Made by a program: the position numbers and the translations under genes
Shown: one piece after another, positions 1 through 59,907 of the stretch
Position numbering within the stretch: position 1 is the first letter of the stretch
How the letters are laid out: each line of letters starts with the position of its first letter
IMG/VR virus record: IMGVR_UViG_3300033141_002124
Location: 1 to 59,907 of that record
Source of the DNA: a virus
DNA: 59,907 nt
Strand: one strand, 5' to 3'
The notes under the pieces: generated by a model
Databases searched by the model: none
Told to the model about the DNA's origin: nothing
The model's input: the letters and a program-made list of their open reading frames with translations, nothing else

Positions 1-1
1 A

Positions 2-394
2 TATCTTGGAGTTGCAGGAGTTATTATTGGTATTTTCTACTTACTTTATATCTTGATTTCAAGTTGGGGTCAAGCCGTTGTCAACAAATATCAACGTGGT
101 AAGAAAGTATGGTATATCGAACCATTAATATATCTTGTATGGTATCCTGTGAAATATTTGGCTCTTACAATTGCATTTATTGTTGTCAAGATTATTTGGA
201 TTCCCATCAAATTCATCTTCTATACTTTACTTTTCGAATGGTTTGCAAAGCCTATCGGTCTTTTCATTGGAAGAGGGTGTGTTAGTCTTTTCAAAGGCAT
301 TGTCGGAAGTACAGGTATCTTTGGTGAATACTTCGGAGCGAGTTACAGTGATTTCTGCCCGGGTCTCGAATGGGTTGATTTCGATGAAGAGTAA
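2..394 (+). CDS. Membrane protein, 5' end outside window
   Basis: The frame is open from the left edge to a TAA at 392-394, and no convincing start lies inside the window, so the N-terminus is missing. The visible part is a very hydrophobic, aromatic-rich protein with about three membrane segments separated by short basic stretches, ending in a soluble acidic tail. It heads a run of same-strand genes (420, 1030, 1272, 1797) of which three others are also membrane proteins. I do not recognise the family. Confidence 0.6.
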   Translation, partial: YLGVAGVIIGIFYLLYILISSWGQAVVNKYQRGKKVWYIEPLIYLVWYPVKYLALTIAFIVVKIIWIPIKFIFYTLLFEWFAKPIGLFIGRGCVSLFKGIVGSTGIFGEYFGASYSDFCPGLEWVDFDEE

Positions 395-419
395 TTATTA
401 ACATTAAAAGCAAAAAGTC

Positions 420-1019
420 ATGTATATATTTCTATTATCAATATTAGTTGTTTCATTCATATCCCTGTGTTTCTTCAAAAAAAGATTCTGGGAAAACAGA
501 TACTTAGTTTTATTAATAATTGGTGGTGTGGCACTTGTTGCCACTCTCACCACCAATTATGCTACTCGTGGTAGTCTTGGTACGAAGGTAGAAACCATTT
601 GGCAGAAGCCAATCCAAATGTTCGCAGTTAATGATTCGTTTATCGTAGACACTATACCAATTAGTATTGATGAAGAACTAAGTTTTATTGACCATCGTGC
701 TTATTCGAAAGACACTATCACACAAAAAACATGGACAACAATTCTAATTCATGGTAATAAACGTGAAGATTTGAGAAAAGTAGGATATTATTTAGAAGAT
801 AAAGCTAAATATAAGTATTTAGAACACGTTTATATTGCTCCAAGTGAATCTGATACCATTGCATATTTTACAAAAAAGAGATTGTATTACGACAATAAGC
901 CAAATAAATGGCTTGCCGATTTCAGTCTTCCACATATTAAAACCATTAAGTGTTTTTATATACCACCAACACAATATGCTGCATTACCTGATTCATTAAT
1001 AAGGGAACTTCCCTTCTAA
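420..1019 (+). CDS. Hypothetical two-TM membrane protein
   Basis: This 199-residue protein begins with two hydrophobic segments (about residues 2-18 and 27-45), followed by a soluble domain of about 150 residues rich in Lys, Tyr and Asp. The first segment could also be a signal anchor. It starts 25 bases after the preceding membrane gene and is followed 10 bases later by another small membrane gene, so the cluster is probably one operon. There is no recognisable catalytic motif. The family is unknown to me. Confidence 0.6.
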   Translation: MYIFLLSILVVSFISLCFFKKRFWENRYLVLLIIGGVALVATLTTNYATRGSLGTKVETIWQKPIQMFAVNDSFIVDTIPISIDEELSFIDHRAYSKDTITQKTWTTILIHGNKREDLRKVGYYLEDKAKYKYLEHVYIAPSESDTIAYFTKKRLYYDNKPNKWLADFSLPHIKTIKCFYIPPTQYAALPDSLIRELPF

Positions 1020-1029
1020 AACGAAAACC

Positions 1030-1275
1030 ATGAAAACGAACTTAGCAAAGATTCTCTGGAAAAAAGAGAAAATACATTGGAATAGAACAATGGGTGTATT
1101 TACCAAATTTAATAACTGGTTTGGTAAACTAACCTTTGGTCTTCTCATTGCCATTATTGGAACAATCGCACATTATTGTTTTGCACTGATGCACACCTTA
1201 TATGAAACGCTTTTATGGGTGTTCTTCAGAAAAGCATTTAAAGCGAATTTACAAAAATTAGCATTAAGAATATGA
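1030..1275 (+). CDS. Small membrane protein
   Basis: This 81-residue protein has a basic, Trp-rich N-terminus and one long hydrophobic segment (about residues 36-60) flanked by aromatic residues, suggesting a single membrane span with peripheral amphipathic helices. Its stop overlaps the start of the exonuclease gene (ATGA at 1272-1275), a sign of translational coupling. Function unknown. Confidence 0.6.
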   Translation: MKTNLAKILWKKEKIHWNRTMGVFTKFNNWFGKLTFGLLIAIIGTIAHYCFALMHTLYETLLWVFFRKAFKANLQKLALRI

Positions 1276-1790
1276 GTTTATTTGTAGTAGACGTAGAATC
1301 AGATGGTGGACTCCTTGGAGTCAATAGTATGGTGTGTTTTGGTGTAGTCAAATTGACCCCCGAACTCGACACCACTTTTTATGGGCAAACGAAACCTATT
1401 TCAAAACAATACGAACCCGAAGCACTTGCAGTAAGTGGGTTCAGTAGAAAAGAGCACGAGAAATTTGATGACCCAGCAATTGTTATGTTGGAGTTTGAGG
1501 CTTATCTGAAAGCCAATTCTAAGAATAGACCGATTCTGATTTCAGATAATAATGGTTATGATGCCAGTTGGATTAATTGGTACTTCCTCACGTATCTCGG
1601 TAAGAACCCATTCGGTTGGTCATCAAGACGAATCGGTGACCTTTACTGTGGAATGATGAAGGACACGTGGGCGGGATGGAAGAAACTCCGTACCACCAAA
1701 CATACACACCATCCTGTGGATGATGCTATGGGCAATGCAGAAGCACTGCTTAAAATGAAAGAAATGGGTTTAAAAATTGATACAAAATAA
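1272..1790 (+). CDS. DEDDh-type 3'-5' exonuclease (DnaQ/RNase T-like)
   Basis: This 172-residue protein has the three motifs of DEDDh exonucleases. Exo I is VDVESDG near the start (D7, E9). Exo II lies around D97 in NNGYDASW. Exo III is HHPVDDA (H146, D151). Enzymes of this family remove nucleotides from the 3' ends of DNA or RNA with two metal ions. The length fits a stand-alone exonuclease domain of the RNase T/ExoX kind. The start overlaps the preceding gene by four bases. The substrate cannot be told from sequence; RNA or DNA trimming in early infection is plausible. Confidence 0.85.
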   Translation: MSLFVVDVESDGGLLGVNSMVCFGVVKLTPELDTTFYGQTKPISKQYEPEALAVSGFSRKEHEKFDDPAIVMLEFEAYLKANSKNRPILISDNNGYDASWINWYFLTYLGKNPFGWSSRRIGDLYCGMMKDTWAGWKKLRTTKHTHHPVDDAMGNAEALLKMKEMGLKIDTK

Positions 1791-1796
1791 TTAACA

Positions 1797-2069
1797 ATGA
1801 ACAAAAATCATAATATATTTAGAGACATCCTATTTATATTTCCAGTAATGGGATATTATGCTCTGGAAGCATTACTCGTTGGAATAGTAATTTCTATTGT
1901 TTGGAAATTATTTCTGAGCAATTTTTTTGGCAACATCGGATATCTTCAAATCGTTACAATTTACTGGATTATAAAAATGTTGTTATTCAATGTATTTAAT
2001 TTAATAGCAGGTTTGAATTCTGCTGGTAGTAATATGCAAAAAGAATTTGAAGAAAATGAGATACAGTAA
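1797..2069 (+). CDS. Small multi-span membrane protein
   Basis: This 90-residue protein has two to three hydrophobic segments (about residues 10-35 and 42-70) and a short charged C-terminal tail. It starts six bases after the exonuclease stop. Its last 14 bases overlap the next gene in another frame. I see no motif that assigns a function; a holin or superinfection-exclusion role is possible but unsupported. Confidence 0.55.
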   Translation: MNKNHNIFRDILFIFPVMGYYALEALLVGIVISIVWKLFLSNFFGNIGYLQIVTIYWIIKMLLFNVFNLIAGLNSAGSNMQKEFEENEIQ

Positions 2070-2274
2070 AGCAAACCCCAGACTAACAGTCAAATTTGTT
2101 GACAGTGACACCAATGAGATTCTTTTCGAAGTAAAAGACAGAACATGGATGAATGTATCTGAACTCCTGACCGATGGTGCTATCACCAACATCATGAAAA
2201 ACGAATGGAAAAACAGAGAACTACCTGATAACCTAATGGTGCTCGTAGTCGGTGAATTCCAATTAAAACAATAA
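2056..2274 (+). CDS. Small conserved-looking soluble protein
   Basis: A 72-residue protein starting MRYSKANPRL. I chose the ATG at 2056 over an in-frame TTG at 2047. It overlaps the end of the preceding membrane gene by 14 bases. The pattern of alternating beta-like strands (LTVKFVD, ILFEVKD) followed by a helix and another strand suggests a small alpha/beta domain. No family recognised. Confidence 0.55.
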   Translation: MRYSKANPRLTVKFVDSDTNEILFEVKDRTWMNVSELLTDGAITNIMKNEWKNRELPDNLMVLVVGEFQLKQ

Positions 2275-2330
2275 TTTTGTAACATTTTTCTCTGGTTTTC
2301 GTATAATCATTGAAACAAACAATAATTATT

Positions 2331-2873
2331 ATGAAAAAATTAATCGGATTATTCGCAATTTTGTTTATTACTACAGGGGTTTTCGGACAAAAATTTATTC
2401 GAGACCATTCGTTTATCAAAGCGACACCCACTGGAAATAACACTATTGAAGACGCAATCAATAGGACTAATATCAACTATACTGATTTTGATTGGATACA
2501 TTACGTCCATTTCATTCAGAATGACAGATTATTTTTGCTGTCTTATGAACCCAAAGAAAGGAGAATGTATGCTGGGTCTCGAAGTATCTACCTTTACAGT
2601 AAAGATATTAATGATGTCAGCAGTCCTTGGGAAGAAGCATCGGATGTCGTAATGACTAATCAGTGGATGAATGCTAATAATCATGATGAAGTCGATTTCT
2701 TCATATATAATGAAAACAAACACAATACCAGTGTTGGGAAAGTTGTTGTTAAGGATGATTGTGTCGAAATAACAATTGGTTGGGAAATGTGGTGTAATGG
2801 TAGACTCCAAATTAATGAACCAATAACAATAACGTTTACACCTGTAGGCAATAACATATATGCACATCAATAA
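2331..2873 (+). CDS. Secreted/periplasmic protein with signal peptide
   Basis: I place the start at the ATG at 2331. The encoded N-terminus (MKK, then a hydrophobic core, then TTGVFG before QKF) is a typical Sec signal peptide with a signal peptidase I site around residue 19. There is no lipobox cysteine. The mature part, about 160 residues, is rich in Asn, Asp and aromatics and looks like a beta-rich exported domain of unknown function. The stop overlaps the next start (TAATG). Confidence 0.6.
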   Translation: MKKLIGLFAILFITTGVFGQKFIRDHSFIKATPTGNNTIEDAINRTNINYTDFDWIHYVHFIQNDRLFLLSYEPKERRMYAGSRSIYLYSKDINDVSSPWEEASDVVMTNQWMNANNHDEVDFFIYNENKHNTSVGKVVVKDDCVEITIGWEMWCNGRLQINEPITITFTPVGNNIYAHQ

Positions 2874-3310
2874 TGGCTGTCGTTGTCCCATACAAGGAAA
2901 CAAATGGTAGCGAGAGATTCAAGAAGTTTCTCGCTACTCCTTTTACAATCGACATCCTATACCCCGTTTTCGGAAATAAATCCAGAGACACCTTATTTGA
3001 TGAATGGCGGGGAAAAGATATGTTGAATGGTTGGTCTAAGTTTACCAGTGATGATTATACGTTGGAATTCTATCCAACCTATTATACCATAAAGAAAAAT
3101 AAACCAATTGATAGCATTAAATATATGTTGTCAATACCAGAAACAATTGATGATTTCATCAATGATATGAATAGATTTGGGGTTCTACTCTACTGGACAG
3201 ATTGGATTGACCAGAACTTCGAACCAAAAGAATATCTTCATGTTGATGAAATCAAAAATTATTGGATAAACCTACTCGCAAAAATGGGTAAGTCGCAAGA
3301 ATTATTATAA
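2873..3310 (+). CDS. Hypothetical protein
   Basis: This 145-residue soluble protein has many aromatic and acidic residues. It is translationally coupled to the preceding secreted-protein gene through a TAATG overlap at 2871-2875. No signal peptide, membrane segment or catalytic motif can be seen. Function unknown. A host-type promoter for the next gene begins immediately after the stop. Confidence 0.55.
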   Translation: MAVVVPYKETNGSERFKKFLATPFTIDILYPVFGNKSRDTLFDEWRGKDMLNGWSKFTSDDYTLEFYPTYYTIKKNKPIDSIKYMLSIPETIDDFINDMNRFGVLLYWTDWIDQNFEPKEYLHVDEIKNYWINLLAKMGKSQELL

Positions 3311-3313
3311 TTC

Positions 3314-3344
3314 TTGCATATTTGTTTGTATTTACCTATATTTG
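3314..3344 (+). promoter_or_regulatory. Bacteroidota-type promoter (TTG-N20-TATATTTG)
   Basis: TTG at 3314-3316, then 20 bases, then TATATTTG at 3337-3344, 17 bases before the ATG at 3362. This matches the -33/-7 consensus of Bacteroidota housekeeping promoters (TTTG, TAnnTTTG). Confidence 0.65.
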
Positions 3345-3361
3345 CAATTAATTAAAATACT

Positions 3362-4099
3362 ATGGAGAAACAGGATTTAAAACTGTGGAATAATATTACG
3401 TTTAAAACTCAAGGATATCGTAAGAATTTTGACCTTATAAACGACAACGAAAAATTCATTACCGAATACGAGGGAACTATTACCGAACTCAGAATTGGGG
3501 AACGTAAACCACCCCGTCCAATGGGAGAATATAGTTTTTCAGTTTGGAATATCGGGTTGGGTGAGAAGTTCGATGTTGATTTTAACAAATTACTTAAACA
3601 ACATGGTGCTGATGACCTATATAGTGAGTTGGTTGATATGATTAAGGAAGACGAAATTAATATAAAAAAATATAAAAAGATTGTGTTGGTTCAGACACTT
3701 GTATTAAGTAAAGAATATCGTAAACGTGGTGTTACCGAAGAGTTTGTTGAAATGCTTTACCGAGATTTTTATTGTGATGACGTTGCAGTTATCATGCTTG
3801 TTAAACCATATCAAGACAATTTACTTAATACAGAATATTTTAGACATAAAAAAGTGCTTGTCAGGGAAACATTGAAACCAGCCGATGCAATCGGTGTTTT
3901 AGCAACTGAATATTATTCATTAAATGAATTGTTAAGTAAGAATGATACCGAATTTAACGAATATAAGTTATTTGCTGTTGTTAATAAGTGTGGTTTTCAG
4001 AGACTTAACGGTTCACATCTCTTTCTTCTTTCACCTAAAAAAATTGAAGAAAGAATGGTTGAAAAACAAAACATCTCACAACAAGTTGAAACTGAGTGA
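3362..4099 (+). CDS. GNAT-like acetyltransferase-fold protein
   Basis: This 245-residue protein has a central segment (about residues 113-150) with a beta strand (VLVQTLVLS), then EYRKRGVTEEFVEML, resembling GNAT motif A (strand, R/Q-x-x-G-x-A pyrophosphate loop, helix). The residue after the loop Gly is Val, so acetyl-CoA binding is likely but not certain. The flanking regions do not match anything I know. It has its own host-type promoter, suggesting early expression and perhaps modification of a host protein or small molecule. The assignment rests on this one motif. Confidence 0.5.
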   Translation: MEKQDLKLWNNITFKTQGYRKNFDLINDNEKFITEYEGTITELRIGERKPPRPMGEYSFSVWNIGLGEKFDVDFNKLLKQHGADDLYSELVDMIKEDEINIKKYKKIVLVQTLVLSKEYRKRGVTEEFVEMLYRDFYCDDVAVIMLVKPYQDNLLNTEYFRHKKVLVRETLKPADAIGVLATEYYSLNELLSKNDTEFNEYKLFAVVNKCGFQRLNGSHLFLLSPKKIEERMVEKQNISQQVETE

Positions 4100-4121
4100 G
4101 TGGCATTTTTACAGAAAATTA

Positions 4122-4130
4122 GTATTTATA
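4122..4130 (+). promoter_or_regulatory. Late-type element GTATTTATA
   Basis: The only plus-strand copy of the late-type motif, in the same orientation relative to its downstream genes as the minus-strand copies. It lies 11 bases before the small reading frame at 4142 and upstream of the M23 peptidase gene. Confidence 0.6.
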
Positions 4131-4141
4131 TACACGAAATA

Positions 4142-4321
4142 ATGAAAACTTATTTTAATATATTGAAATTATTAACAAGGGGGATGCCCCGAAAACGAAC
4201 TTCAGATGGTTTTAACCAACTGAACTTCACGATACCCAGAAAATTTAAATTTTCTGGGCATTTTCATTTAAATACCGTCTTAATTCCAGACGGTTGGCTG
4301 AAAGTTGCCGTGCGCAACTAA
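4142..4321 (+). CDS. Possible small basic protein (59 aa) in hairpin-rich leader
   Basis: An ATG 11 bases after a late-type element opens a 59-codon frame for a basic protein (MKTYFNILKLL at the N-terminus) ending in TAA at 4319. The placement matches other late genes here (3-32 bases after the element), which favours a real gene. Against it, the same DNA carries five hairpins, including a perfect 24-base palindrome, so the stretch may instead be a structured RNA or leader. Function unknown. Confidence 0.3.
   Translation: MKTYFNILKLLTRGMPRKRTSDGFNQLNFTIPRKFKFSGHFHLNTVLIPDGWLKVAVRN
4180..4318 (+). other. Cluster of five hairpins upstream of M23 gene
   Basis: Successive stems: GGGG/CCCC at 4180-4190; TTCAG-A-TGGT/ACCA-A-CTGAA at 4201-4224; a perfect palindrome CCCAGAAAA/TTTTCTGGG at 4235-4258; CCGTCT/AGACGG at 4275-4293; GTTGC/GCAAC at 4304-4318. 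None is followed by a long T-tract, so this does not look like a simple terminator. It may be a structured leader, a regulatory RNA, or structure within a small gene. Confidence 0.5.
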
Positions 4322-4361
4322 TTGATTATCAGTCACAAATAATCTTATTAAATATAAATAT

Positions 4362-5249
4362 ATGAAAAAAACAAAAACTGTTATCGCAAAAGTTGCATTT
4401 ATTATTTTAGTAATATCTGCAATTTTTAGTATTGGTGGTGGTATGTCATCACCGATGCAAGCAAATAGTGATGGGGTTGGACGAACCCATAATTCACGAC
4501 TGCAATTCGAGAACATGGAGTTGAGGAAAGAGTATATTGAATTAGAAGAAAAATTAAAAAAAATGGAAGCCGTAGCAGCAGAAATTCAAGAATTTGATAA
4601 TGTTTTATATTCTCAGGTTCTTGGAGTGGATTATGACACCACAGGTTTCTATCTATATAGGAATGATAGTATTGATTTTGCTATCCAACATTATGATACC
4701 ATTTTTAGTGAAATTGACAACAGAACATTTTACGTAGCAGAAATGTTATCAACACAATTAGTGAAGTTACAGGAAACCTCGCATCTTTTTAAAAACAATA
4801 AGAATGCGATTCTTTACTATCCAACAATTTCACCTGTGAAGACCAAGGATTTCATTTGTATTAGTTCACCATATGGTTGGCGTGAACACCCAATTGAGAA
4901 GAAACCTTTGTTTCATGAAGGAATTGACATCAGTGCTAATATTGGGTCTGAAGTTTATTCAACAGCACAAGGACGTGTGGTGAAGATAATGTATTCGAAA
5001 TACGGGTATGGTAATAGAATCTTAATAAAACACGCATATGGATTTGAAACTCTTTATGCTCACTTGGATAACATCAAAATTAAAAATGGTCAATGGGTAC
5101 GAAAGAACCAATTAATTGGTACTGTTGGTAATACTGGTCGTAGTACAGGACCGCACTTGCATTATGAAATACATAAAAATGGTGAACCCAGAGACCCATT
5201 AGGATATTTTTTCACACATATGACGGATGAACTGTTGGCAATGAACTAA
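4362..5249 (+). CDS. Membrane-anchored M23 (LytM-type) endopeptidase
   Basis: This 295-residue protein has an N-terminal membrane segment (about residues 8-27), a short coiled coil (about 47-78), and a C-terminal M23 zinc peptidase domain (about 165-285). The zinc ligands are visible: H185 and D189 in HEGID, and H267 in HLHYE, with H234 and H265 as likely catalytic histidines. M23 enzymes cut peptide cross-links in peptidoglycan. The N-terminal anchor suggests action from the inner membrane, as a SAR-like endolysin or lysis helper. It lies downstream of a late-type element and a hairpin-rich leader. A host-type promoter for the next gene sits in its last codons. Confidence 0.9.
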   Translation: MKKTKTVIAKVAFIILVISAIFSIGGGMSSPMQANSDGVGRTHNSRLQFENMELRKEYIELEEKLKKMEAVAAEIQEFDNVLYSQVLGVDYDTTGFYLYRNDSIDFAIQHYDTIFSEIDNRTFYVAEMLSTQLVKLQETSHLFKNNKNAILYYPTISPVKTKDFICISSPYGWREHPIEKKPLFHEGIDISANIGSEVYSTAQGRVVKIMYSKYGYGNRILIKHAYGFETLYAHLDNIKIKNGQWVRKNQLIGTVGNTGRSTGPHLHYEIHKNGEPRDPLGYFFTHMTDELLAMN

Positions 5250-5265
5250 AATTTTATTACATTTG
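5235..5265 (+). promoter_or_regulatory. Bacteroidota-type promoter, leaderless (TTG-N20-TACATTTG)
   Basis: TTG at 5235-5237, exactly 20 bases, then TACATTTG at 5258-5265, only four bases before the ATG at 5270. The transcript should start at or very near the start codon. The -33 part lies inside the end of the M23 gene. Confidence 0.6.
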
Positions 5266-5269
5266 CTAC

Positions 5270-5584
5270 ATGAAAACATTTATTAGTACAGCACACGAAG
5301 AAGAAGATTCGAATAAAAGCAGGATATTTGGTGTCTTGCTCAATTCAGATGAAGACGGCAAGCGTGTAGATAGTCTGATTTACGTTTATCGTAACAACAG
5401 AAAGATGTATATATTCTTTAATACAATTATTGACATGAATGAGTTCTTATTATATGGTGATGGTAAGTTTCAAAGAGCATATATAAGTGAAGATGATTTT
5501 GACCAATATTGGGACGCACCACATATTGATGGAAAATTTACAGACCATCTTGTGTGGACAACAAAAACCACCCCTCAGAGTTGA
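5270..5584 (+). CDS. Hypothetical protein (104 aa)
   Basis: A soluble 104-residue protein rich in Asp and Lys with several beta-like segments; no known motif. It is the last plus-strand gene before the strand switch. A host-type promoter four bases upstream of the ATG predicts a leaderless, probably early, transcript. A 7-base-pair stem (CCTCAGA/TCTGAGG, 5573-5602) spans its stop codon. Confidence 0.55.
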   Translation: MKTFISTAHEEEDSNKSRIFGVLLNSDEDGKRVDSLIYVYRNNRKMYIFFNTIIDMNEFLLYGDGKFQRAYISEDDFDQYWDAPHIDGKFTDHLVWTTKTTPQS

Positions 5585-5602
5585 TTTGAGGATATTCTGA
5601 GG
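5573..5602 (+). terminator. Possible hairpin at convergent gene ends
   Basis: CCTCAGA at 5573-5579 pairs with TCTGAGG at 5596-5602 across a 16-base loop. There is no T-tract, so its terminator activity is uncertain. It sits where plus- and minus-strand transcription converge. Confidence 0.3.
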
Positions 5603-5660
5603 AATATAAACAGAATTGTGTGGCAGAAGACCTTTTAAGTATTAAGTGTCTTAAAACGGC

Positions 5661-6602
5661 TTAAAACTTCCTTTTAGTTGGTTCGAATACTTCAATTCGG
5701 TTTGAATCAAACGCTGTTTTATACCCTTCGTCCCACCAAGCATTCATTTCTTCTTTATTAAAGATTAATGAATTTGCACTAAGTTTCCTTGGAAGCCAAT
5801 AAATTGTTACTTTAGCACCTTGTCTATTAAGTCTTTTTATCTTTTCATGAAAATAATAAAACTCAATATCGTGTCGCATCACATTAATAGTTGTATTAAT
5901 ATTTTCACTCAAATTATGAATTTTATTTCCTTCAAAAGCATCAATATTTTTTACTCTATGTAAAATAATATCAATTTCCTTATAACCTCTCATACTCAAT
6001 TGGTCAAGTCCAATTAAATCGGTTAATCCACCGTCACCCCATAAACCAACATGAAACTTCCCGTCACCATTTCGCCAACTTTTTTTTACCATTGAAGTAA
6101 AAAATGGTAGGTTTGCACTACACCATATCCAGTCTTTAAAATCCTCATATTCCTCATCCATTGAATTAAAGTAATGGATTTTAGATGGTACTTGTGCAAA
6201 ATTCTGTGTTCCTACAAGAACTTCCTTATTTTGATTCCGTAATTCATCAAATTGGTGTTGATTAAAATATTCATCAATCCTTTTTCTTAAAATGTGGGAA
6301 GTATATATTGTTTTCTGACCTAACAATAATGTCATCAATACTGGTAGTTTTCTGATTCTACCTTTTTTTGTGAATGGTTTTCCTTTATACCAACACCCAT
6401 CATAAACATCACAATTATCTGCTGTGATATATGCTGTTCTCAAATATTCCCATTCTCTTAAAGCAGTGTGTGGTGCTAAAAGACTTCCTGTTGAAACACC
6501 AATCACGGTATCATAATCACCATCAATTCTTTCAAGTGTTCCACCACCATACGCACCCCAAGCACCGCCTCCTGAAATTAAACATGCTTTTTTAATTGCC
6601 AT
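5661..6602 (-). CDS. Patatin-like phospholipase
   Basis: This 313-residue protein carries the full patatin signature. The glycine-rich oxyanion loop is GGGAWGAYGGG near residue 11, the nucleophile elbow is GVSTG with S37, and the catalytic Asp is in WGDGG (D190). Patatins hydrolyse acyl chains from phospholipids. I start at ATG 6602 rather than the in-frame GTG at 6608. It stands alone between a terminator and the convergence point, with its own late-type element 12 bases upstream. A late phospholipase could help disrupt membranes at lysis, act inside the virion, or remodel host lipids. Confidence 0.85.
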   Translation of the reverse strand: MAIKKACLISGGGAWGAYGGGTLERIDGDYDTVIGVSTGSLLAPHTALREWEYLRTAYITADNCDVYDGCWYKGKPFTKKGRIRKLPVLMTLLLGQKTIYTSHILRKRIDEYFNQHQFDELRNQNKEVLVGTQNFAQVPSKIHYFNSMDEEYEDFKDWIWCSANLPFFTSMVKKSWRNGDGKFHVGLWGDGGLTDLIGLDQLSMRGYKEIDIILHRVKNIDAFEGNKIHNLSENINTTINVMRHDIEFYYFHEKIKRLNRQGAKVTIYWLPRKLSANSLIFNKEEMNAWWDEGYKTAFDSNRIEVFEPTKRKF

Positions 6603-6614
6603 AATCACATTTTA

Positions 6615-6623
6615 TATAAATAG
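6615..6623 (-). promoter_or_regulatory. Late-type element (CTATTTATA)
   Basis: 12 bases before the patatin ATG at 6602. It is the only clear copy with C rather than G as first base. It directly follows the T-tract of the terminator at 6628-6655. Confidence 0.5.
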
Positions 6624-6627
6624 AAAA

Positions 6628-6655
6628 AAAGGGTAAAACAAACGTCTTACCCTTT
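6628..6655 (-). terminator. Rho-independent terminator
   Basis: On the minus strand AAAGGGTAA pairs with TTACCCTTT and is followed by a T-tract. It ends the transcript of the exonuclease-fold gene 6678-7457. Confidence 0.75.
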
Positions 6656-6677
6656 CAAATAATCAATAAAAATGAAA

Positions 6678-7457
6678 TTACAATTGTCTCAACCCATTCA
6701 TTAACTGAATAACAAGATTCGTTTGAGTTGCGGATTGCAACGATACAAACTCCAATGCTTTTTCACTATCCTCATTTACAATTTCCCAATACTGTCTTGA
6801 TACTTCATCAAGGGGTAATAAATCCACTGTTTTTTTCAATCCCATAAAATCGGCAATCAACATTAATGGCATTCTATCGTATCCATTAAATTTCCAAACA
6901 TCAACAGTATCAATCACACCAGACTCCCAAGGTTTGATTCCAAGACTTCTTTTAAGAATCAACGGAATACCTTTTTCTAATTTGTCTTTATGTTGTATAC
7001 ATTTTTTAATTAAAAGCGGTATGTCGTAACTTATTATATTATGTCCACAAAGGATTGGAAAGAATTGTGGTGTTGATTGAATTGCTTCAGTTGATATCAT
7101 ATATAATTCTTCTAAGAAAGTTGACAAAACAATATACTCGTCTTCATTAATGATTTTCTTCATATAACGTTTGAGTGTGTTGTTTTCATTATAAACCCTT
7201 GCATATGTTATTGCAACAATCTCATTGAATTCAGGATACTTTACTGCGTTTTGCTCATATACCGTTTGTGCTTTAGTATCTTCAGGATATTCATTATTAT
7301 GCTTATTCTTCGCCAGATACTCCCAACGTTCAAACATTGCTTTATTTTCTTTTTTTAGTTGTTCAAGTGTGGGGAATGTGAGAACGGTTTTAGAATTGAA
7401 GAAAAGCATTTCGTGTATGCCTTGTGCGTTAAAAACGTCATCGAATAGTTGTGCCAT
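6678..7457 (-). CDS. PolB-type 3'-5' exonuclease-fold protein, catalytic residues lost
   Basis: This 259-residue protein resembles the phage and bacterial proteins related to the exonuclease domain of family B DNA polymerases. The Exo II region is intact (CGHNIISYDIPLLI, N140 and D145). At the Exo I position, where the family has an FDIET-like motif, this protein reads FFNSKTV, with N21 and K23 in place of Asp and Glu. Near the C-terminus the Exo III segment (VSLQSATQTNL) lacks the expected Tyr and Asp. I infer a DNA-binding or regulatory pseudoenzyme rather than an active nuclease. A TAnnTTTG element upstream suggests early expression, and a terminator follows. Confidence 0.7.
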   Translation of the reverse strand: MAQLFDDVFNAQGIHEMLFFNSKTVLTFPTLEQLKKENKAMFERWEYLAKNKHNNEYPEDTKAQTVYEQNAVKYPEFNEIVAITYARVYNENNTLKRYMKKIINEDEYIVLSTFLEELYMISTEAIQSTPQFFPILCGHNIISYDIPLLIKKCIQHKDKLEKGIPLILKRSLGIKPWESGVIDTVDVWKFNGYDRMPLMLIADFMGLKKTVDLLPLDEVSRQYWEIVNEDSEKALEFVSLQSATQTNLVIQLMNGLRQL

Positions 7458-7473
7458 TGTAGATTATTTTATA

Positions 7474-7481
7474 CAAACATA
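7474..7481 (-). promoter_or_regulatory. Host-type -7 element TATGTTTG
   Basis: TATGTTTG on the minus strand, 16 bases before the ATG at 7457. No well-spaced -33 TTG is visible, so this is a weaker case than the other host-type sites. Confidence 0.4.
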
Positions 7482-7488
7482 GTTAAAA

Positions 7489-7818
7489 TTATTCAATATT
7501 GAAAATAAAATGTAAAAATTTTACAATTGCTGGTCTTTTTTCTTCCCTGACTTCATCATAGATGTTCTGAACATCTTCGAGAGTATATGATTTTAATTCA
7601 TCTTCTTCGTAGATATCACCAGCGTGCTTTAAAATGTATGGAATTATTTTGACTTGGGTGAGTTTCTTTCTTTTCTTTTTCTTGTCAATTTCCTTTATAA
7701 ATTGACCACCCATTTCCTCGAAATCTAATGCTGTATTTTTCTTGTTTCTTTCAGCATCTTCTTCAAGGTGCTTATTGTAAGCAAGAACACTCATGTCATT
7801 GTCTTCATCAATAGGCAT
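7489..7818 (-). CDS. Hypothetical charged protein
   Basis: A 109-residue, highly charged protein starting MPIDEDNDMS, with a Lys-rich helix in the middle (KKKKRKK) and a compact-looking C-terminal half. The start is two bases after the previous stop, which here is TAG, with TGA immediately after it in the same frame. It is the last gene of the operon driven by the element at 8960-8997. Function unknown. Confidence 0.5.
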   Translation of the reverse strand: MPIDEDNDMSVLAYNKHLEEDAERNKKNTALDFEEMGGQFIKEIDKKKKRKKLTQVKIIPYILKHAGDIYEEDELKSYTLEDVQNIYDEVREEKRPAIVKFLHFIFNIE

Positions 7819-7820
7819 CA

Positions 7821-8384
7821 CTAATTTTCTTTAATTGATTCAATGTCTTCGGTTTCTTCGGTAACAGTACTGTGAGATTTTTTCTCAGCATCTTTTTTGG
7901 GTGTTCGAGGTGCTCTTGGCTTCCTTATTTGTTTGGGTTTATCAGCAGTAGCCTTGGGAGCAGCAGGTTTTGATTCATCCAAAGTTTTATCGAAATTATC
8001 ATTGTTTTTCTTAAATGAGTTTTCCTTTAATTCATCGAGTTCCTGATAAAACTTCTTGGCTTCTTCTTCCAAAATACCTTTCATTTCTTGCATTTTGTTA
8101 GTAAATTGCTTTTCTTTTTCAGCAATTTTTTCATTGGTTTTGATAATTACTTCGACAAAAGTAATTAAGTCATCAACATAAATATCGTTTTTCTTTGGGA
8201 AAACTCTAATTAATTTACCAATATCATTTTCCATAACGACTTCACAATCAATATTACTGTTTTCATCGAAAACCCATGATATGGGTAATCCCATCTCAAG
8301 TTCCCACCAACCTTCAACAGTATTTCTCGTAAAAGAAGTTATGTAGCCGTTTGTGGGTTCTAATTGTTTTTCAATTGGTTTCAT
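7821..8384 (-). CDS. Coiled-coil protein with Lys/Pro/Ala-rich tail
   Basis: This 187-residue protein has an N-terminal globular part (about residues 1-85), a coiled coil (about 90-125) and a low-complexity basic tail (KPAAPKA, KPKQIRKPRAPRTPKK), ending acidic. Similar basic tails occur at 26065-26613 and 47190-47570, suggesting a shared nucleic-acid-binding or assembly feature. Its stop is TAG, which argues against TAG recoding in this phage. Function unknown. Confidence 0.5.
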   Translation of the reverse strand: MKPIEKQLEPTNGYITSFTRNTVEGWWELEMGLPISWVFDENSNIDCEVVMENDIGKLIRVFPKKNDIYVDDLITFVEVIIKTNEKIAEKEKQFTNKMQEMKGILEEEAKKFYQELDELKENSFKKNNDNFDKTLDESKPAAPKATADKPKQIRKPRAPRTPKKDAEKKSHSTVTEETEDIESIKEN

Positions 8385-8582
8385 TTATCCAAAAATATAT
8401 GTGAAAAAAACTGCAATGGACATCCAAAGCAATATTCTTTCGGTTTTACTTAATAAAAATTTTGTCTCGTTTTTTAATTTAAACCTACCATACGTTTTTA
8501 TGATTAAGTTACTGAAAACATAAATCATAAAAACGATGGAAGAGATAAATAAAAACTGATATATTTCAGTTATTAATGTCAT
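8385..8582 (-). CDS. Small two-TM membrane protein
   Basis: A 65-residue protein from ATG 8582 with two hydrophobic segments (about residues 8-28 and 48-64) joined by a basic loop. The size and topology would suit a holin or holin-like protein, but nothing specific supports that. It sits in a four-gene operon with soluble charged proteins. Confidence 0.5.
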   Translation of the reverse strand: MTLITEIYQFLFISSIVFMIYVFSNLIIKTYGRFKLKNETKFLLSKTERILLWMSIAVFFTYIFG

Positions 8583-8585
8583 CAA

Positions 8586-8897
8586 TTATTCTCCATGACT
8601 TTGCCCCTTATGAACATTTCCTGCTGGCTTCTGTGCTGCTGGAGCAGGTACAGGAGCAGGTGCTGCCTTTGGTGCGCCTTCTTGTGTTGGAGCAGGTACT
8701 GCTGGCTCTTGGAAATATTGGTCAACCAATCCAAGTTTTGCATTGGTAATTGCAAGGGTTTCAAGTTCAAGATTCATTGAATCGATTTTTGTTCTATAAC
8801 TCATATTTGGTTCTTGTGCCAAACGCACTAATTCAAGTTCTGCGTAAAATTTTTCGTTGTTTAACTTGTTAATAAGGTCAAGTTTTAAATTTGCCAT
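8586..8897 (-). CDS. Helical protein with Ala/Pro-rich C-terminus
   Basis: This 103-residue protein has a helical N-terminal half (about residues 1-60) and a low-complexity Pro/Ala/Gln tail (PAPTQEGAPKAAPAPVPAP). It is the first gene of the operon running to 7489, and the shared bipartite element lies 62 bases before its ATG. Such tails are common in small phage scaffold or virion accessory proteins; the role here is unknown. Confidence 0.5.
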   Translation of the reverse strand: MANLKLDLINKLNNEKFYAELELVRLAQEPNMSYRTKIDSMNLELETLAITNAKLGLVDQYFQEPAVPAPTQEGAPKAAPAPVPAPAAQKPAGNVHKGQSHGE

Positions 8898-8959
8898 AAT
8901 TGTTTCTTCTTTTTAAATAAAATAATTTTCTTATAATTGTTAAGTATAACTTGTTGTTA

Positions 8960-8997
8960 TATATATGGTAATACGAGTGTAAATTAAAAATCTTGAA
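8960..8997 (-). promoter_or_regulatory. Third promoter-like class: TTCAAGATTT-N12-CGTATTACCATATATA
   Basis: On the minus strand TTCAAGATTT (8997-8988) is followed by 12 bases and CGTATTACCATATATA (8975-8960). The same two blocks with the same spacing occur at 47095-47132, also in the noncoding gap before an operon. The rest of the 8898-9022 gap shows no gene. Confidence 0.55.
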
Positions 8998-9022
8998 TTA
9001 AATGGAAAATTTTTTATATTAT

Positions 9023-9451
9023 TTAAACAATCTCAAGAATATTTTTTTCGAGATTAATTGATTTGTCATATATATTATAAATTTCGATGAGGATATTTAT
9101 TAAATTTTTGTTCCTTTGTTTATCGATTTCAAAAATATTCTTCCAGAATTTTTCAAAATGTTGAAAACTGGTATCCTGATTATTCGTTGTTTTATAAAAT
9201 TGATGGTAGTAATATGCGTAATAATATTTTTTTAATTCTTCATTATTTGTGAAATCCAGACCTTCTTCAAGAAATTCATCACAAACTTTTTTAAAACACC
9301 ATTTAAAATGGTTGTAAATGTCTTGGTCAGCACTAAGTGTTTCTTTATCAATATAGTATTTGTGAATATAGAATAGCAGGGTTAGGGCGAAATCTCTATA
9401 AATTTCAACCCTATCCTTAACAATACTATGTTTCTTTTCACTTGTTCTCAT
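9023..9451 (-). CDS. Hypothetical helical protein
   Basis: A 142-residue protein very rich in Tyr, Phe, Lys and Asn, predicted by eye to be mostly helical, with no signal or membrane segment. It starts three bases after the amidase stop, so it is probably translated from the same late transcript and could be an amidase partner or regulator. No family recognised. Confidence 0.5.
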   Translation of the reverse strand: MRTSEKKHSIVKDRVEIYRDFALTLLFYIHKYYIDKETLSADQDIYNHFKWCFKKVCDEFLEEGLDFTNNEELKKYYYAYYYHQFYKTTNNQDTSFQHFEKFWKNIFEIDKQRNKNLINILIEIYNIYDKSINLEKNILEIV

Positions 9452-9454
9452 TTT

Positions 9455-10198
9455 TTATTTCAACGACTTCAACATTTCAACTAACTCAGGTTGTGGATGA
9501 CAATCACTCTTATCTTTTCTATAACTAACATGTGTCCAAACACCTTCTTCACCATTCATTGCATTTTCACTATAATCCCACATATCTTCTTTGTAATCAA
9601 GAGGAATTTTATATCTTCCATTCCAATAAACAAGTAACTGTCTTACTGTTTCAATCTGAGCATCTGTATATTTTTCAAATCCATAGAAACCACGGAAACC
9701 CTGTTCGTAAACCTGAACATTTTGAATCGGTGCTACTCTGGTATTTGCCACCATTTTCTTGAGACCTTTATCCCATTTTGCTGGATACCATAAACGATTG
9801 GTTCTAACTAACCCACCCCAAGCATCGATTTCAATACCAATAGTTTCTTGATTTAATTTTTTATTATTTGAAGTTTTCAATCCAAGATGATACGCCCAAT
9901 ATTTACTACCGAAACACTGGTAAATTTTACCATCCCAACCAACTATAATTGCAGTTCCTACTCTGTCAGCAGTTTGTCTCCACCAAGCAATATCACCATT
10001 AACACCTTGTCCACTAACAGTGTGATGAAGAACGATTTGTTTTTTATCATATGATTCCCTGATGTATTGATTTTCAGGGAGAGTAACACTTATGATTTCT
10101 TTAAGATTTAATTTCTTTAAAACCTTCTGTTCTTTCAGCAATTCTTTTTTGGCTGTTGCGGGAGTGACTGGTTTATTGAATATTTTCATGATACACAT
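9455..10198 (-). CDS. N-acetylmuramoyl-L-alanine amidase (Amidase_2/PGRP fold)
   Basis: A 247-residue protein with a 50-residue charged N-terminal extension and an amidase domain. LHHTVSG (histidines near residues 58-59) supplies the first zinc ligand. GIEIDAWGG matches the conserved core, and the C-terminal THVSYRKDKSDCHP supplies the other zinc-binding residues, as in T7-lysozyme relatives. It cleaves the bond between muramic acid and the stem peptide, so it is the likely endolysin. It has its own late-type element (5 bases before ATG 10198; a second in-frame ATG at 10189 would give 14). A degenerate relative is at 16351. Confidence 0.88.
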   Translation of the reverse strand: MCIMKIFNKPVTPATAKKELLKEQKVLKKLNLKEIISVTLPENQYIRESYDKKQIVLHHTVSGQGVNGDIAWWRQTADRVGTAIIVGWDGKIYQCFGSKYWAYHLGLKTSNNKKLNQETIGIEIDAWGGLVRTNRLWYPAKWDKGLKKMVANTRVAPIQNVQVYEQGFRGFYGFEKYTDAQIETVRQLLVYWNGRYKIPLDYKEDMWDYSENAMNGEEGVWTHVSYRKDKSDCHPQPELVEMLKSLK

Positions 10199-10203
10199 TT
10201 TCT

Positions 10204-10212
10204 AATAAATAC
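10204..10212 (-). promoter_or_regulatory. Late-type element (GTATTTATT)
   Basis: Precedes the amidase gene and is followed by AGAAA, as in several other copies. It lies just past the terminator at 10224-10257. Confidence 0.65.
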
Positions 10213-10223
10213 TATATTAAATA

Positions 10224-10257
10224 AAAACGGGGTGCTGTACTTACAACACCCCGTTTT
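10224..10257 (-). terminator. Strong terminator
   Basis: AAAACGGGGTG pairs with CACCCCGTTTT across a 12-base loop. T-tracts lie on both sides, so it could work in both directions. It ends the 13956-10275 operon. Confidence 0.85.
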
Positions 10258-10274
10258 AACTGACAATATCCTAA

Positions 10275-10643
10275 TTATGGATAAAATTTTCTCACAAGTG
10301 TATTATATTCTGATTTCGATATCCCCAATATTTTCTGAACTCTTTTAAGTCTGCGATTATTAAGAAGTACAGCACTTAATAAATAAAAAACAAGTATTGC
10401 AAGTATAATCGAATAAATGATTGTTGGTATTGCAATGAACGTCCATGATGCATTGAATACTGTTCCAAAGAAACCCAAAAGGAATAGACCAAGTAAAATG
10501 AATGTCAAGTGATTACGAAGACTCATATATTCTTTCTCAGTTTCTTTCGAGAAATACTTAAATGCAAATTTAATCCAACCACTTGGAAGATGCTTTTTAT
10601 AGGCAGTATCAAATTGTCTCTTAGTTACTTTAGTTTCTGCCAT
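10275..10643 (-). CDS. Two-TM membrane protein
   Basis: This 122-residue protein has a basic amphipathic N-terminal half, two strong membrane segments (about residues 45-65 and 70-93) and a basic C-terminal helix. It is the last gene of a three-gene late operon with the 1035-residue protein, whose stop overlaps its start. A holin or virion-membrane role is possible; no motif decides it. Confidence 0.6.
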   Translation of the reverse strand: MAETKVTKRQFDTAYKKHLPSGWIKFAFKYFSKETEKEYMSLRNHLTFILLGLFLLGFFGTVFNASWTFIAIPTIIYSIILAILVFYLLSAVLLNNRRLKRVQKILGISKSEYNTLVRKFYP

Positions 10644-13600
10644 TAGAATTTACGATTTTTCTTTACGTTCTTAGTATCAATATATGCTTCTGGTTTGTAA
10701 CCAAGTAAGTGCTTCATTTTATCCATTTGCTCGTTCATAACAGGCTTTTCTTCTTTCACTTTGCCTTCGTTAAGATTTTGAGCAGGAGTCTGAACAACAA
10801 AAACTTGTTTTCCATCAGTATAGAACTTATCCCTGTTAATTGTGCTAACAACACCTTCATTAACAACAACTTTCTTATCAACAGTCTTACTCATGTAAGT
10901 GTTTCCAAGACCAGCAAAACTTAGTTTCATGGCTTCGTCAATTTTTTCGACTTCCTTTACTTCATTCAATCTGAATTCAATTAAACGTCTCTTACCAAGA
11001 ATATCGATATATCTACCAGTAATCATTGATTCAGCAAGTTTTACATTGCTCCCAAGACCCATTCTTTCGTTCCAAGCAACTTTATCACCTTTTTTCTTAA
11101 CATTCTTATCGAATTGAACTTTTTCAATTCCATCATCAATTGGTTGACTGTCTTTATCATACATAGGCGCATCTTTCTTGAATTCCTTCTGCTTCTCACC
11201 CATCTCAAAGAATTCGCCTTGGTCTGCTTCCATACGGTCAACGAAACGGTCAGCAGGTTCGTTATCATAATTAAGACTATGTTGTCCGTTACGATAAAGA
11301 TTAACTTCTTCTTGTTCCTTTGTTGTTAGGTTACGCTTTGGAATTTGGTCACCATCTTTATTGGTGCTATCACCAACATTTTTAAGTGCTTCATCACCTT
11401 CCATATCGGCAGTTTCGATTTCCTGTTTTTCAATATCCATGCCGAGTTTCTGAGGGTCTTTTGGAACATCCGTTTGTTGGTCTTTCCATTGTAATTCTTT
11501 TTCAACATCAATGATTTCTTTAGTCCCACTGTGTTGTAAGTCTTTTTTGAAATTCTTTGGGTTCTCGCTTCTTAGACGGTCACCTTGAATCATTGAAGGT
11601 GTTTTTTTATCTTCTGCCATTATTTTAAGTTTATCATGGTGAATTGAAAATGCTTCCAATTCATTATTTATTTCTTCAAGCAATTTAATATCAGATTCAT
11701 TTAATCCACTTGTTTGTTGTGCACCCATTGGTACTTCGCTGCTCATGTCGCCAGTTGCTTGTGACTTGTTCGACATTGATGTTCCATTATTTTGTATCAT
11801 AGTTTGCATATCTTCTTTAATATTATTTTCATTAATGTTAAATTCTTCTCTCCATCTTGCATAGTCATATACTAAGTCATGACCAAATTTATATACACCG
11901 ATGTCAATTTTACCATTAGGATACTTAGCGTTAACAAATTGCCATCTGTCACCACCCATTTCAAATTCATTTTCACCACTTCTATCAGATACATACTCAA
12001 CAGTATCATGAAGGCTTAGAAATTCGTTAACCATTTCAGGTTGATTCATCATATTTTCAGGTTTATGCCCCATTTGTCTCATAATTCCTTCTAATGTTTG
12101 ATAAACTTTTTGAATTTGTTGGTTATCCATCAACGGAATGTTGTTCCTAAAACGTTCGGTTTTCTGTGGGTCATAATTAGGACCTGAATTAGCGATACTA
12201 TACATTTTAACGAGATATTCAACATCAGGTTGTCCTAAATTTTCATCAACATGGTCGGGAAGACCTTTATGTTTTGTGCTTGCAAAATCTTCAAGGTCTT
12301 TCTCTGACATACCAGCAGCAATTTTCTTAATAGTATCACTTGCTTCACCATCTAATTCACCTTTTTTATATGCATATGCCATACCCATAAGTTGCTGTTG
12401 TGATTTTGATTTTGCCTCTTCTTGAAGACGTTCTGGTTGACTATGTTTGGCAAGAACAGTACCACTAATATTTTCATTACCAGTTTTAAATGGAGAAACT
12501 ACTTTTCCACCCTTATAGAATGGTTTTTTCACTTCTTTATTTGGACTTGGTTTTGCTATTGCACTACTCACGTTTTTACCAGAAGGCAAATGCTTGCCGT
12601 AGGCACGTTTTTCTTGACCCGGTAATGATATCCTTACTGTGTCTAAATCTTTAAGTTCCTTATCGGTATCAAGTTGTTTTGTAACGTTTTTAATATCGTC
12701 TTTAAAACCAAGTGGAGTATCGTAATAACCGCTACCATCACCTTGTGAGATTGATGAACTTTCAGTAAGTTCATTAAACATTACTTCAAACCCACTTGGG
12801 TCAATGAGATAATTTGATGATTTGTTTCCAATGGTTTCAGCGAGTGCAAAACCAGTTGAAATTGGTTTTGCTTTAGGGTCAACTTTCTTCTTTTTCTTTT
12901 TTCCTTTAAAGTCACCACTTAAGTCGCCCTTACTACTGAATGCAGCTGGTCCTGCATAACCAACATATCCAGCAGCACCACCAGCACTACCAGCACTTGT
13001 CGATTCTTGCATACCATTTAGTACATCAAGATTATACCCAATCCCTTCAAGTTCAGCTTTAAGGTCAGCATACTCTTCAGGACTTGCTTGACGACTTTCT
13101 TTCGCATAATCAGGATGAGCAGCACTGTGTTGTCCAATGTGTGAATATGCAGTACGATATTCTCCATTATGAATTTCTTCTGGAAAATAAGCAAATAAGT
13201 CAGGGTCTTTAGGGTCTCGTGTATTAACCAAGAAAACCACTTTTGTTTGATTACTATCGATTTCTTCTCCAATAACAGATTCATTCTCTGTCGGTTCTAA
13301 TTTTGCAAGACCAGATTGACTCATTTTTTTCTCTCCTTGTTTTTTTAATTGATTAATCCCTGATTTATCACGTCTTTTCTTTTCCTTGGGTATCGCCATT
13401 TTATATTTCTGTAAATATTTTGGACTATTCAGTACATAATCATTGAATATCATATTTTGAATAGTTTCATTATAATGATAACCATATTTTTCTTCACCAT
13501 TCTCAGACATTTCTTCATAGACAGCAGATAATTTAGGGTCACTAAATACCAATGATTCCATTTTAGCCAGACTAAAAATCTTTTTCTTCAGCGACTGTTC

Positions 13601-13750
13601 CACTTCACTTAACATACTATTGACTTCATTTAAATTGCTTTCACGAATAGCGGGAGCATTAGTTTTAATCATAGTTTTTTTAAAGTCTTTCTCAAACTTT
13701 ACTGATTGAGGACTTATAGGGTCTTTATGTGTTGGTTTAATTGTTGCCAT
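10643..13750 (-). CDS. Large late protein, likely virion-associated (1035 aa)
   Basis: A 1035-residue hydrophilic protein. About residues 170-245 form a compact domain with FLVNTRD, DLFAYFPEE and YSHIGQHSAAHPDYA, then an EEYADLKAELEGIGY helix; this pattern recurs in other mobile-element proteins as far as I recall. The rest is low-complexity and charged, with a Gly/Ala stretch near 255, a KKKKKK run near 290, and a C-terminal 140-residue segment that ends basic. The architecture suggests a multidomain or internal virion protein. It lies between two small genes in a late operon with overlapping starts and stops. No enzymatic motif is certain. Confidence 0.6.
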   Translation of the reverse strand: MATIKPTHKDPISPQSVKFEKDFKKTMIKTNAPAIRESNLNEVNSMLSEVEQSLKKKIFSLAKMESLVFSDPKLSAVYEEMSENGEEKYGYHYNETIQNMIFNDYVLNSPKYLQKYKMAIPKEKKRRDKSGINQLKKQGEKKMSQSGLAKLEPTENESVIGEEIDSNQTKVVFLVNTRDPKDPDLFAYFPEEIHNGEYRTAYSHIGQHSAAHPDYAKESRQASPEEYADLKAELEGIGYNLDVLNGMQESTSAGSAGGAAGYVGYAGPAAFSSKGDLSGDFKGKKKKKKVDPKAKPISTGFALAETIGNKSSNYLIDPSGFEVMFNELTESSSISQGDGSGYYDTPLGFKDDIKNVTKQLDTDKELKDLDTVRISLPGQEKRAYGKHLPSGKNVSSAIAKPSPNKEVKKPFYKGGKVVSPFKTGNENISGTVLAKHSQPERLQEEAKSKSQQQLMGMAYAYKKGELDGEASDTIKKIAAGMSEKDLEDFASTKHKGLPDHVDENLGQPDVEYLVKMYSIANSGPNYDPQKTERFRNNIPLMDNQQIQKVYQTLEGIMRQMGHKPENMMNQPEMVNEFLSLHDTVEYVSDRSGENEFEMGGDRWQFVNAKYPNGKIDIGVYKFGHDLVYDYARWREEFNINENNIKEDMQTMIQNNGTSMSNKSQATGDMSSEVPMGAQQTSGLNESDIKLLEEINNELEAFSIHHDKLKIMAEDKKTPSMIQGDRLRSENPKNFKKDLQHSGTKEIIDVEKELQWKDQQTDVPKDPQKLGMDIEKQEIETADMEGDEALKNVGDSTNKDGDQIPKRNLTTKEQEEVNLYRNGQHSLNYDNEPADRFVDRMEADQGEFFEMGEKQKEFKKDAPMYDKDSQPIDDGIEKVQFDKNVKKKGDKVAWNERMGLGSNVKLAESMITGRYIDILGKRRLIEFRLNEVKEVEKIDEAMKLSFAGLGNTYMSKTVDKKVVVNEGVVSTINRDKFYTDGKQVFVVQTPAQNLNEGKVKEEKPVMNEQMDKMKHLLGYKPEAYIDTKNVKKNRKF

Positions 13751-13956
13751 TACCTAATATCGGTTTTCCAAAAATCTCTTTTCTGCCATAACACCTTATA
13801 AACAGCCTCGATAGCATTCTTAAGTGTTGAAATCAATTCATTCCTTGTTTGACTACCTGATTTAGCCATAATTTTCTTAATTTCCTTATCCAGAGAATCA
13901 TTAACGAATTTAGTTATCTCGTCATTAACAATCTGTTTAACATCTTGTTTATTCAT
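13750..13956 (-). CDS. Small helical protein
   Basis: A 68-residue, highly charged protein that is probably all helix (MNKQDVKQIVNDEITKF at the start). It is the first gene of the late operon, 19 bases after a late-type element, and its stop overlaps the start of the 1035-residue gene, so the two are probably made together. It may be a chaperone-like or structural partner; no known family. Confidence 0.55.
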   Translation of the reverse strand: MNKQDVKQIVNDEITKFVNDSLDKEIKKIMAKSGSQTRNELISTLKNAIEAVYKVLWQKRDFWKTDIR

Positions 13957-13975
13957 ATTGTGCTTGTCAGTTGTT

Positions 13976-13984
13976 TATAAATAC
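13976..13984 (-). promoter_or_regulatory. Late-type element GTATTTATA
   Basis: 19 bases before the ATG at 13956; it heads the three-gene operon 13956-10275. Confidence 0.7.
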
Positions 13985-14011
13985 TTAACGAATACAAAAA
14001 ATTGACTTAAT

Positions 14012-14041
14012 GAAAAAAAGCGCATAAGTTTAATTATGCGC
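14012..14041 (-). terminator. Rho-independent terminator
   Basis: On the minus strand GCGCATAA pairs with TTATGCGC and is followed by seven T residues. It ends the 15694-14082 operon. Confidence 0.8.
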
Positions 14042-14081
14042 CTTGTTACTATATTAAACAGTCCACCTCTTAGGGTGTATA

Positions 14082-14870
14082 TTATTTCATTAATAAATAT
14101 GTACCACCAGCACCCACAACAACACCACCTGCAACAAATCCTACAACCTTTCCGTTCTTAGTAAACCATTGACCAACCTTCTGCCAACCAGTTGGATTAA
14201 TCACTTCTTTATCGAGTCTGGGAATTGCATAACTATTAATATCATAAGTCTTAAAATACTTATTTGAATTACTAACACTAAACTCGATAGGATAGCCTTC
14301 TTTCTTCTTATTTTTCCAATGGAATTCCACAAATTGTGTGTTTGGCATCATTAAATAATTAAATAATATTGTTGGTTTCAATTTAGAACTTGCTGCCATT
14401 GCTTTCCCAATTTGAATATCGTAAACCAGAAATTCTGTGGTATCAGTAAATGTGATTGTGCTATCTTCTGGGTTAACGGCAACAAATCCAGCACCTTTTA
14501 ATGAATCAATAATTACACGTGCATCAATAAGTGCTGCTGTAATTATTGTATTCTCCTTATCTGCTGCCTTTACACGTGCCAATAATTCTTGTTGAGAAGC
14601 AGTTAGGTCATCACGTATCTTCTCCAAGTCCTTTACTGTGGTCTGTAACGTTAGTTTTTCAGCAACCACTTCACCATATTGATTCTTCGTGAAAGTAACT
14701 GTGTCGATTAAAGCATTCTTCAGTTTGACTTCAGTTTGGTATTTATTTTTCCATTCCTTGACATTATTACGTTGAATCGAAATGAATATTCCACCAACTA
14801 ATAATAATAAAATCGCCAAAGCAATCGCCCAACGATTATTTTTTGCTAAGAATTCCAATATACCTTTCAT
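14082..14870 (-). CDS. Membrane-anchored coiled-coil protein (spanin-like candidate)
   Basis: This 262-residue protein has an N-terminal membrane segment (about residues 13-32), a long coiled coil (about 40-125), a globular beta-rich domain (about 130-225) and a Gly/Val-rich hydrophobic C-terminal segment (about 240-260). An N-terminal anchor followed by coiled coil is the layout of inner-membrane spanins (Rz-like), which are needed to lyse Gram-negative hosts, but the large extra domain and second hydrophobic segment are unusual. It is late-expressed with the gene before it. The lysis role is inference. Confidence 0.5.
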   Translation of the reverse strand: MKGILEFLAKNNRWAIALAILLLLVGGIFISIQRNNVKEWKNKYQTEVKLKNALIDTVTFTKNQYGEVVAEKLTLQTTVKDLEKIRDDLTASQQELLARVKAADKENTIITAALIDARVIIDSLKGAGFVAVNPEDSTITFTDTTEFLVYDIQIGKAMAASSKLKPTILFNYLMMPNTQFVEFHWKNKKKEGYPIEFSVSNSNKYFKTYDINSYAIPRLDKEVINPTGWQKVGQWFTKNGKVVGFVAGGVVVGAGGTYLLMK

Positions 14871-14875
14871 AATTT

Positions 14876-15694
14876 TTATTTTTCGTCATTTGTTGCACTA
14901 TTGGCAGTCATGACATTATCTCGCCAATATTTATAGAAGCTATCGAAATACGATTCGATTCTACCTGTAATTTCTTCATTTTCTGGATTGTCTGGTGAAA
15001 AATCTTCGAGATAATTGAACTCAACCCCCGATGTACTTTCATCTGGTGTTACTTTATAAATGAATTGAATAACACCGTCAATTGTCCCACCCCAGAAAAT
15101 TAAATTATCATAAATTTCCAAATCAATTAATTTGATACTGACGTTCATGTCATTGAAAAAGTTTCTGAATTTTTCTTCTTCAATACTTTGGTCGTAAACA
15201 GTTTCTTTATTTTCAACATTTTCACTTACAACTCTACTAAATTTAGTTAACATGCTGTGAAAATAATTCTGCACATCTTCACCAGTAACATCCAATCCTT
15301 TAACATTTTTAAGATATTCTGCGATTAAATCTCGTGCTGATGAAAGAGCTAATTGTAATACACCAGAAGGTTTAAAATTAACTCTTTTAATTTTCAAGAA
15401 ATTTTCATATGCTTGCGCCAGTTTATTAAATTCTAAATCAGCAGCCAAACTATTATATCTTGATTTAATTAATTCTTCACCAGTTAGATTTGAAGTGTCT
15501 CTGGGTTCAACAACACGTTCATTTACGTTCTCATTGATGCTGCGAGTAATTTTTAACATATCACGCATATTAAGGTCTTTCTTTGGTTCTTGAGATTCGT
15601 TTGCAACAAAACCACCTTTACGAACCCTTTTCATGAATTCCCTCATTTGAATAGGTGAAGTTTTACTATTTATGTCATTTTCTTTGTTGTCCAT
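14876..15694 (-). CDS. Hypothetical late protein
   Basis: A 272-residue soluble protein with a Lys-rich N-terminus (SPIQMREFMKRVRKGG), a helical middle and an acidic C-terminal half. It is preceded by a late-type element (10 bases) and followed five bases later by the spanin-like gene. The N-terminal MREFMKRVR style resembles peptides at the start of virion proteins in other large myoviruses, so a structural role is plausible. Function unknown. Confidence 0.5.
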   Translation of the reverse strand: MDNKENDINSKTSPIQMREFMKRVRKGGFVANESQEPKKDLNMRDMLKITRSINENVNERVVEPRDTSNLTGEELIKSRYNSLAADLEFNKLAQAYENFLKIKRVNFKPSGVLQLALSSARDLIAEYLKNVKGLDVTGEDVQNYFHSMLTKFSRVVSENVENKETVYDQSIEEEKFRNFFNDMNVSIKLIDLEIYDNLIFWGGTIDGVIQFIYKVTPDESTSGVEFNYLEDFSPDNPENEEITGRIESYFDSFYKYWRDNVMTANSATNDEK

Positions 15695-15704
15695 GTTTTT
15701 TTAA

Positions 15705-15713
15705 TATAAATAC
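15705..15713 (-). promoter_or_regulatory. Late-type element GTATTTATA
   Basis: 10 bases before the ATG at 15694. Confidence 0.7.
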
Positions 15714-15720
15714 AAATTAT

Positions 15721-16338
15721 TTAGTCAAGCATTTCATGACGTTCTTCAACCAACTTATCGAGCAGTTCTTCGAGCCATTTCCAGCAATTCTTTTTATCGG
15801 CATCTGTGATTCTCGCTTCCTTTTCTTCTTCCTTACTAAGTTCACTGTTTTGGTATGCGTGCCAATCATATTTCCCGCTATCACTTTCACCCTTCACGAG
15901 TTTATTTCCTGCTTCAACTGGTGGAATTAGAATGTATTTATGTCCACTACCAATTAAATCACCATTTTCATTCCCCACATCCCAAACAAATTCAGGATTT
16001 TTAGCGTACTTGTTACTAATAAGTCCATAGTTGTGAGTGAATTCGATTCTGAAATAAATCACACCCATTTCCCAATCACCACCAGCAACATGCATATCAA
16101 CATTGAATTCGTCCTTAACAGGTTGGTCTTTTCTTAGCATTACATTAGCGAAAAAAGTTTTCTTTCCAACACTTTCATCGTTTTCAAAATCAAAATTAAT
16201 ACGTTGAAATTCCTGACCTCGTGTTTTCGGGTCAAGCCAAGCGTCTTCCTGAACCGAGTTATAATCAAATATCTCTTGCTTCTTATCTCGATTGATTACA
16301 GAGAGTTCTTCGTTAATTATTTGAACGATTCTATTCAT
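15721..16338 (-). CDS. Hypothetical late protein, leaderless start
   Basis: A 205-residue, acidic, soluble protein with a helical N-terminus (MNRIVQIINEELSVI) and a beta-rich middle. The late-type element ends only three bases before its ATG, so a transcript starting a helical turn downstream would be leaderless. The next Met is far inside, which makes this start secure. Function unknown; virion role inferred from expression class. Confidence 0.55.
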   Translation of the reverse strand: MNRIVQIINEELSVINRDKKQEIFDYNSVQEDAWLDPKTRGQEFQRINFDFENDESVGKKTFFANVMLRKDQPVKDEFNVDMHVAGGDWEMGVIYFRIEFTHNYGLISNKYAKNPEFVWDVGNENGDLIGSGHKYILIPPVEAGNKLVKGESDSGKYDWHAYQNSELSKEEEKEARITDADKKNCWKWLEELLDKLVEERHEMLD

Positions 16339-16341
16339 ATT

Positions 16342-16350
16342 TATAAATAC
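16342..16350 (-). promoter_or_regulatory. Late-type element GTATTTATA, 3 bases from ATG
   Basis: GTATTTATA then AAT then the ATG at 16338. It is the tightest spacing in the window and overlaps the end of the upstream gene's intergenic gap. Confidence 0.65.
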
Positions 16351-16965
16351 TTAAGTAATATCGTTATTCAACATTTTGTCTAATCGGGATATCTCAAGTA
16401 ATGCGTTCATATCACTACTGTCTTCAATATAGTTGCCCCTGAATACAATTCCCCTAAATTTATTGGTTTGTTTATGATAATGATTAAATTCCATAAATTT
16501 TTTAGGAATATTGTGTTTCTCACATAATTCACCACATAATAATATTAAACTTTTCAGTTGCACATCAGGAAAACTTTCCCAAAAATCATAACCAAGCCAT
16601 TCTCTTTCAACAACATTTTCTTCCTCACAAACCTCATTCAACCAGTTGATATGCTTGCCATTTGCAATTTGAAATACAGCACCCATATTTTCTAATACGA
16701 TTGATATACTGCATTTATCCCCTTCTTTAATACCAAGAAAGTCGGTATGATATTTATCATCATAATGTTGATATACATTACCATCACGACTAATTGTATA
16801 TGTGTTCCATTTCTTAGTTCTACCATAATCCTTATGTTGGAGTCTGGTAATATGATGATTATCTTTCCTAAGACTCACTCCAATAACAATCTGGGTCTTA
16901 GCACTTTTCGTCTTATAACGATTCTCTTGTTTTATTTTATATGTTTCCCTGTCTATGTGCATCAT
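16351..16965 (-). CDS. Amidase-fold (PGRP-like) protein lacking zinc ligands
   Basis: A 204-residue protein whose layout follows Amidase_2 proteins of large phages: a TQIVIG strand, then WNTYTISRDGNVYQHYD, SISIVLENMG, and a C-terminal GIVFRGNYIEDSSD. At the first ligand position the usual HHT is replaced by GVSLRK. In the C-terminal segment the expected His is Arg (FRGN). Only the final Asp persists. I infer a peptidoglycan-binding or structural protein, not an active amidase. It overlaps the dCMP deaminase gene by 29 bases in another frame and ends its operon. Confidence 0.65.
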   Translation of the reverse strand: MMHIDRETYKIKQENRYKTKSAKTQIVIGVSLRKDNHHITRLQHKDYGRTKKWNTYTISRDGNVYQHYDDKYHTDFLGIKEGDKCSISIVLENMGAVFQIANGKHINWLNEVCEEENVVEREWLGYDFWESFPDVQLKSLILLCGELCEKHNIPKKFMEFNHYHKQTNKFRGIVFRGNYIEDSSDMNALLEISRLDKMLNNDIT

Positions 16966-17488
16966 AATTCATGTAAATCACTTCTACATTGCCTTCACGT
17001 AAAATAGTTTTAGCTCTTTTAAATTTTTCACCCCATTTAGGGTCATCCCAATCTGGTTCTTTGTCACAGAACACCCTTTTAATTCCTGCCTGAACAATAA
17101 ATCCTGAACACTGGTCGCACGGACACCAATTAATATACATGTCACATCCCAATGTACTCTTACCTTGTCTTGCTGCATTAAATATTGCATTGGGTTCTGC
17201 GTGAATGAACCAATTATATTTTTCTGGTCTTTCGTGTCTTTCGGGAGCATCATCATTACATCCTCTTGGTAATCCATTAAAACCAGTTGTTACAATCTCT
17301 CTACCATTAACAATAAGGCAACCAACTTTACTTGATTGGTCTTTCGACCATTGTGCTACTTCAAGGTCAGCTATTCTCATGAAACGCAAATCCCATTTCG
17401 TTATGATGTAAGGAGAAACATACACATAATTGGTTTCTCTTTTTGCTTCTTTACCAACAATACTGTTTTTAATTATTTCAGTTTCCAT
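16937..17488 (-). CDS. dCMP deaminase
   Basis: A 183-residue cytidine/dCMP deaminase-family protein. The zinc site is complete: HAEPNAI supplies the His ligand and catalytic Glu, and WCPCDQC supplies the two cysteines. It converts dCMP to dUMP, feeding thymidylate synthesis during phage DNA replication; the T4 homologue is cd. A 30-residue N-terminal extension precedes the core. The gene lies inside an operon starting at 18788, overlapping the small gene before it by 16 bases and the amidase-fold gene after it by 29. Confidence 0.9.
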   Translation of the reverse strand: METEIIKNSIVGKEAKRETNYVYVSPYIITKWDLRFMRIADLEVAQWSKDQSSKVGCLIVNGREIVTTGFNGLPRGCNDDAPERHERPEKYNWFIHAEPNAIFNAARQGKSTLGCDMYINWCPCDQCSGFIVQAGIKRVFCDKEPDWDDPKWGEKFKRAKTILREGNVEVIYMNYDAHRQGNI

Positions 17489-17637
17489 AATCTATCTTTT
17501 TTCAATTTTTCTGCTTGTTCAATTAATTCTTCAATTTCTTCAATGTCATACTTATCATCAACATCGAGTTCAGCAAGCTCATTAACAATTGTTAATGCTT
17601 TTTTAATTAAGTCCGCTTTTTGTTCGTTTTCAGTCAT
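17473..17637 (-). CDS. Small acidic coiled-coil protein (54 aa)
   Basis: A short gene with ATG at 17637 overlapping the previous stop (TAATG) and TAA at 17473, just inside the dCMP deaminase. It encodes a Glu/Lys-rich helical peptide starting MTENEQKADLIKKALTIV and ending KKDRLWKLK. It fills what would otherwise be a 148-base gap and keeps the operon continuous, which supports it being real. Function unknown. Confidence 0.6.
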   Translation of the reverse strand: MTENEQKADLIKKALTIVNELAELDVDDKYDIEEIEELIEQAEKLKKDRLWKLK

Positions 17638-18788
17638 TATTTAATATTTTCAAGTACACGATATGAGTCGTCATAATTATCGACCAACTCAAGTGCTTCA
17701 CTAAATGTCACATTAATTAATCTACGCTTACCATGTGTCGTAAAGATAGATAATCTATCCATGTCACGCAAGAACTCTTCAACAAATTTATTGGAGTTCT
17801 GTATATTTGTTTTATCAGCAACCGCTTCCTTCAGTATCAACCCACTCATAACCTTATCACCAGTGGTAAGTTCACCATCATTAAAAACAAATGTTACAAG
17901 TGCTTTATACCTATCTTTTTTCTGATACATTTTCTCAAACTTCTCTTGATTAATCATATATAGGGTGTATTCGTAATATTCTCGGAAATACAATCCACCG
18001 ATAATAAGAACTTCATTGAAACAAACAATGATGATAAATAGAAAAATGTTTTTGCTGTCCTCGGTTTCATTATCTGATTTAGTTTCAGCGAATTCAACAT
18101 TATAATCACCAATCTTCTGTTGTAGTTTGGCATTAATAACATCAATCTTTGCATCATTTTCCCTGATAAGTTCGGTGTTTTTATCAATATTGTCTTGATA
18201 CTCTTTCCTAATTGTTCTATAAGTAACAGGTGTTTCAGCAAGTTTTTCACGTAAATCTGTACTAACCGCCCTTAAAGATATGTTATCAATAACATATGGT
18301 TGTTTCTGTATATCATAAATTGATACAAGACTGTCAGATTTTGATATCACTTCGGTCTGCACAATAGCATTTTTTATCGAACTCGTGCTTGCAAGATTCT
18401 TTGAACCACTAATCGATAAGTAGAAACTCAGTACAACAATCGCAATTGAGGTAACCGACCACCCGAATATCTTAAAGTTTAATTTTCTTTTATTGATTAC
18501 GTAATCATTACTGAAATTTCGAATCAAATATCTTTTAATAATTTCAAATATTGATAGAATCATTAGTGTTAGACCACCCGCAAGTACTAATGCACCTGTT
18601 CCAGTGATGAAGTTCAATGTTATTGCTTTCAATAGTGCTGGGTAAACTAAGAAGAATGCGAAGAAAATGGAACTAATATTTCCAAGAAACGAAAAATTCC
18701 ATAACCATTTATCCAGTCCCTTATTGTTACCTTCAAAATCTTTGGTTTCGATTTTGTGTCTTAATTTGTCATATTTTTTTGTATCCAT
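17637..18788 (-). CDS. Multi-span membrane protein with coiled-coil loop
   Basis: A 383-residue protein from ATG 18788 (an upstream in-frame TTG at 18806 falls in the late-type element). It has about four membrane segments: three in the first third (about residues 35-52, 58-80, 105-125) and one near 250. A roughly 115-residue extramembrane region with coiled-coil character lies between the third and fourth, and a 115-residue C-terminal cytoplasmic domain looks winged-helix-like. No family recognised. It leads the operon containing the dCMP deaminase. Confidence 0.6.
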   Translation of the reverse strand: MDTKKYDKLRHKIETKDFEGNNKGLDKWLWNFSFLGNISSIFFAFFLVYPALLKAITLNFITGTGALVLAGGLTLMILSIFEIIKRYLIRNFSNDYVINKRKLNFKIFGWSVTSIAIVVLSFYLSISGSKNLASTSSIKNAIVQTEVISKSDSLVSIYDIQKQPYVIDNISLRAVSTDLREKLAETPVTYRTIRKEYQDNIDKNTELIRENDAKIDVINAKLQQKIGDYNVEFAETKSDNETEDSKNIFLFIIIVCFNEVLIIGGLYFREYYEYTLYMINQEKFEKMYQKKDRYKALVTFVFNDGELTTGDKVMSGLILKEAVADKTNIQNSNKFVEEFLRDMDRLSIFTTHGKRRLINVTFSEALELVDNYDDSYRVLENIK

Positions 18789-18805
18789 ACGTATTTTTAC
18801 TTTCA

Positions 18806-18814
18806 AATAAATAC
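18806..18814 (-). promoter_or_regulatory. Late-type element (GTATTTATT)
   Basis: 17 bases before ATG 18788, followed by TGAAA as in the copy at 45658. Confidence 0.65.
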
Positions 18815-18827
18815 TGAAAAATATGTT

Positions 18828-21800
18828 TTATTCAATTGTTAATGATGATATACCGTTCTCGTCTAACTGTACCTGAATCAAATAATCAGGGTTAATTTCA
18901 ATGAGTTGTTCAACCACCAAGACCTTCTTCATCTTCAATTTGATTAGTTGTAGAATCTCTTTGAATTCATCAATTGCATTTGAATCTAACTTACCCATGA
19001 CCTCATCCAATAAGAAGATTGATGGTTTTGCTTTAACATTGATTTGATTAAGTGCAAACTTCAATACAACACTACTGAAAGTTCTTTCTTTACCACTGGC
19101 ACTGATACAATCAATAATGGCTTCAGGTCTATCATAATAAACCAACTTGGGTCTGAGGTCGTTTACATCAAGCCAGACCTTAAATGGTGCTACACTAAGT
19201 ATATTTTCCAACGTAATATTGATTTTCGGTATAATATGATTACTTAACATCTGTCTTGGAATACCGTCACGATGCACGCATTTCTTATAAAGTGCCATAA
19301 CACTATCCTGATACTCCTGAACCTTGAACTCTTCAATTAATAATTTATTACCCATTATTCTGGTTTCTTTCTCTCCAATAGATGTTTTTCTAATAAACAC
19401 ATTTTCTTTTTCATCTTCTTCTTCGACTTCAAGAATTTCAATCTTTCCTTTAGCTGCTTTGATTCCCTTTTCAATTCTCTGATTCTCTTCAATCTGCTTC
19501 AAACTATTTTCATGTCTGGTAATCTTTTGTTCCAGAATATCGATTTTCAATTGTTCATTATCAATCAGCGTTGGGACTTGATTAAGTTCGATTTGAAGTG
19601 TATTGCGTCTATCAACATCATTCTTTTCGTTGGTAAGAACACCAATATCTTTCAGAACCGCTTCCATCTCTAAATCAAGTTTGGTGATTTCCCCATTTAT
19701 TGTCACAACATTATCATCACATTTCTTTATAGCTGATTTCCAATCAGTATCAATATCATGTTGATATTCCTTCATTTCCTTGGCGAAAGCAAACATCTTA
19801 ACTTCTTTTTCCTTAACAGAATTTGTTATATGGTCTTGATGTTCTTTCTTATCGATTACTTGACCACATTCGGGACAATTTTTACTGTTCTTCAGTTTAG
19901 CTATTTCATCTTTCAGATTTCCACCATCCCTTTTCGCAGTATGAATCCTACCTTTAAGAAGTTCGATTTTGTGTTGGAAATCTGCTTTCTTTCTTTCCTC
20001 TTCTTTTATTGCAAATTTCTTTTCATAAACCTTTTGTTTATGTTCGTCACGCTTTATAATGAGATTATTTAGTTTTACTTCATCATAACTTTCTCTTAAC
20101 TCACCAATACTTTGCTGTAGAACCATCTTACGTGCCTTAATTTCAACGATTCTCTTCTTATGGTCACTTATGTCAAGTCTGGCTTCATCTACGTCCAGAT
20201 TGTAGATTTCATCGTCTATTTGATAGAGTTTCTTTGTAAGTGTTTCAATATACTCACGACCAGTTTGAATTCTGCCTTGGATATCAGGTAATTTCGTACC
20301 TTCTATTTCGGTAATTTCGCTTTGAAGTGTTGTAATTTCCTGAGTTAATGTTGCATTCTGAGTCGTTGTGAATTCAATGTTACAACTCACACGTGTTTTT
20401 TCATTCGCACGCTTCTGATATACTTTAAGACCTTCAAGTTTTTTATCAAAGATATCCAATCCACTATCATATAATAATGAATCAATAAAAACTGCCATAT
20501 CATTAGATAAATTCTGATTCAATGTATCTGAAGTCGTCATGACGATTCGCATGAAATTATCATATGTACCAATAATACCTTCGATTTTCTTTTGGGTTTT
20601 AGTTCGTCTGTCACCATCGAGTTTATCCAAGCAGTTATCATCAGTCATTTCATCATCAGGATTATTGAGAACGTAATAACTCAAGGAAGTCGGTGCTCCA
20701 TTAATTGTCCCATCTCGCTTTCTCTCGATTTTAGTAGCTTTCTTAATTCCATAATATTCACCATTGGCTTCCAATACCATGTAGGCTTCACATGAAGTCG
20801 CATCATTTCTATTATTGACGAAACGTTTATCACCAAATTTCATACGGTTTTCGGTTTCCAATGTTTTACCGAATAACAAATACGAAATGAGTTTCATAAT
20901 GGTGGTTTTACCAGCAGTATTTGCACCGTTTATTTGGAAAATACCATCAGTCTTTCGCCAATCAACATCAAGCTCACCATAAGACATGAAGTTCTTTCCA
21001 CCAAATTTAATAACATCCCATTCGATATTCTGGTCTTCAGGAACATCAATTTCATTTAAGATTTCTTCATCCAAAGCAATGATGTCATTCATTAATTGTT
21101 CATCAGTCCCAATTCTTTCCAAATAGTCCTTAAATATTTCTTGCTGAACAGCAGCATCAGTCACATTTTCTAACGTAATATTTTCATTAACATCTACGTC
21201 TTCTGATTCAATGAATTCGTTTTTATGAGAAATTGTGAGATTTTTATGTTCCTTAAATAAGTAACCTTTGGTGTAGTCAATAAGTTTTCGTTCATTTTCT
21301 TTGGTACGTGTTTGTGGTAGCGTACCCCAGACAAATCTGAGTTTCATATATTTAGTTGGATTCTCTACCTCAAAATCCAAATCATCAAAATCAGTATATG
21401 GTGTTATTTTAATATTCTTAAAACTATAATTATTAGGTATTTCAATTTCAGCAGTAGTCTGCTTAATTATATCCCAAAGCAAATAACCATGAAAAGCATC
21501 ATCACCCTCTGATACGTCTTGTGAAATAAGAGACCCACAATATGCTTTCTTATTATCTTTATCAAGGTATTGCATTCTATGAATATCTCCGAAGAACGAA
21601 TATGTACCTTTGAAGTCACTGATTTTATAATATGACTTGCTTTTCATTTCGAAATCAGTGGTTGACATGCAACCAGTAATAGGGTCATGGAAAAGGTCAA
21701 TATTAACTCTGGCATCCTGTCCTTGATAAGCAAGAAGTTTCTTACCTTCCTTAGTTTTCCAAGGGTTATTGTTTTTCTCACCATGATGCCAAACTGCCCA

Positions 21801-22169
21801 AGTCACGTTTTCATCAACATAAAAACCTGTCTTATCATAATATTCAACATCAATATCACCAAGCGTTTCAACAATCGCTTTAATACTATCCACACGTTTG
21901 AGATTTTTCTTACGACAATCATGATTACCTCTGGTTGTTCGTACAGGAGCGATTGTAGCCAATTCTTTAAGGAAATTGTGAGCCATGATTAATTGCTCAC
22001 CCTGTAAGTCAAGATAGTCATGAACAAGGTCACCAACAATTATAATTCTATCAGGTTTTTGTTTCTTTAAAGATGTGATTAATCTTTTAAATACTTGTTG
22101 ATATTCTTCATTTCTTGTAGGTGTTTTTCGTATGTGAATATCTGCGAGATGCGCAATTGTTTTAATCAT
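18828..22169 (-). CDS. Fused Mre11-Rad50 (gp47-gp46-type) recombination nuclease
   Basis: A 1113-residue single chain joining both subunits of the SbcCD/Mre11-Rad50 complex. Residues about 1-260 are the calcineurin-like nuclease: D10-I-H12, GD at 46-47, GNHD at 81-84, GDIH at 194-197. Residues about 380-560 and 950-1113 are the ABC ATPase: Walker A GANTAGKTT near 415, signature SASGKE near 1023, Walker B IFLLDE with D1055/E1056. Between them a long coiled coil carries a zinc hook, CPEC at 765-768. In T4 these are separate genes 47 and 46, used in DNA-end resection and host DNA degradation. A host-type promoter suggests early expression. Confidence 0.93.
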   Translation of the reverse strand: MIKTIAHLADIHIRKTPTRNEEYQQVFKRLITSLKKQKPDRIIIVGDLVHDYLDLQGEQLIMAHNFLKELATIAPVRTTRGNHDCRKKNLKRVDSIKAIVETLGDIDVEYYDKTGFYVDENVTWAVWHHGEKNNNPWKTKEGKKLLAYQGQDARVNIDLFHDPITGCMSTTDFEMKSKSYYKISDFKGTYSFFGDIHRMQYLDKDNKKAYCGSLISQDVSEGDDAFHGYLLWDIIKQTTAEIEIPNNYSFKNIKITPYTDFDDLDFEVENPTKYMKLRFVWGTLPQTRTKENERKLIDYTKGYLFKEHKNLTISHKNEFIESEDVDVNENITLENVTDAAVQQEIFKDYLERIGTDEQLMNDIIALDEEILNEIDVPEDQNIEWDVIKFGGKNFMSYGELDVDWRKTDGIFQINGANTAGKTTIMKLISYLLFGKTLETENRMKFGDKRFVNNRNDATSCEAYMVLEANGEYYGIKKATKIERKRDGTINGAPTSLSYYVLNNPDDEMTDDNCLDKLDGDRRTKTQKKIEGIIGTYDNFMRIVMTTSDTLNQNLSNDMAVFIDSLLYDSGLDIFDKKLEGLKVYQKRANEKTRVSCNIEFTTTQNATLTQEITTLQSEITEIEGTKLPDIQGRIQTGREYIETLTKKLYQIDDEIYNLDVDEARLDISDHKKRIVEIKARKMVLQQSIGELRESYDEVKLNNLIIKRDEHKQKVYEKKFAIKEEERKKADFQHKIELLKGRIHTAKRDGGNLKDEIAKLKNSKNCPECGQVIDKKEHQDHITNSVKEKEVKMFAFAKEMKEYQHDIDTDWKSAIKKCDDNVVTINGEITKLDLEMEAVLKDIGVLTNEKNDVDRRNTLQIELNQVPTLIDNEQLKIDILEQKITRHENSLKQIEENQRIEKGIKAAKGKIEILEVEEEDEKENVFIRKTSIGEKETRIMGNKLLIEEFKVQEYQDSVMALYKKCVHRDGIPRQMLSNHIIPKINITLENILSVAPFKVWLDVNDLRPKLVYYDRPEAIIDCISASGKERTFSSVVLKFALNQINVKAKPSIFLLDEVMGKLDSNAIDEFKEILQLIKLKMKKVLVVEQLIEINPDYLIQVQLDENGISSLTIE

Positions 22170-22183
22170 TCAAAAATTTTTTA

Positions 22184-22214
22184 CAAATATATCTAAAACT
22201 ACCATGAAATGCAA
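22184..22214 (-). promoter_or_regulatory. Bacteroidota-type promoter (TTG-N20-TATATTTG)
   Basis: TTG at 22214-22212, exactly 20 bases, TATATTTG at 22191-22184, 14 bases before the Mre11-Rad50 ATG at 22169. Confidence 0.65.
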
Positions 22215-22284
22215 GAGTTTTTAGAAATTGTCATTCTGTCATTTTTAATTAAAAATATCTGACATTTTGACTTGTTAATCACTA

Positions 22285-22300
22285 TGGCACATTATTCGCA
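22285..22300 (+). promoter_or_regulatory. Sigma-54-like -24/-12 site upstream of Hsp20
   Basis: TGGCAC, five bases, TCGCA: matches the TGGCAC-N5-TTGCA consensus except for one base in the -12 half. It lies 41 bases before the Hsp20 ATG, on the right strand. It could be chance. Confidence 0.3.
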
Positions 22301-22341
22301 ATACATGTGGAAAATAACGTTAAATTTAAATAAATAGAATT

Positions 22342-22749
22342 ATGTATAAAATTAGATTAGGAAATCCAACACACGAATTTATGAAAATCTTCGATGAATT
22401 TTTTGATGAATCATTTGATATCACATCCAGAAAGTGCCCAGCACATGATGTAATTGAGAACGATGATGAATTCGTCATTGAGATGGAATTGGCTGGAGTT
22501 AAGAAAGATGATGTTAGTATTGATACCGAAGACGGGACGCTAACCATTGAAACCGAGCGCAAAAAGGATGAAACCAAAAAATATAGGCGCAATGAAATGT
22601 ATGTTGGTAAATATAAGAGGTCATTTATTCTTCCAGATAATGTTAGTACTGAAGAAATTAAAGCATCAATGGAAGACGGTATATTAACAGTAACAATTCC
22701 CAAGACTGTTGATGAAACCAAAAAGAAAAAACAAATCGTGATTAAGTAA
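22342..22749 (+). CDS. Hsp20 small heat-shock chaperone
   Basis: A 135-residue alpha-crystallin-family protein. The domain runs from about residue 38 to the end, with ELAGVKKDDVSI, the GTLTIE strand, the KRSFILPDNV segment and the late DGILTVTIPK motif. Small heat-shock proteins hold unfolding proteins; phage copies are known in T4-like phages, where they are thought to assist assembly or stress tolerance. It is the only plus-strand gene between 5661 and the right edge. Neither of the two main promoter types precedes it, but a sigma-54-like site does. It converges on the ArdC-like gene at a shared terminator. Confidence 0.92.
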   Translation: MYKIRLGNPTHEFMKIFDEFFDESFDITSRKCPAHDVIENDDEFVIEMELAGVKKDDVSIDTEDGTLTIETERKKDETKKYRRNEMYVGKYKRSFILPDNVSTEEIKASMEDGILTVTIPKTVDETKKKKQIVIK

Positions 22750-22766
22750 CATTAAAAGTCCGAAAC

Positions 22767-22799
22767 AAAAAGAGGTCACAAATTGTGACCTCTTTTTTT
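22767..22799. terminator. Bidirectional terminator between Hsp20 and ArdC-like gene
   Basis: AAAAAGAGGTCACAA pairs with TTGTGACCTCTTTTT, with T-tracts in both directions. It serves the two converging genes. Confidence 0.85.
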
Positions 22800-24195
22800 A
22801 TGCTTGCGGTTCTTGAGTTTGTTGTGATTGTCCCATGCTGGCTTTAGCTGCTTGGAACTCGTCATCATATTTATCGATTTGTTTAAGGATAAAGTTACTC
22901 ACAGTACTAATTGTTGAAATATTTTCTTTAATTAACTGCTTACTATTCAAACCACCTTGTGCTTGCCATAATGCCATGTATGTTGGGTGATGGTCTGCTG
23001 GTAAACCAAAGTGTTTACAAAGTGTTGCAGAAACGGTTTCTGCCTGTATTTCCTTAATTTGTTTTATTTGTCCATAATTTAATTGACCTTTGGCTTCAAA
23101 ATATTTCTGTGCTCTATCATAAAAACGACCACCTTTTTGATGTAACATATCATGTGCCCATTCATGAAAAATTGTTGAGGCAGCACCACTTCCACTTGCA
23201 TCAGCACTAACATTTATTTGACCCTTCCTACTCCAACCACCCTCACCTGCCGTTGCTGGGTCTTGCGTTACCCTAATACCCATTGCTTCAAGACTTTTCT
23301 TAGCAATACTGAACAATGCCACAGCATCTGCTCTTTCATCATTACTACCTTTCCAAAGCGGTTCATCGGGAATCGGGTCACCTGTAGTATCAGCAATATC
23401 GAAAACCACACATGGTTTAAAACCAATATGCTTAATGTCTTTTCTGGTTCTAATCGCATCCATCTTACCACTATCCATTCTCTCCTGACCATTCTGAACT
23501 CTTTTAACATACTCTCTATCTGACCTTTGCTGGTCTAAAGTGTATTCAGCCAGTTTCCCACTTCTGGGATTACGATAAAATTTATTTCCACAGTTAATTG
23601 TTATTGCTTTATTTAAATCAACAACAGTTCTATTAAAATCTTTTTTCCATTTATTTTTACCAGCAACTTTAGTTGCATTAGGATTTTGTAAATAAATAAA
23701 CATGATGTTATTGAAACTGTATTGGTGAAATTTGCTTGAGAAATTTAAGAATTTCTGGAGTTCAGCAGTTGCTGCTCTTTCATCGGTTGCATTGGCAATG
23801 TCATCAATATATTGCTCCAGATTTGATTCGAGTTCGGTTTTGGTTTTAAGAGGAATATCTGCCCCCTGTACCTCGGCTTTAAATCCTTCGAGTTGATTGA
23901 GAAAATCCTCAAGGTCACCAGTTTGACCACCTTGTGTTTCTAATTCTTTGTTGATTTCTTTTAATTTATCAACCATTGGTTTCGTTAATTTATTCCCAAA
24001 TACCCACCACTCTTTGCCGTTCCATTTAAATCCGAGAGGACCCAACTTACTGGCGACTTTCTTGGTTTCCATGTTTTGGTCAGACACTACTATATAACGA
24101 GTATATGGATTATGAGGTGGTTTCTTACCCTTAAGTTCTTGTTTTTCAAGATTAACGTATTCAAAGATATTTTCTTTACCCATTGTTTCAAGCAT
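22798..24195 (-). CDS. ArdC-like antirestriction protein (ssDNA-binding plus zincin)
   Basis: A 465-residue protein combining two parts known from ArdC of conjugative plasmids. An ssDNA-binding-type segment around residues 152-185 (FHQYSFNNIMFIYLQNP, KNKW) is followed by a C-terminal metallopeptidase-like domain with HEWAH at 344-348 and a downstream Glu helix (EIQAETVSA, 381-390). The first 75 residues contain a GFKWNGKEWW module also seen with DNA enzymes. ArdC-type proteins protect incoming DNA from host restriction. A late-type element four bases before ATG 24195 (16 before ATG 24183) suggests it is made late and might be packaged and injected, which is inference. Confidence 0.75.
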   Translation of the reverse strand: MLETMGKENIFEYVNLEKQELKGKKPPHNPYTRYIVVSDQNMETKKVASKLGPLGFKWNGKEWWVFGNKLTKPMVDKLKEINKELETQGGQTGDLEDFLNQLEGFKAEVQGADIPLKTKTELESNLEQYIDDIANATDERAATAELQKFLNFSSKFHQYSFNNIMFIYLQNPNATKVAGKNKWKKDFNRTVVDLNKAITINCGNKFYRNPRSGKLAEYTLDQQRSDREYVKRVQNGQERMDSGKMDAIRTRKDIKHIGFKPCVVFDIADTTGDPIPDEPLWKGSNDERADAVALFSIAKKSLEAMGIRVTQDPATAGEGGWSRKGQINVSADASGSGAASTIFHEWAHDMLHQKGGRFYDRAQKYFEAKGQLNYGQIKQIKEIQAETVSATLCKHFGLPADHHPTYMALWQAQGGLNSKQLIKENISTISTVSNFILKQIDKYDDEFQAAKASMGQSQQTQEPQA

Positions 24196-24199
24196 TTTT

Positions 24200-24208
24200 T
24201 ATAAATAC
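24200..24208 (-). promoter_or_regulatory. Late-type element GTATTTATA
   Basis: Four bases before ATG 24195, or 16 before the alternative start 24183. Confidence 0.7.
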
Positions 24209-24213
24209 TTGAA

Positions 24214-24885
24214 TTATTCGTAAATTATCTCTGGATTATTCTTTTTTAGTTTAGTCTTTATATAATTAACTTTATTACTGATTGTAGAACTCGTGACATT
24301 AAACTCGTTTCCGATTTCGTTATAACTATAACCTTGCACATATTTCATGTCAAGTAACGTAAAATCTTCTGGTGATAACTGGTCTGATATAAAATTAATT
24401 GAACTACAGTTCTCAAATTCGGAATCTGTACCACAATTAGTAGTTGTATATGAACCACTACCATTAATCGCTCCAGTATTGGTTGAAGTAATGAAACTAT
24501 TATCACAAGTAATATCTGCTCCTGTTGTTGAATATGAGTACACACAATTAGTATTGCTTCCCGTAAGAGTAATTGTTGTGTTTCTCCATTTATCAATCAT
24601 GTGATTCTTCGCAACACTAAAAACCCATGACCTGAATTTTGATTTGGTTTTATCAAATGTCTCTAAATTCATGAATACCTTAATCATGATTTCCGACACA
24701 TCATCTTCAAGGTCATAATAAATAGAGTACTTATTCTTTAAAAAATTTCTAACAGATTGTTTATATTTTTCGTATAGTATTTCCTGCGCTTGTTGATTTC
24801 CATTCAGGATACTTTGAATCAGGTCTATATCTTCCTGTATATTTCTTATCATATGGTTTTTGTAACTTTTGAATAAAGTAATCAT
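24214..24885 (-). CDS. RNA polymerase sigma factor (ECF-like), candidate late sigma
   Basis: A 223-residue sigma-70-family protein. Region 2 spans about residues 35-101 (LYEKYKQSVRNF, the DLEDDVSEIMIKVF core, FRSWVFSVAKNHMIDKWR). Region 4 spans about 169-216 (LSPEDFTLLDMKYVQGYSYNEIG, then the VTSSTISNKVNYIKTKL recognition helix). They are joined by a 55-residue Ser/Thr/Asn/Gly-rich linker with four cysteines (114, 127, 151, 160). It is the only sigma factor seen here and sits among replication genes near the Mre11-Rad50 gene, as T4 gene 55 does, so it could read the GTATTTATA elements. It overlaps the primase gene by 125 bases (92 if it starts at 24852). Confidence 0.85.
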   Translation of the reverse strand: MITLFKSYKNHMIRNIQEDIDLIQSILNGNQQAQEILYEKYKQSVRNFLKNKYSIYYDLEDDVSEIMIKVFMNLETFDKTKSKFRSWVFSVAKNHMIDKWRNTTITLTGSNTNCVYSYSTTGADITCDNSFITSTNTGAINGSGSYTTTNCGTDSEFENCSSINFISDQLSPEDFTLLDMKYVQGYSYNEIGNEFNVTSSTISNKVNYIKTKLKKNNPEIIYE

Positions 24886-25852
24886 CGATAATCAAACCCC
24901 TTGCACTATATAAACACTTTATTACTTCATCAATTCCTTGATTCTTACGAAGTTCATCAAGGTCTTCCTTGGTGGGGAGCTTAACAATCTTAACCCTTTC
25001 TTCACAGCCAATATAAATAGTGTTTAAAATATAATATAACTCAACACTATTTTTATAGGCATCAGGGTCTAATAAAACAACGACATCTGGTTTTAATTCT
25101 TTCAGTTTTAAAAACAATGTGGTCGAGAGCGTTTTCCCCAACATCGGAATGATGTTGACAGGAAAACTGAGCATCTCAAACGCACCTTCAACAAGGTATA
25201 CAGTAGAATCCCAATTTACAAGACCTTCATTAAAAATAATTGCGTCTTTATCTGCAACAGGATTGAGATAAGGCAATTTCTTTTTTAATTTAAAGTCATT
25301 TCCATAATATCTACCAACAAAATAATTAACTTCACCCTGTGCATCGAATGACGGGATGATTATTCTGTTAGCGTATTTTCCAGTAGTACAAAAACCAAGC
25401 CGATATCTTAAAATAATGTCTCGACTTATTTTTCTTTCAGTAACAAGATAACTATATGCTTCAAAATGTTCAGGATTACTTACATCCATTTGAGAGAAAT
25501 AAATCATTTCTTCAGGTAATTTAACCTGAACATATTCTTTTTCGTCTTCATCAAAAACGTAATCCTGAAAAATTCCAGCATATGATTTATACATTTCATA
25601 GTCAGCATGACCACCAAATGTCCTTACAAGTCTTCCCAGAGACCCACTAAATCTGGGTTCTTCACACTTCCAACACCTAAACATACGTTTAGCAGTATTA
25701 ATTTCCAAATTAAATCTACCATCTGGATAACTAAGACCTTCTCGTTCCTGACAACGTGGACAATTAACCTGCAATTGTTCGCTTTGCAGGTAACCGTTAA
25801 CATCACCAAATATGTTTTGGATTATGGAATGAAATTCTTGTCCTTTAATCAT
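24761..25852 (-). CDS. DnaG-type DNA primase
   Basis: A 363-residue protein with an N-terminal zinc-binding domain (C31, C34, C60, C63 in CPRC and CWKC) and a Toprim catalytic core. The Toprim Glu is in YLVEGAFEML (E222) and the Asp pair in LLDPDAYK (D262, D264). It makes RNA primers for lagging-strand synthesis; T4 gp61 is the functional counterpart. No helicase domain is fused. A host-type promoter four bases upstream predicts a leaderless early transcript. Its last 41 codons overlap the sigma factor gene in another frame. Confidence 0.9.
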   Translation of the reverse strand: MIKGQEFHSIIQNIFGDVNGYLQSEQLQVNCPRCQEREGLSYPDGRFNLEINTAKRMFRCWKCEEPRFSGSLGRLVRTFGGHADYEMYKSYAGIFQDYVFDEDEKEYVQVKLPEEMIYFSQMDVSNPEHFEAYSYLVTERKISRDIILRYRLGFCTTGKYANRIIIPSFDAQGEVNYFVGRYYGNDFKLKKKLPYLNPVADKDAIIFNEGLVNWDSTVYLVEGAFEMLSFPVNIIPMLGKTLSTTLFLKLKELKPDVVVLLDPDAYKNSVELYYILNTIYIGCEERVKIVKLPTKEDLDELRKNQGIDEVIKCLYSARGLIIDDYFIQKLQKPYDKKYTGRYRPDSKYPEWKSTSAGNTIRKI

Positions 25853-25856
25853 GAAG

Positions 25857-25886
25857 CAAATATATAAAAAAATTGCCTTAAAACAA
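25857..25886 (-). promoter_or_regulatory. Bacteroidota-type promoter, leaderless (TTG-N19-TATATTTG)
   Basis: TTG at 25886-25884, 19 bases, TATATTTG at 25864-25857, four bases before the primase ATG. The -33 part lies inside the loop region of the preceding terminator. Confidence 0.6.
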
Positions 25887-25903
25887 AGAGTTTTAAGGCA
25901 ATT
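25871..25903 (-). terminator. Strong terminator
   Basis: AATTGCCTTAAAAC pairs with GTTTTAAGGCAATT (14 bp) and is followed by a T-tract on the minus strand. It ends the 28099-25907 transcript and overlaps the primase promoter. Confidence 0.85.
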
Positions 25904-25906
25904 AAA

Positions 25907-26062
25907 TTATTGGTCAATCCATTTATATAAGTCATTTGGGTGTCCATGTGGTTTATTAACCACCCTTTTCTGCTTCTTCCCACAACGTTTACACGTGCGT
26001 TTCGAAGGCATCCAAGTGAAATTATAACTCCATTTGTGCCCCAACAACCAACACCAGTTCAT
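25907..26062 (-). CDS. Small zinc-ribbon-like protein (DUF1660-like)
   Basis: A 51-residue protein, ATG 26062 to TAA 25907, two bases after the previous stop. C4 and H9 in CWLLGHKW and C24/C27 in CKRCGKK would make a four-ligand zinc site. This C-x4-GHKW...CxRCGKK pattern resembles the small prophage proteins of the DUF1660 family. The gene is followed immediately by a terminator. Role unknown; nucleic-acid or protein binding is likely. Confidence 0.7.
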   Translation of the reverse strand: MNWCWLLGHKWSYNFTWMPSKRTCKRCGKKQKRVVNKPHGHPNDLYKWIDQ

Positions 26063-26064
26063 TA

Positions 26065-26613
26065 TTAATATCTTTTATGCTGCTCTAAAAACGGGAAAAA
26101 TTTAATCATGCGATTGAGGAAACCGGGCGTATAGATTCTAAAATTACCTATACCACGATTATCAACACCCATTTTGACGAAATTTTCTTGTAATTCATTG
26201 AAGAGGTCAACAACCAGTTTGGATACATTACCATCATTCGAACCACCACTTGCTTTAAGTGTTTGGTTTTCAATCTTAACCACATCCAATTCAGCAGTTA
26301 AGGCTTCATTTTTCTGATTAAGTAATGTAACTTGTTCTTCAAGCCATTCAACACCTTTAGGTTCTTCAGGGGTTGGTGTTTCATCGAGCACAAGAAGGTC
26401 ATCCTTTTTTTCGAGAGTAACAATTGGAGAATCCTTAAGTAATTCTTTAACTGTTTCTTTTGCTTTAAGGTCTCTTTCTTCTTTAGCAGTGAGTTTCTTA
26501 ACAGCAGGTTTCTTTGCTGCTGGTTTTCTTGTCGTTTTCTTTGCTGCTGGTTTTTTAGCAGCAGGTTTTTTTGTGGTTTTTGCTAAACCAACTACATCAT
26601 TTTTTGTTGCCAT
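26065..26613 (-). CDS. Histone-H1-like Lys/Ala/Pro-tailed coiled-coil protein
   Basis: A 182-residue protein starting MATKNDVVGLAK at ATG 26613, one base before the upstream stop codon ends. Residues about 13-45 are repeats of KKPAAKK type, like histone H1 tails or AlgP. A coiled coil follows (about 90-125), and a conserved-looking C-terminal domain (about 135-182) ends FFPFLEQHKRY. Basic repeats suggest non-specific DNA binding, perhaps in DNA compaction or replication. It is co-transcribed with a phosphoesterase and the zinc-ribbon protein. Confidence 0.65.
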   Translation of the reverse strand: MATKNDVVGLAKTTKKPAAKKPAAKKTTRKPAAKKPAVKKLTAKEERDLKAKETVKELLKDSPIVTLEKKDDLLVLDETPTPEEPKGVEWLEEQVTLLNQKNEALTAELDVVKIENQTLKASGGSNDGNVSKLVVDLFNELQENFVKMGVDNRGIGNFRIYTPGFLNRMIKFFPFLEQHKRY

Positions 26614-26614
26614 A

Positions 26615-28099
26615 TTAGTCAATTATTAAATTTGTATTTAAATGAGCGACCAAGCCAAATTCGAAGTTCCAAACGAAACCATCTGCTGCTTTCACTGAAC
26701 CAACGTATCCTTTTTTGTGATGCCATTCTTCAGTACCAGTCAAACTTGACAAATACCTGATGGTAACACCTAAGTCTTCATTTAAAAGTCTTGATTTATT
26801 TATATCATATTGCACGGTTCTCTTCCTATGAATATGTCCAAGATGCCATTCATGGAATTTTGTTACACTCCACAGTGGTTTGGATTGAATATCGGTAGCC
26901 ATTAACATTGGAAGACTTGCTTCTTTTTCTTCACTACCATGAGTGAGTCCAAGTAATAGATTACCGTAATCATAATATTTTCTTGGTGACGCATGATTAT
27001 CAATGCTTATTGTTGGGTCATCTTTGAACCATGCTTCCAGATAACTACCCAAGTAGTAACTGCGTTCGAAGTCGTGGTTACCGGGGATGACCACTATGTC
27101 AATCGGAACACCAGCTTGTTTCATTAAATTAATTGCATCAACAAGTAATCGTGTACCAACTTTAAATGTCTTCTGCCATCTCAAATCTTCGTCTTGTTGA
27201 GTTCCCTTGGTTGTGGTATTCTCCATAGTATCACTATTAAAGAAATCGTTTCCAACGGGGAATAATATTCTTTCATAATTAAAACCACTTGCGTTTTGCA
27301 TGAGTTTTTCAATTGAAGTTAAGAAACGTTTACGTGCGATTTTAACATCGTAGTTCTCAAAAGTTTCACCACCCCATGCAAGTTTACCAATATGTAGGTC
27401 AAAGACACTGATTTCCAAGAGATTTTGTTCTTTGGTTTCTTGTGGTCTTTCTGGTGTCCAATCATATACAGGTGGTTCATAACCATTAATCATTTCTTGG
27501 AATATCTCACCAATCATTCTTTCCCTGACAACTTTCATGTCACGTTCCAAACGTGCTTTCACTTGCCAGTTTTGATAGGTTTTAACCACCCACTCACCAA
27601 ATTCCTGAACCTTCATTGTCACATCCCATTTATTGACAATATGAGAACTTACTTTCCAAACCTCAGTATCTACTTCAGTTGCAGCGAGTAATTGGTCAAG
27701 TGTTCTTACGTGGTCTTTTGGGTAGTGACTGCTACCAATCCACTCATATTCGGCTTCGTTGGCATTCTTTTGATTGAAAGTCTCTCTATTTCCTCCTTTT
27801 GGTAAGTCTTTGGGTTTATTAGGTTCTGATTTTTCTTCTGATTTTGAAGGTTCAATAAATCCCTTCATATTAATATAATTTTGATACGGATTTTGGAACA
27901 TGTTATAAAGGTTGATGTCCAGTTCACCATCATTAAACTTCTGATAAATCATCGCCTTCATATTCTTAACATAAGTGTCGGAAAATCCACATTTTACACT
28001 TGCTTCCTTTACCGACACTTGATTTTTTATTGCGTATTGTATGATTTCAACAGCATTCTCAATTCTTTTCTGTATTGATTTACTTCGTTTTTTTGTCAT
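26615..28099 (-). CDS. Calcineurin-like phosphoesterase with N-terminal HTH
   Basis: A 494-residue protein. Residues about 8-50 look like a helix-turn-helix (KNQVSVKEASVKCGFSDTYV), as in terminase small subunits. The C-terminal 270 residues are a metallophosphoesterase with all metal motifs: FDLH (D234, H236), GND (283-285), GNHD (340-343), THG (386-388) and GHIH (421-424). Such HTH-phosphoesterase phage proteins are predicted DNA nucleases or repair phosphatases. It differs from the Mre11 domain at 18828, so the phage has two. The upstream gap (28100-28175) has a host-type -7 element, and a late-type motif lies further up. Confidence 0.85.
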   Translation of the reverse strand: MTKKRSKSIQKRIENAVEIIQYAIKNQVSVKEASVKCGFSDTYVKNMKAMIYQKFNDGELDINLYNMFQNPYQNYINMKGFIEPSKSEEKSEPNKPKDLPKGGNRETFNQKNANEAEYEWIGSSHYPKDHVRTLDQLLAATEVDTEVWKVSSHIVNKWDVTMKVQEFGEWVVKTYQNWQVKARLERDMKVVRERMIGEIFQEMINGYEPPVYDWTPERPQETKEQNLLEISVFDLHIGKLAWGGETFENYDVKIARKRFLTSIEKLMQNASGFNYERILFPVGNDFFNSDTMENTTTKGTQQDEDLRWQKTFKVGTRLLVDAINLMKQAGVPIDIVVIPGNHDFERSYYLGSYLEAWFKDDPTISIDNHASPRKYYDYGNLLLGLTHGSEEKEASLPMLMATDIQSKPLWSVTKFHEWHLGHIHRKRTVQYDINKSRLLNEDLGVTIRYLSSLTGTEEWHHKKGYVGSVKAADGFVWNFEFGLVAHLNTNLIID

Positions 28100-28150
28100 T
28101 ATTTAAAATAGTTAGATTAAATTATTCAGATATTTTTGTCAAAACTATAA

Positions 28151-28158
28151 CAAATATA
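28151..28158 (-). promoter_or_regulatory. Host-type -7 element TATATTTG
   Basis: 51 bases before the ATG at 28099. No well-spaced -33 TTG is present. Confidence 0.4.
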
Positions 28159-28175
28159 TCACAAACACAAGGGTT

Positions 28176-28484
28176 TTATATAAATACATTACCATTTTTT
28201 TTCAAAATGACAAAATTTTCTTCGATTTGCTTACAATCTGAAAGAAAGGAAACTTCTTGACTAATTGATATATCGAACCATTCACCTTCTTTTTTCATGT
28301 GTGAATATCTACGCTGTAACGCTCTCTCAACTTTGTGAGCATACTCCGATTGATAAGATTCAATGAGTTTTAATTCGGAAGAATTTCCCGTTTGTAATTG
28401 TGCAACTCTTTTCTTGGGATGTTTAGATACACCTATTTTATAATAACCGTCTTCCAACGATTGAATTAAATAAATATGTTTCAT
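28176..28484 (-). CDS. GIY-YIG/T5orf172-type protein
   Basis: A 102-residue protein beginning with a strand (IYLIQS), then YYKIGVSKHPKKRVAQLQTG and an ERALQRRYSHMKKEGEWFDI helix region. This is the pattern of the T5orf172 branch of GIY-YIG proteins, with Tyr, Arg (KKR) and Glu positions visible. Members are small DNA-binding or nicking proteins, often linked to mobile elements. Its start overlaps the stop of the RuvC-like gene. Nuclease activity is plausible but not proven. Confidence 0.75.
   Translation of the reverse strand: MKHIYLIQSLEDGYYKIGVSKHPKKRVAQLQTGNSSELKLIESYQSEYAHKVERALQRRYSHMKKEGEWFDISISQEVSFLSDCKQIEENFVILKKNGNVFI
28179..28187 (-). promoter_or_regulatory. Late-type motif within end of GIY-YIG gene
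   Basis: GTATTTATA within the last codons of the GIY-YIG gene, 79 bases before ATG 28099. The distance is outside the usual 3-32 range, so it may be only coding sequence. Confidence 0.35.
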
Positions 28485-29092
28485 TAAATTATTTCCAACT
28501 TCTTTAGTCCTGCAAATCCAACGGCATAACTATCTGACATATCAAAACACATTGGTTTAGGTGTTTCACCATCTTTCTTAAAAAACCAAGGAATTTGCGG
28601 TTCTAAGTTACAAACTTTTTCCCAGATATACAACTTCTTTTCTTTTCTGTACTCAAGTGGGAAGCTAAGTGTCTCTTTTCTTTCACCTTTTACATAGCTG
28701 ACCTTAACCAATTCATCACAAAATAGTTTACGACTTTCGTATACACTAATTTTCATAGGATACATACCAAAAACAGAATATAGAATGTATCTACAAATAC
28801 CATTAAAACCAAACAGAAGTGAAACAGTGTTGGCGTTATTACTACCACCAAGAGGTTCTTCCACTATGACGTGCTCAACTATTCCATTATGTACATTAAG
28901 TACATGTTCTTTATAATCGAGAACATATTTCTTAAAAATCTCGGCTTTATATATGTCCCTGTTTTCAACAGGAGTATTTTTATCGGTTTTTAATTCAAGA
29001 TGTTTGAGTTCAATGAGTTTCCCCTTATCATCCCATAACGCCATGCCGATATTTGTTGTACTAATGTCTAATGACCAAATGTATTTCAACAT
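28484..29092 (-). CDS. RuvC-like Holliday-junction resolvase candidate
   Basis: A 202-residue protein with an RNase H-fold catalytic set: D9 in IWSLDIST, E78/E79 in VIVEEPLGG, and D184/D187 in FDMSDSYAVGFAG. These are the spacings expected of RuvC/poxvirus-type junction resolvases. A phage resolvase would trim branched DNA before packaging, the job of endonuclease VII (gene 49) in T4. It lies between a ribbon-helix-helix-like gene and a GIY-YIG gene with overlapping or near-overlapping ends. Confidence 0.75.
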   Translation of the reverse strand: MLKYIWSLDISTTNIGMALWDDKGKLIELKHLELKTDKNTPVENRDIYKAEIFKKYVLDYKEHVLNVHNGIVEHVIVEEPLGGSNNANTVSLLFGFNGICRYILYSVFGMYPMKISVYESRKLFCDELVKVSYVKGERKETLSFPLEYRKEKKLYIWEKVCNLEPQIPWFFKKDGETPKPMCFDMSDSYAVGFAGLKKLEII

Positions 29093-29098
29093 AACTAA

Positions 29099-29314
29099 TT
29101 ATTTATGCAATTCTTCGTAATTTATTGTTTTAGATTCTTCAATCATGGTCTGAATCTTTTTAGGATTGGTGAGATATAATGAAATCAAATTTTCAAGCAC
29201 ACCACCAATTTTCAAACTTTTACCTTTACATAACAACTTGAACCTACCATGTAGTTCTCCATCAATAATAACTGATTTGGGTTTTGTTACTATGGGTATC
29301 TCTATATTATTCAT
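29099..29314 (-). CDS. Ribbon-helix-helix-like small protein
   Basis: A 71-residue protein in which SVIIDGELHGRFKLLCKGK followed by VLENLISLYL fits the strand-helix-helix pattern of Arc/CopG-type DNA-binding proteins. It leads the RuvC-like/GIY-YIG operon and has a late-type element 29 bases upstream. It may be an autoregulator of that operon. The call rests on pattern only. Confidence 0.5.
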   Translation of the reverse strand: MNNIEIPIVTKPKSVIIDGELHGRFKLLCKGKSLKIGGVLENLISLYLTNPKKIQTMIEESKTINYEELHK

Positions 29315-29343
29315 ATCTGTAATAATTTATTTTCTTAATTTAT

Positions 29344-29352
29344 AATAAATAC
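29344..29352 (-). promoter_or_regulatory. Late-type element (GTATTTATT)
   Basis: 29 bases before the ATG at 29314. Confidence 0.55.
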
Positions 29353-29385
29353 TAAGAAATTATAAAAAATTATAGATTTTTATGA

Positions 29386-29931
29386 TTATTTCGAATAAAG
29401 AAGATGATTTAGTTCTTTCAGAACTTTGTTTTGTGTGCTAAGTGCTTGAATTTCATAGGGTCTCTCATGATATGGTGTAGATAATAACAATATGGTATCA
29501 CCTTGATATATCATAGCCAATGAATCTTGAATAGGGATTAAATCACCGATTTCCATTTGATTTAAATGGATTAATTCATGTGATAGAAAATTCTTCACTG
29601 AAGTGGGTAAACCACCTTTTTTTAAAAAGATATTATATGAATGATTTACGAACGGATTCTTCTGAATAAAGCCAGCGACATCAAGTTCATCAGTACCATA
29701 ATCTCTGGGTGAATAATAAATATTGAGATTAACAGTATCATAATCATATATCTTATTTAAAATGATTTTCGAATAAATGTCAGCATTCTTGTGTTCGGTA
29801 TAATTGATAACAACTAAAGTATCTGGGTATTCATAGACGTTCACATTTCTTTCTCTACGCACTAACAAAATAATGGTAATGAGAATTGCGAGAGCAACAA
29901 CTCCAATAATTATAAATTTTTTGTTTTTCAT
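29386..29931 (-). CDS. Membrane-anchored zincin-like protease
   Basis: A 181-residue protein with an N-terminal membrane anchor (about residues 5-24) and an extracytoplasmic domain containing FLSHELIHLNQME, a HExxH zinc motif (HELIH), and downstream YHERPYEIQA that could give the third ligand Glu. This looks like a small periplasm-facing metalloprotease. It starts two bases after the stop of the fibre gene 29933, so it is late and part of the tail operon. Cleavage of envelope or virion proteins is inference. Confidence 0.65.
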   Translation of the reverse strand: MKNKKFIIIGVVALAILITIILLVRRERNVNVYEYPDTLVVINYTEHKNADIYSKIILNKIYDYDTVNLNIYYSPRDYGTDELDVAGFIQKNPFVNHSYNIFLKKGGLPTSVKNFLSHELIHLNQMEIGDLIPIQDSLAMIYQGDTILLLSTPYHERPYEIQALSTQNKVLKELNHLLYSK

Positions 29932-29932
29932 T

Positions 29933-30700
29933 TTAAAAATCTAAAGCGAATACAATTGTTCTGGCAATCGTTGCATCTTTGGCTACAGGGTCATTCAGTT
30001 TAGCAATTGCAACCAAATTTTTATTACTATCATATATACCAATCTCACTAATATAAACGGTTTCAAGACCATCCCAAGTTTTATTTGAACTTGAATTGAA
30101 TTCATTTAATGGTAAATTAATACTGATATCGGTTGTATAAACATCAGCTTTGATTTCGGTTTTAACATTACCGAAGAAAAAAGTTGCATCACCAAAAACC
30201 AGTTCCTCTTCTTGACTACTTGATGGATAATTTATGTAATCGAGATTATATGGCATGAACACAGATACGTTATCATACAATAAAAACGATATTTTGAAAA
30301 CAACTGTTGTAAGTTTGGCAGCAGTTAGAAAGAAAGTATCACCACTACTATACCCTGTTACTTGAGGCGTGATATCTATTTGTTTCCATGCTGTTGAATC
30401 TGGTTTAACATCATCAAAACTATCAAATGGTGTATTACTTACAATTTGCGTCAAGGCATGAATTTTATGTGCGGTATAACCTAATCCAAGAGGATTTGCG
30501 CCACCACCAACACTTGAAGCCAGAAATTTGAAATCATCGATATTCGGGAAATTTAAACTAACTTCCTGTACATATGGATTACCTGCACCCAAATTAATTT
30601 TCTTAATATAATTACAATGAATTGTTTGACTATAATCACCAGCAGTTAATCCTGTTGTTGGTAATAATATGTATGATATAAATACTGTGTTTCCGCTCAT
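29933..30700 (-). CDS. Tail/fibre-associated virion protein
   Basis: A 255-residue beta-rich protein, low in Lys and Glu and rich in Asn, Thr, Ser and Val, typical of phage fibre or adhesin subunits. It follows the 565-residue tail protein by 11 bases in the same operon and is followed by the membrane-anchored zincin. No named domain is recognisable. A role at the distal tail is inferred from composition and neighbours. Confidence 0.6.
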   Translation of the reverse strand: MSGNTVFISYILLPTTGLTAGDYSQTIHCNYIKKINLGAGNPYVQEVSLNFPNIDDFKFLASSVGGGANPLGLGYTAHKIHALTQIVSNTPFDSFDDVKPDSTAWKQIDITPQVTGYSSGDTFFLTAAKLTTVVFKISFLLYDNVSVFMPYNLDYINYPSSSQEEELVFGDATFFFGNVKTEIKADVYTTDISINLPLNEFNSSSNKTWDGLETVYISEIGIYDSNKNLVAIAKLNDPVAKDATIARTIVFALDF

Positions 30701-30711
30701 TATTTTAAATT

Positions 30712-32409
30712 TTAATCGTCATTACAAATGTAACCACTAAAACAATAACTATTCGTGTGATTAACACATGATAGAGTTGCTGGTTGAGTGCAGCTTCCGG
30801 GGTCTCCATAAACACTACATATTTCATATCCACCACTACATGGTAAACAATAATCATTAATATAGTCATACGCACAAATACTAAGTGCAACTTCACCATA
30901 TATTGCACCACCAACATCAACACCTCCAATGGCACTATAACCAGCATTAACTACGTTTGTAAGACATACTGTGCTACCAACACTGAACGGTATCCATCCA
31001 CTACAAAATGTACTTGATGTTCCACCTGATTCATAACAATAACATTGAGAATCAATACAAACAATAGTTGGGTCATGATTTACTGGTGTTGTCCAAATTA
31101 CTGATGATGTGGGGGTTGTAATTATTTCACCTGTACCAGCATAATAATCTGGAAGTGTCCAAGACCTATTTGATTTATATGACATAGCAAATAACAATTC
31201 TTGGTCTTCAATCACAAATATTTTTAAATCAGGAAACACCTTCCCAACAACAAATCCCTCGGAGTCTGCAAGGTCATAATAATAAAGATTGAGTCCAGCC
31301 AATAACTGTTGACCACCAATTGGTGATAATGTTGTACCAAGTGTCATTGTTGTAGATTTATGCCACATAATCGTTGGAATATCAAGTGTTGGTGTATTAT
31401 TAAGAAATCCTTCACCATACACATTTGCTGGACTACTATTCGTGTAATGAATCACGCCTAACTTCTTAAAGACTGGTGCTTGATTTTGGATATAAGATAC
31501 AAATCCACCTAATGTTCTATCATTAAATTGTGTATATTTTAAATTCCCTGCTTGTACACCTGCAATTTCCTCGGTAAAAATGATTGACATATTCCAGTAC
31601 GGAAAAACAATTGTTGGGCACTGACTGTTTTCGAGAAAACTTAACACACTTTCATCAAGATAGTCTGTTGATGACATATTAATTATAGTGTCGCCACTAA
31701 AAGTAATCTCGTTATAAAGAATCATTGCACCAGCCTTATATGGGTACGATGTTCCATTATTAAAATCAGGTAATTCCCTATCAATATAAACACTCATTCC
31801 CAAACCACTCGCCAAAGTATTAGTACCGGGTACAATTCCAGTTATCCTATAAAACAAGTGTGGTTTTGGTTCATTCACATTAACATCAAATCCTGTTGTA
31901 TCTTGATAATATGTCCATTTAACAAAAACAATATCACCAACAGCAGGTTCTTCTCCACTTGTACCATATGTTGGTGCTTTCTCCAGTTTTAAAACCGTAC
32001 CACCATTAAGTGTTGACATATCAATCATTACATCTGGTTGTTTCACATGATTACTATCAGTAATGTATTCGGTATTATTATTAGTGAAAAAACCCAAAGA
32101 CTCAACCTGATTTTCAACTTGATATTGCGCTGGATTTATTGGTGCAATATTATATGGGTCACCACTTACGTTTCTTGGAATAAATGATATTTGATTCCCA
32201 CTTTTATCGGCTGCTCTTAATATTGTTGAATCAAAAGCACTATACTCAGTATCAACAGCCTGAACCTCGGCATTAAATTTATAATCAATCTCACTATCTC
32301 CAATAGCATAGTATTTAAAATCCAACTCACCTCTTGATAGTAAATCTCTACCTTTTGAAGTTAGTTTGATATTTAATACAATCGGATTTTTTCTCTCAAT
32401 AAATGCCAT
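30712..32409 (-). CDS. Baseplate/tail-fibre protein with Cys-rich C-terminus
   Basis: A 565-residue virion protein. Its N-terminus (LTSKGRDLLSRGELDF, then YYAIGDSEIDY) matches a segment common at the start of tail-periphery proteins in large myoviruses. The middle is beta-rich. The last 120 residues hold 13 cysteines in short CxC, CLPC and CSxxC-like spacings, unlike anything else in this window, suggesting a disulfide-rich or metal-binding tip domain. It has its own late-type element 15 bases upstream. Confidence 0.7.
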   Translation of the reverse strand: MAFIERKNPIVLNIKLTSKGRDLLSRGELDFKYYAIGDSEIDYKFNAEVQAVDTEYSAFDSTILRAADKSGNQISFIPRNVSGDPYNIAPINPAQYQVENQVESLGFFTNNNTEYITDSNHVKQPDVMIDMSTLNGGTVLKLEKAPTYGTSGEEPAVGDIVFVKWTYYQDTTGFDVNVNEPKPHLFYRITGIVPGTNTLASGLGMSVYIDRELPDFNNGTSYPYKAGAMILYNEITFSGDTIINMSSTDYLDESVLSFLENSQCPTIVFPYWNMSIIFTEEIAGVQAGNLKYTQFNDRTLGGFVSYIQNQAPVFKKLGVIHYTNSSPANVYGEGFLNNTPTLDIPTIMWHKSTTMTLGTTLSPIGGQQLLAGLNLYYYDLADSEGFVVGKVFPDLKIFVIEDQELLFAMSYKSNRSWTLPDYYAGTGEIITTPTSSVIWTTPVNHDPTIVCIDSQCYCYESGGTSSTFCSGWIPFSVGSTVCLTNVVNAGYSAIGGVDVGGAIYGEVALSICAYDYINDYCLPCSGGYEICSVYGDPGSCTQPATLSCVNHTNSYCFSGYICNDD

Positions 32410-32424
32410 TTAAATTCGCTTTTC

Positions 32425-32433
32425 TATAAATAC
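32425..32433 (-). promoter_or_regulatory. Late-type element GTATTTATA
   Basis: 15 bases before the ATG at 32409, followed by GAAA. Confidence 0.7.
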
Positions 32434-32441
32434 AATTAATT

Positions 32442-35400
32442 TTAAAACTCACCTGTTCCAGAAATCTCATAAAATACATCATGAGTGTCTGGGTCACCAT
32501 ATGTGATATTTGATGTTTGACTTGTAGTATACCATGTAGGAATACTTGCCCATCTCCAACGTTCATCTTTAACATGTTGATTACCATCAACCCACGCATA
32601 AATAGCATTAAATCTAAGCACATATGTTCCTGTTGTTGGGATACTCCAATCAACTTCTGCATGTTTTGTATATGGTGAAAATACCTGTGATTCAACTAAT
32701 GTAGTTCCATTATATAATTTAAGTGCACCACCAAATCCTGTATCAAATTCATCAACACCAGTCCAATCCAGTGAAACAGTGAAACCAAATTCTGGTGGTG
32801 GTGGTGCGCTACCAGTTACAACGGTTTCAACATCACCATAACCAGTTTTAATGTTCGTGTCAAGTGGATAAAGACCGTTTTCAATAAATGCTCTGTAATA
32901 AGTTAATGTATTTGGTAATAATCCACTTGCGTTCGCAGTAAAGGGACTACCTGTATTTCCAATGTGATAGTCTTTTTTAACTGTCGAATTTGTATTTGTT
33001 ATCGTAAGACTTCCTGCTTGTGACGCATTTTGTGTGTAAACCATACCATATCTTAATATGTTCGAAGGAGTGCCAGCAACATAAGTATTATGTGGAGTAT
33101 CAAAACCAGTTCCACTAAGTAACATAAGTGGATTAGTGTCTGTTGTTACACTATATGCGACAGCAGGTTCTGTACCTATCATTGCTGTCCTTGGACTACC
33201 ATAATATGCAGTTCCACCAACAACCATATATGCACGATATTCATAAGTTGAATTGTAATCAAGTCCAGTAAGATTTGAAACATTGAAGTAATTAACCGAA
33301 AGCGGTCCTGCTGCTGGTGAAGATGGTTGATATGACCAAGGAAGTGATGGGATTTTTCTATATTGTATCGCATAATTTGATATATCTTCATATCTTACAA
33401 TATCAATACCACCAATATGTAATAATTGATTACCAACCACAGTACCTATCTTTGTCTCAATACTTGGGTCTGGTAATGGTGCTTGGGGTGTTGTGAATGA
33501 ACGTATATTACCAGTAGCACCAGTTGAAAGTGATTCGATAAACGCACGATAATCATACCAAGTATCATAAGCCAGTCCATCTAACGTCATACTGAAATTA
33601 TTGACCGTAAGTGCAGGATTAGGTGGGATTGTCTTTGATATTCTTGTCCAATTATCTTCCATTGTTTCTATTTCAAAATCAATTCCTTCTAATAAGTTTT
33701 CTAATCCAATTGGAAGTGCGTTACCATATGGATAGTAAGGATATTTTAGTTTATAATCAATACCATATTCAATAACCTCATTCCATCCTATAATGTTTTC
33801 ACCACCAGTTGTAAAACTACCCAACACACCCTGTGTTGTTTCAACATACAGTTGTGTGGGTGGAGGTGGAGGTGCGGGTGTTTCTTGAGCAATACTAAAT
33901 GTAGCACCATCAGTACCAAAATATTGCATTAACGGATTACCCCTTTTATCTATTGTTATTGACCCATTAGCATATAAATTTACACCTCTTTTATACCAAT
34001 GCTTCTGTTTCGTAAAAATACTGTTTCTAATTAATAACCCACCTCTTCTCAATATAATTGTTGCCGACAATAATTGGTCAACAAATCTCTGGAAGAAAGC
34101 ATTATATTTACTCAGGAACGGATATAGGTTCTGGAACGTATATCCATTAGATTGTAATGGGTCGTCATCTGGAAGAAGTGCTCTTTCCAAATATGTTTCA
34201 TATAATTTCAATATTGTTGGATACCAACCACCTTTAAAATCGGTAACAACTTTTCTATTTCTAACGTTTACCATTTTCCTCTGAACCAATTCGAGGAATT
34301 CCAAAAACGATAATTCACTAATATCACCAAGTCCAAACACATCATTTATAACTGGATTAAATGCTCCTGCTCCACCAACAATATAATATGCACTAATTAC
34401 AGTACCAAATCTAAGTCCTCTTGGTAAGAAAATCTCGTATGGATTCTGCACATTAACGTTATAATCAGTAATTGGTTCTAAAGCGATTCCATCAACTAAA
34501 AATTTAACATCACTTGCTTGATTTACTCTGTAATTAAGTTTATATACGTATTTGTTTGCGCTATTATTGAAATAAATCTTACTACTATTAAAACTATCGA
34601 TTCTAATTACTTCACTTCTTAAATTAATTTCATTCGTGTTCTCCACATGAAGATAAGAAATTTGCACATCGGGGTTCTGATTAAGATATGCAATAACATC
34701 TGGATTCTGAATAATAATTTGATTTGTTCCACCAGTCGAATTTGCTGGGTCAAGAATATAATCAGCAACGAATTGAGGCGTACCTTTAGTAAGTGCAATA
34801 CCGTTAATTGTTAATTGGACATCACCATGTGGAAAACTTGGTAACGGAATATATGTTCCTCCCAAAATTGCTTTAACACGTGTCACAATATAATCAACTG
34901 TCATTGTTAAACCAGTTAATGTTGTTGCACCTGAATTAGTAAATGTTACCTGAATCACGTCAGAAGGACGTGTTCCACCACTAAGTTCATATATTGTAAA
35001 ATATTTCCCATTTACTTCATAATCTGCTTGATATGTAATTCCTGATGTAGTTCCAGTAGTATTACCAGTTGAAGGAGCATTTAATAAAATTCCATTATAT
35101 CTTACTTCAAAATTACCCTGATGATTATAATCAAAAGGTAGTGAGAATGTATTACCTGTTTGTGGTAATGATGAAATGTTAACATATGAATATGGTAATG
35201 TGTATCCACTTGAGTTGGCAGCAAAATCTTTTTGAATATATTCATAAACATCATATTCAATACCACGTGCAGTATCAAGTGAAATATCGACTTCTTTGGT
35301 ATTAATCACCAATTTACTGTCTTCTTGATAATATTGTGGTGTTGTACTGTGAATTCTTGTAGTTGCTCCACTTTGTTCCCATGATTTCTTATTATCGGGT

Positions 35401-37067
35401 GTTTGTTTAAGATTGAACCCAGCCATACGAAATACATCGAGATATGCCTGACCACTATCACTATTACCACTGAGTTGAAAATAGAAATCATTGGTTTCCA
35501 ATGGTGCAACAGGATATCCTTCGGTATCATACGGTAATGAATTTGAAGGAAAATCAGCTTGTGCGAGAGATACGGTATTTGGATTAATCTTACCATCTAC
35601 GGTATATACGTATTCTGTGATGTTAATGAAAGGTTCTGGAATACCAATTAACAAGAACATTGATTTTATTGCTTGACGAGTACCTTTTGATTTCCAAAAA
35701 TAACTTGTGTTATTAATAATTCTTCTCCAGAGTTCAATATCAATTTCTGCTGGTAAGATATTCTCATTTAAATTTCTTTCCGTATCATCTACAGTTAAAA
35801 ATCCTTCAACTAATTCACTTTCATTCACCAACGAAAAATAATCCCAACCAAAGGTATTTGCCATATTCTTTATTAATTGGTCAGGTATGTTATTTAATTT
35901 ATTATATGTAACCTTATTAATGTTAACCAATGAATCAATAAACTGTCTGAGTTGGTCAAATTCTCTTCCATATAATCTCAGTAGTTTAGGTATTTTACCA
36001 TCATCAGTATAGTCATACATTTTAAGTGAATCAGGTGTTAAGAATCTTGCAATTAAATCAGTTTTTATTTTATCATATTTCTCAGCAATAGTCAATACAA
36101 TTTTCAAAAATCTTTGATATGTTGGTGTATTGACATCAATATTATATTTATCACTGGTTGTCCAGAGAATTTGCGAATCACTATAAATAATTTTACCGTC
36201 TTCAAGCTGTGTTGGGTTTTTTAAGGTGAACACAAATCCATCAGTATTATCTCTTTCTGAAACCATATTTTGTTCATAACTATTAAGGAATGCTCGGAAT
36301 TCTTCAAAAGTAACATTATTTGGTCTGATATGATAATCAATATTAGCAGTAGTTCCAGTTCCCATTAATGCAAAAGGATTGCCTTCGACCTGTAATTTCA
36401 AATGGTTATTCATTGAAATTGTTGTTCCAGTATAGTCAAGAGAACTATTTACAGTATTTCCAGTATAACCAACAATTATAAATAATGTATCTGGTTCAAG
36501 ACTCGACCAAATGACATACTTTTCATATGAATCATTTAAGTTTTTTAACTCATTATCATCAGGTATACTCGTATTACCATCATTAATAACTAAACCAAAG
36601 GTATTAATAGTTGACTCCGTTGGAACATAAAATGTCGAGACATTCGAAACAATATCATAGTTAAGTCCTTTATACGTTGGATTTCCACCTATTTCTTTTT
36701 GTGAATTAGCGAACAACGACCCCGGGTATGCCAAAATCACATTCTGAATACTTGTTCTAAGAAATTCATATGCCGACCCATATCTAACAAAAGTATTTAA
36801 ATCTGATTTATCGAGATTCAATACGGCATTTGTTGTATAGTCATGAATTATTTCAGACTGTATTTCTGAAACATTAAGTGTTTCTAATGTAACTGGACGA
36901 ACAAATGAACTCAAAGAATTGGTGTAATCAATAGTTACCTTATTATCAAAGTTCGTTGTAACGAAAAACTTTCCAAAAGAAAATATTGTATTGGATGGGG
37001 TATCATTAAAATACTCCCCATTTAAATTCCCATTAAGTTGTGTTTTTATTACTTTTACCTTTGCCAC
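32442..37067 (-). CDS. Large tail protein: tail-protein-I-like region plus FN3-like repeats
   Basis: A 1541-residue virion protein. Around residues 320-490, LLRLYGREFDQLRQFIDSL and later FWKSKGTRQAIKSMFLLIGIP resemble the P2 gpI family that links baseplate and fibres. The centre is beta-rich. A Pro-rich hinge (PAPPPPP) near residue 1060 leads to about three repeats of fibronectin-III-like layout (each ending YRAFIE or YRAYM type strands) and a C-terminal beta domain. This suggests a baseplate-anchored fibre with exposed Ig-like domains for surface binding. It is transcribed alone from a late-type element. Confidence 0.75.
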   Translation of the reverse strand: MAKVKVIKTQLNGNLNGEYFNDTPSNTIFSFGKFFVTTNFDNKVTIDYTNSLSSFVRPVTLETLNVSEIQSEIIHDYTTNAVLNLDKSDLNTFVRYGSAYEFLRTSIQNVILAYPGSLFANSQKEIGGNPTYKGLNYDIVSNVSTFYVPTESTINTFGLVINDGNTSIPDDNELKNLNDSYEKYVIWSSLEPDTLFIIVGYTGNTVNSSLDYTGTTISMNNHLKLQVEGNPFALMGTGTTANIDYHIRPNNVTFEEFRAFLNSYEQNMVSERDNTDGFVFTLKNPTQLEDGKIIYSDSQILWTTSDKYNIDVNTPTYQRFLKIVLTIAEKYDKIKTDLIARFLTPDSLKMYDYTDDGKIPKLLRLYGREFDQLRQFIDSLVNINKVTYNKLNNIPDQLIKNMANTFGWDYFSLVNESELVEGFLTVDDTERNLNENILPAEIDIELWRRIINNTSYFWKSKGTRQAIKSMFLLIGIPEPFINITEYVYTVDGKINPNTVSLAQADFPSNSLPYDTEGYPVAPLETNDFYFQLSGNSDSGQAYLDVFRMAGFNLKQTPDNKKSWEQSGATTRIHSTTPQYYQEDSKLVINTKEVDISLDTARGIEYDVYEYIQKDFAANSSGYTLPYSYVNISSLPQTGNTFSLPFDYNHQGNFEVRYNGILLNAPSTGNTTGTTSGITYQADYEVNGKYFTIYELSGGTRPSDVIQVTFTNSGATTLTGLTMTVDYIVTRVKAILGGTYIPLPSFPHGDVQLTINGIALTKGTPQFVADYILDPANSTGGTNQIIIQNPDVIAYLNQNPDVQISYLHVENTNEINLRSEVIRIDSFNSSKIYFNNSANKYVYKLNYRVNQASDVKFLVDGIALEPITDYNVNVQNPYEIFLPRGLRFGTVISAYYIVGGAGAFNPVINDVFGLGDISELSFLEFLELVQRKMVNVRNRKVVTDFKGGWYPTILKLYETYLERALLPDDDPLQSNGYTFQNLYPFLSKYNAFFQRFVDQLLSATIILRRGGLLIRNSIFTKQKHWYKRGVNLYANGSITIDKRGNPLMQYFGTDGATFSIAQETPAPPPPPTQLYVETTQGVLGSFTTGGENIIGWNEVIEYGIDYKLKYPYYPYGNALPIGLENLLEGIDFEIETMEDNWTRISKTIPPNPALTVNNFSMTLDGLAYDTWYDYRAFIESLSTGATGNIRSFTTPQAPLPDPSIETKIGTVVGNQLLHIGGIDIVRYEDISNYAIQYRKIPSLPWSYQPSSPAAGPLSVNYFNVSNLTGLDYNSTYEYRAYMVVGGTAYYGSPRTAMIGTEPAVAYSVTTDTNPLMLLSGTGFDTPHNTYVAGTPSNILRYGMVYTQNASQAGSLTITNTNSTVKKDYHIGNTGSPFTANASGLLPNTLTYYRAFIENGLYPLDTNIKTGYGDVETVVTGSAPPPPEFGFTVSLDWTGVDEFDTGFGGALKLYNGTTLVESQVFSPYTKHAEVDWSIPTTGTYVLRFNAIYAWVDGNQHVKDERWRWASIPTWYTTSQTSNITYGDPDTHDVFYEISGTGEF

Positions 37068-37081
37068 AGTTTACGATTTAC

Positions 37082-37090
37082 TATAAATAC
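37082..37090 (-). promoter_or_regulatory. Late-type element GTATTTATA
   Basis: 14 bases before the ATG at 37067, immediately downstream of the terminator at 37102-37128. Confidence 0.7.
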
Positions 37091-37101
37091 GATAAAAAGA
37101 A

Positions 37102-37128
37102 AAATCCCAATCCTTTAGATTGGGATTT
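37102..37128 (-). terminator. Rho-independent terminator
   Basis: AAATCCCAATC pairs with GATTGGGATTT, followed by a T-rich tract on the minus strand. It ends the baseplate operon 43329-37149. Confidence 0.85.
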
Positions 37129-37148
37129 CTTTATTTTAATTAAAATAA

Positions 37149-38054
37149 TTATTCGACCTCGCTCGTGATGTCATCGAAGTCTTGAGTTTCATCGATATTT
37201 GTTCGTTTTTCTTTAACTTCATACAATGGAACATTCCCAACACTTTCTTTAATTTCATAAATATTAAATTGTTTAGTTATCACTCTATTTTCATCATAAT
37301 AAGTAAGAACACCGTTATCAACATCCTTAATTTGTTCACCAGCCACATAGTTAGTCAACGTATCGATTGTATTCTGAACCATATCGACTTCAATTACGAC
37401 TGGAGAAAAGAATGTGTTTGAAATAATTATCATTTGGTCAGGGTTACCAATAAAAGGACTGGCATTTGGTTTTACATCGCTTGAACTGCTTGGAGTTAAT
37501 TGTACGAAAAGCAATGTGCCAGTATCGTCAAATCGATATCTAATTGCTTTTTGACTTGTATTACCAACGTTCTCACTAACTGGAACTACCTTATTTGATG
37601 TTACCACGTACCTTACAACATTTCTTATTTTGGTATTGGTTGTCGCATCGATGTATTCGATACGATAACCTTGCAATGCGTTATTTGCTCTTAATTCTTC
37701 AGGTATTTGATTGATGTCAAGTATAATCCCCTTAACACTTGGAAGTGATGATAAAACACTACAATCAACAATTGTCGTATTAACCTTTTTCGGCTTTAGA
37801 TAAATAGTATATATACCCAATTGCCCAAAAACTGTTGCTGGTAGTCTTAAATTATATAGACCCTCTAAAAGATTTTCATCACCAAGAATTTGTTCGTCAT
37901 CAGGTAAATAATTATATGATAGAATCTCAGATGAATTTAACTTATAAATGTTACTATTTGTTGTTTCCCTGTTAGGTGTATAGTTATAATAAACATCGAT
38001 ATCATCAACGCTTACATCTGCGGGTCTTGTCGTGCCATAAATTCCTACTGCCAT
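37149..38054 (-). CDS. Virion protein, baseplate/tail module
   Basis: A 301-residue protein with a beta-rich first two thirds and an acidic C-terminus (ETQDFDDITSEVE). It is the last gene of the operon that begins with the gp25-like and gp6-like genes and ends at a strong terminator, so a baseplate or neck role is likely. No family recognised. Confidence 0.6.
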   Translation of the reverse strand: MAVGIYGTTRPADVSVDDIDVYYNYTPNRETTNSNIYKLNSSEILSYNYLPDDEQILGDENLLEGLYNLRLPATVFGQLGIYTIYLKPKKVNTTIVDCSVLSSLPSVKGIILDINQIPEELRANNALQGYRIEYIDATTNTKIRNVVRYVVTSNKVVPVSENVGNTSQKAIRYRFDDTGTLLFVQLTPSSSSDVKPNASPFIGNPDQMIIISNTFFSPVVIEVDMVQNTIDTLTNYVAGEQIKDVDNGVLTYYDENRVITKQFNIYEIKESVGNVPLYEVKEKRTNIDETQDFDDITSEVE

Positions 38055-38055
38055 C

Positions 38056-38490
38056 TTATGTGTTATTTATAATATTAAAATATTTTCCACCAGCATATGT
38101 TGTCAAATCAACTAAATTTCTAATATACTCCAACCTATAATTTTTGTCAAATGCCGATAATTCGCCTCTGGTTATAAATACATCATCAATAATTTTCGGA
38201 TTACTTATTATTTTACTCTTATCAGGATTTTTTATATATTGTTCATCAATAAAATTTCCAGTGTTATCTGGTGAGTATTCGAAAGTCGTTATTGTTCCTT
38301 CAAGAGTAACATCATTATATTTGATACCACCAAGATAATAAACAACATCTTGAATAACTGGTGAGTTTGGATAATCAACACCGTCAGTGGTCCAATTTCC
38401 ACCACTAACATATTGGTCTGTGAAACCCGTTGCTACGGTATATTTACGCAACTCTGGTAACCTACTATTATTTGTTGTACCCGTTATCAT
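38056..38490 (-). CDS. Small virion protein, baseplate/tail module
   Basis: A 144-residue beta-rich protein with several Gly-Gly turns, starting MITGTTNNSRLPEL. It follows the GT-A-like gene with a one-base overlap and precedes the 301-residue virion gene by one base. Inferred structural from context; the family is unknown to me. Confidence 0.55.
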   Translation of the reverse strand: MITGTTNNSRLPELRKYTVATGFTDQYVSGGNWTTDGVDYPNSPVIQDVVYYLGGIKYNDVTLEGTITTFEYSPDNTGNFIDEQYIKNPDKSKIISNPKIIDDVFITRGELSAFDKNYRLEYIRNLVDLTTYAGGKYFNIINNT

Positions 38491-39338
38491 TATACTACAA
38501 TTTTATTTAAAACTTCTCCTTCATATTGTCGAACCAGTTTTTCTTGCTCTGGGAAATCTTTAATTATTTTTGCTTTCATTGCTTCAATATATCTTGGAAC
38601 ATATTTTGATTTGGAAACCATATGAGTGTAGTTCCTCATATTCCCAACTTTTTCCTGTCCATATTGTTGTACCAAGTCATATGGTAATATTTCATAAACA
38701 TTGAGTTTATTTTTTAGGGCAGTTAAATGAATACTAACTTCTTCCAAAATCATTGGATTATCGATTTCAATTTCCCCCTTTTTTATTCCAGCCTCTAATT
38801 TAGCAACGGTTTCTAAATACATTTTCTTTGCCTTGAATTTATGTCCACTCACACCACCAAATGCATATCTATTATCATATTCGTCCATTGTAATGATATT
38901 GTTGTCAGCCAAGAACTTAGCATTCTTTTTGATGTATTCAACAACAAGGTCTTTAACCCAACCAGTTGGTGGACTATAATTTTGAATTATTACATCATAT
39001 TCTTTCTTTTTAATGAATTCACCAAAAATATCAGCAAAAATAAAGACATCAGGGTCAACATGAATGCACCCGCCTCTAACGGCTTTCATAGCATCAACTT
39101 TATATGCACCCCACAACTCAAAATCATAACTACTTTCAACTATCTTAGTTTCTTCATATGGAATATATTTAATAAATGTATCATGTGCCTTCTGATTACA
39201 TATCATTGTGACATGCCCATAATATCTATTCAATGTTAAATAACTCAGTAAAAACGAATAGAAATTCAAATAAACATTGGTGTCACTCACATACGGACTA
39301 CCCTCATCAAATTGCGCAAAACTTTGTATTATCTTCAT
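38490..39338 (-). CDS. GT-A-like glycosyltransferase (DUF6734-like)
   Basis: A 282-residue protein with a Rossmann-like start (YSFLLSYLTLNRYYGHVTMICN), a helix ending ELWGAYKVDAM, and HVDPDVFIF, a DxD metal-nucleotide motif around residue 94. This matches stand-alone GT-A-type proteins (DUF6734-like) found in Bacteroidota. It would transfer a sugar to a virion or host-surface component. It overlaps its neighbour by four bases, and two more non-structural genes lie upstream, forming an island within the tail operon. Confidence 0.65.
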   Translation of the reverse strand: MKIIQSFAQFDEGSPYVSDTNVYLNFYSFLLSYLTLNRYYGHVTMICNQKAHDTFIKYIPYEETKIVESSYDFELWGAYKVDAMKAVRGGCIHVDPDVFIFADIFGEFIKKKEYDVIIQNYSPPTGWVKDLVVEYIKKNAKFLADNNIITMDEYDNRYAFGGVSGHKFKAKKMYLETVAKLEAGIKKGEIEIDNPMILEEVSIHLTALKNKLNVYEILPYDLVQQYGQEKVGNMRNYTHMVSKSKYVPRYIEAMKAKIIKDFPEQEKLVRQYEGEVLNKIVV

Positions 39339-39826
39339 TTCAATTTATGATTATTATAAATATTAATTTTATCATTAATTTTATCTGTAAATTTATTGTA
39401 ACTATCACCATAAATTTCTTTTAATGTTTTTTCAATATATTTATCGGTAACATCATAATCAATAGAATTTTCATTCAAAACATTTCCATCATAAATATAT
39501 TCTTCTTTAAAACCAACAAATGATTTTAGAATCTCAAAATTATTTAATAACAAAAATGGTTCTTTTTGGGAAAAAATAACTTTATTTTTAAACGCCCTAA
39601 AACTACTATATTTTACTAATTCACAATTAAATGGAAATAATGTTGATACTATTCTATACGCACTAATATCAACATATATTTTTATGTTATTGGTGATGTT
39701 AGTGTTTACCATTAATATACTATATATTAATCTATTCATCTTTTTTTTCATATCGTTTATATCACGACAATATTTAACATAATAATGATTAAAAGGAAAT
39801 ATATATATGATTTTAATGTTGTTCAT
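39335..39826 (-). CDS. Hypothetical AT-rich island protein
   Basis: A 163-residue protein very rich in Asn, Ile, Lys and Tyr, more AT-biased than its neighbours. Its layout (FPFN, a strand IKIYVDISAY, then KEPFLLLNNFEIL) loosely parallels the adjacent GT-A-like protein but has no DxD. A degenerate relative is possible; the similarity is weak. Starts and stops overlap on both sides by four bases. Confidence 0.45.
   Translation of the reverse strand: MNNIKIIYIFPFNHYYVKYCRDINDMKKKMNRLIYSILMVNTNITNNIKIYVDISAYRIVSTLFPFNCELVKYSSFRAFKNKVIFSQKEPFLLLNNFEILKSFVGFKEEYIYDGNVLNENSIDYDVTDKYIEKTLKEIYGDSYNKFTDKINDKINIYNNHKLK
39355..39363 (-). promoter_or_regulatory. Weak late-type motif (ATATTTATA)
   Basis: Lies in the last codons of 39335-39826, 16 bases before the ATG at 39338. 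The leading G is missing, and the sequence is explained by coding (INIYNN). Confidence 0.2.
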
Positions 39827-40299
39827 AAATCCAAAATACTTTTATATATCATTATTTTTTTTAGATGTTTGAATATTCTATGATAATGTTGACCATCACT
39901 AATATTTTGTTTTTCAAATTTTGCGACCACATCCATCAACATATTATATCTACCAATTGGCGATGCGTGGAATATCTTATGATTATTATAAGTTCCCTCA
40001 CAATAATCATAAGATATTTCACTGAAGATATCGAGAATTAAATTATCATTTAAAATCATTTGGTTCTGCTTATATTCTGATAACTGAAATAAAGATGATT
40101 GAACATTAAAATGAGATTCAATCTTTTTTAATGTACTAATATCCATAATATTAATATCAATATCATGGATATCGTAATTAAAATTAATGCCAGCAAAATT
40201 AAAATAATCTGAAATTGAACCACCATAGTAAAATTCACCATACTCAGTGATTTCTGATAAAATGTTCATGTGTCTATTTATCTGTTCATTAATTTTCAT
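39823..40299 (-). CDS. Nucleotidyltransferase-fold candidate
   Basis: A 158-residue protein with YYGGSISDYF followed by YDIHDIDINIMD. A G-G-S turn, helix, then a strand with alternating Asp is the signature of the polymerase-beta nucleotidyltransferase superfamily. The remaining helices (GRYNMLMDVVAKFEK) fit small stand-alone members. It lies beside a GT-A-like gene inside the tail operon. The substrate is unknown; the assignment is from motif only. Confidence 0.5.
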   Translation of the reverse strand: MKINEQINRHMNILSEITEYGEFYYGGSISDYFNFAGINFNYDIHDIDINIMDISTLKKIESHFNVQSSLFQLSEYKQNQMILNDNLILDIFSEISYDYCEGTYNNHKIFHASPIGRYNMLMDVVAKFEKQNISDGQHYHRIFKHLKKIMIYKSILDL

Positions 40300-40300
40300 A

Positions 40301-40804
40301 TTAATCGTATGATATTGTTACAAAACCCCTGCTAATACCAGTATTATTAAAATCGGCACTATCAAAAAAACCACCATTCTCTACCTGAATGGTTAACATA
40401 GTCCACGTAGGAAATATCCAACTGCCTTTACCAATAGAATACCAAGGAGCACTACTTGCACTCCCACCTCGCTGCGTACCCATATCATACCATAGAGTTC
40501 CTGCATCATTTCTCACAATAACACTAACGCTTCTTACTTGTTCAGGTTCAATAATTGTCCCAAATATATCTGGAGGTATTGGTTCTTCAAATAATGCAAT
40601 GCTTTTAAATTGTACGTAACTCATATCCCATCCACTCGTCATTTCATATACACGAGTTTTAAGATTACCACCGCCACTTAATAATTCGGCTTTAAAATTA
40701 GCAACCGTAATGTTTTTGTAACTACTTCCAGATTTACCATATGCAATTAAATCGGTATCTGAAGGCGTTCCTTCTTGTAATTCAAATAATTTCTTGTCTG
40801 CCAT
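40301..40804 (-). CDS. Tail-fibre-type virion protein
   Basis: A 167-residue protein starting MADKKLFELQEGTPSDTDLIAYGKSG, a segment typical of phage fibre and appendage subunits that bind the virion through the N-terminus. The C-terminal 110 residues form a beta-rich domain. It sits between the 87-residue Pro-rich protein and the nucleotidyltransferase-like gene. Inferred as a distal appendage. Confidence 0.6.
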   Translation of the reverse strand: MADKKLFELQEGTPSDTDLIAYGKSGSSYKNITVANFKAELLSGGGNLKTRVYEMTSGWDMSYVQFKSIALFEEPIPPDIFGTIIEPEQVRSVSVIVRNDAGTLWYDMGTQRGGSASSAPWYSIGKGSWIFPTWTMLTIQVENGGFFDSADFNNTGISRGFVTISYD

Positions 40805-40809
40805 ATCAT

Positions 40810-41073
40810 TTAATATAAAAATTTATCACCATTATTATCAACAAATACATTACCTTCACTATCCACCAAATAAAATGTTTCTGATGGTGGAACAGGTGGT
40901 ACTGGTGGAATTGGTTCACTGTATGCATCCATAAATCCTAAGTCATGACCAACCTGTTTCAACCCGATTTTAACGTAATAAATAACACTTAAATCGGGTA
41001 TTATAATAGTACCACCAGTAATTGTTGTTCCAGTGGTTACTGCTTGTAATATTGTCTTTTTCAGTACTTCCAT
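40810..41073 (-). CDS. Small virion protein with Pro-rich hinge
   Basis: An 87-residue protein: a hydrophobic Thr/Ile/Gly N-terminal half, a PIPPVPPVPPSE hinge around residues 55-66 and a short C-terminal segment with a DSEGNVFVDNNGDKF repeat-like motif. The start overlaps the baseplate-J stop. Probably a small baseplate or fibre linker. Confidence 0.5.
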   Translation of the reverse strand: MEVLKKTILQAVTTGTTITGGTIIIPDLSVIYYVKIGLKQVGHDLGFMDAYSEPIPPVPPVPPSETFYLVDSEGNVFVDNNGDKFLY

Positions 41074-42920
41074 TAAGTAACATTCTTTCTCAATAATACT
41101 TTAATATCTTTTTCAGGATATTTGATTTCGAACATCGAATCCTGAGTTGAATAAATCGTATTATTCTCAATCTTTATTTCACCAGTGCTGGTATTTGTAA
41201 TTCCTTGTGCAATACTGTTAGTTGAATATTGGTCACCGACTTTATTAAATACCTTAATTCCAATAATATTTATCACACCATTGGCTTCCAGAATTTGCTT
41301 TTCTAATCTCCCAAGAAAAATGTCTTGATTCATTTCATGTGTGTCGATATCAAGATACTCAGTAACGAGTGAAATAACACTGTTTGCAATTTGATTATCT
41401 GCTGTATTCTCAACATATACATCGATTTCGAACGCCAAATTATATATCTTACCGTCTTTAATTTCAACATAATCATTAACCATCCTATATTGTGTCAGGT
41501 ATTCAGCAATATTTGTTTTTAATAATGAGTTACTGGTATTTGATAACTTACCGTCTTCACCAATACCCAATATTGAAATCAAAACTTTATTGTTTATTTT
41601 AAAAGCGTTCGCACGATATGGAGAACCATACTCCCCGGGCATTTTATAAACCTGTAACAAATAATCGGTAAGTGTCACATCTCTATTTTGACTGGCAAAA
41701 TTATATTTAATTAATTGTCTGATTTGTTCCGTACTTAAACCATCGTTTCCACCAATTGCTGGAATCGGGTTCGTTGTTTGTAAACTTCTTTGAACTTGTT
41801 GATTAATATCTTGACGAGAACCATTTACTTTTAAAGTATATGAACCAAGTTGTGTTAGAACATCTGAACCAATGTTAGAAGCAATCCCACCACCAGTTCT
41901 ATATTTAACAAATAACGTATAATTTGCTTGGAGTTTTTCACCCAATGCTGTGTTATTTAAAAAATTTTCAAGGAAATAACGATTACTAACACCTTCTTTC
42001 AAGAAACCATCTCGAAAAGCATTAACATCACTATCACCAGAACCAAATGTTAATTTACAAAAACCTTTAGGAGTATATTCCTTTATAAATTTTTTCGTAA
42101 TATCAACCCATCTCGCTGCTTTGATATTATTTGTTGTGGTATTTGCACTTGAACTCAAACCATCTTCAATGAAGACACGTTGCTGCGCCAGATAATCAAC
42201 TTCAAAATATCTACTATTAAAATCATTAAAATCTCCAGTGTCTGGATTTGTTGTATAATTAGTACCTTCTAAAAGTATAATACTTTCAATTTCCAACACA
42301 TCTGGGTCTGGTAATGTTATTGCAAAAAATGGTATCACATCGGTTGTGCTAATAATCTTCTTATAGATGCTTGTGCCTCCATTTATAACCACTTCTCTTT
42401 TTGTTATAGTATATGACTCAGGAATTCCGTTAGTGTTCAGATTTGGAATAATACTACGATTAGGGTCACCAAGACTACTAACAAGGGATTTCCAGTCAAT
42501 ATTTTGTTGTATTTCAAATATCTTACCACCACCAAGAACTTGTGCACCTGCTTCTAAAACAGGATAATATGTGGCATCTGGGGTATTCCCAAGTACTGGA
42601 ACAATAACACTAAAATCAACAACAGTAACACTTGGTCTACGAGCAGGAATATTGAATCCCATGTTTTTTGCAATGTTTAAAATACTCGCCCTTTGTTGTG
42701 CATATTGTAATTGAGTCTCTTGAAATGCTCTATCGGTGTTAACACTAAGATTATTACTTACACCAGCATTTAGGTCGATAAGCATTGCACCAACACTTGA
42801 ATCAGTGAAATCACTAAGGACTTCGGGATACATTTGTCTGATTAATGCAATTAGGTCTGTTCTAATTTCTCCGAAAGTTCTGCTTCCGTATTGAACTACA
42901 TTTGTCGTTTCTGTTGCCAT
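41073..42920 (-). CDS. Baseplate wedge protein, baseplate-J/T4 gp6-like
   Basis: A 615-residue protein matching the baseplate J family. It has an N-terminal helical region (TFGEIRTDLIALIRQMYPEVLSDFT), a segment on hydrophobic small-residue strands, the central GIASNIGSDVLT region, and a C-terminal half with AFKINNKVLISILG and repeated LEIDVYVE-type strands. In T4, gp6 dimers form the baseplate iris that opens during contraction. It directly follows the gp25-like gene, the usual order in contractile-tail phages. Confidence 0.85.
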   Translation of the reverse strand: MATETTNVVQYGSRTFGEIRTDLIALIRQMYPEVLSDFTDSSVGAMLIDLNAGVSNNLSVNTDRAFQETQLQYAQQRASILNIAKNMGFNIPARRPSVTVVDFSVIVPVLGNTPDATYYPVLEAGAQVLGGGKIFEIQQNIDWKSLVSSLGDPNRSIIPNLNTNGIPESYTITKREVVINGGTSIYKKIISTTDVIPFFAITLPDPDVLEIESIILLEGTNYTTNPDTGDFNDFNSRYFEVDYLAQQRVFIEDGLSSSANTTTNNIKAARWVDITKKFIKEYTPKGFCKLTFGSGDSDVNAFRDGFLKEGVSNRYFLENFLNNTALGEKLQANYTLFVKYRTGGGIASNIGSDVLTQLGSYTLKVNGSRQDINQQVQRSLQTTNPIPAIGGNDGLSTEQIRQLIKYNFASQNRDVTLTDYLLQVYKMPGEYGSPYRANAFKINNKVLISILGIGEDGKLSNTSNSLLKTNIAEYLTQYRMVNDYVEIKDGKIYNLAFEIDVYVENTADNQIANSVISLVTEYLDIDTHEMNQDIFLGRLEKQILEANGVINIIGIKVFNKVGDQYSTNSIAQGITNTSTGEIKIENNTIYSTQDSMFEIKYPEKDIKVLLRKNVT

Positions 42921-42930
42921 GTTTTATATT

Positions 42931-43329
42931 TTAAAAATTTAAATCAATATTACCTTGTTCCGTTAATGAACCCTCAGTATATACAAATTGAACACTCACA
43001 TTTAATTGAGTTTCAGGTATTGGTTGACCATCCTCAGTTTCATTCCAATTAAAACGTACTGAAGTAATTTTAACTTCTGGAATATATAATGCCACTGTGT
43101 TTCTAATCTCTTCTTCAACATCAGTTGCAGTTAATTGGTCGTTAGGTTCAAATATATATTTCAATAAATTTGTACCGTAATCTGACTCATAATATCTCTG
43201 ACCTTTTTGGGTTAATAGAAGTAACAATAAGTTAGAACTGTATGAATCTTTACTTACCTGATTCATTTGAATAAAACTTCTTGTTTCGTTATCGTCTTTA
43301 AACGGAAATGTGATATTATACGAATTCAT
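42931..43329 (-). CDS. Baseplate wedge protein, gp25/GPW-like
   Basis: A 132-residue protein from ATG 43329. I reject an in-frame TTG further upstream because it lies in the late-type element. The pattern GQRYYESDYGTNLLKYIFEPND then EEIRNTVALYIPEVKITSVRF is characteristic of the gp25/GPW family, the most conserved wedge component of contractile baseplates. It heads the nine-gene baseplate operon. Confidence 0.85.
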   Translation of the reverse strand: MNSYNITFPFKDDNETRSFIQMNQVSKDSYSSNLLLLLLTQKGQRYYESDYGTNLLKYIFEPNDQLTATDVEEEIRNTVALYIPEVKITSVRFNWNETEDGQPIPETQLNVSVQFVYTEGSLTEQGNIDLNF

Positions 43330-43343
43330 TATTATTGATTTCC

Positions 43344-43352
43344 TATAAATAC
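43344..43352 (-). promoter_or_regulatory. Late-type element GTATTTATA
   Basis: 14 bases before the gp25-like ATG (43329), followed by GGAAA. It drives the baseplate operon. Confidence 0.72.
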
Positions 43353-43361
43353 TTATAAACA

Positions 43362-43395
43362 AAAAAATCCCGACAAATTACTGTCGGGATTTTTT
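43362..43395. terminator. Strong terminator, likely bidirectional
   Basis: AAAAAATCCCGACA pairs with TGTCGGGATTTTTT, with T-tracts on both strands. It ends the 45626-43415 operon. Confidence 0.88.
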
Positions 43396-43414
43396 AATTA
43401 ACACTTATAATCTA

Positions 43415-43876
43415 TCAGACCTTCGCTTTTCTACCACGCTTACCTTTTGTAATAGCTCTCTCTTCATCTTCTCGCTGTTTCTTTTCATCAAAAAGACTCT
43501 TAATTGACTCATGTAATTTAATTATTGATTCATGCCCATATTTCTGAAGTACACCAGTGTACGTATTGAAATTAGGTTTGTCTAATGAAACAGCATCGCT
43601 TTCACTTACACTAACCCCAGCAAGACATTCAATAATTGCCGTTTCCTGCATATCAACAGGAAGTGCTTCAAGAACCTCTTCATTGAAGACAATTGCAAAA
43701 TTCACGCCTTCAGTAAGAACTTCCACCACATCATTTGATTTGGTTATTTTATAAAGTTCCTTCTGTTTTTCATTACAGAGAACTTCAAACTGAATCCAAT
43801 GTGGAATACTTGTTTTGTTTCTTATCTCTTCAAAGAGATTTACTACGTCCTCAGACGCTCTTTCAATTTTTGCCAT
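43415..43876 (-). CDS. Conserved phage protein resembling putative phage metallopeptidases
   Basis: A 153-residue protein with FAIVFNEEVLEALPVDMQETAIIECLAGVSV and NFNTYTGVLQKYG. This layout recalls the 'putative phage metallopeptidase' family in large phages. At the place where a HExxH helix would be expected I see ECLAG, so zinc catalysis is not supported here. The C-terminus is a basic RGRKAK tail. It lies last in a conserved-looking four-gene late operon. Confidence 0.5.
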   Translation of the reverse strand: MAKIERASEDVVNLFEEIRNKTSIPHWIQFEVLCNEKQKELYKITKSNDVVEVLTEGVNFAIVFNEEVLEALPVDMQETAIIECLAGVSVSESDAVSLDKPNFNTYTGVLQKYGHESIIKLHESIKSLFDEKKQREDEERAITKGKRGRKAKV

Positions 43877-43888
43877 AAATAATTGTTT

Positions 43889-44341
43889 TTAATTAATAAT
43901 AGATTTATATTTCGATTTAATTTCTTCGATTTTCAGATTCAGGTCACCGAATATCGGGTCTTCTGTTTCAAATTCTTTCTTGAATTTGGCATCGAGTTCA
44001 TCAGTGAAACTGAACATGTCTTCAATACTTAATTTAACCATGTCCTCGATTTCAACAAGAGTTGCAATTTGTGCATTAACTGCATCCAATTTTTTAAATT
44101 GTGTCATTTTCTTCTCATATTCGGTATTGGCTTCAACTACTTTTTCTTCACTAACTGGTTCAACCAATTCTTCACCTTGACGCTTCTCAAGGGTTTCTTG
44201 TAGCTTCTCAATATCAGCAGGAGTGGCTTCACCAATTTTAGTATCAGCCAATTCATTTATTTCAAGTATTTTTTTCGCAGCTTCGGAATTAAATTCTCCC
44301 TCATCGGCTGCTTTCTTCAGATTATCTAAAAAATTTGTCAT
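43889..44341 (-). CDS. Acidic coiled-coil protein
   Basis: A 150-residue acidic protein, almost entirely helical by inspection, with heptad-like repeats (about 40-100). It starts 11 bases after the preceding stop. Assembly or scaffold roles are common for such proteins; nothing specific can be said. Confidence 0.5.
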   Translation of the reverse strand: MTNFLDNLKKAADEGEFNSEAAKKILEINELADTKIGEATPADIEKLQETLEKRQGEELVEPVSEEKVVEANTEYEKKMTQFKKLDAVNAQIATLVEIEDMVKLSIEDMFSFTDELDAKFKKEFETEDPIFGDLNLKIEEIKSKYKSIIN

Positions 44342-44352
44342 TTCATATAGTT

Positions 44353-45264
44353 TTAACGTGGCGCACCTACGGTCTGCATTTCAATTCCTTCGAACTTCAG
44401 AACTTCATGGGTGTCATTATAATTTATTCTTTTAACATATTTATTGATTCCAAATCCAATTAATTCACCATATTCATCATTAATGAATACAGAATTAATA
44501 TCGATAATTTCTTTAAAAATATCAGATTCTTCATCAAACTCTGTTGTTTTGAACTTCAAAGGTACAAAAAATTCTAATTGTCTGTACTCAAAACCAATTT
44601 TTTTTATGTGAAGAAATTCACTTAATTCCTCAATCTTATTTATTGCGTCCTTGTTTTCACGAAGAACATTAATTGGAAACTTGAATTGTTTTGATTTCTT
44701 TTCCATATCAACAACCTCATATTCATCAAGAGTTCCTTCTTTTTTCTCAACAACATCCATCACTTTAGCCAAACCAACTTCAATTGGGTTATTATTGAAA
44801 ATATACATTATCTCCAAATCATCGTCCTTTGTTCGTCTTTCTTCGAATTCCAAAGCCAATACCTCACCAATGGTTTTACCAGCATGTTTGTGTTTGTCGT
44901 CAAAGAAACCATAGTGTTCATATCGTCTACCATGTGGGTCTTTCATACCATAACTCGTACCATATTTATCGGCAGCAACAGCCATTTGACGTGGCGTTGC
45001 TGTCCTGATAAATTTATCTGCTTTCTTTAGAACTTCATAATATTCCTGAACATATTTCTCATCAGTTTGTCCAGCATAGAATTTCTCAAGTAACTGATTA
45101 CGGCTACGCATTCTCTGCGTATGATTATTTCTTTCATTACCATCATTTGGGTCACATTTTAGAATTTCAGTCTCGGTATTAAATAATGCAATACCAATAG
45201 CAAGTCCTAACATATGTAGTTTAAGATAAATCCAAAGGACTATATTTAGAAAGAATTTTTTCAT
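44353..45264 (-). CDS. Membrane-anchored hypothetical late protein
   Basis: A 303-residue protein with an N-terminal hydrophobic anchor (about residues 6-28) and a charged soluble remainder. A region around 85-125 (RQMAVAADKYGTSYGMKDPHGRRYEHYGFFDDKHKH) is rich in His and Asp and looks conserved, but matches no catalytic motif I know. Starts and stops overlap with the 120-residue gene upstream. Confidence 0.5.
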   Translation of the reverse strand: MKKFFLNIVLWIYLKLHMLGLAIGIALFNTETEILKCDPNDGNERNNHTQRMRSRNQLLEKFYAGQTDEKYVQEYYEVLKKADKFIRTATPRQMAVAADKYGTSYGMKDPHGRRYEHYGFFDDKHKHAGKTIGEVLALEFEERRTKDDDLEIMYIFNNNPIEVGLAKVMDVVEKKEGTLDEYEVVDMEKKSKQFKFPINVLRENKDAINKIEELSEFLHIKKIGFEYRQLEFFVPLKFKTTEFDEESDIFKEIIDINSVFINDEYGELIGFGINKYVKRINYNDTHEVLKFEGIEMQTVGAPR

Positions 45265-45626
45265 TAATTATTACGAACCTTTTCTTGAACCTCTTGCAAT
45301 AAATCTGATTTTTTCTTAACCGTTTCTTGGAGACTGTTAACTAATTTATCTTTCTTAGCATATGCTTTATCTTTCTCATCATAATGCTTTTCAATTACTT
45401 TCTGAAGTGATTTAAGAAGTTCATCATCAAATTGTTCTTGTTTCAACATCTCGGCTTTAGCAACGGTTTTAGCAACCATCTTTGCAGATTTATATATTGC
45501 AATTTCTATTTCTTTTGCTCGTGAATTAGTGTGTTGATTGCCGATATGACTACCAACAATTAATTTAATCATTTTTCGTCTTTTATGGTTAATTAACCAT
45601 ATTTTAATTTGTTTAAATAAATTCAT
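45264..45626 (-). CDS. Basic coiled-coil protein
   Basis: A 120-residue Lys-rich protein with an amphipathic basic N-terminus (MNLFKQIKIWLINHKRRKMIK) and a C-terminal coiled coil (about 65-118). It is the first gene of the late operon ending at 43415, with the late-type element 31 bases upstream. The basic amphipathic start suggests membrane association. Function unknown. Confidence 0.5.
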   Translation of the reverse strand: MNLFKQIKIWLINHKRRKMIKLIVGSHIGNQHTNSRAKEIEIAIYKSAKMVAKTVAKAEMLKQEQFDDELLKSLQKVIEKHYDEKDKAYAKKDKLVNSLQETVKKKSDLLQEVQEKVRNN

Positions 45627-45657
45627 AATTTCTCGGTTTTTGTGTATAGTTATTTCA

Positions 45658-45666
45658 AATAAATAC
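45658..45666 (-). promoter_or_regulatory. Late-type element (GTATTTATT)
   Basis: 31 bases before the ATG at 45626, followed by TGAAA as at 18806. Confidence 0.65.
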
Positions 45667-45678
45667 TCACGATTTCAA

Positions 45679-47061
45679 TTATTGAATTTGTAACCCCTTC
45701 ATGACCACAGATTTATAGAATTCTGCACGCTTTGCAGTCACGTTTTCAAGGTTATAATCTTCCTTAAAATCTTCATATAATTGTTCACCTAAACGCTTAC
45801 GTAAATCGGCATCTAATATCAACTGTTTCAAGTACTTCTTCCAGTATTTATGTGAATTTTTCTTATTCGGAATCAACACACAATTCTCCATGTGTCTGCC
45901 GTCTATATTATATGGTGGAATGTCACTACAAACAATAGGAAGTTTTCTTGTCCAGCATTCAACTTGTTTCAAGTTTGACTTCATTCTATTAAACTCATTA
46001 TCTGCAAGTGGAGCAAGCACAATATCTGTTTCATTCAAAACACCAGCATATGTGTTGGCTTTCTGTGTCCAACGTCTACCAAAATTACCTTCTCCATCGT
46101 ATTTCACGTCTCTCTCAAAGTTTAACAACCATTGCAAGTAATCAGGATTTTCAATAAGCCTATGATTATCAGTTAAAATCTTTTCATAAACAAGATATAC
46201 ACTTTCTTCAGATTTAATGTCACGTTGTTTACTATCAAATACCTTATCTCTATACTTGTCTTTCAATTCCTGTGAAATTCTTGGGATTTGGTCAACATCA
46301 CCCCTCGATTTATTAATTGCTTTCACCACTTCATGTGTCCACAATCCCTTCTTTTCGAGTTCAGTTCTGAAATCCTGATTGAAAGTAATATCTGTTGTAC
46401 TACCTTCGGTGTCCCAACCAGCGATTGTAATTTTGAATTTTCCTCTGGTCTCTGGATTACCATTCAATACATTTATCACGCCTTCAAGTTGTTGAACATC
46501 GACCATGTGAGAACTACCCGCCATATAAGTAATTCTAACAAGACCATCTGGGTCTGGTTTCCAGTTGTTTTGAAATTGTTTCATCCACTTAGGGTCAACA
46601 CTATTATATAATACCTCAATATTGTCTTTACCAGTTACTTTACGAATCTCAGATGCAAATAAATCAGTTGTAGTTGTAACGTAATCAGCAATTTTCATGT
46701 TCTCAATAATTGGAACATCCAATTTCTTTTCCAAACTCATGTTGTAAAATGGATGAAGTCTGTGGAGTTTCCAATAGTCATCAATATCCATAATAAGAAT
46801 AGTTCCAGATTTTCTTAATTCTTCTGCCAGTTTCAACATTTGTGCTGTTTCACCTAAAAACTGACGGTGATAATGGATTATGTGAAATGATTTTAAATAT
46901 TCAACAATATTAGGGTCATTGAAATCCAATTGTGGATTTATTTCAACATAAAATTCGTCTGAGTGATTTCTTTCCAGTTCTTGTGCTGGGGTTTGAGTCC
47001 TGAAGTAGTTTACTCCTGCTCCATCAAGGTTGTAGAATAAAATTCTAATTTTACCGTCCAT
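45679..47061 (-). CDS. GT-B-fold glycosyltransferase
   Basis: A 460-residue protein of the glycosyltransferase family 1/4 type. The N-terminal Rossmann domain starts IRILFYNLDGAGVNYFR and includes ILIMDIDDYW. The C-terminal domain has LVRITYMAGSSHM and, at the nucleotide-sugar site, VLAPLADNEFNRMKSNLKQVECWTRKLPIVCSDI. Similar enzymes in T4-like phages modify DNA or virion glycans. It is transcribed alone from the third-class promoter-like element, not from a late-type element, suggesting different timing from the tail genes around it. Confidence 0.85.
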   Translation of the reverse strand: MDGKIRILFYNLDGAGVNYFRTQTPAQELERNHSDEFYVEINPQLDFNDPNIVEYLKSFHIIHYHRQFLGETAQMLKLAEELRKSGTILIMDIDDYWKLHRLHPFYNMSLEKKLDVPIIENMKIADYVTTTTDLFASEIRKVTGKDNIEVLYNSVDPKWMKQFQNNWKPDPDGLVRITYMAGSSHMVDVQQLEGVINVLNGNPETRGKFKITIAGWDTEGSTTDITFNQDFRTELEKKGLWTHEVVKAINKSRGDVDQIPRISQELKDKYRDKVFDSKQRDIKSEESVYLVYEKILTDNHRLIENPDYLQWLLNFERDVKYDGEGNFGRRWTQKANTYAGVLNETDIVLAPLADNEFNRMKSNLKQVECWTRKLPIVCSDIPPYNIDGRHMENCVLIPNKKNSHKYWKKYLKQLILDADLRKRLGEQLYEDFKEDYNLENVTAKRAEFYKSVVMKGLQIQ

Positions 47062-47094
47062 ATATTTTTATAATTAATTATAATTATTATCGTC

Positions 47095-47132
47095 TATATA
47101 TGGTTATACGGTATTCGTTAAGAAATCTTGAA
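47095..47132 (-). promoter_or_regulatory. Third promoter-like class: TTCAAGATTT-N12-CGTATAACCATATATA
   Basis: On the minus strand TTCAAGATTT (47132-47123), 12 bases, CGTATAACCATATATA (47110-47095). The same blocks and spacing occur at 8960-8997. The element lies between the terminator of the upstream operon and the glycosyltransferase ATG at 47061. Confidence 0.55.
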
Positions 47133-47140
47133 TAATAAAC

Positions 47141-47170
47141 AAAAAAAGCCAACATTTCTGCTGGCTTTTA
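47141..47170 (-). terminator. Rho-independent terminator
   Basis: On the minus strand AAAAGCCA pairs with TGGCTTTT across a 10-base loop and is followed by a T-tract. It ends the 48392-47190 operon. Confidence 0.8.
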
Positions 47171-47189
47171 AATAACATGAGTGTTACTA

Positions 47190-47570
47190 TTATTCTTTAA
47201 CTGTCTTTTTTCTTGTTGTCGTTTTCTTTTCTGGAATTACTGTTTCTTTCTTTTCAGCAACCACAGGCTCTTTTTTAGTTACAGATTTCTTTGCTGCTTT
47301 AGGTTTGCGTGGTGCTTTAGGTTTTGCTTTTTCCATTGATTTCTTCAATTCAGCAGGACTGACTTCAACAATATCAATCAATTTTTTTATTCTCAATCTA
47401 TGTACCGATAATGGTAATGATTGAACTGTTAAGAATACGCTCTCACTTGGTTTCAATGCAATTATCTTTCTCGTTCTGTTATCAACATATTCAATATTAG
47501 CGATTGAATTAAATTTTGGGTCACGTTTCCCAACAAGATTTGTTATGTTTGTTATTTTATATGTGTTCAT
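47190..47570 (-). CDS. Small domain with Lys/Ala/Pro-rich tail
   Basis: A 126-residue protein with a folded N-terminal 70 residues (strands around IANIEYVDNRTRKIIAL and VFLTVQSLP) and a basic low-complexity tail (KPKAPRKPKAAKK, then repeated EKKET and TTTRKK). The tail resembles those at 7821 and 26065. Late operon with the ParB-like gene; perhaps a DNA-binding or head-completion protein. Confidence 0.5.
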   Translation of the reverse strand: MNTYKITNITNLVGKRDPKFNSIANIEYVDNRTRKIIALKPSESVFLTVQSLPLSVHRLRIKKLIDIVEVSPAELKKSMEKAKPKAPRKPKAAKKSVTKKEPVVAEKKETVIPEKKTTTRKKTVKE

Positions 47571-47576
47571 ATCTAA

Positions 47577-48392
47577 TTATTTTAGTCCTTGAATTATTGA
47601 GTTACCGTATTTAATACCGTCATAACCCATTTTCATTGCTTTTTCGGCAACAGCTTTAGTTTTAATATTAATTGCATCAGTACTATGTTCTGAAGACAAT
47701 TTTTCAAAATTTATGTTTGGAAACCAAGATTTAGCCAATATATCCACAGGGTCTTGTCCGTCTTTATATGTAACACCTAAAGAATTGGTATCCATAAGAT
47801 TTTCAAAATCAATTTCATATTTATCGTAGCCTTCAACTGGTTTCAATGTAAAGAAATTCCCAACAACAGAATTCTCCTTAATTGGATTCTTTCTATATCC
47901 AACTATGGTCTTCTGATTTTTTGATGGACTCTCAGTTTGAAGTGCTGTGTTATCTTCTTCCAATGAATTTAGAAACTGGTTTTCATCATCTCCGTAAAAG
48001 TTTATAGTATCCTGTACCTGAACCTCTTCCAATCCCTGTGATTGTTCATACTCATAGATGTCCTGAATTTTATTTAAAACTCTACAAGCATCTTTATGGT
48101 TCATATTCATCATGATACATTTAATTGGAATCTCGTCAAGTAATGCACGAACCATTCTATGATGACCATCCAATACTTGCATGTCAGAGCTAATCCAAAT
48201 CGGATTCATGTCATCAACATCGACACCACCGACATCATCACTAAAAACAATTCCTTGTAATGGTGATAAATCATTTGGGTCAACTTCGACATTGGTATAA
48301 TTCACACCCTCATCATCAAGTTTTTGAAGCACGACATCATAAGGTGCATGCACTTGTGGTAAAAATTGTGGTTTATATCTCATGTCAATCAT
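47577..48392 (-). CDS. ParB-like domain protein with possible ADP-ribosyltransferase-like C-terminus
   Basis: A 271-residue protein. The N-terminal half follows the ParB/sulfiredoxin superfamily: VDPNDLSPLQ, then WISSDMQVLDGHHRMVRALLDEIPIKCIMM with the DGHHR nucleotide motif. The C-terminal 120 residues (NFFTLKPVEGYDKYEIDFENL, AVAEKAMKMGYDGIKYGN) recall ART-like domains in 'polyvalent' phage proteins, but I see no complete R-S-E triad, so this is tentative. A late-type element lies 12 bases before ATG 48392. Confidence 0.6.
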   Translation of the reverse strand: MIDMRYKPQFLPQVHAPYDVVLQKLDDEGVNYTNVEVDPNDLSPLQGIVFSDDVGGVDVDDMNPIWISSDMQVLDGHHRMVRALLDEIPIKCIMMNMNHKDACRVLNKIQDIYEYEQSQGLEEVQVQDTINFYGDDENQFLNSLEEDNTALQTESPSKNQKTIVGYRKNPIKENSVVGNFFTLKPVEGYDKYEIDFENLMDTNSLGVTYKDGQDPVDILAKSWFPNINFEKLSSEHSTDAINIKTKAVAEKAMKMGYDGIKYGNSIIQGLK

Positions 48393-48404
48393 ATTGAAAT
48401 TTAT

Positions 48405-48413
48405 TATAAATAC
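48405..48413 (-). promoter_or_regulatory. Late-type element GTATTTATA
   Basis: 12 bases before ATG 48392, or 21 before the in-frame ATG at 48383. Confidence 0.7.
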
Positions 48414-48415
48414 TG

Positions 48416-49009
48416 TTATTTAAATTTTATGATTTCCTCTTGAATGATATTCAATAATTTATTTGTTGAATTGAAATTAACCACACCTTCACCGATAAGT
48501 GGACGAATACTACCCTTATCAACAAAATTCAATGTGTAGGTCACATCATCAGATAACTTGTTTTTGATTTTGGTGTACTCAGCAATCTTTTCAGCATTCC
48601 TATCCATGAAATCATCATACACAACAATCTCTTTCAAATCTTGATTATAATTCTCGATTCTCAATATAATATCACCTTTATCTTCACGACCTCTTTTCGT
48701 AATAAGGTCATCGACAGTAATTCCATTCAGTTTTAAAATATTTTCAAGTTCAGGACGCAGTTTCTCCATACGAGAAGTCAGAATAATCGTACTGGTATCA
48801 GGGTCAGCCATGTCTGTTTGAAGTTTTGCAAGAATGTTTGGGAATGGTTTGATTTCAAATACATCGGTGTCAAGACTTTCTCTGCGCCCCCACCATCCAA
48901 CGTGTGGATATGGTTGACCCATTTTCTCTTCCCATTGTACTTTTCCTGTTTCTGGTTCTGGGGAATCAATTAGTGTTCCATCAAAATCATATACTGCCAA
49001 TCTTTTCAT
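48416..49009 (-). CDS. HAD-superfamily phosphatase (RNA-repair type candidate)
   Basis: A 197-residue protein with the HAD motifs: DFDGTLIDS at residues 8-16, IILTSRMEKL as motif II, a Lys/Arg region near KRGREDKGD, and IVVYDDFMDRN as motif IV. HAD phosphatases remove phosphates; phage polynucleotide 3'-phosphatases and 'Swiss Army knife RNA repair' proteins belong here. It overlaps no gene but starts two bases from the nuclease-like gene and ends the operon begun by the megaprotein. Substrate RNA is inference from neighbours. Confidence 0.78.
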   Translation of the reverse strand: MKRLAVYDFDGTLIDSPEPETGKVQWEEKMGQPYPHVGWWGRRESLDTDVFEIKPFPNILAKLQTDMADPDTSTIILTSRMEKLRPELENILKLNGITVDDLITKRGREDKGDIILRIENYNQDLKEIVVYDDFMDRNAEKIAEYTKIKNKLSDDVTYTLNFVDKGSIRPLIGEGVVNFNSTNKLLNIIQEEIIKFK

Positions 49010-49010
49010 G

Positions 49011-49517
49011 CTATTTGTATATTGTTGTCATTATAAATTGTTCGATATCAGAGAATGGTACAATAACCACCATATCTCTTCGACCCATTCTTTTATATCT
49101 ATGATATGCTATTTCAGAAAGGTCATCTGGTTTAAGGAACACATAACCAGTTGGATTTACTATTTTGCTTTCAACAAACTCCTTTATTTTCACTCTATGA
49201 ATTAAATCAAATCGGTCTTCTCTTTCAAAGGCAATCGCATGCGCTTTTCCTTTTATCCAACCATCTTTACCATTAACTGCTTGAAATTCAATCCAAGTAA
49301 GTCCATCCTTATGACTTTCCTTATATCCTTTTACATCAACACGTGCAAACTTACCATGACCTTTACTCATCTTAACATCCCAATGTTCATGCCTGTCTTG
49401 ATAATTTGTTGGTCTTATACATCGGTATCCATCACGTGTCGCTAATTCTATGAAATAATCTTCGACCTTTAAACCATCAGCATACATTTGTTCTTGTAAT
49501 TCATGAATAGTTGCCAT
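49011..49517 (-). CDS. PD-(D/E)XK nuclease-like protein
   Basis: A 168-residue protein with a predicted nuclease core: HEHWDVKMSKG, then ARVDVKGYKES (D-x-K), then WIEFQAVNGKDGWIKGKAHAIAFER. A Glu/Asp followed by D-x-K on adjacent strands and a helix fits the PD-(D/E)XK fold. It starts three bases after the megaprotein stop and ends in TAG just before the HAD gene. DNA or RNA target unknown. Confidence 0.55.
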   Translation of the reverse strand: MATIHELQEQMYADGLKVEDYFIELATRDGYRCIRPTNYQDRHEHWDVKMSKGHGKFARVDVKGYKESHKDGLTWIEFQAVNGKDGWIKGKAHAIAFEREDRFDLIHRVKIKEFVESKIVNPTGYVFLKPDDLSEIAYHRYKRMGRRDMVVIVPFSDIEQFIMTTIYK

Positions 49518-49520
49518 AAC

Positions 49521-52500
49521 TTATTCTTCACTTACTTTTCCAGTTAAATTCAATGGAAACCCAAGAGGCTTCCAGTCTTTCAGTTTATTTGACATAAATG
49601 GTTTACCACCATCGGCACGATTAACAGCAATTGTTATGTGTGGTTTTGGATTATTAGAATGATAACCTTCAACACCAACTGCCATAACCAGTTCGTCCAT
49701 CGCATAATCAATCACTCTCAACGAAATCTCAATGTTCTTCTCCATATCTTCCTGCGCATCACTACCGTTTTCAAGTGCACCCATCATTATTGTCATGTGA
49801 TGTGCAACAACTTCCCAACCTTCAGGTATCATCGGACTTAAAACCTTAAGTAAACTGGCTCTTGATTTATCATCAAGAACAACTGCGCTATAACTCACTC
49901 TTTTCACTTCTTCTTCTCCTAATAAATTTCTATCTGTTAATGCCCAATATAATTCTTTCCTTAATTTTTCATCAACACTGAAGTCTTCATAATTATTCTG
50001 AAGAAATTCCAGTACTGATTCATGTGATGCATCATGATATCCACTATCTTTCCCACCTTGATTATTCCATTTATCGTATTCCTTAACAAAAAAATCAATA
50101 GTTACTTGCTTTCCATTGACATTCCATGTCTTTGGTTGTATACCATCGTAATTAGGGTATCCTTCTTGAATTTCCTTATCTTTCTCTCTCACCAAAGATA
50201 GTAATTCTTCTCGGTCATTCCTAACATTATCACTATAAACTTTAATTAATAATGATTTCAACATATCACCAATTTCCCTACCTTGTAATCCCATACTCAT
50301 TAAAACGTTTCCATCAATAGCGAGTTCACCAAAATCTTTTGGATATTTTCCAGTCAACAATTCCTGTGCTGCTCTTTTTATTGGTTCAGGTAAAATCTCA
50401 CTGTTTAATGTATTTGGTAAAATCTTGAAGATGTTATGTGCAAGAGTTCTTGCTGTAACATTATCTATATTATCATCGGCTTGAAATGCTTGTTGAAATG
50501 CTTTTAATTCTTTATATGTATCAATATCACATTTCAGTTTCGATTTACAATATTCCGCAATGTCTTGAACAAGATGATGTGCTGTAAGCCAAAGAAATTC
50601 TCCCATTGTTTTAACAACATTCCATTCTTTACCCATATATAAACCACCATCACCGTTAAATATTTGTGGGGTAAGTCCTAAATCTTTAAGTAAATACGCT
50701 CCTTCAAACGCATTACCTTTCTTAACAATTTTATCAAACTCAATTAATATCCTTTCAGGTGGAATTTCTTTAATTCGACCTGCATTCTTTTTAATCATTT
50801 CTCTGGTCTCGTCATCAATCTTGAAACCAAAACGTGCAGCGAATTGAACAGCACGTAACATTCTCAAAGGGTCATCACTAAATGCTTCTGGATTAACGAT
50901 ACGAATAATTTTATTTTTAAGGTCTTCTTGACCACCAAAAGGGTCAATTATATTACCATCAATATCTTTAGCAATCGCATTAATCGTAAAATCCCTGCGT
51001 TCCAAATCTTTTTCAAGTGGAAGTTCGTGGTCTGATGACACATCAAATCCTTTATGACCACCTTCACCAGTCGCTTTTTCAGTTCTTGGAATCGCCACAT
51101 CAATTTCTTCTGATGCACCTTGTGGCTTAAATTTTAACACACCAAATTGTTTACCCACTGCGTCAACTTTTCCATATTTTGACATGAGTGTACCTAACTT
51201 ATCCATTGGAATGCCTGTCACAAGAATATCAAGGTCTTTACTTTCTTTACCTAAAAACTCATCACGTACAGCACCACCAACGCTAAATATCTTACCGCCA
51301 AGTTGTTCGACCTCTTCTTTAAAAGGTAAGTCTTGTAATGACATTATATTCTCATTCATATCGGGTACAAGACTACTAAAATATTCTGAGACTTCCAAAT
51401 CATCTTCATTCACAGAACCAAATTCCAAATTATTAATGTCGCCTTGATTACAAGCAACACTGGTATTACCCAAACCTGCAAGCTGACATTTCCTCTTTAC
51501 TTTAACGGTTTTTGAACCAGTACCAAAAGATTTGTCTCTTTCGATTAATGCGTTATCACCATTAATCTTATTATCATAATATGTATATAATCTTCTCGTT
51601 AATTTTTTCTTATTATCAGCATTCAAATTTCGAATAAATTCTCCATTAAATGGTTTATTATGCTCTATTGAATCTTGAAACAATTTTGAAATGAAAACAT
51701 TAAAGTCTGAATATTTTTCATATCTTTTTTTATTAGCATGTATATTTTTTAATCCTTCGAGATAATATGCATTATATTCTTCATCTCTATTATAATATGA
51801 ATCGTTTGATGATTTGTAGGTATCACTATATTTAGTATCATCCAGATAATGGACAAATTCGTGGACAAATGTATCTTCGTTCACCCAAGATGCAAATCTA
51901 ATTCGGGCAAAATGTATATCCGATTCGACATTTTGTTTTGGTGGTTCGTCACTAAATGATTGTCGCTTCTCTAATATAAAAAAACAAAGTGTTTTTGTTT
52001 TAGGGTCAAAAAATGCCCTATTATTTTTCATTAAAGGAAAAAATGCTATTTGTAAATCAATTATACTTATTTGGTTTATATTAAATCCGACACCACTAAA
52101 CATTCTTTCACCATTCGTAGTATTGAATTCAAGTTCAATACTTTCAAATTTAATGTTATTAATATTCTCTTTAATTTTCTTATATAAATTCTTCCCTAAA
52201 TTAGTGGTCTTTATATCAGAACCAAAATCTTCTCCTAACATATATTCGTCATCGGTTGCATCTCCTTTAACATGATTATATTCAAGGTCTTCATACATCG
52301 CAACATTAGCATCGAGGTCATTATTAATGCTTGGTGAAGTATCGTTGGTATTGTAAGGGGGAAAACCGTCTTGTCCAACATCACTATCTGTACTGAATTT
52401 AGCACTACCGTCTTCATCTACTTCGACACCCATTTTTTCAGCACCATGAGGTTGCATAAAAAAATCTGTAAATCCAACATCAAAGAATCCAATTACTCCA

Positions 52501-54812
52501 CTTGGTTTATATCCAAGATTTTCTGGATTATAAAAATCATAACTATCAATCCCATGTTCTCTGAGTTCTTCAACGATTCTTAAAATACTAAAAAAGAATT
52601 CTCCGTCTTGACTGTTCTTTTTAAAATAGTTATCAACTTTACTTTTATCAATTGCGTCATCATTATATTGATGACCATCCAAATATGAATCCAATGCTTC
52701 TTTATAATCGGTATCAAATATATTCTTGAAAACGTAATCAAGTCTGTCATACATTCGTTTAAAATTGGCTTCATCGGGAACGAGTTTTTCTAAAATAATC
52801 GCATATGTTTTCCATTCTCCCTCTGGTATGTTTTCTGGGGTTACCTCAAACACACGATAAACATCTGCAATATATTTAAGTTTTTTACCAACCAGTTTCA
52901 GATTCTCATAAGCCTCACTATTATCTTTTGTGATTTTCAATACTTTATTATCCCCAATATCGTATGCAACACCAATTGTACCATGTCCAAGATATTTAGG
53001 TTCTTGAATACCTAACTTAGTTGTAATTCTATTAGCAATTCTATCCGCTTTATCTCTTGGGTAATCTTCTTCGAGTTGTTCTTCAGTAATGTTTTCAGGT
53101 AATTGAATAACATCATCATCACCAATATTTGGTTCATCAACACCATAATAACCACCAGTGTCAAAGAATTTTAAAACACCGTCTTTATATCCAAGATTTC
53201 TTTTTTCAACATAGTCTTTTGATTTAATTCCATATCCCAATAATTCTTTGCGAATATTTAAAATACCAACAAGAAACTCATATGCTGCTTGCCTATCGGT
53301 TTGACTAACATTTGCTGCTGGATTATCAGTCAATACATGTTTTGCTATTTCAAGCATCTGATTATAATCAAATCTCTTAGGAATTCTTATTGAAGATAAA
53401 ATATCAGTATATCCCATTCCTGCTGGTTGAATTTTCTCTATATCATCATCAAATTTTCTGAATTTCTCAAGTGGTTTCTCATTAACATTTTCTTGCATAA
53501 TAACAAAAATAGATTTATTTGTAGCTGTATCAAGAACCTTATATAAATTAAAAATTGTTGCAATGTTTTGTGGTCTTACTCTCAATAATTTTGATGCAGC
53601 ATCAGCTTCACTAACATCCGTAGTTAATTTCATTACGAGATTATCATTTATTTGATAAGCAAAACCATTCGCACCACCACCAATATATTTTGGTTGTGTC
53701 AGACTTAATTTATTGGCAATCTCTCTCGCCAATTCATCAGCATAATTTCTATCAGTTAATGTATCGGGGTCAACAGCAGGTATATCTTCATTAATAACAT
53801 AGCTTTCACTTAATAATGGGTCTCTATTATAGAATCCTCGTCTAATAAGATATTCTTGTAACTTCAATAAGTTCCCGTAAAACTGTTCTTTATTATCTAC
53901 GTGATTCAGTGTTTCTCTTATGTTATTTACACATTCATGGAAACTATCAGCCAGTACAGAAATACCTTCCACTGATTTGTTAGGATATTTATCACGTTTC
54001 GAAACCAGATTAACGAAACCTTCATTAATAACTGCATTACTATTATCACCACCATCACTAACACTGTAAGGCATTTGTGCCCACATACCTGTTCTAATGT
54101 CTTGTCCACCACCAGCATCGCTTAATATGTCATCATTACCATCAGCATAATTGTAGAGTTCATACATCTGATATCTATTCCTCTTCTTTCTATCAGGACT
54201 ATAATGGGTATCATAAACTTCATCATTAAGACCGTAATCAGTTAAAACAATTGCTGGTTGTCCATCACGAAGAACCTCACCATAACTACTTGGTCTTCCC
54301 ATATCACCAGCATTTTGACCGTAATTGGCTATAAAATTACTTAAATCTTGTGCAAACTCGTTCTCGTAAAGAAACTCTTCTTCTTCACGAGTTATGTAGT
54401 TCTCTTCAAATCTTTTATTTTGTCCTTTACTTTGTACTTCATAATTTATTAAAAAATATCCCAATATATCGAGATTCGGAATTTCTGTTAATTCTTCAAT
54501 TCGTTTCTTTGTAACTTTTTTTGCCTTTTCCGCAATCAACCAAGTGTCATCATCTGCACTATCAAATACTTCAGTTACGATATGTTGAGTATCACGATAA
54601 TAACCAGCACCTGCTTCAGCACCATTCTGTGCAACGCCTTTGGCGTTCATTGCAAGTTTTAGTACCTTCTCACCATCAATATCATACACTCTTCTGCCAG
54701 TACCACTACCAATTCTTGGTAATCTTTCATCGGCATATCTCATCCTACCAGCATAGGAATTTATATTCAGAAATTCTGGTAAGAAATTTTGTTTAAATTC
54801 ATCATAAGTCAT
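49521..54812 (-). CDS. Megaprotein: three kinase-fold modules, zincin motif, CCA-type nucleotidyltransferase, 2H phosphoesterase
   Basis: One 1763-residue chain. Three modules look kinase-like, each with a Gly-rich loop, a V-x-K strand and a DFG-like end: 30-200 (IGSGTGRRV, VLKLA, LTDYGL), 370-555 (GGGANGFAY, VMKLT, FDTGG) and 605-785 (GHGTIGVAY, VLKIT, FFDVG). A zincin motif, HEFVH, is at 984-988 with Glu downstream. Residues 1160-1400 are a class II CCA-adding-type nucleotidyltransferase: GGAVRDEFLG, DLDIL, RRDFTINAI (1272-1280), DDPLRMLRAVQFAARF. Residues 1635-1760 are a 2H phosphoesterase with HMTI (1672) and HITI (1725). A late-type element drives it with a nuclease-like and a HAD gene. 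I infer tRNA repair or counter-defence, perhaps virion-borne. Confidence 0.8.
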   Translation of the reverse strand: MTYDEFKQNFLPEFLNINSYAGRMRYADERLPRIGSGTGRRVYDIDGEKVLKLAMNAKGVAQNGAEAGAGYYRDTQHIVTEVFDSADDDTWLIAEKAKKVTKKRIEELTEIPNLDILGYFLINYEVQSKGQNKRFEENYITREEEEFLYENEFAQDLSNFIANYGQNAGDMGRPSSYGEVLRDGQPAIVLTDYGLNDEVYDTHYSPDRKKRNRYQMYELYNYADGNDDILSDAGGGQDIRTGMWAQMPYSVSDGGDNSNAVINEGFVNLVSKRDKYPNKSVEGISVLADSFHECVNNIRETLNHVDNKEQFYGNLLKLQEYLIRRGFYNRDPLLSESYVINEDIPAVDPDTLTDRNYADELAREIANKLSLTQPKYIGGGANGFAYQINDNLVMKLTTDVSEADAASKLLRVRPQNIATIFNLYKVLDTATNKSIFVIMQENVNEKPLEKFRKFDDDIEKIQPAGMGYTDILSSIRIPKRFDYNQMLEIAKHVLTDNPAANVSQTDRQAAYEFLVGILNIRKELLGYGIKSKDYVEKRNLGYKDGVLKFFDTGGYYGVDEPNIGDDDVIQLPENITEEQLEEDYPRDKADRIANRITTKLGIQEPKYLGHGTIGVAYDIGDNKVLKITKDNSEAYENLKLVGKKLKYIADVYRVFEVTPENIPEGEWKTYAIILEKLVPDEANFKRMYDRLDYVFKNIFDTDYKEALDSYLDGHQYNDDAIDKSKVDNYFKKNSQDGEFFFSILRIVEELREHGIDSYDFYNPENLGYKPSGVIGFFDVGFTDFFMQPHGAEKMGVEVDEDGSAKFSTDSDVGQDGFPPYNTNDTSPSINNDLDANVAMYEDLEYNHVKGDATDDEYMLGEDFGSDIKTTNLGKNLYKKIKENINNIKFESIELEFNTTNGERMFSGVGFNINQISIIDLQIAFFPLMKNNRAFFDPKTKTLCFFILEKRQSFSDEPPKQNVESDIHFARIRFASWVNEDTFVHEFVHYLDDTKYSDTYKSSNDSYYNRDEEYNAYYLEGLKNIHANKKRYEKYSDFNVFISKLFQDSIEHNKPFNGEFIRNLNADNKKKLTRRLYTYYDNKINGDNALIERDKSFGTGSKTVKVKRKCQLAGLGNTSVACNQGDINNLEFGSVNEDDLEVSEYFSSLVPDMNENIMSLQDLPFKEEVEQLGGKIFSVGGAVRDEFLGKESKDLDILVTGIPMDKLGTLMSKYGKVDAVGKQFGVLKFKPQGASEEIDVAIPRTEKATGEGGHKGFDVSSDHELPLEKDLERRDFTINAIAKDIDGNIIDPFGGQEDLKNKIIRIVNPEAFSDDPLRMLRAVQFAARFGFKIDDETREMIKKNAGRIKEIPPERILIEFDKIVKKGNAFEGAYLLKDLGLTPQIFNGDGGLYMGKEWNVVKTMGEFLWLTAHHLVQDIAEYCKSKLKCDIDTYKELKAFQQAFQADDNIDNVTARTLAHNIFKILPNTLNSEILPEPIKRAAQELLTGKYPKDFGELAIDGNVLMSMGLQGREIGDMLKSLLIKVYSDNVRNDREELLSLVREKDKEIQEGYPNYDGIQPKTWNVNGKQVTIDFFVKEYDKWNNQGGKDSGYHDASHESVLEFLQNNYEDFSVDEKLRKELYWALTDRNLLGEEEVKRVSYSAVVLDDKSRASLLKVLSPMIPEGWEVVAHHMTIMMGALENGSDAQEDMEKNIEISLRVIDYAMDELVMAVGVEGYHSNNPKPHITIAVNRADGGKPFMSNKLKDWKPLGFPLNLTGKVSEE

Positions 54813-54831
54813 ATTACGAATATATTATATT

Positions 54832-54840
54832 CATAAATAC
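54832..54840 (-). promoter_or_regulatory. Late-type element (GTATTTATG)
   Basis: 19 bases before the megaprotein ATG at 54812. Confidence 0.6.
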
Positions 54841-54855
54841 AGAATTAATAGGAAA

Positions 54856-54881
54856 AAAAGCGGAATGATTATTACGCTTTT
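54856..54881 (-). terminator. Rho-independent terminator overlapping gene end
   Basis: On the minus strand AAAAGCG pairs with CGCTTTT and runs into a T-tract. The first arm is the last codons of 54872-55585, so the stop codon lies in the loop. Confidence 0.75.
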
Positions 54882-55585
54882 ACTTTGCTTTTATCTCGGA
54901 TTTCTTTAATTGTTTCAATAACCACAGATTTGATTAAATCTTTGTTCTCATTTAAAACTTCTTGAATTCTTTCAATGGCATACATTTCAATTATCGTACC
55001 CTTGATAGCTTCTTCAAAGACAGTACCAAGATTTTCATCAAGATAACCATGAACAACATTTTTCACATTTTCAACCAATGCTACTTCATTTATTTGCATT
55101 GTTGCACCAGCAGGTGCTGCAACAGTAGGTGAGCCAGCAGGTGCTGAAGTCAAATATTGTGTTCCGTTATAATTTACAGCAGGTGGGGTTTCTCCAGCAG
55201 GAGCATTACCTTGAAAATTACTAATACTTTCAGCAAGAGTTTGTTTTCTTTTCTTTTCAAGGTCAGCAAATAACTGTTCATCTCTTTCAGGTGATGGTGC
55301 TGCAACTGTGGGGGTTGCAACTGCCGTAGGTGCAGTTTCGTTAACAGTATGCACTTTGACACCACCATGTTTCTCAGCAACTTTATTTTCAACGACTTTA
55401 ATTAGTGTGCTTGCAGGATTCTCTTGTCCTGATTTAAGTGAGGCTTGTAAACCATGAAGGAAAACATCTCGTGGTGCTACACCTGTGCCAACAGATTCAC
55501 CTAATTGTGAAGGGATGATATTTCGATTTTGTTTCTCCTTATGGATTTCATCCTTCAATTTATTTAAGTCAAGTTTCTTTGCCAT
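54872..55585 (-). CDS. Late virion-type protein with Ala/Pro-rich linker
   Basis: A 237-residue protein with a helical N-terminus (KKLDLNKLKDEIHKEKQNR), a long Ala/Pro/Thr linker (about residues 85-165, e.g. TAPTAVATPTVAAPSP) and a helical C-terminal domain (about 165-237). A late-type element lies 23 bases upstream and a terminator overlaps its end, so it is a single-gene unit. Likely structural; no family recognised. Confidence 0.55.
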   Translation of the reverse strand: MAKKLDLNKLKDEIHKEKQNRNIIPSQLGESVGTGVAPRDVFLHGLQASLKSGQENPASTLIKVVENKVAEKHGGVKVHTVNETAPTAVATPTVAAPSPERDEQLFADLEKKRKQTLAESISNFQGNAPAGETPPAVNYNGTQYLTSAPAGSPTVAAPAGATMQINEVALVENVKNVVHGYLDENLGTVFEEAIKGTIIEMYAIERIQEVLNENKDLIKSVVIETIKEIRDKSKVKA

Positions 55586-55608
55586 TATTATAATTTTTTA
55601 TATTTTTT

Positions 55609-55617
55609 TATAAATAC
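55609..55617 (-). promoter_or_regulatory. Late-type element GTATTTATA
   Basis: 23 bases before the ATG at 55585. Confidence 0.7.
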
Positions 55618-55621
55618 TCTG

Positions 55622-56578
55622 TTATTTGAAAAAAGTCATCTTTTTATGTGGAATTGATGGAGCATTTGTTTCTTTTATTTCTGGTTCTGGTTGATTTGCA
55701 GCGTCTTGTGCCTTCATTCTTAAATCTCTCTGTGTTTTATTTTTCGCATCATTGAAGAATTTATCATCAGCAGGTGCATTTTTTTTAACCAGACTATCGT
55801 ATAAATACGGTAATGACCCAACAATTGCATTATCGGGTATATTTTGTTTATCCTTATCTTTTGCCAACATTAATTGAAAGTTATTCTTGTCATCAATAAC
55901 AACCAGATAATTTCCATGAGCAGTTTTTTGTACTCGACTTGCAACATCTCGTAATTTAACGACATCATCAGCAGTAATTTGTTTACTATTCTTATTACCT
56001 CTTCTAATACTATCCCATTTTTCTTTGTCTCGGTCTGCTCTTGAAACCTTGTCAATTTCTTGGTCTTTATCGTATTTCATGTCGAAATCAGGTTCTGTTT
56101 TCGTTGAAACATATGCCTTAACACTTGTCATATCGTCATCATCACCTTCATGATAACCGGGCGGTATCATCGGAAGACCGTTTTTATCATTAAATTTTTT
56201 ACCAGTTGGATATATTTTTGAAATCTTGTCTACGTTGAACATTCTCCAACCCGGTTTCGCACCCTCACGGTCACTCCAATAGTCATGACCCATACTATCT
56301 GGACGGGTTGCTCTATTACTGAAATGCCAACTATTTTTTGCATTGTCTTGCCATGCTCTGAGAACTATATGTCCAGCAGCATTTGTGCCAAGCACATATG
56401 GTCTCACCGTGCGATAACCAGTTGCATTTTTACCTTCTTCATTATCACCATCGTAATAAAGATAAATCCACTCATGATTGTTAATCGCATCAACAATACC
56501 ACTTTCGCCAACGCCTTCAGTAAGAAGATGACGAAAATTTTTTATGTTTTCGAATAATATTTTTAGTTCGCTTTTCAT
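55622..56578 (-). CDS. WYL-domain-like protein
   Basis: A 318-residue protein whose residues about 25-130 follow the WYL pattern: a strand with WIYLYYDG, a basic strand ending RTVRPYVLG, then HIVLRAWQ, and a closing GWRMFNVDKISKIYPTG. WYL domains bind nucleic acids or nucleotides and regulate defence and phage genes. No helix-turn-helix is fused; instead there is a charged helical C-terminal half (about 160-318). The start overlaps the stop of the repeat protein, so it is late. A WYL domain in a virion-type operon is unusual. Confidence 0.65.
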   Translation of the reverse strand: MKSELKILFENIKNFRHLLTEGVGESGIVDAINNHEWIYLYYDGDNEEGKNATGYRTVRPYVLGTNAAGHIVLRAWQDNAKNSWHFSNRATRPDSMGHDYWSDREGAKPGWRMFNVDKISKIYPTGKKFNDKNGLPMIPPGYHEGDDDDMTSVKAYVSTKTEPDFDMKYDKDQEIDKVSRADRDKEKWDSIRRGNKNSKQITADDVVKLRDVASRVQKTAHGNYLVVIDDKNNFQLMLAKDKDKQNIPDNAIVGSLPYLYDSLVKKNAPADDKFFNDAKNKTQRDLRMKAQDAANQPEPEIKETNAPSIPHKKMTFFK

Positions 56579-57159
56579 TATACTCTATCACTTCCAGCAC
56601 AATATTCATTCCCGGGGGTGTAAAGATTAGCATTCTTTGCAATTGAACAACCTCTGCTTGCAAAATCAATACATGTACCAGCTTGTTCACCCTGTTCTGG
56701 TTCTCTACCTTTATCATCTCCGTCTGCAATTGTATCACCATGCCCGGGGAGATATTGATTATTTGGAGTGTAACCATCAGCATTTTTTGACATTAATTTA
56801 TTTCTCATTTCAATGTCTTTATTAGTTCCAATTGAACCACCTTGTGCTTCAGGGTCTCTACCTTTACAATCACCATCAGAGATAGTGTCTTCGTGACTCG
56901 GACCGTACTCATCTCCATAAGTATAACCATCGGCATTCCTTGCCATTAATTTATTTCTTGTTTCGATATCGATATTAGTTCCAATTGTACCACCATCTCT
57001 TTCAGGGTCTCTACCTCTATTGTCACCATCAGAAATTGTATCTGGGGTTGTAGGAAGATATTCCTTACCGGGTATGTATCCATCAGCGTTTTTTGCTATT
57101 GAACACTTTCTGAAATCGGCACTACTTGCTAATAATCTGCTGCTTTCTTCGTCTGCCAT
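56578..57159 (-). CDS. Protein of 51-residue tandem repeats
   Basis: A 193-residue protein. After about 22 residues come three repeats of about 51 residues and a partial fourth (starting near 23, 74, 125 and 175). Each has KNADGYTPGxEY, DTISDGDxKGRDPE and GTNxDIxxRNKLM. The acidic DGD motifs could bind calcium or another metal. The repeats diverge enough that they are not recent copies. It leads a late operon (element 32 bases upstream). No known family; a repeated virion decoration or spike element is plausible. Confidence 0.65.
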   Translation of the reverse strand: MADEESSRLLASSADFRKCSIAKNADGYIPGKEYLPTTPDTISDGDNRGRDPERDGGTIGTNIDIETRNKLMARNADGYTYGDEYGPSHEDTISDGDCKGRDPEAQGGSIGTNKDIEMRNKLMSKNADGYTPNNQYLPGHGDTIADGDDKGREPEQGEQAGTCIDFASRGCSIAKNANLYTPGNEYCAGSDRV

Positions 57160-57191
57160 TTTGTTTGTTATTAATTTTTTCTGTTATTTCT

Positions 57192-57200
57192 TATAAATAC
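57192..57200 (-). promoter_or_regulatory. Late-type element GTATTTATA
   Basis: 32 bases before the ATG at 57159, followed by AGAAA. Confidence 0.7.
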
Positions 57201-57203
57201 AAA

Positions 57204-58001
57204 TTATTCATATTTTTTAAATACGAGTGTTATGTATTCAATTAAATGAGGAACGATATTAAGATATTCCATCTCACTTACATCATACCAACCATAATTA
57301 GTATTTTCATCATCAAGAGTAATGTCCGTTGGGTCATCCTCGTATCTGCAAGCAAATATGTGTTCAATACTATCAGCATGTCTTTCAATACTAAATGATT
57401 TGGTAAATTTCTTAAGTTCTAAACCAGTTTCTTCCTCAATTTCTCTTTCAACTGCTTGTTGTGGTGTTTCGCCTTTATCAATACCACCACCAACAAGACC
57501 CCATTTACTTGGCATCCAAGGTGCTTTCTCACCTCTTTTCAATAAAAGGATTTTATTATCTTTATTTACAATAACCGCAACACTATTTTTTTGTTTTTCT
57601 TTTTTCTCCTTTTTTTCGGCTTCATTCATCACATCATTATGTTGTCTATTCACATTAAATGCTTTCAAATCCGAAGTCATATCATTGGTTATATCACGTC
57701 TAACTTCTCTACTGGTTTTCACAGCATTTCTGTCTTGATTTAACGTGGTTTCAATAAACGCTTTCATTGGTTGACCACCAGCAAGTGTGAATTGTGTGTT
57801 ATCACCAGTTTGTGGATTAAAGTAGTCAAAATAATTCTTCAATCTCTTCATTGCTTGATAGGTGATAACACCGTTCTTAAGCATGAATTTAGCTCGTTTT
57901 ACGCCCTCTCCTTGCGGATTGGATACCAAGGCTGTCTGGATACCTTTTAACACGTCTGAGGGTATCCTATACGATTTATCATATAGTTCTTGGTTAGCCA
58001 T
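57204..58001 (-). CDS. Nudix hydrolase fused to a virion-type N-terminal domain
   Basis: A 265-residue protein. Residues about 138-265 are a Nudix domain with the complete box GGGIDKGETPQQAVEREIEEETGLEL. Nudix enzymes hydrolyse nucleoside diphosphate-X compounds such as damaged dNTPs, NAD(H), dinucleoside polyphosphates or RNA caps. The N-terminal 130 residues (RIPSDVLKGIQTALVSNP, RAKFMLKNGVITYQAMKRL) form a separate helical domain that I associate with virion-type proteins of large phages. It overlaps the upstream gene by eight bases. An injected or capsid-bound Nudix enzyme is possible. Confidence 0.8.
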   Translation of the reverse strand: MANQELYDKSYRIPSDVLKGIQTALVSNPQGEGVKRAKFMLKNGVITYQAMKRLKNYFDYFNPQTGDNTQFTLAGGQPMKAFIETTLNQDRNAVKTSREVRRDITNDMTSDLKAFNVNRQHNDVMNEAEKKEKKEKQKNSVAVIVNKDNKILLLKRGEKAPWMPSKWGLVGGGIDKGETPQQAVEREIEEETGLELKKFTKSFSIERHADSIEHIFACRYEDDPTDITLDDENTNYGWYDVSEMEYLNIVPHLIEYITLVFKKYE

Positions 58002-58638
58002 TCTTTGTCTCCAATAAATTAATTAACTTATCAATATCCTTCTTCTCCAACTTATTAATTAAGCCAGCAATTTTTTCAAGTTTCTTTTCCCTCACTTCAC
58101 CATCATCAGACTTAATTGCCATTTCATCTTCTTTCCTATCGACCATCTTGTCTTCAACAACTTTACTTTCAGCAATATTCTCTTTGAATTGTTCATCAAG
58201 ATTTTTAAATTGTTCCTCGAAATGTTTTTCAATGACTTTAAGAATTTTTTCTGCCCACTCAACATTATATTTCATGGTTTCGTCACTGATTTCATTATCA
58301 GTTACATGTTTTCTATAATCAGACTTGATTCTTTTAGGATTTCTAAAATAATGACTGATGATGTCAATATATCTTTGATTCATAAGGTCAACCAAATCAT
58401 TTTCCAATTCGGCTTGACCCTGATTCTTTTCTTCGCCTTCCATAAACGGCATAAGTGTGAATCCAAAACGACCCAACATATCGTATCTAAATGGTTGAGT
58501 TCCTACTTTAGCGTTGTAGTCACTGGTATGTTTTGCTTGAGTATCTGCATTGGCATCCACAGCAGGTATACTATCACTCCCAATTAACTCTCCATTTCCA
58601 TCAATTATTTCGAGTAAATCTTTCTTTTTTAATTCCAT
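57994..58638 (-). CDS. Late hypothetical protein, likely virion-associated
   Basis: A 214-residue acidic, mostly helical protein. The N-terminal region (about 30-65) contains PFRYDMLGRFGFTLMPFMEG, and the rest is charged helices or coiled coil. It leads a two-gene operon with the Nudix fusion and has a late-type element 15 bases upstream. Possibly a head or prohead component; no family recognised. Confidence 0.5.
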   Translation of the reverse strand: MELKKKDLLEIIDGNGELIGSDSIPAVDANADTQAKHTSDYNAKVGTQPFRYDMLGRFGFTLMPFMEGEEKNQGQAELENDLVDLMNQRYIDIISHYFRNPKRIKSDYRKHVTDNEISDETMKYNVEWAEKILKVIEKHFEEQFKNLDEQFKENIAESKVVEDKMVDRKEDEMAIKSDDGEVREKKLEKIAGLINKLEKKDIDKLINLLETKNG

Positions 58639-58653
58639 TATAGCATGTTTTCA

Positions 58654-58662
58654 TATAAATAC
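58654..58662 (-). promoter_or_regulatory. Late-type element GTATTTATA
   Basis: 15 bases before the ATG at 58638, followed by TGAAA. Confidence 0.7.
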
Positions 58663-58671
58663 TTGATAATA

Positions 58672-59907
58672 TTAATATGAACCATCACCAACATCTAAAT
58701 ATTCGCTTGCTTGTTCATCAACTTCACTATCCCGTGTTGCCACATATGAATCAAATGCTCCTTTCGCTTCAGGAACATCAGTAAACAACTTATCCATAGT
58801 ATATACTAAATCGAGTTTGAATTGTTGTTTGAATTCAATGAAATACTTGGCGTGTTTCTTCTGTTGTGCCTCAAGAAAAACTTCTCTATCAGTCTTAGTA
58901 CCTAACTCACTACCTTCCAATTTCTCGATTTTCTTCTGGTTTTCTTCCCTCATCTTATCGAGTTCTAATTCAAGGTCGCTCTTTGGTATCTTAACATTCT
59001 CCCTAATAATTTGCATAAACACACCATTATACGACCCAACATGATATTCGCTACCATCTTTAATCAGTACCAAATCACCATCAACATACTCATCATTAAT
59101 TGATTTAATCAGTGCTTTGCCAGTTTCAATCATTTTCTGATTTAAGAAATCCAATGCTCCCTCATATATTTCATAATGAACCTTATAATCATCATACATT
59201 TTAAAACCATTCCAAACTTTTCTTGGGTCATATCCTGTTTTATTCCAAAAATCGACTTCTCTCTTCTCCAAATGCATGCTTTCATCGAAATCATCAAGGT
59301 CAAAACTCTTGAGTTCAAGTTCATCTTTTAATGGACTAAATTCAGCTTTCTGTAATTCACCCTTATGTTCACCTTTCTTTATGATTTTAACAACCATTCT
59401 TTCAGCGACTTCAGGTTCAAATGCCGAAAGTAGTGAGCCAATTTTCCTACTTGTATAACAAACCCTCTTATTAAAGGCATCAAGATATTTTTCGTAATTG
59501 TACGTGCCAGTCATTTCAGGATTTTCTTGCAGGTCTTCAGCACTAATTAAAGTAGAAGCCATTCTCATTTCGCCAGTTTCCTTATCTTTGATTTCCTTTG
59601 AATCACCGTGAGACTTAACATATCCAGTGTTGATATAATAAACAGTACTATCCAATTCGGGTTCTGGTGGCATATAGTTTATAATCAACTTCATTTTATC
59701 ATCAGGACTCAATTTCTCTTCATCACCCTGATAACCAATATCAAGTTTATGTTTCTCAAAAAGTTTAACAGCCTGTTCCTTACGTTTCTTAATTAAAAGT
59801 TCCATATGTGCTTGCATTCCCTTCTCTCTACCATTCTTATCTTTACCCCTGTTCTTATATGATTTAAGGGTTTGTTTTACCTTACTTTTACTGGCAATCT
59901 TTTTCAA
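58672..59907 (-). CDS. Large charged protein, 5' end outside window
   Basis: The frame stays open to the right edge of the window, where the only start-like codon is a TTG exactly at the boundary, so the true start is probably outside. The visible 411 residues are very Lys/Glu-rich and contain no catalytic motif I recognise. Features include a region around 85-115 (STVYYINTGYVKSHGD) and a coiled-coil segment (about 325-370). Virion or portal-vicinity protein is possible from context only. Confidence 0.5.
   Translation of the reverse strand: MKKIASKSKVKQTLKSYKNRGKDKNGREKGMQAHMELLIKKRKEQAVKLFEKHKLDIGYQGDEEKLSPDDKMKLIINYMPPEPELDSTVYYINTGYVKSHGDSKEIKDKETGEMRMASTLISAEDLQENPEMTGTYNYEKYLDAFNKRVCYTSRKIGSLLSAFEPEVAERMVVKIIKKGEHKGELQKAEFSPLKDELELKSFDLDDFDESMHLEKREVDFWNKTGYDPRKVWNGFKMYDDYKVHYEIYEGALDFLNQKMIETGKALIKSINDEYVDGDLVLIKDGSEYHVGSYNGVFMQIIRENVKIPKSDLELELDKMREENQKKIEKLEGSELGTKTDREVFLEAQQKKHAKYFIEFKQQFKLDLVYTMDKLFTDVPEAKGAFDSYVATRDSEVDEQASEYLDVGDGSY

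What the first reader, a model, noticed from the sequence alone, without database searches (positions are those of the whole stretch)
22798..24195. Late-expressed ArdC-like antirestriction protein
An ArdC-type ssDNA-binding segment plus a complete HEWAH zincin motif, with a late-type element four bases from the ATG. Plasmid ArdC acts on entry into the recipient. Late synthesis in a phage would make sense if the protein is packaged and injected with the DNA.
Basis: partly seen in the sequence, partly recalled or inferred. Interest (0 to 1): 0.65.

Follow-up and report, generated by a model that had tools for sequence, protein, structure and literature searches.

The report
Phage ArdC-like protein, probably head-packaged
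A T4-like giant phage known only from metagenomes carries a divergent member of the plasmid ArdC antirestriction family; a late-type promoter, a start-site hairpin like that of T4 lysozyme and a capsid-targeting-like N-terminus suggest that it is made late, packed into new virus heads and delivered into the next host cell.

Summary
ORF 22798-24195(-) encodes an ArdC-family protein: an ArdC-N region plus a gluzincin with HEWAH and a third ligand, Glu378. The family profile finds R388 ArdC first among solved structures, and the AlphaFold model matches it best (Z 10.5).

Three corrections. (1) The real start is 24183; the ATG at 24195 is ATA in three orthologues and lies inside a hairpin. (2) The "late element" reads GTATTTATA on the coding strand, 16 nt from the true ATG. 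It is genuinely sense-polarised (13 genes sense, 0 antisense) and forms the 5' arm of a conserved 11-bp hairpin beside the start codon, as at T4 lysozyme gene e. (3) R388 ArdC needs neither donor expression nor its protease for antirestriction, so an active-site mutant is a weak test.

On packaging: a jumbo-phage clade shares this protein with an extra N-terminal domain. Its N-termini resemble T4 capsid-targeting sequences ending in L/I-x-E, the T4 prohead-protease site; near-complete relatives encode that protease type, and in several genomes such tags sit on unrelated proteins, including an ART-PolyVal.

Late, head-targeted, injected ArdC: about 0.5. Antirestriction itself is untested. New variant of a known kind.

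The parts
22798..24183 (-). ardC-like gene with corrected start (461 aa + stop)
   Evidence: ATG at 24183 aligns with the starts of L003, L019 and L024; the ATG at 24195 does not
24160..24183 (-). Residues 1-8, MGKENIFE: candidate capsid-targeting peptide ending in I-F-E
   Evidence: E8 invariant, L/I/V two before it in the aligned stand-alone members; residues 1-6 have pLDDT under 50 and the first strand begins at residue 10
23935..24156 (-). Residues 10-83: extra N-terminal domain (strand-strand-helix-strand-helix) absent from R388 ArdC; fold not identified
   Evidence: Conserved S34, E39-T40, G51-F52, W54, W59, N78 in 23 sequences; model pLDDT 76; best PDB Z 5.5
23380..23829 (-). Residues 119-268: ArdC-N (ssDNA-binding type) region
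   Evidence: hhalign to ArdC-like proteins of plasmids and phages, probability 100, E 5e-56; PF08401 in 37 of 41 members
22855..23343 (-). Residues 281-443: zincin (gluzincin) domain, HEWAH 340-344 and Glu378
   Evidence: Invariant H340, E341, H344, E378 in 41 sequences; Z 10.5 to ArdC 6sna, 8.4 to IrrE
24200..24208 (-). Late-type promoter element GTATTTATA
   Evidence: Sense polarity 13:0 in the window, 64:9 in G003; conserved in L003, L019, L024
24187..24213 (-). 11-bp hairpin UUCAAGUAUUU-AUAAA-AAAUGCUUGAA whose 5' arm contains the promoter element; ends 3 nt before the true ATG
   Evidence: z -4.6, 0 of 200 shuffles fold as well; two pairs change on both sides among four sequences
24214..24885 (-). 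Sigma-factor gene directly upstream (conserved neighbour; possible source of read-through RNA)
   Evidence: Pfam Sigma70_r2 1.9e-13; order primase-sigma-ardC kept in L003, L019/L023, L024

Best explanation
A late-made, head-targeted ArdC-family protein of a T4-like jumbo phage. Expression: it is transcribed from a late-type GTATTTATA promoter; read-through messages from the primase-sigma genes fold into a hairpin beside the start codon and are poorly translated, while late messages start inside the hairpin, lack its 5' arm and are translated (inferred by analogy with T4 gene e). Delivery: the short N-terminal peptide ending in I-F-E is a capsid-targeting sequence, trimmed by the gp21-type prohead protease; the mature protein is packed with the DNA and ejected into the next host (inferred). 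Action: the ArdC-N region binds DNA (single strands, ends) and helps to shield incoming DNA from restriction; the zincin has a complete active site and may cut the protein itself or a host target (inferred). Shown here: family membership, complete active site, corrected start, promoter polarity, conserved hairpin, and tag-like N-termini plus gp21-type protease in relatives.
For: Family. Promoter polarity. Hairpin: with the T4 precedent in PMC3014915. Packaging: S77 prohead protease in 7 of 13 records, including every record of 300 kb or more; Gp23 capsid protein in G003; [LI]xE starting at residue 14 or earlier in 17 of 18 stand-alone members against 20-24% of ORFs; invariant E8; tags of the same kind on unrelated proteins within one genome (G007 9 vs 0.9 expected, G012 4 vs 0.4, G009 3 vs 0.6), one of them an ART-PolyVal; T4 capsid-targeting and L/I-x-E rules from PMC9026906. 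Fast divergence, 37% against 60-71% for the flanking sigma, SbcCD and primase genes in L024.
Against: No virion, expression or activity data exist. The window's own tag is short and does not match the lysine-rich tag pattern (0 hits in the window). The conserved Glu also stands before the internal copy in fusion proteins, so it may be structural. [LI]xE is a weak motif, and its association with the promoter is weak. The gene sits among replication and recombination genes, not head genes, and the window holds no prohead protease, perhaps because it is a fragment. R388 ArdC works when made in the recipient.
Confidence: 0.5

Rival explanations
1. A late protease that is not packaged: it acts in the producing cell by cutting a host or phage regulator (as IrrE/PprI cuts the repressor DdrO), with the DNA-binding region for targeting.
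For: Complete gluzincin site; IrrE is the second-best fold match, Z 8.4; authors of the jumbo-phage survey suggest that such enzymes cut host proteins (PMC7824862); conserved neighbourhood of sigma factor and primase.
Against: Tag-like N-termini shared with unrelated proteins are not explained; late synthesis gives little time to reprogramme the host.
Confidence: 0.22
2. A replication, recombination or packaging accessory that binds single-stranded DNA during late recombination-driven replication; no antirestriction role.
For: Fixed place between primase-sigma and SbcCD in four lineages; ArdC-N is related to the Rad4 DNA-binding domains (PMC5512222).
Against: Much faster divergence than its neighbours; the more distant clade members show none of the tested neighbours within about 6 kb; replication functions are not expected to need a protease.
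Confidence: 0.13
3. The TATTTATA element and hairpin are chance features of AT-rich DNA, and the gene is simply co-transcribed with primase and sigma (early or middle).
For: GC is 33%; short AT-rich stems are common around such motifs; the controls on four sequences are modest, 12 to 26 of 500 shuffles.
Against: Polarity 13:0 and 64:9; no shuffle of the window sequence folds as well; element and stem kept down to 37% protein identity.
Confidence: 0.1

Closest known systems
ArdC of plasmids R388/pSa (PDB 6I89, 6SNA)
   Same: ArdC-N followed by a gluzincin with HExxH and a third Glu ligand; same fold over both parts (Z 10.5 and 10.0)
   Different: About 18% identical; extra N-terminal domain and N-terminal tag; encoded by a phage beside a late-type promoter
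Polyvalent proteins with ArdC-N and MPTase domains (Iyer et al. 2017, PMC5512222; ArdC-like enzymes of some jumbo phages, PMC7824862)
   Same: Same domain pair; injection with the DNA already proposed there; some relatives here are 820-1,090 aa fusions
   Different: Compact 461-aa form; capsid-targeting-like N-terminus, promoter-hairpin arrangement and extra domain are not described in the passages read
T4 internal proteins and Alt (capsid-targeting sequence, gp21 processing)
   Same: Short N-terminal peptide ending in L/I-x-E; gp21-type protease in relatives
   Different: Packaging not shown; peptide sequences differ; unrelated mature proteins
T4 genes e, soc, 49 and I-TevI: hairpin at the translation start
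   Same: As at gene e, the late promoter is encoded in the 5' arm of a start-site hairpin (PMC3014915)
   Different: Element is GTATTTATA rather than TATAAATA; mechanism not tested here

Membership tests
ArdC family (ArdC-N + gluzincin) | ArdC-N region | tested here: met
   hhalign 100%, 5e-56 to ArdC-like proteins; PF08401 in 37 of 41 members; the window protein alone is below the cut-off
ArdC family (ArdC-N + gluzincin) | HExxH plus downstream Glu as metal ligands | tested here: met
   H340, E341, H344, E378 invariant and aligned with R388 H201, E202, H205, E229
ArdC family (ArdC-N + gluzincin) | Same overall fold as R388 ArdC | tested here: met
   6sna Z 10.5 over 146 residues (rmsd 3.9), 6i89 Z 10.0 over 191 residues (rmsd 14.1, domains shifted); next IrrE 8.4. 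Foldseek alone not significant
ArdC family (ArdC-N + gluzincin) | Antirestriction activity and ssDNA binding | not testable with these tools
   Needs biochemistry and plating assays
Head-targeted (CTS) internal protein of T4 type | N-terminal peptide with L/I-x-E cleavage site | tested here: inconclusive
   17 of 18 members have it and E8 is invariant, but the Glu is also conserved before internal copies
Head-targeted (CTS) internal protein of T4 type | gp21-type prohead protease in the same phage | tested here: inconclusive
   Not in the 60-kb window fragment; present in 7 of 13 records, including G003, which carries a 68% orthologue
Head-targeted (CTS) internal protein of T4 type | Present in virions with processed N-terminus | not testable with these tools
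   Needs virion mass spectrometry
T4-type late promoter | TATAAATA on the coding strand | tested here: not met
   The coding strand carries GTATTTATA; TATAAATA in sense precedes only 2 of 63 window genes. It may still work like a late promoter
T4 gene e-type translational control | Start-site hairpin whose 5' arm contains the late promoter | tested here: met
   Stem conserved in four lineages with two double-sided changes; functional blocking not tested

The most novel reading that the evidence does not exclude
A group of jumbo phages uses interchangeable L/I-x-E capsid-targeting peptides to load a varied set of effectors (ArdC-like proteins, ART-PolyVal and others) into heads. ArdC is thereby turned from a protein made in the recipient into a virion-delivered one, and its early synthesis is blocked by a hairpin that contains its own late promoter.
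Probability: 0.35. Interest if true: 0.75.

Novelty: new variant of a known kind. Interest (0 to 1): 0.5.

Why it matters
If true, head-delivered effectors of uncultured jumbo phages could be listed from sequence alone by their N-terminal tag, and it becomes testable whether ArdC-type proteins protect phage DNA at the moment of entry, before any phage gene is expressed. It would also show the T4 lysozyme trick, a start-site hairpin that contains the late promoter, in a distant phage group and on a conflict protein.

Tried and rejected
Single-sequence searches against Pfam, PHROGs, NCBIfam and PADLOC gave no hit above cut-off; the NCBIfam mutarotase hit is far below its cut-off and taken as spurious. 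Pairwise BLAST to R388 ArdC failed and hhalign of the clade against that single sequence was weak; the family profile was needed. Foldseek alone found no significant PDB or BFVD match. The fold of the extra N-terminal domain stayed unidentified (best Z 5.5); my recalled idea of a HARP/DUF5710-like domain found no support. A general enrichment of N-terminal [LI]xE among all genes was absent and among genes with the promoter weak, so the tag argument rests on the family and on repeated tags only. Hairpins at other promoters are mostly short, so the ardC hairpin is not a general property. No isolated phage with the full clade architecture was found, and no paper on virion ArdC was found. The genome-contig scan could not run with the broad alignment and was not repeated.

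Full report
OBSERVATION. ORF 22798-24195(-) is real. Its orthologue L003 is 82% identical over the whole length; L019/L023 are about 68% and L024 about 37-40% identical. All three show that translation starts at 24183 (MGKENIFEYVNLE): the ATG at 24195 is ATA in each of them. The protein is therefore 461 aa, and residue numbers here use that start.

WHAT IT IS. Alone, the protein falls below every curated cut-off. A profile route settles it. tblastn finds related proteins, several of them annotated as ArdC-like, in 1,424 plasmid records, best E among the rows listed 3e-28. An alignment with some of these, used against IMG/VR, brings in a clade on large phage contigs up to 362 kb. Across 41 members the invariant residues include H340, E341, H344, E378, A381 and E382, plus S156, N159 and W179 of the ArdC-N region; 37 of 41 members hit PF08401. 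The family profile finds R388 ArdC first in the PDB, E 6e-4. The AlphaFold model (mean pLDDT 89, pTM 0.70) matches ArdC best (Z 10.5 and 10.0), then IrrE (8.4). Glu378 aligns with Glu229, a metal ligand in the ArdC-Mn structure (PMC7213743). Unlike R388 ArdC, the clade has an extra domain at residues 10-83 with conserved ET, GFxW and W, whose fold I could not place.

EXPRESSION. GTATTTAT occurs in the sense direction upstream of many genes (window 13 sense, 0 antisense; G003 64 and 9). The more distant G007 and G008 use ATATTTAT with the same polarity (77:14 and 62:12). It is thus a promoter-like element, though reversed relative to T4's TATAAATA. At ardC it forms the 5' arm of an 11-bp hairpin ending 3 nt before the true ATG. 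The hairpin is present in all four lineages and two pairs change on both sides (with only four sequences the shuffle control is modest, 12 to 26 of 500). It is one of the two longest stems at any GTATTTAT promoter of G003. T4 gene e has the same layout: early read-through mRNA forms an inhibitory helix, and late transcripts starting from the promoters there lack its 5' part and are well translated (PMC3014915). Here the upstream primase-sigma genes, kept in all four lineages, would supply read-through RNA. Shown: the element, its polarity and the conserved stem. Inferred: late timing and translational blocking.

PACKAGING. T4 internal proteins enter the head through N-terminal peptides of 10-20 residues, and gp21 cuts after L/I-x-E (PMC9026906 and PMC5694885). 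A gp21-type S77 protease is found in 7 of 13 records searched, including every record of 300 kb or more, and a Gp23 capsid protein in G003, the closest long relative. Members of the clade begin with peptides such as MKKLIKKFLYE/ALILK, MIDLIKKMLDE/ALILK, MLKNILNE/ALILK and MGKENIFE/YVNLE. In the aligned stand-alone members the Glu is invariant and the residue two before it is L, I or V; [LI]xE starts at residue 14 or earlier in 17 of 18 members against 20-24% of ORFs generally (the members are related, so this is not 18 independent events). Nearly the same peptide occurs on unrelated proteins within one genome: G007 9 observed against 0.9 expected, G012 4 against 0.4, G009 3 against 0.6. One G007 carrier, MKRLIKHLLRE/A, is an ART-PolyVal protein, the same broad class of enzyme as T4's injected Alt. 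For the window's own lineage the support is weaker: only an excess of N-terminal [LI]FE (4 against 0.6 in the window, 11 against 4.2 in G003). Six relatives are fusions of about 820-1,090 aa, in which the conserved Glu also stands before the internal copy. That fits polyprotein cutting but also a purely structural Glu, and I cannot separate the two.

FUNCTION. The most likely action is DNA protection in the next host: the DNA-binding region and the fast divergence (37% identity against 60-71% for sigma, SbcCD and primase in L024) fit a conflict protein. Iyer et al. 2017 state that pSa ArdC is transferred during conjugation, while the 2020 study says that export is not ruled out but not required, so the precedent is contested. 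Host-directed proteolysis remains a serious rival.

NOVELTY. Proteins with ArdC-N plus metallopeptidase domains in phages and conjugative elements, and the idea that such proteins are injected, are published (PMC5512222; PMC7824862 names ArdC-like enzymes in some jumbo phages). New here, as far as the passages read show, are the corrected gene, the hairpin-guarded late-type promoter, the extra domain, and the tag-plus-protease argument for head delivery.

Noticed in passing
L119:14155-16080 (-), relative G003; G012:C1:86918-88483: The S77 prohead protease of G003 is interrupted by a large in-frame insert with a weak Pfam Intein_splicing match (1.3e-4, below its cut-off). In G012 the protease match is likewise split within one 622-aa open frame.
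   Followed up: partly
L137:8451-8894 (+), relative G007: ART-PolyVal protein (7e-17) with the tag-like N-terminus MKRLIKHLLREA, lying in the same 20-kb stretch as the capsid and prohead protease genes.
   Followed up: partly
L025, L026, L027, L028, L033, L034: Fusions of about 820-1,090 aa with the ArdC-like module at the C-terminus; their N-termini follow another repeated pattern (MKKIKITKEQYxxL...GLIxE), and similar starts occur on other proteins of G007.
   Followed up: partly
window 24761-24885: The primase and sigma-factor genes overlap by 125 nt in different frames; the overlap is kept in L003, L019 and L024.
   Followed up: no
window 24214-24885 (-): The sigma factor holds a Thr/Ser/Asn-rich stretch between regions 2 and 4 (about residues 103-155).
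   Followed up: no
window 26065-26622 (-): Protein with a histone H1-like Lys/Ala/Pro-rich N-terminal part (AAKKPAAKK; weak Pfam HC2 match), a conserved neighbour upstream of primase.
   Followed up: no
window 22342-22749 (+): Phage-encoded Hsp20 small heat-shock protein (8.7e-27), convergent with the ardC-like gene.
   Followed up: no

Follow-up and report, generated by a model that had tools for sequence, protein, structure and literature searches.

A phage polyvalent protein joins a CCA-adding enzyme to a 2H phosphoesterase and takes part in a recurring linkage with a HAD phosphatase

Described systems closest to the locus

CCA addition and end healing meet on one polypeptide in bacterial Cca proteins: an HD domain gives the E. 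coli and mycobacterial enzymes (E. coli Cca, Mycobacterium Rv3907c) both 2',3'-cyclic phosphodiesterase and phosphatase activity (PMC10673834, citing Yakunin 2004). The need for end healing has direct precedent, since CCA ends cut by angiogenin carry a 2',3'-cyclic phosphate, and T4 PNK treatment preceded repair by a CCA-adding enzyme in vitro (PMC3757041). RNA 2',3'-cyclic phosphates are also opened by the 2H fold and sequence class of the CPD domain of fungal tRNA ligase Trl1 and of CNPase. Healing of tRNA ends can be encoded by a phage, as in the T4 Pnkp/Rnl1 repair of PrrC damage. The accessible portions of a jumbo-phage RNA repair inventory list Rnl1/Rnl2, RtcB, SAK-HAD, 2H and the CCA-adding enzyme as jumbo-phage parts, handled separately and with no CCA-2H-HAD linkage or fusion in those portions (PMC7824862); CCA-adding enzymes are likewise noted in huge phages (PMC7162821). 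Polyvalent proteins, finally, are big chains of disparate, swappable enzymatic modules that include shortened kinase domains, a zincin-like motif and a 2H domain; the CCA-adding enzyme goes unmentioned in their description, and no RNA-ligase partner of the 2H domain was seen there (Iyer et al. 2017, PMC5512222).

We analysed a virus record of 59,907 bases over its whole length (the window). A single unbroken ORF of 1763 aa runs from 54812 to 49521 on the minus strand. The initial annotation had proposed that this one chain combines a CCA-type nucleotidyltransferase with a 2H phosphoesterase, which our analysis confirms. That annotation gave no strand and left out the kinase-like repeats at the N-terminus, the zincin-like module and a neighbouring HAD gene. 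The features discussed below are the following.

49521..54812, minus: polyvalent ORF with kinase-like repeats, zincin-like module, CCA nucleotidyltransferase and 2H (near-identical ORF in L003 and L004; relatives L006, L010, L014 and others)
53823..54716, minus: kinase-like repeat 1 (aa ~33-330; GSGTGRxVYD...VLKLA, VLTDYGLND), from sequence motifs kept in alignment A4
53100..53753, minus: kinase-like repeat 2 (aa 354-571; AlphaFold2 model, kinase neighbours)
52458..53030, minus: kinase-like repeat 3 (aa 595-785; AlphaFold2 model, kinase matches at Z 9-10 over 594-785)
51588..52010, minus: variable module with zincin-like motif HEFVH (aa 984-988), flanked by two conserved linkers
50178..51353, minus: class II CCA-adding tRNA nucleotidyltransferase without HD domain (aa ~1154-1545; Pfam, PHROG, NCBIfam and model)
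49908..50135, minus: segment bridging CCA enzyme and 2H (aa 1560-1635; conserved in alignment A2)
49524..49907, minus: 2H phosphoesterase, fungal tRNA-ligase CPD/CNPase-like, with HMTI and HITI (aa 1636-1763; PF08302 and CNPase fold matches)
49011..49517, minus: 168-aa ORF separating the fused gene from the HAD gene (an ORF of similar length at the same place in several relatives)
48416..49009, minus: HAD phosphatase of HAD_SAK_1 (Swiss-Army-Knife) type, third cassette member (family matches of relatives and linkage)

Compared with Cca proteins bearing an HD domain, the healing folds of the phage set (2H and HAD) are unrelated, modular and often encoded by separate genes. The 2H domain is partnered here with CCA addition, whereas its counterpart in Trl1 works beside a kinase and a ligase. 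Unlike the T4 Pnkp/Rnl1 system, the window chain contains neither an RNA ligase nor a 5' kinase, and the end it targets is probably the acceptor end. As far as the available portions of the literature go, the three-enzyme linkage and fusion appear new, while each enzyme class was already known singly in jumbo phages. The literature searched, represented in part by excerpts and with the Burroughs and Aravind 2016 RNA-repair survey outside its scope, yielded no description of a CCA-2H-HAD linkage or fusion. The functional combination itself is already known from HD-bearing Cca (PMC10673834).

Domains of the 1763-aa chain

The fused ORF is not an assembly chimera: this possibility was ruled out because L003 and L004, contigs from other metagenomes, contain a 99.9% identical ORF, and because the CCA-2H fusion is kept in relatives at 58-70% identity. 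A homology search with the full chain, a check proposed by the initial annotation, returned 14 relatives. Purifying selection acts on both the CCA and the 2H domain (dN/dS about 0.1-0.2), and Rfam gave no intron match in the window or in five loci. Every motif quoted initially was located in the chain (GGAVRDEFLG at residue 1179, DLDIL at 1193, RRDFTINAI at 1272, DDPLRMLRAVQFAARF at 1313, HMTI at 1672 and HITI at 1725). The label of a late protein was not retained, as only a strand and a block shared with a gp6-like baseplate gene speak for it.

The nucleotidyltransferase region matches PolyA_pol (2e-23) and PolyA_pol_RNAbd (4e-14) in Pfam, and its best NCBIfam match is CCA tRNA nucleotidyltransferase (8e-49, under the equivalog cut-off of that family). 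Modelled with AlphaFold2 (mean pLDDT 81), aa 1136-1763 bore out both folds expected from the motifs, nucleotidyltransferase and 2H. Residues 20-409 of this model match the solved bacterial CCA-adding enzymes 6qxn and 1miv (Z 29, rmsd ~4 A), and the head, neck, body and tail fold of a class II enzyme is present over its full length. The catalytic DxD, RRDxxxNA and [ED]DxLR motifs are present in the window domain, and DxD/RRD/DDxLR is retained in nearly all CCA copies of the relatives. By sequence and model, the domain is a complete class II CCA-adding enzyme, predicted to add C, C and A. Pfam detected no HD domain in the window's chain, in contrast to the CCA enzyme of L082, which matches PF01966 at 5e-8. 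In alignment A2 the CCA head domain occurs in two flavours, RRDFTINA and RRDAKMNA (L006 vs L013 and L016), with similar C-terminal halves, a sequence pattern that suggests recombination within the domain.

The C-terminal 128 residues match PF08302, the fungal tRNA-ligase CPD family, in 6/6 members (best 6e-7); the window copy itself scores 2e-4, with 21.2 bits against a gathering cut-off of 23, and is roughly half as long as the Pfam profile (128 vs 250). Model residues 500-628 match 2',3'-cyclic-nucleotide phosphodiesterase (CNPase) at Z 12.9, and Foldseek also lists a fungal RNA kinase, 6u05, at 2e-4. Both HMTI and HITI lie at strand starts in the model, as the 2H fold predicts. Their His and Thr are invariant across 23 diverse relatives and the HxT...HxT pair is intact in 51/53 2H copies; in L012, a cassette member beyond the 23-relative set, the second motif has decayed to HIII. 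Family matches and model together identify the C-terminus as a 2H phosphoesterase whose closest Pfam family is the fungal tRNA-ligase CPD. Searching PDB sequences with the 2H profile gave no useful match. Among cultured phages, this 2H was found in Agrobacterium phage Atu_ph07 only, where a CCA gene lies about 9 kb from it, and the single match in cellular genomes is a Bacteroidota MAG contig (L063) that holds the whole cassette and is probably phage.

Outside the CCA and 2H domains, the remaining ~1100 residues consist of kinase-like repeats and the variable zincin-like module. Residues 1-785 form three kinase-like repeats, the second and third identified on the AlphaFold2 model and the first by its motifs. 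Structural neighbours of repeats 2 and 3 are protein kinases in 50/50 of the PDB matches listed (best Z 11.4, PKR). The alignments mostly reach about the DFG region and the remaining C-lobe is absent, a shortened kinase type that has been described for polyvalent proteins, mainly of Verrucomicrobia-Chlamydia and Bacteroidetes (pro)phages (PMC5512222). The slot between the conserved linkers holds the zincin-like HEFVH module in the window, for which Pfam gave no match, and different modules in relatives. With several disparate enzymatic domains on one mobile-element chain and modules swapped among relatives, the 1763-aa chain is best filed as a polyvalent protein. As such it may be packaged in the virion and injected. 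One linker, GSKxVxVKxxCxLGGxGxTSxACNQGDIxNL, is conserved at aa 1099-1136 of the window ORF and present twice in L152:5060-7984; recurring between modules, it may mark a module-insertion point. Second 2H domains of LigT-like type also occur: one lies upstream of the CPD-type 2H in the polyvalent chain of L015 (aa ~1000-1165) and another inside that of L034 (ORF 1577-5977), where the CPD-type 2H is the next gene. One row of alignment A2, presumably L015, matches TIGR02258 (2',3'-cyclic phosphodiesterase) at 2e-4.

Recurrent linkage of the CCA, 2H and HAD genes

The partner missed by the initial annotation is a HAD phosphatase two genes downstream of the 1763-aa ORF. HAD_SAK_1 is matched by 12/12 HAD relatives (best 2e-12), the window copy reaching 21.4 bits against a cut-off of 25.6, and HAD motifs I-IV (DxD, T/S, K, DD) are present. 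The intervening 168-aa ORF has neither a Pfam nor a PHROG match. A HAD subclade fused to an N-terminal region of ~440 aa (L177:6651-8489, L183:6666-9083, and similarly L163, L169, L173, L174 and L178-L189) mostly has no CCA or 2H nearby.

To follow the linkage, we used the HAD alone as query, kept 80 viral loci and counted CCA, 2H and HAD as linked when they fell within 8 kb. All three were present at 58/80 loci, corresponding to 42/52 clusters at 80% identity. The order CCA, 2H, HAD as separate genes was found 29 times and a fused CCA-2H followed by HAD 18 times, while L156 has 2H, CCA, HAD. Three loci encode 2H, CCA and HAD on one chain of 698-1035 aa (717 aa in L155/L035, 698 aa in L168 and 1035 aa in L167). 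A scan with the 2H profile placed the CCA enzyme on the same chain (C- or N-terminal to 2H), directly upstream or directly downstream, and added the orders 2H, HAD, CCA (L045) and 2H, CCA (L044, L048, L049). Parsimony on the 2H tree (57 rows, weakly resolved) requires fusion state to change at least ~9 times and gene order 3 times, with adjacency retained. Nineteen large contigs each carry exactly one CCA and one 2H gene, 49-4747 bases apart; picked from loci holding all three enzymes, this set shows single copy and tightness and is biased as a frequency.

The protein itself is modular, and the 2H domain can stand outside the chain as the next gene. In L007-L009, L016 and L011 the chain lacks 2H and another module follows the CCA enzyme. 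Loss of 2H through free module swapping was considered for these loci and rejected: a stand-alone 2H gene follows, so the domain was split off, not lost, and a HAD gene comes after it wherever the contig extends. Some relatives have the kinase and CCA parts on separate ORFs with other ORFs intervening. ORFs that by eye resemble homing endonucleases (GIY-YIG-, LAGLIDADG- or HNH-like) lie close to the kinase and CCA ORFs, or between them, in L011, L012, L013, L063 and L175, and in L175 the CCA enzyme is itself in two pieces about 1 kb apart. A PHROG scan of the neighbours in a 325-kb relative gave polymerase, helicase and tail-fibre-like matches and found no head gene among them.

Part of the synteny is shared ancestry inside one jumbo-phage group. 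Plain inherited synteny would not have neighbours repeatedly join and split, however, which argues for a shared task. From their conserved adjacency in many arrangements, the CCA nucleotidyltransferase and 2H appear functionally coupled. The 2H domain also has uses of its own, since about ten distinct divergent loci of the 40 in the 2H scan have no CCA or HAD nearby.

Other RNA-repair genes accompany more distant 2H members. L052:5539-11816 is an RNA-repair cluster with an upstream CCA gene, a fusion of a P-loop kinase to 2H, a T4 Rnl1 and an Rnl2-type ligase, on a contig with 12 tRNAs. In L036 the CCA gene is followed by a 2H fused to an RNA_ligase-like domain. In L082 an HD-bearing CCA enzyme is accompanied by a LigT-like 2H and by an ART-like gene with weak similarity to Tpt1. 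L052 and L036 bear on a reading in which the 2H domain degrades cyclic nucleotides of host immunity (Acb1-like) or acts as an RNase (Usb1-like), the CCA enzyme being a chance neighbour or a host-takeover module. Such roles were proposed for polyvalent 2H domains by Iyer et al. (PMC5512222), the 2H of L052 weakly matches Acb1 (2e-3), and modules are freely swapped. Yet the nearest family is the tRNA-ligase CPD and the nearest fold CNPase, the domain is coupled to CCA and HAD again and again in varied orders, and in L036 and L052 it is coupled to ligases, a pairing never seen for polyvalent 2H domains in PMC5512222. We therefore regard this reading as highly improbable.

tRNA context and candidate functions

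RNA ligases of Rnl1 or Rnl2 type occur in 14/19 large cassette contigs, unlinked to the cassette and generally far from it: the nearest lies about 10 kb away (G057), and in the main cassette clade the distance is usually tens of kb. No ligase was detected in G022, a 325-kb contig with the cassette, and the window has no RNA_lig_T4_1 match. The initial annotation had pictured repair of tRNAs cleaved by host anticodon nucleases or toxins, in which the broken end is resolved and CCA then rebuilt. This order of steps fits a CPD/CNPase-like 2H; an anticodon break is the weaker candidate for the lesion. Following T4 Pnkp/Rnl1 logic, 2H and HAD would heal the 5' half at its 3' end, ready for a phage RNA ligase, with CCA addition in parallel. 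The frequency of ligases in cassette contigs, the kinase-2H fusion beside ligases in L052 and the 2H-ligase fusion in L036 are consistent with this scheme, but it leaves the CCA enzyme unneeded and unexplained and has to do without a 5' kinase on the chain and with ligases that are unlinked or, in G022, undetected. We consider it distinctly unlikely. Damage at the acceptor end is the better fit, because an anticodon break calls for no CCA addition, the chain has neither ligase nor 5' kinase, and the ligases are unlinked.

Each cassette contig that reaches 298 kb has 28-53 tRNAs, and the cassette lies outside the tRNA arrays; the 59,907-base window has no tRNA gene. CCA is encoded in 25/326 (~8%) of the tRNA genes examined in ten large cassette contigs, compared with 35/128 in three contigs that have 2H and in which no CCA enzyme was detected (Fisher p about 1e-7, from few lineages and with a small control group drawn from other phage lineages). 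These tRNA sets could mean that the cassette only finishes the phage's own CCA-less tRNAs at their 3' ends, with 2H and HAD tidying intermediates and no part in defence. Normal bacterial tRNA 3' processing, however, yields a 3'-OH, for which neither a phosphodiesterase nor a phosphatase is required. The position outside the arrays and a host Cca that could serve also argue against maturation as the only task, which makes it an unlikely account.

The explanation we favour, and hold to be reasonably probable, is that the phage enzyme set acts on tRNA 3' ends, healing them and building or rebuilding CCA, the window chain being two of its three parts. The 2H domain would open a terminal 2',3'-cyclic phosphate, CPD/CNPase-type enzymes leaving a 2'-phosphate; the HAD phosphatase would take off the remaining phosphate, freeing the 3' end; and the CCA nucleotidyltransferase would restore CCA, making the tRNA chargeable again. 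Likely substrates would be tRNAs that are shortened or cleaved close to the acceptor end in the course of infection and/or the phage's own, mostly CCA-less tRNAs, whose maturation is an equally natural substrate; the tRNAs served may be damaged ones of host or phage, nascent phage tRNAs, or both. In this clade the modular polyvalent protein that houses the nucleotidyltransferase, and often 2H too, also contains kinase-like modules and variable effector ones. No HD domain was detected in the window CCA enzyme, so its place looks to have been taken by two non-homologous enzymes, 2H and HAD; by analogy the cassette would be an apparent second invention of the function of the E. coli Cca HD domain. 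One point against end healing by the phage set is that host CCA enzymes exist anyway. Tpt1/KptA was considered as a partner for the 2'-phosphate and set aside, being above cut-off in only 1/44 records.

Bacterial immunity is known to attack tRNA tails: Cas12a3 cleaves tRNA 3' tails in anti-phage defence (PMC12851939). A bolder and quite tentative possibility is that the cassette is a dedicated counter-defence, delivered early in an injected polyvalent protein, which reverses a widespread and still undiscovered attack on CCA ends that leaves 2',3'-cyclic phosphates. If so, phages with the conserved cassette would already possess a remedy against nucleases that cut tRNA tails and leave cyclic phosphates, and the cassette would point to attackers beyond those now known. 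The compact 698-aa 2H-CCA-HAD chain of L168 makes the idea directly testable in vitro.

Elsewhere in the window, a 1113-aa chain (18828-22169, minus strand) joins an SbcD-like metallophosphoesterase to an SbcC-like ATPase, and genes for a patatin-like phospholipase (5661-6608, minus) and an M23 peptidase (4362-5249, plus) are present.
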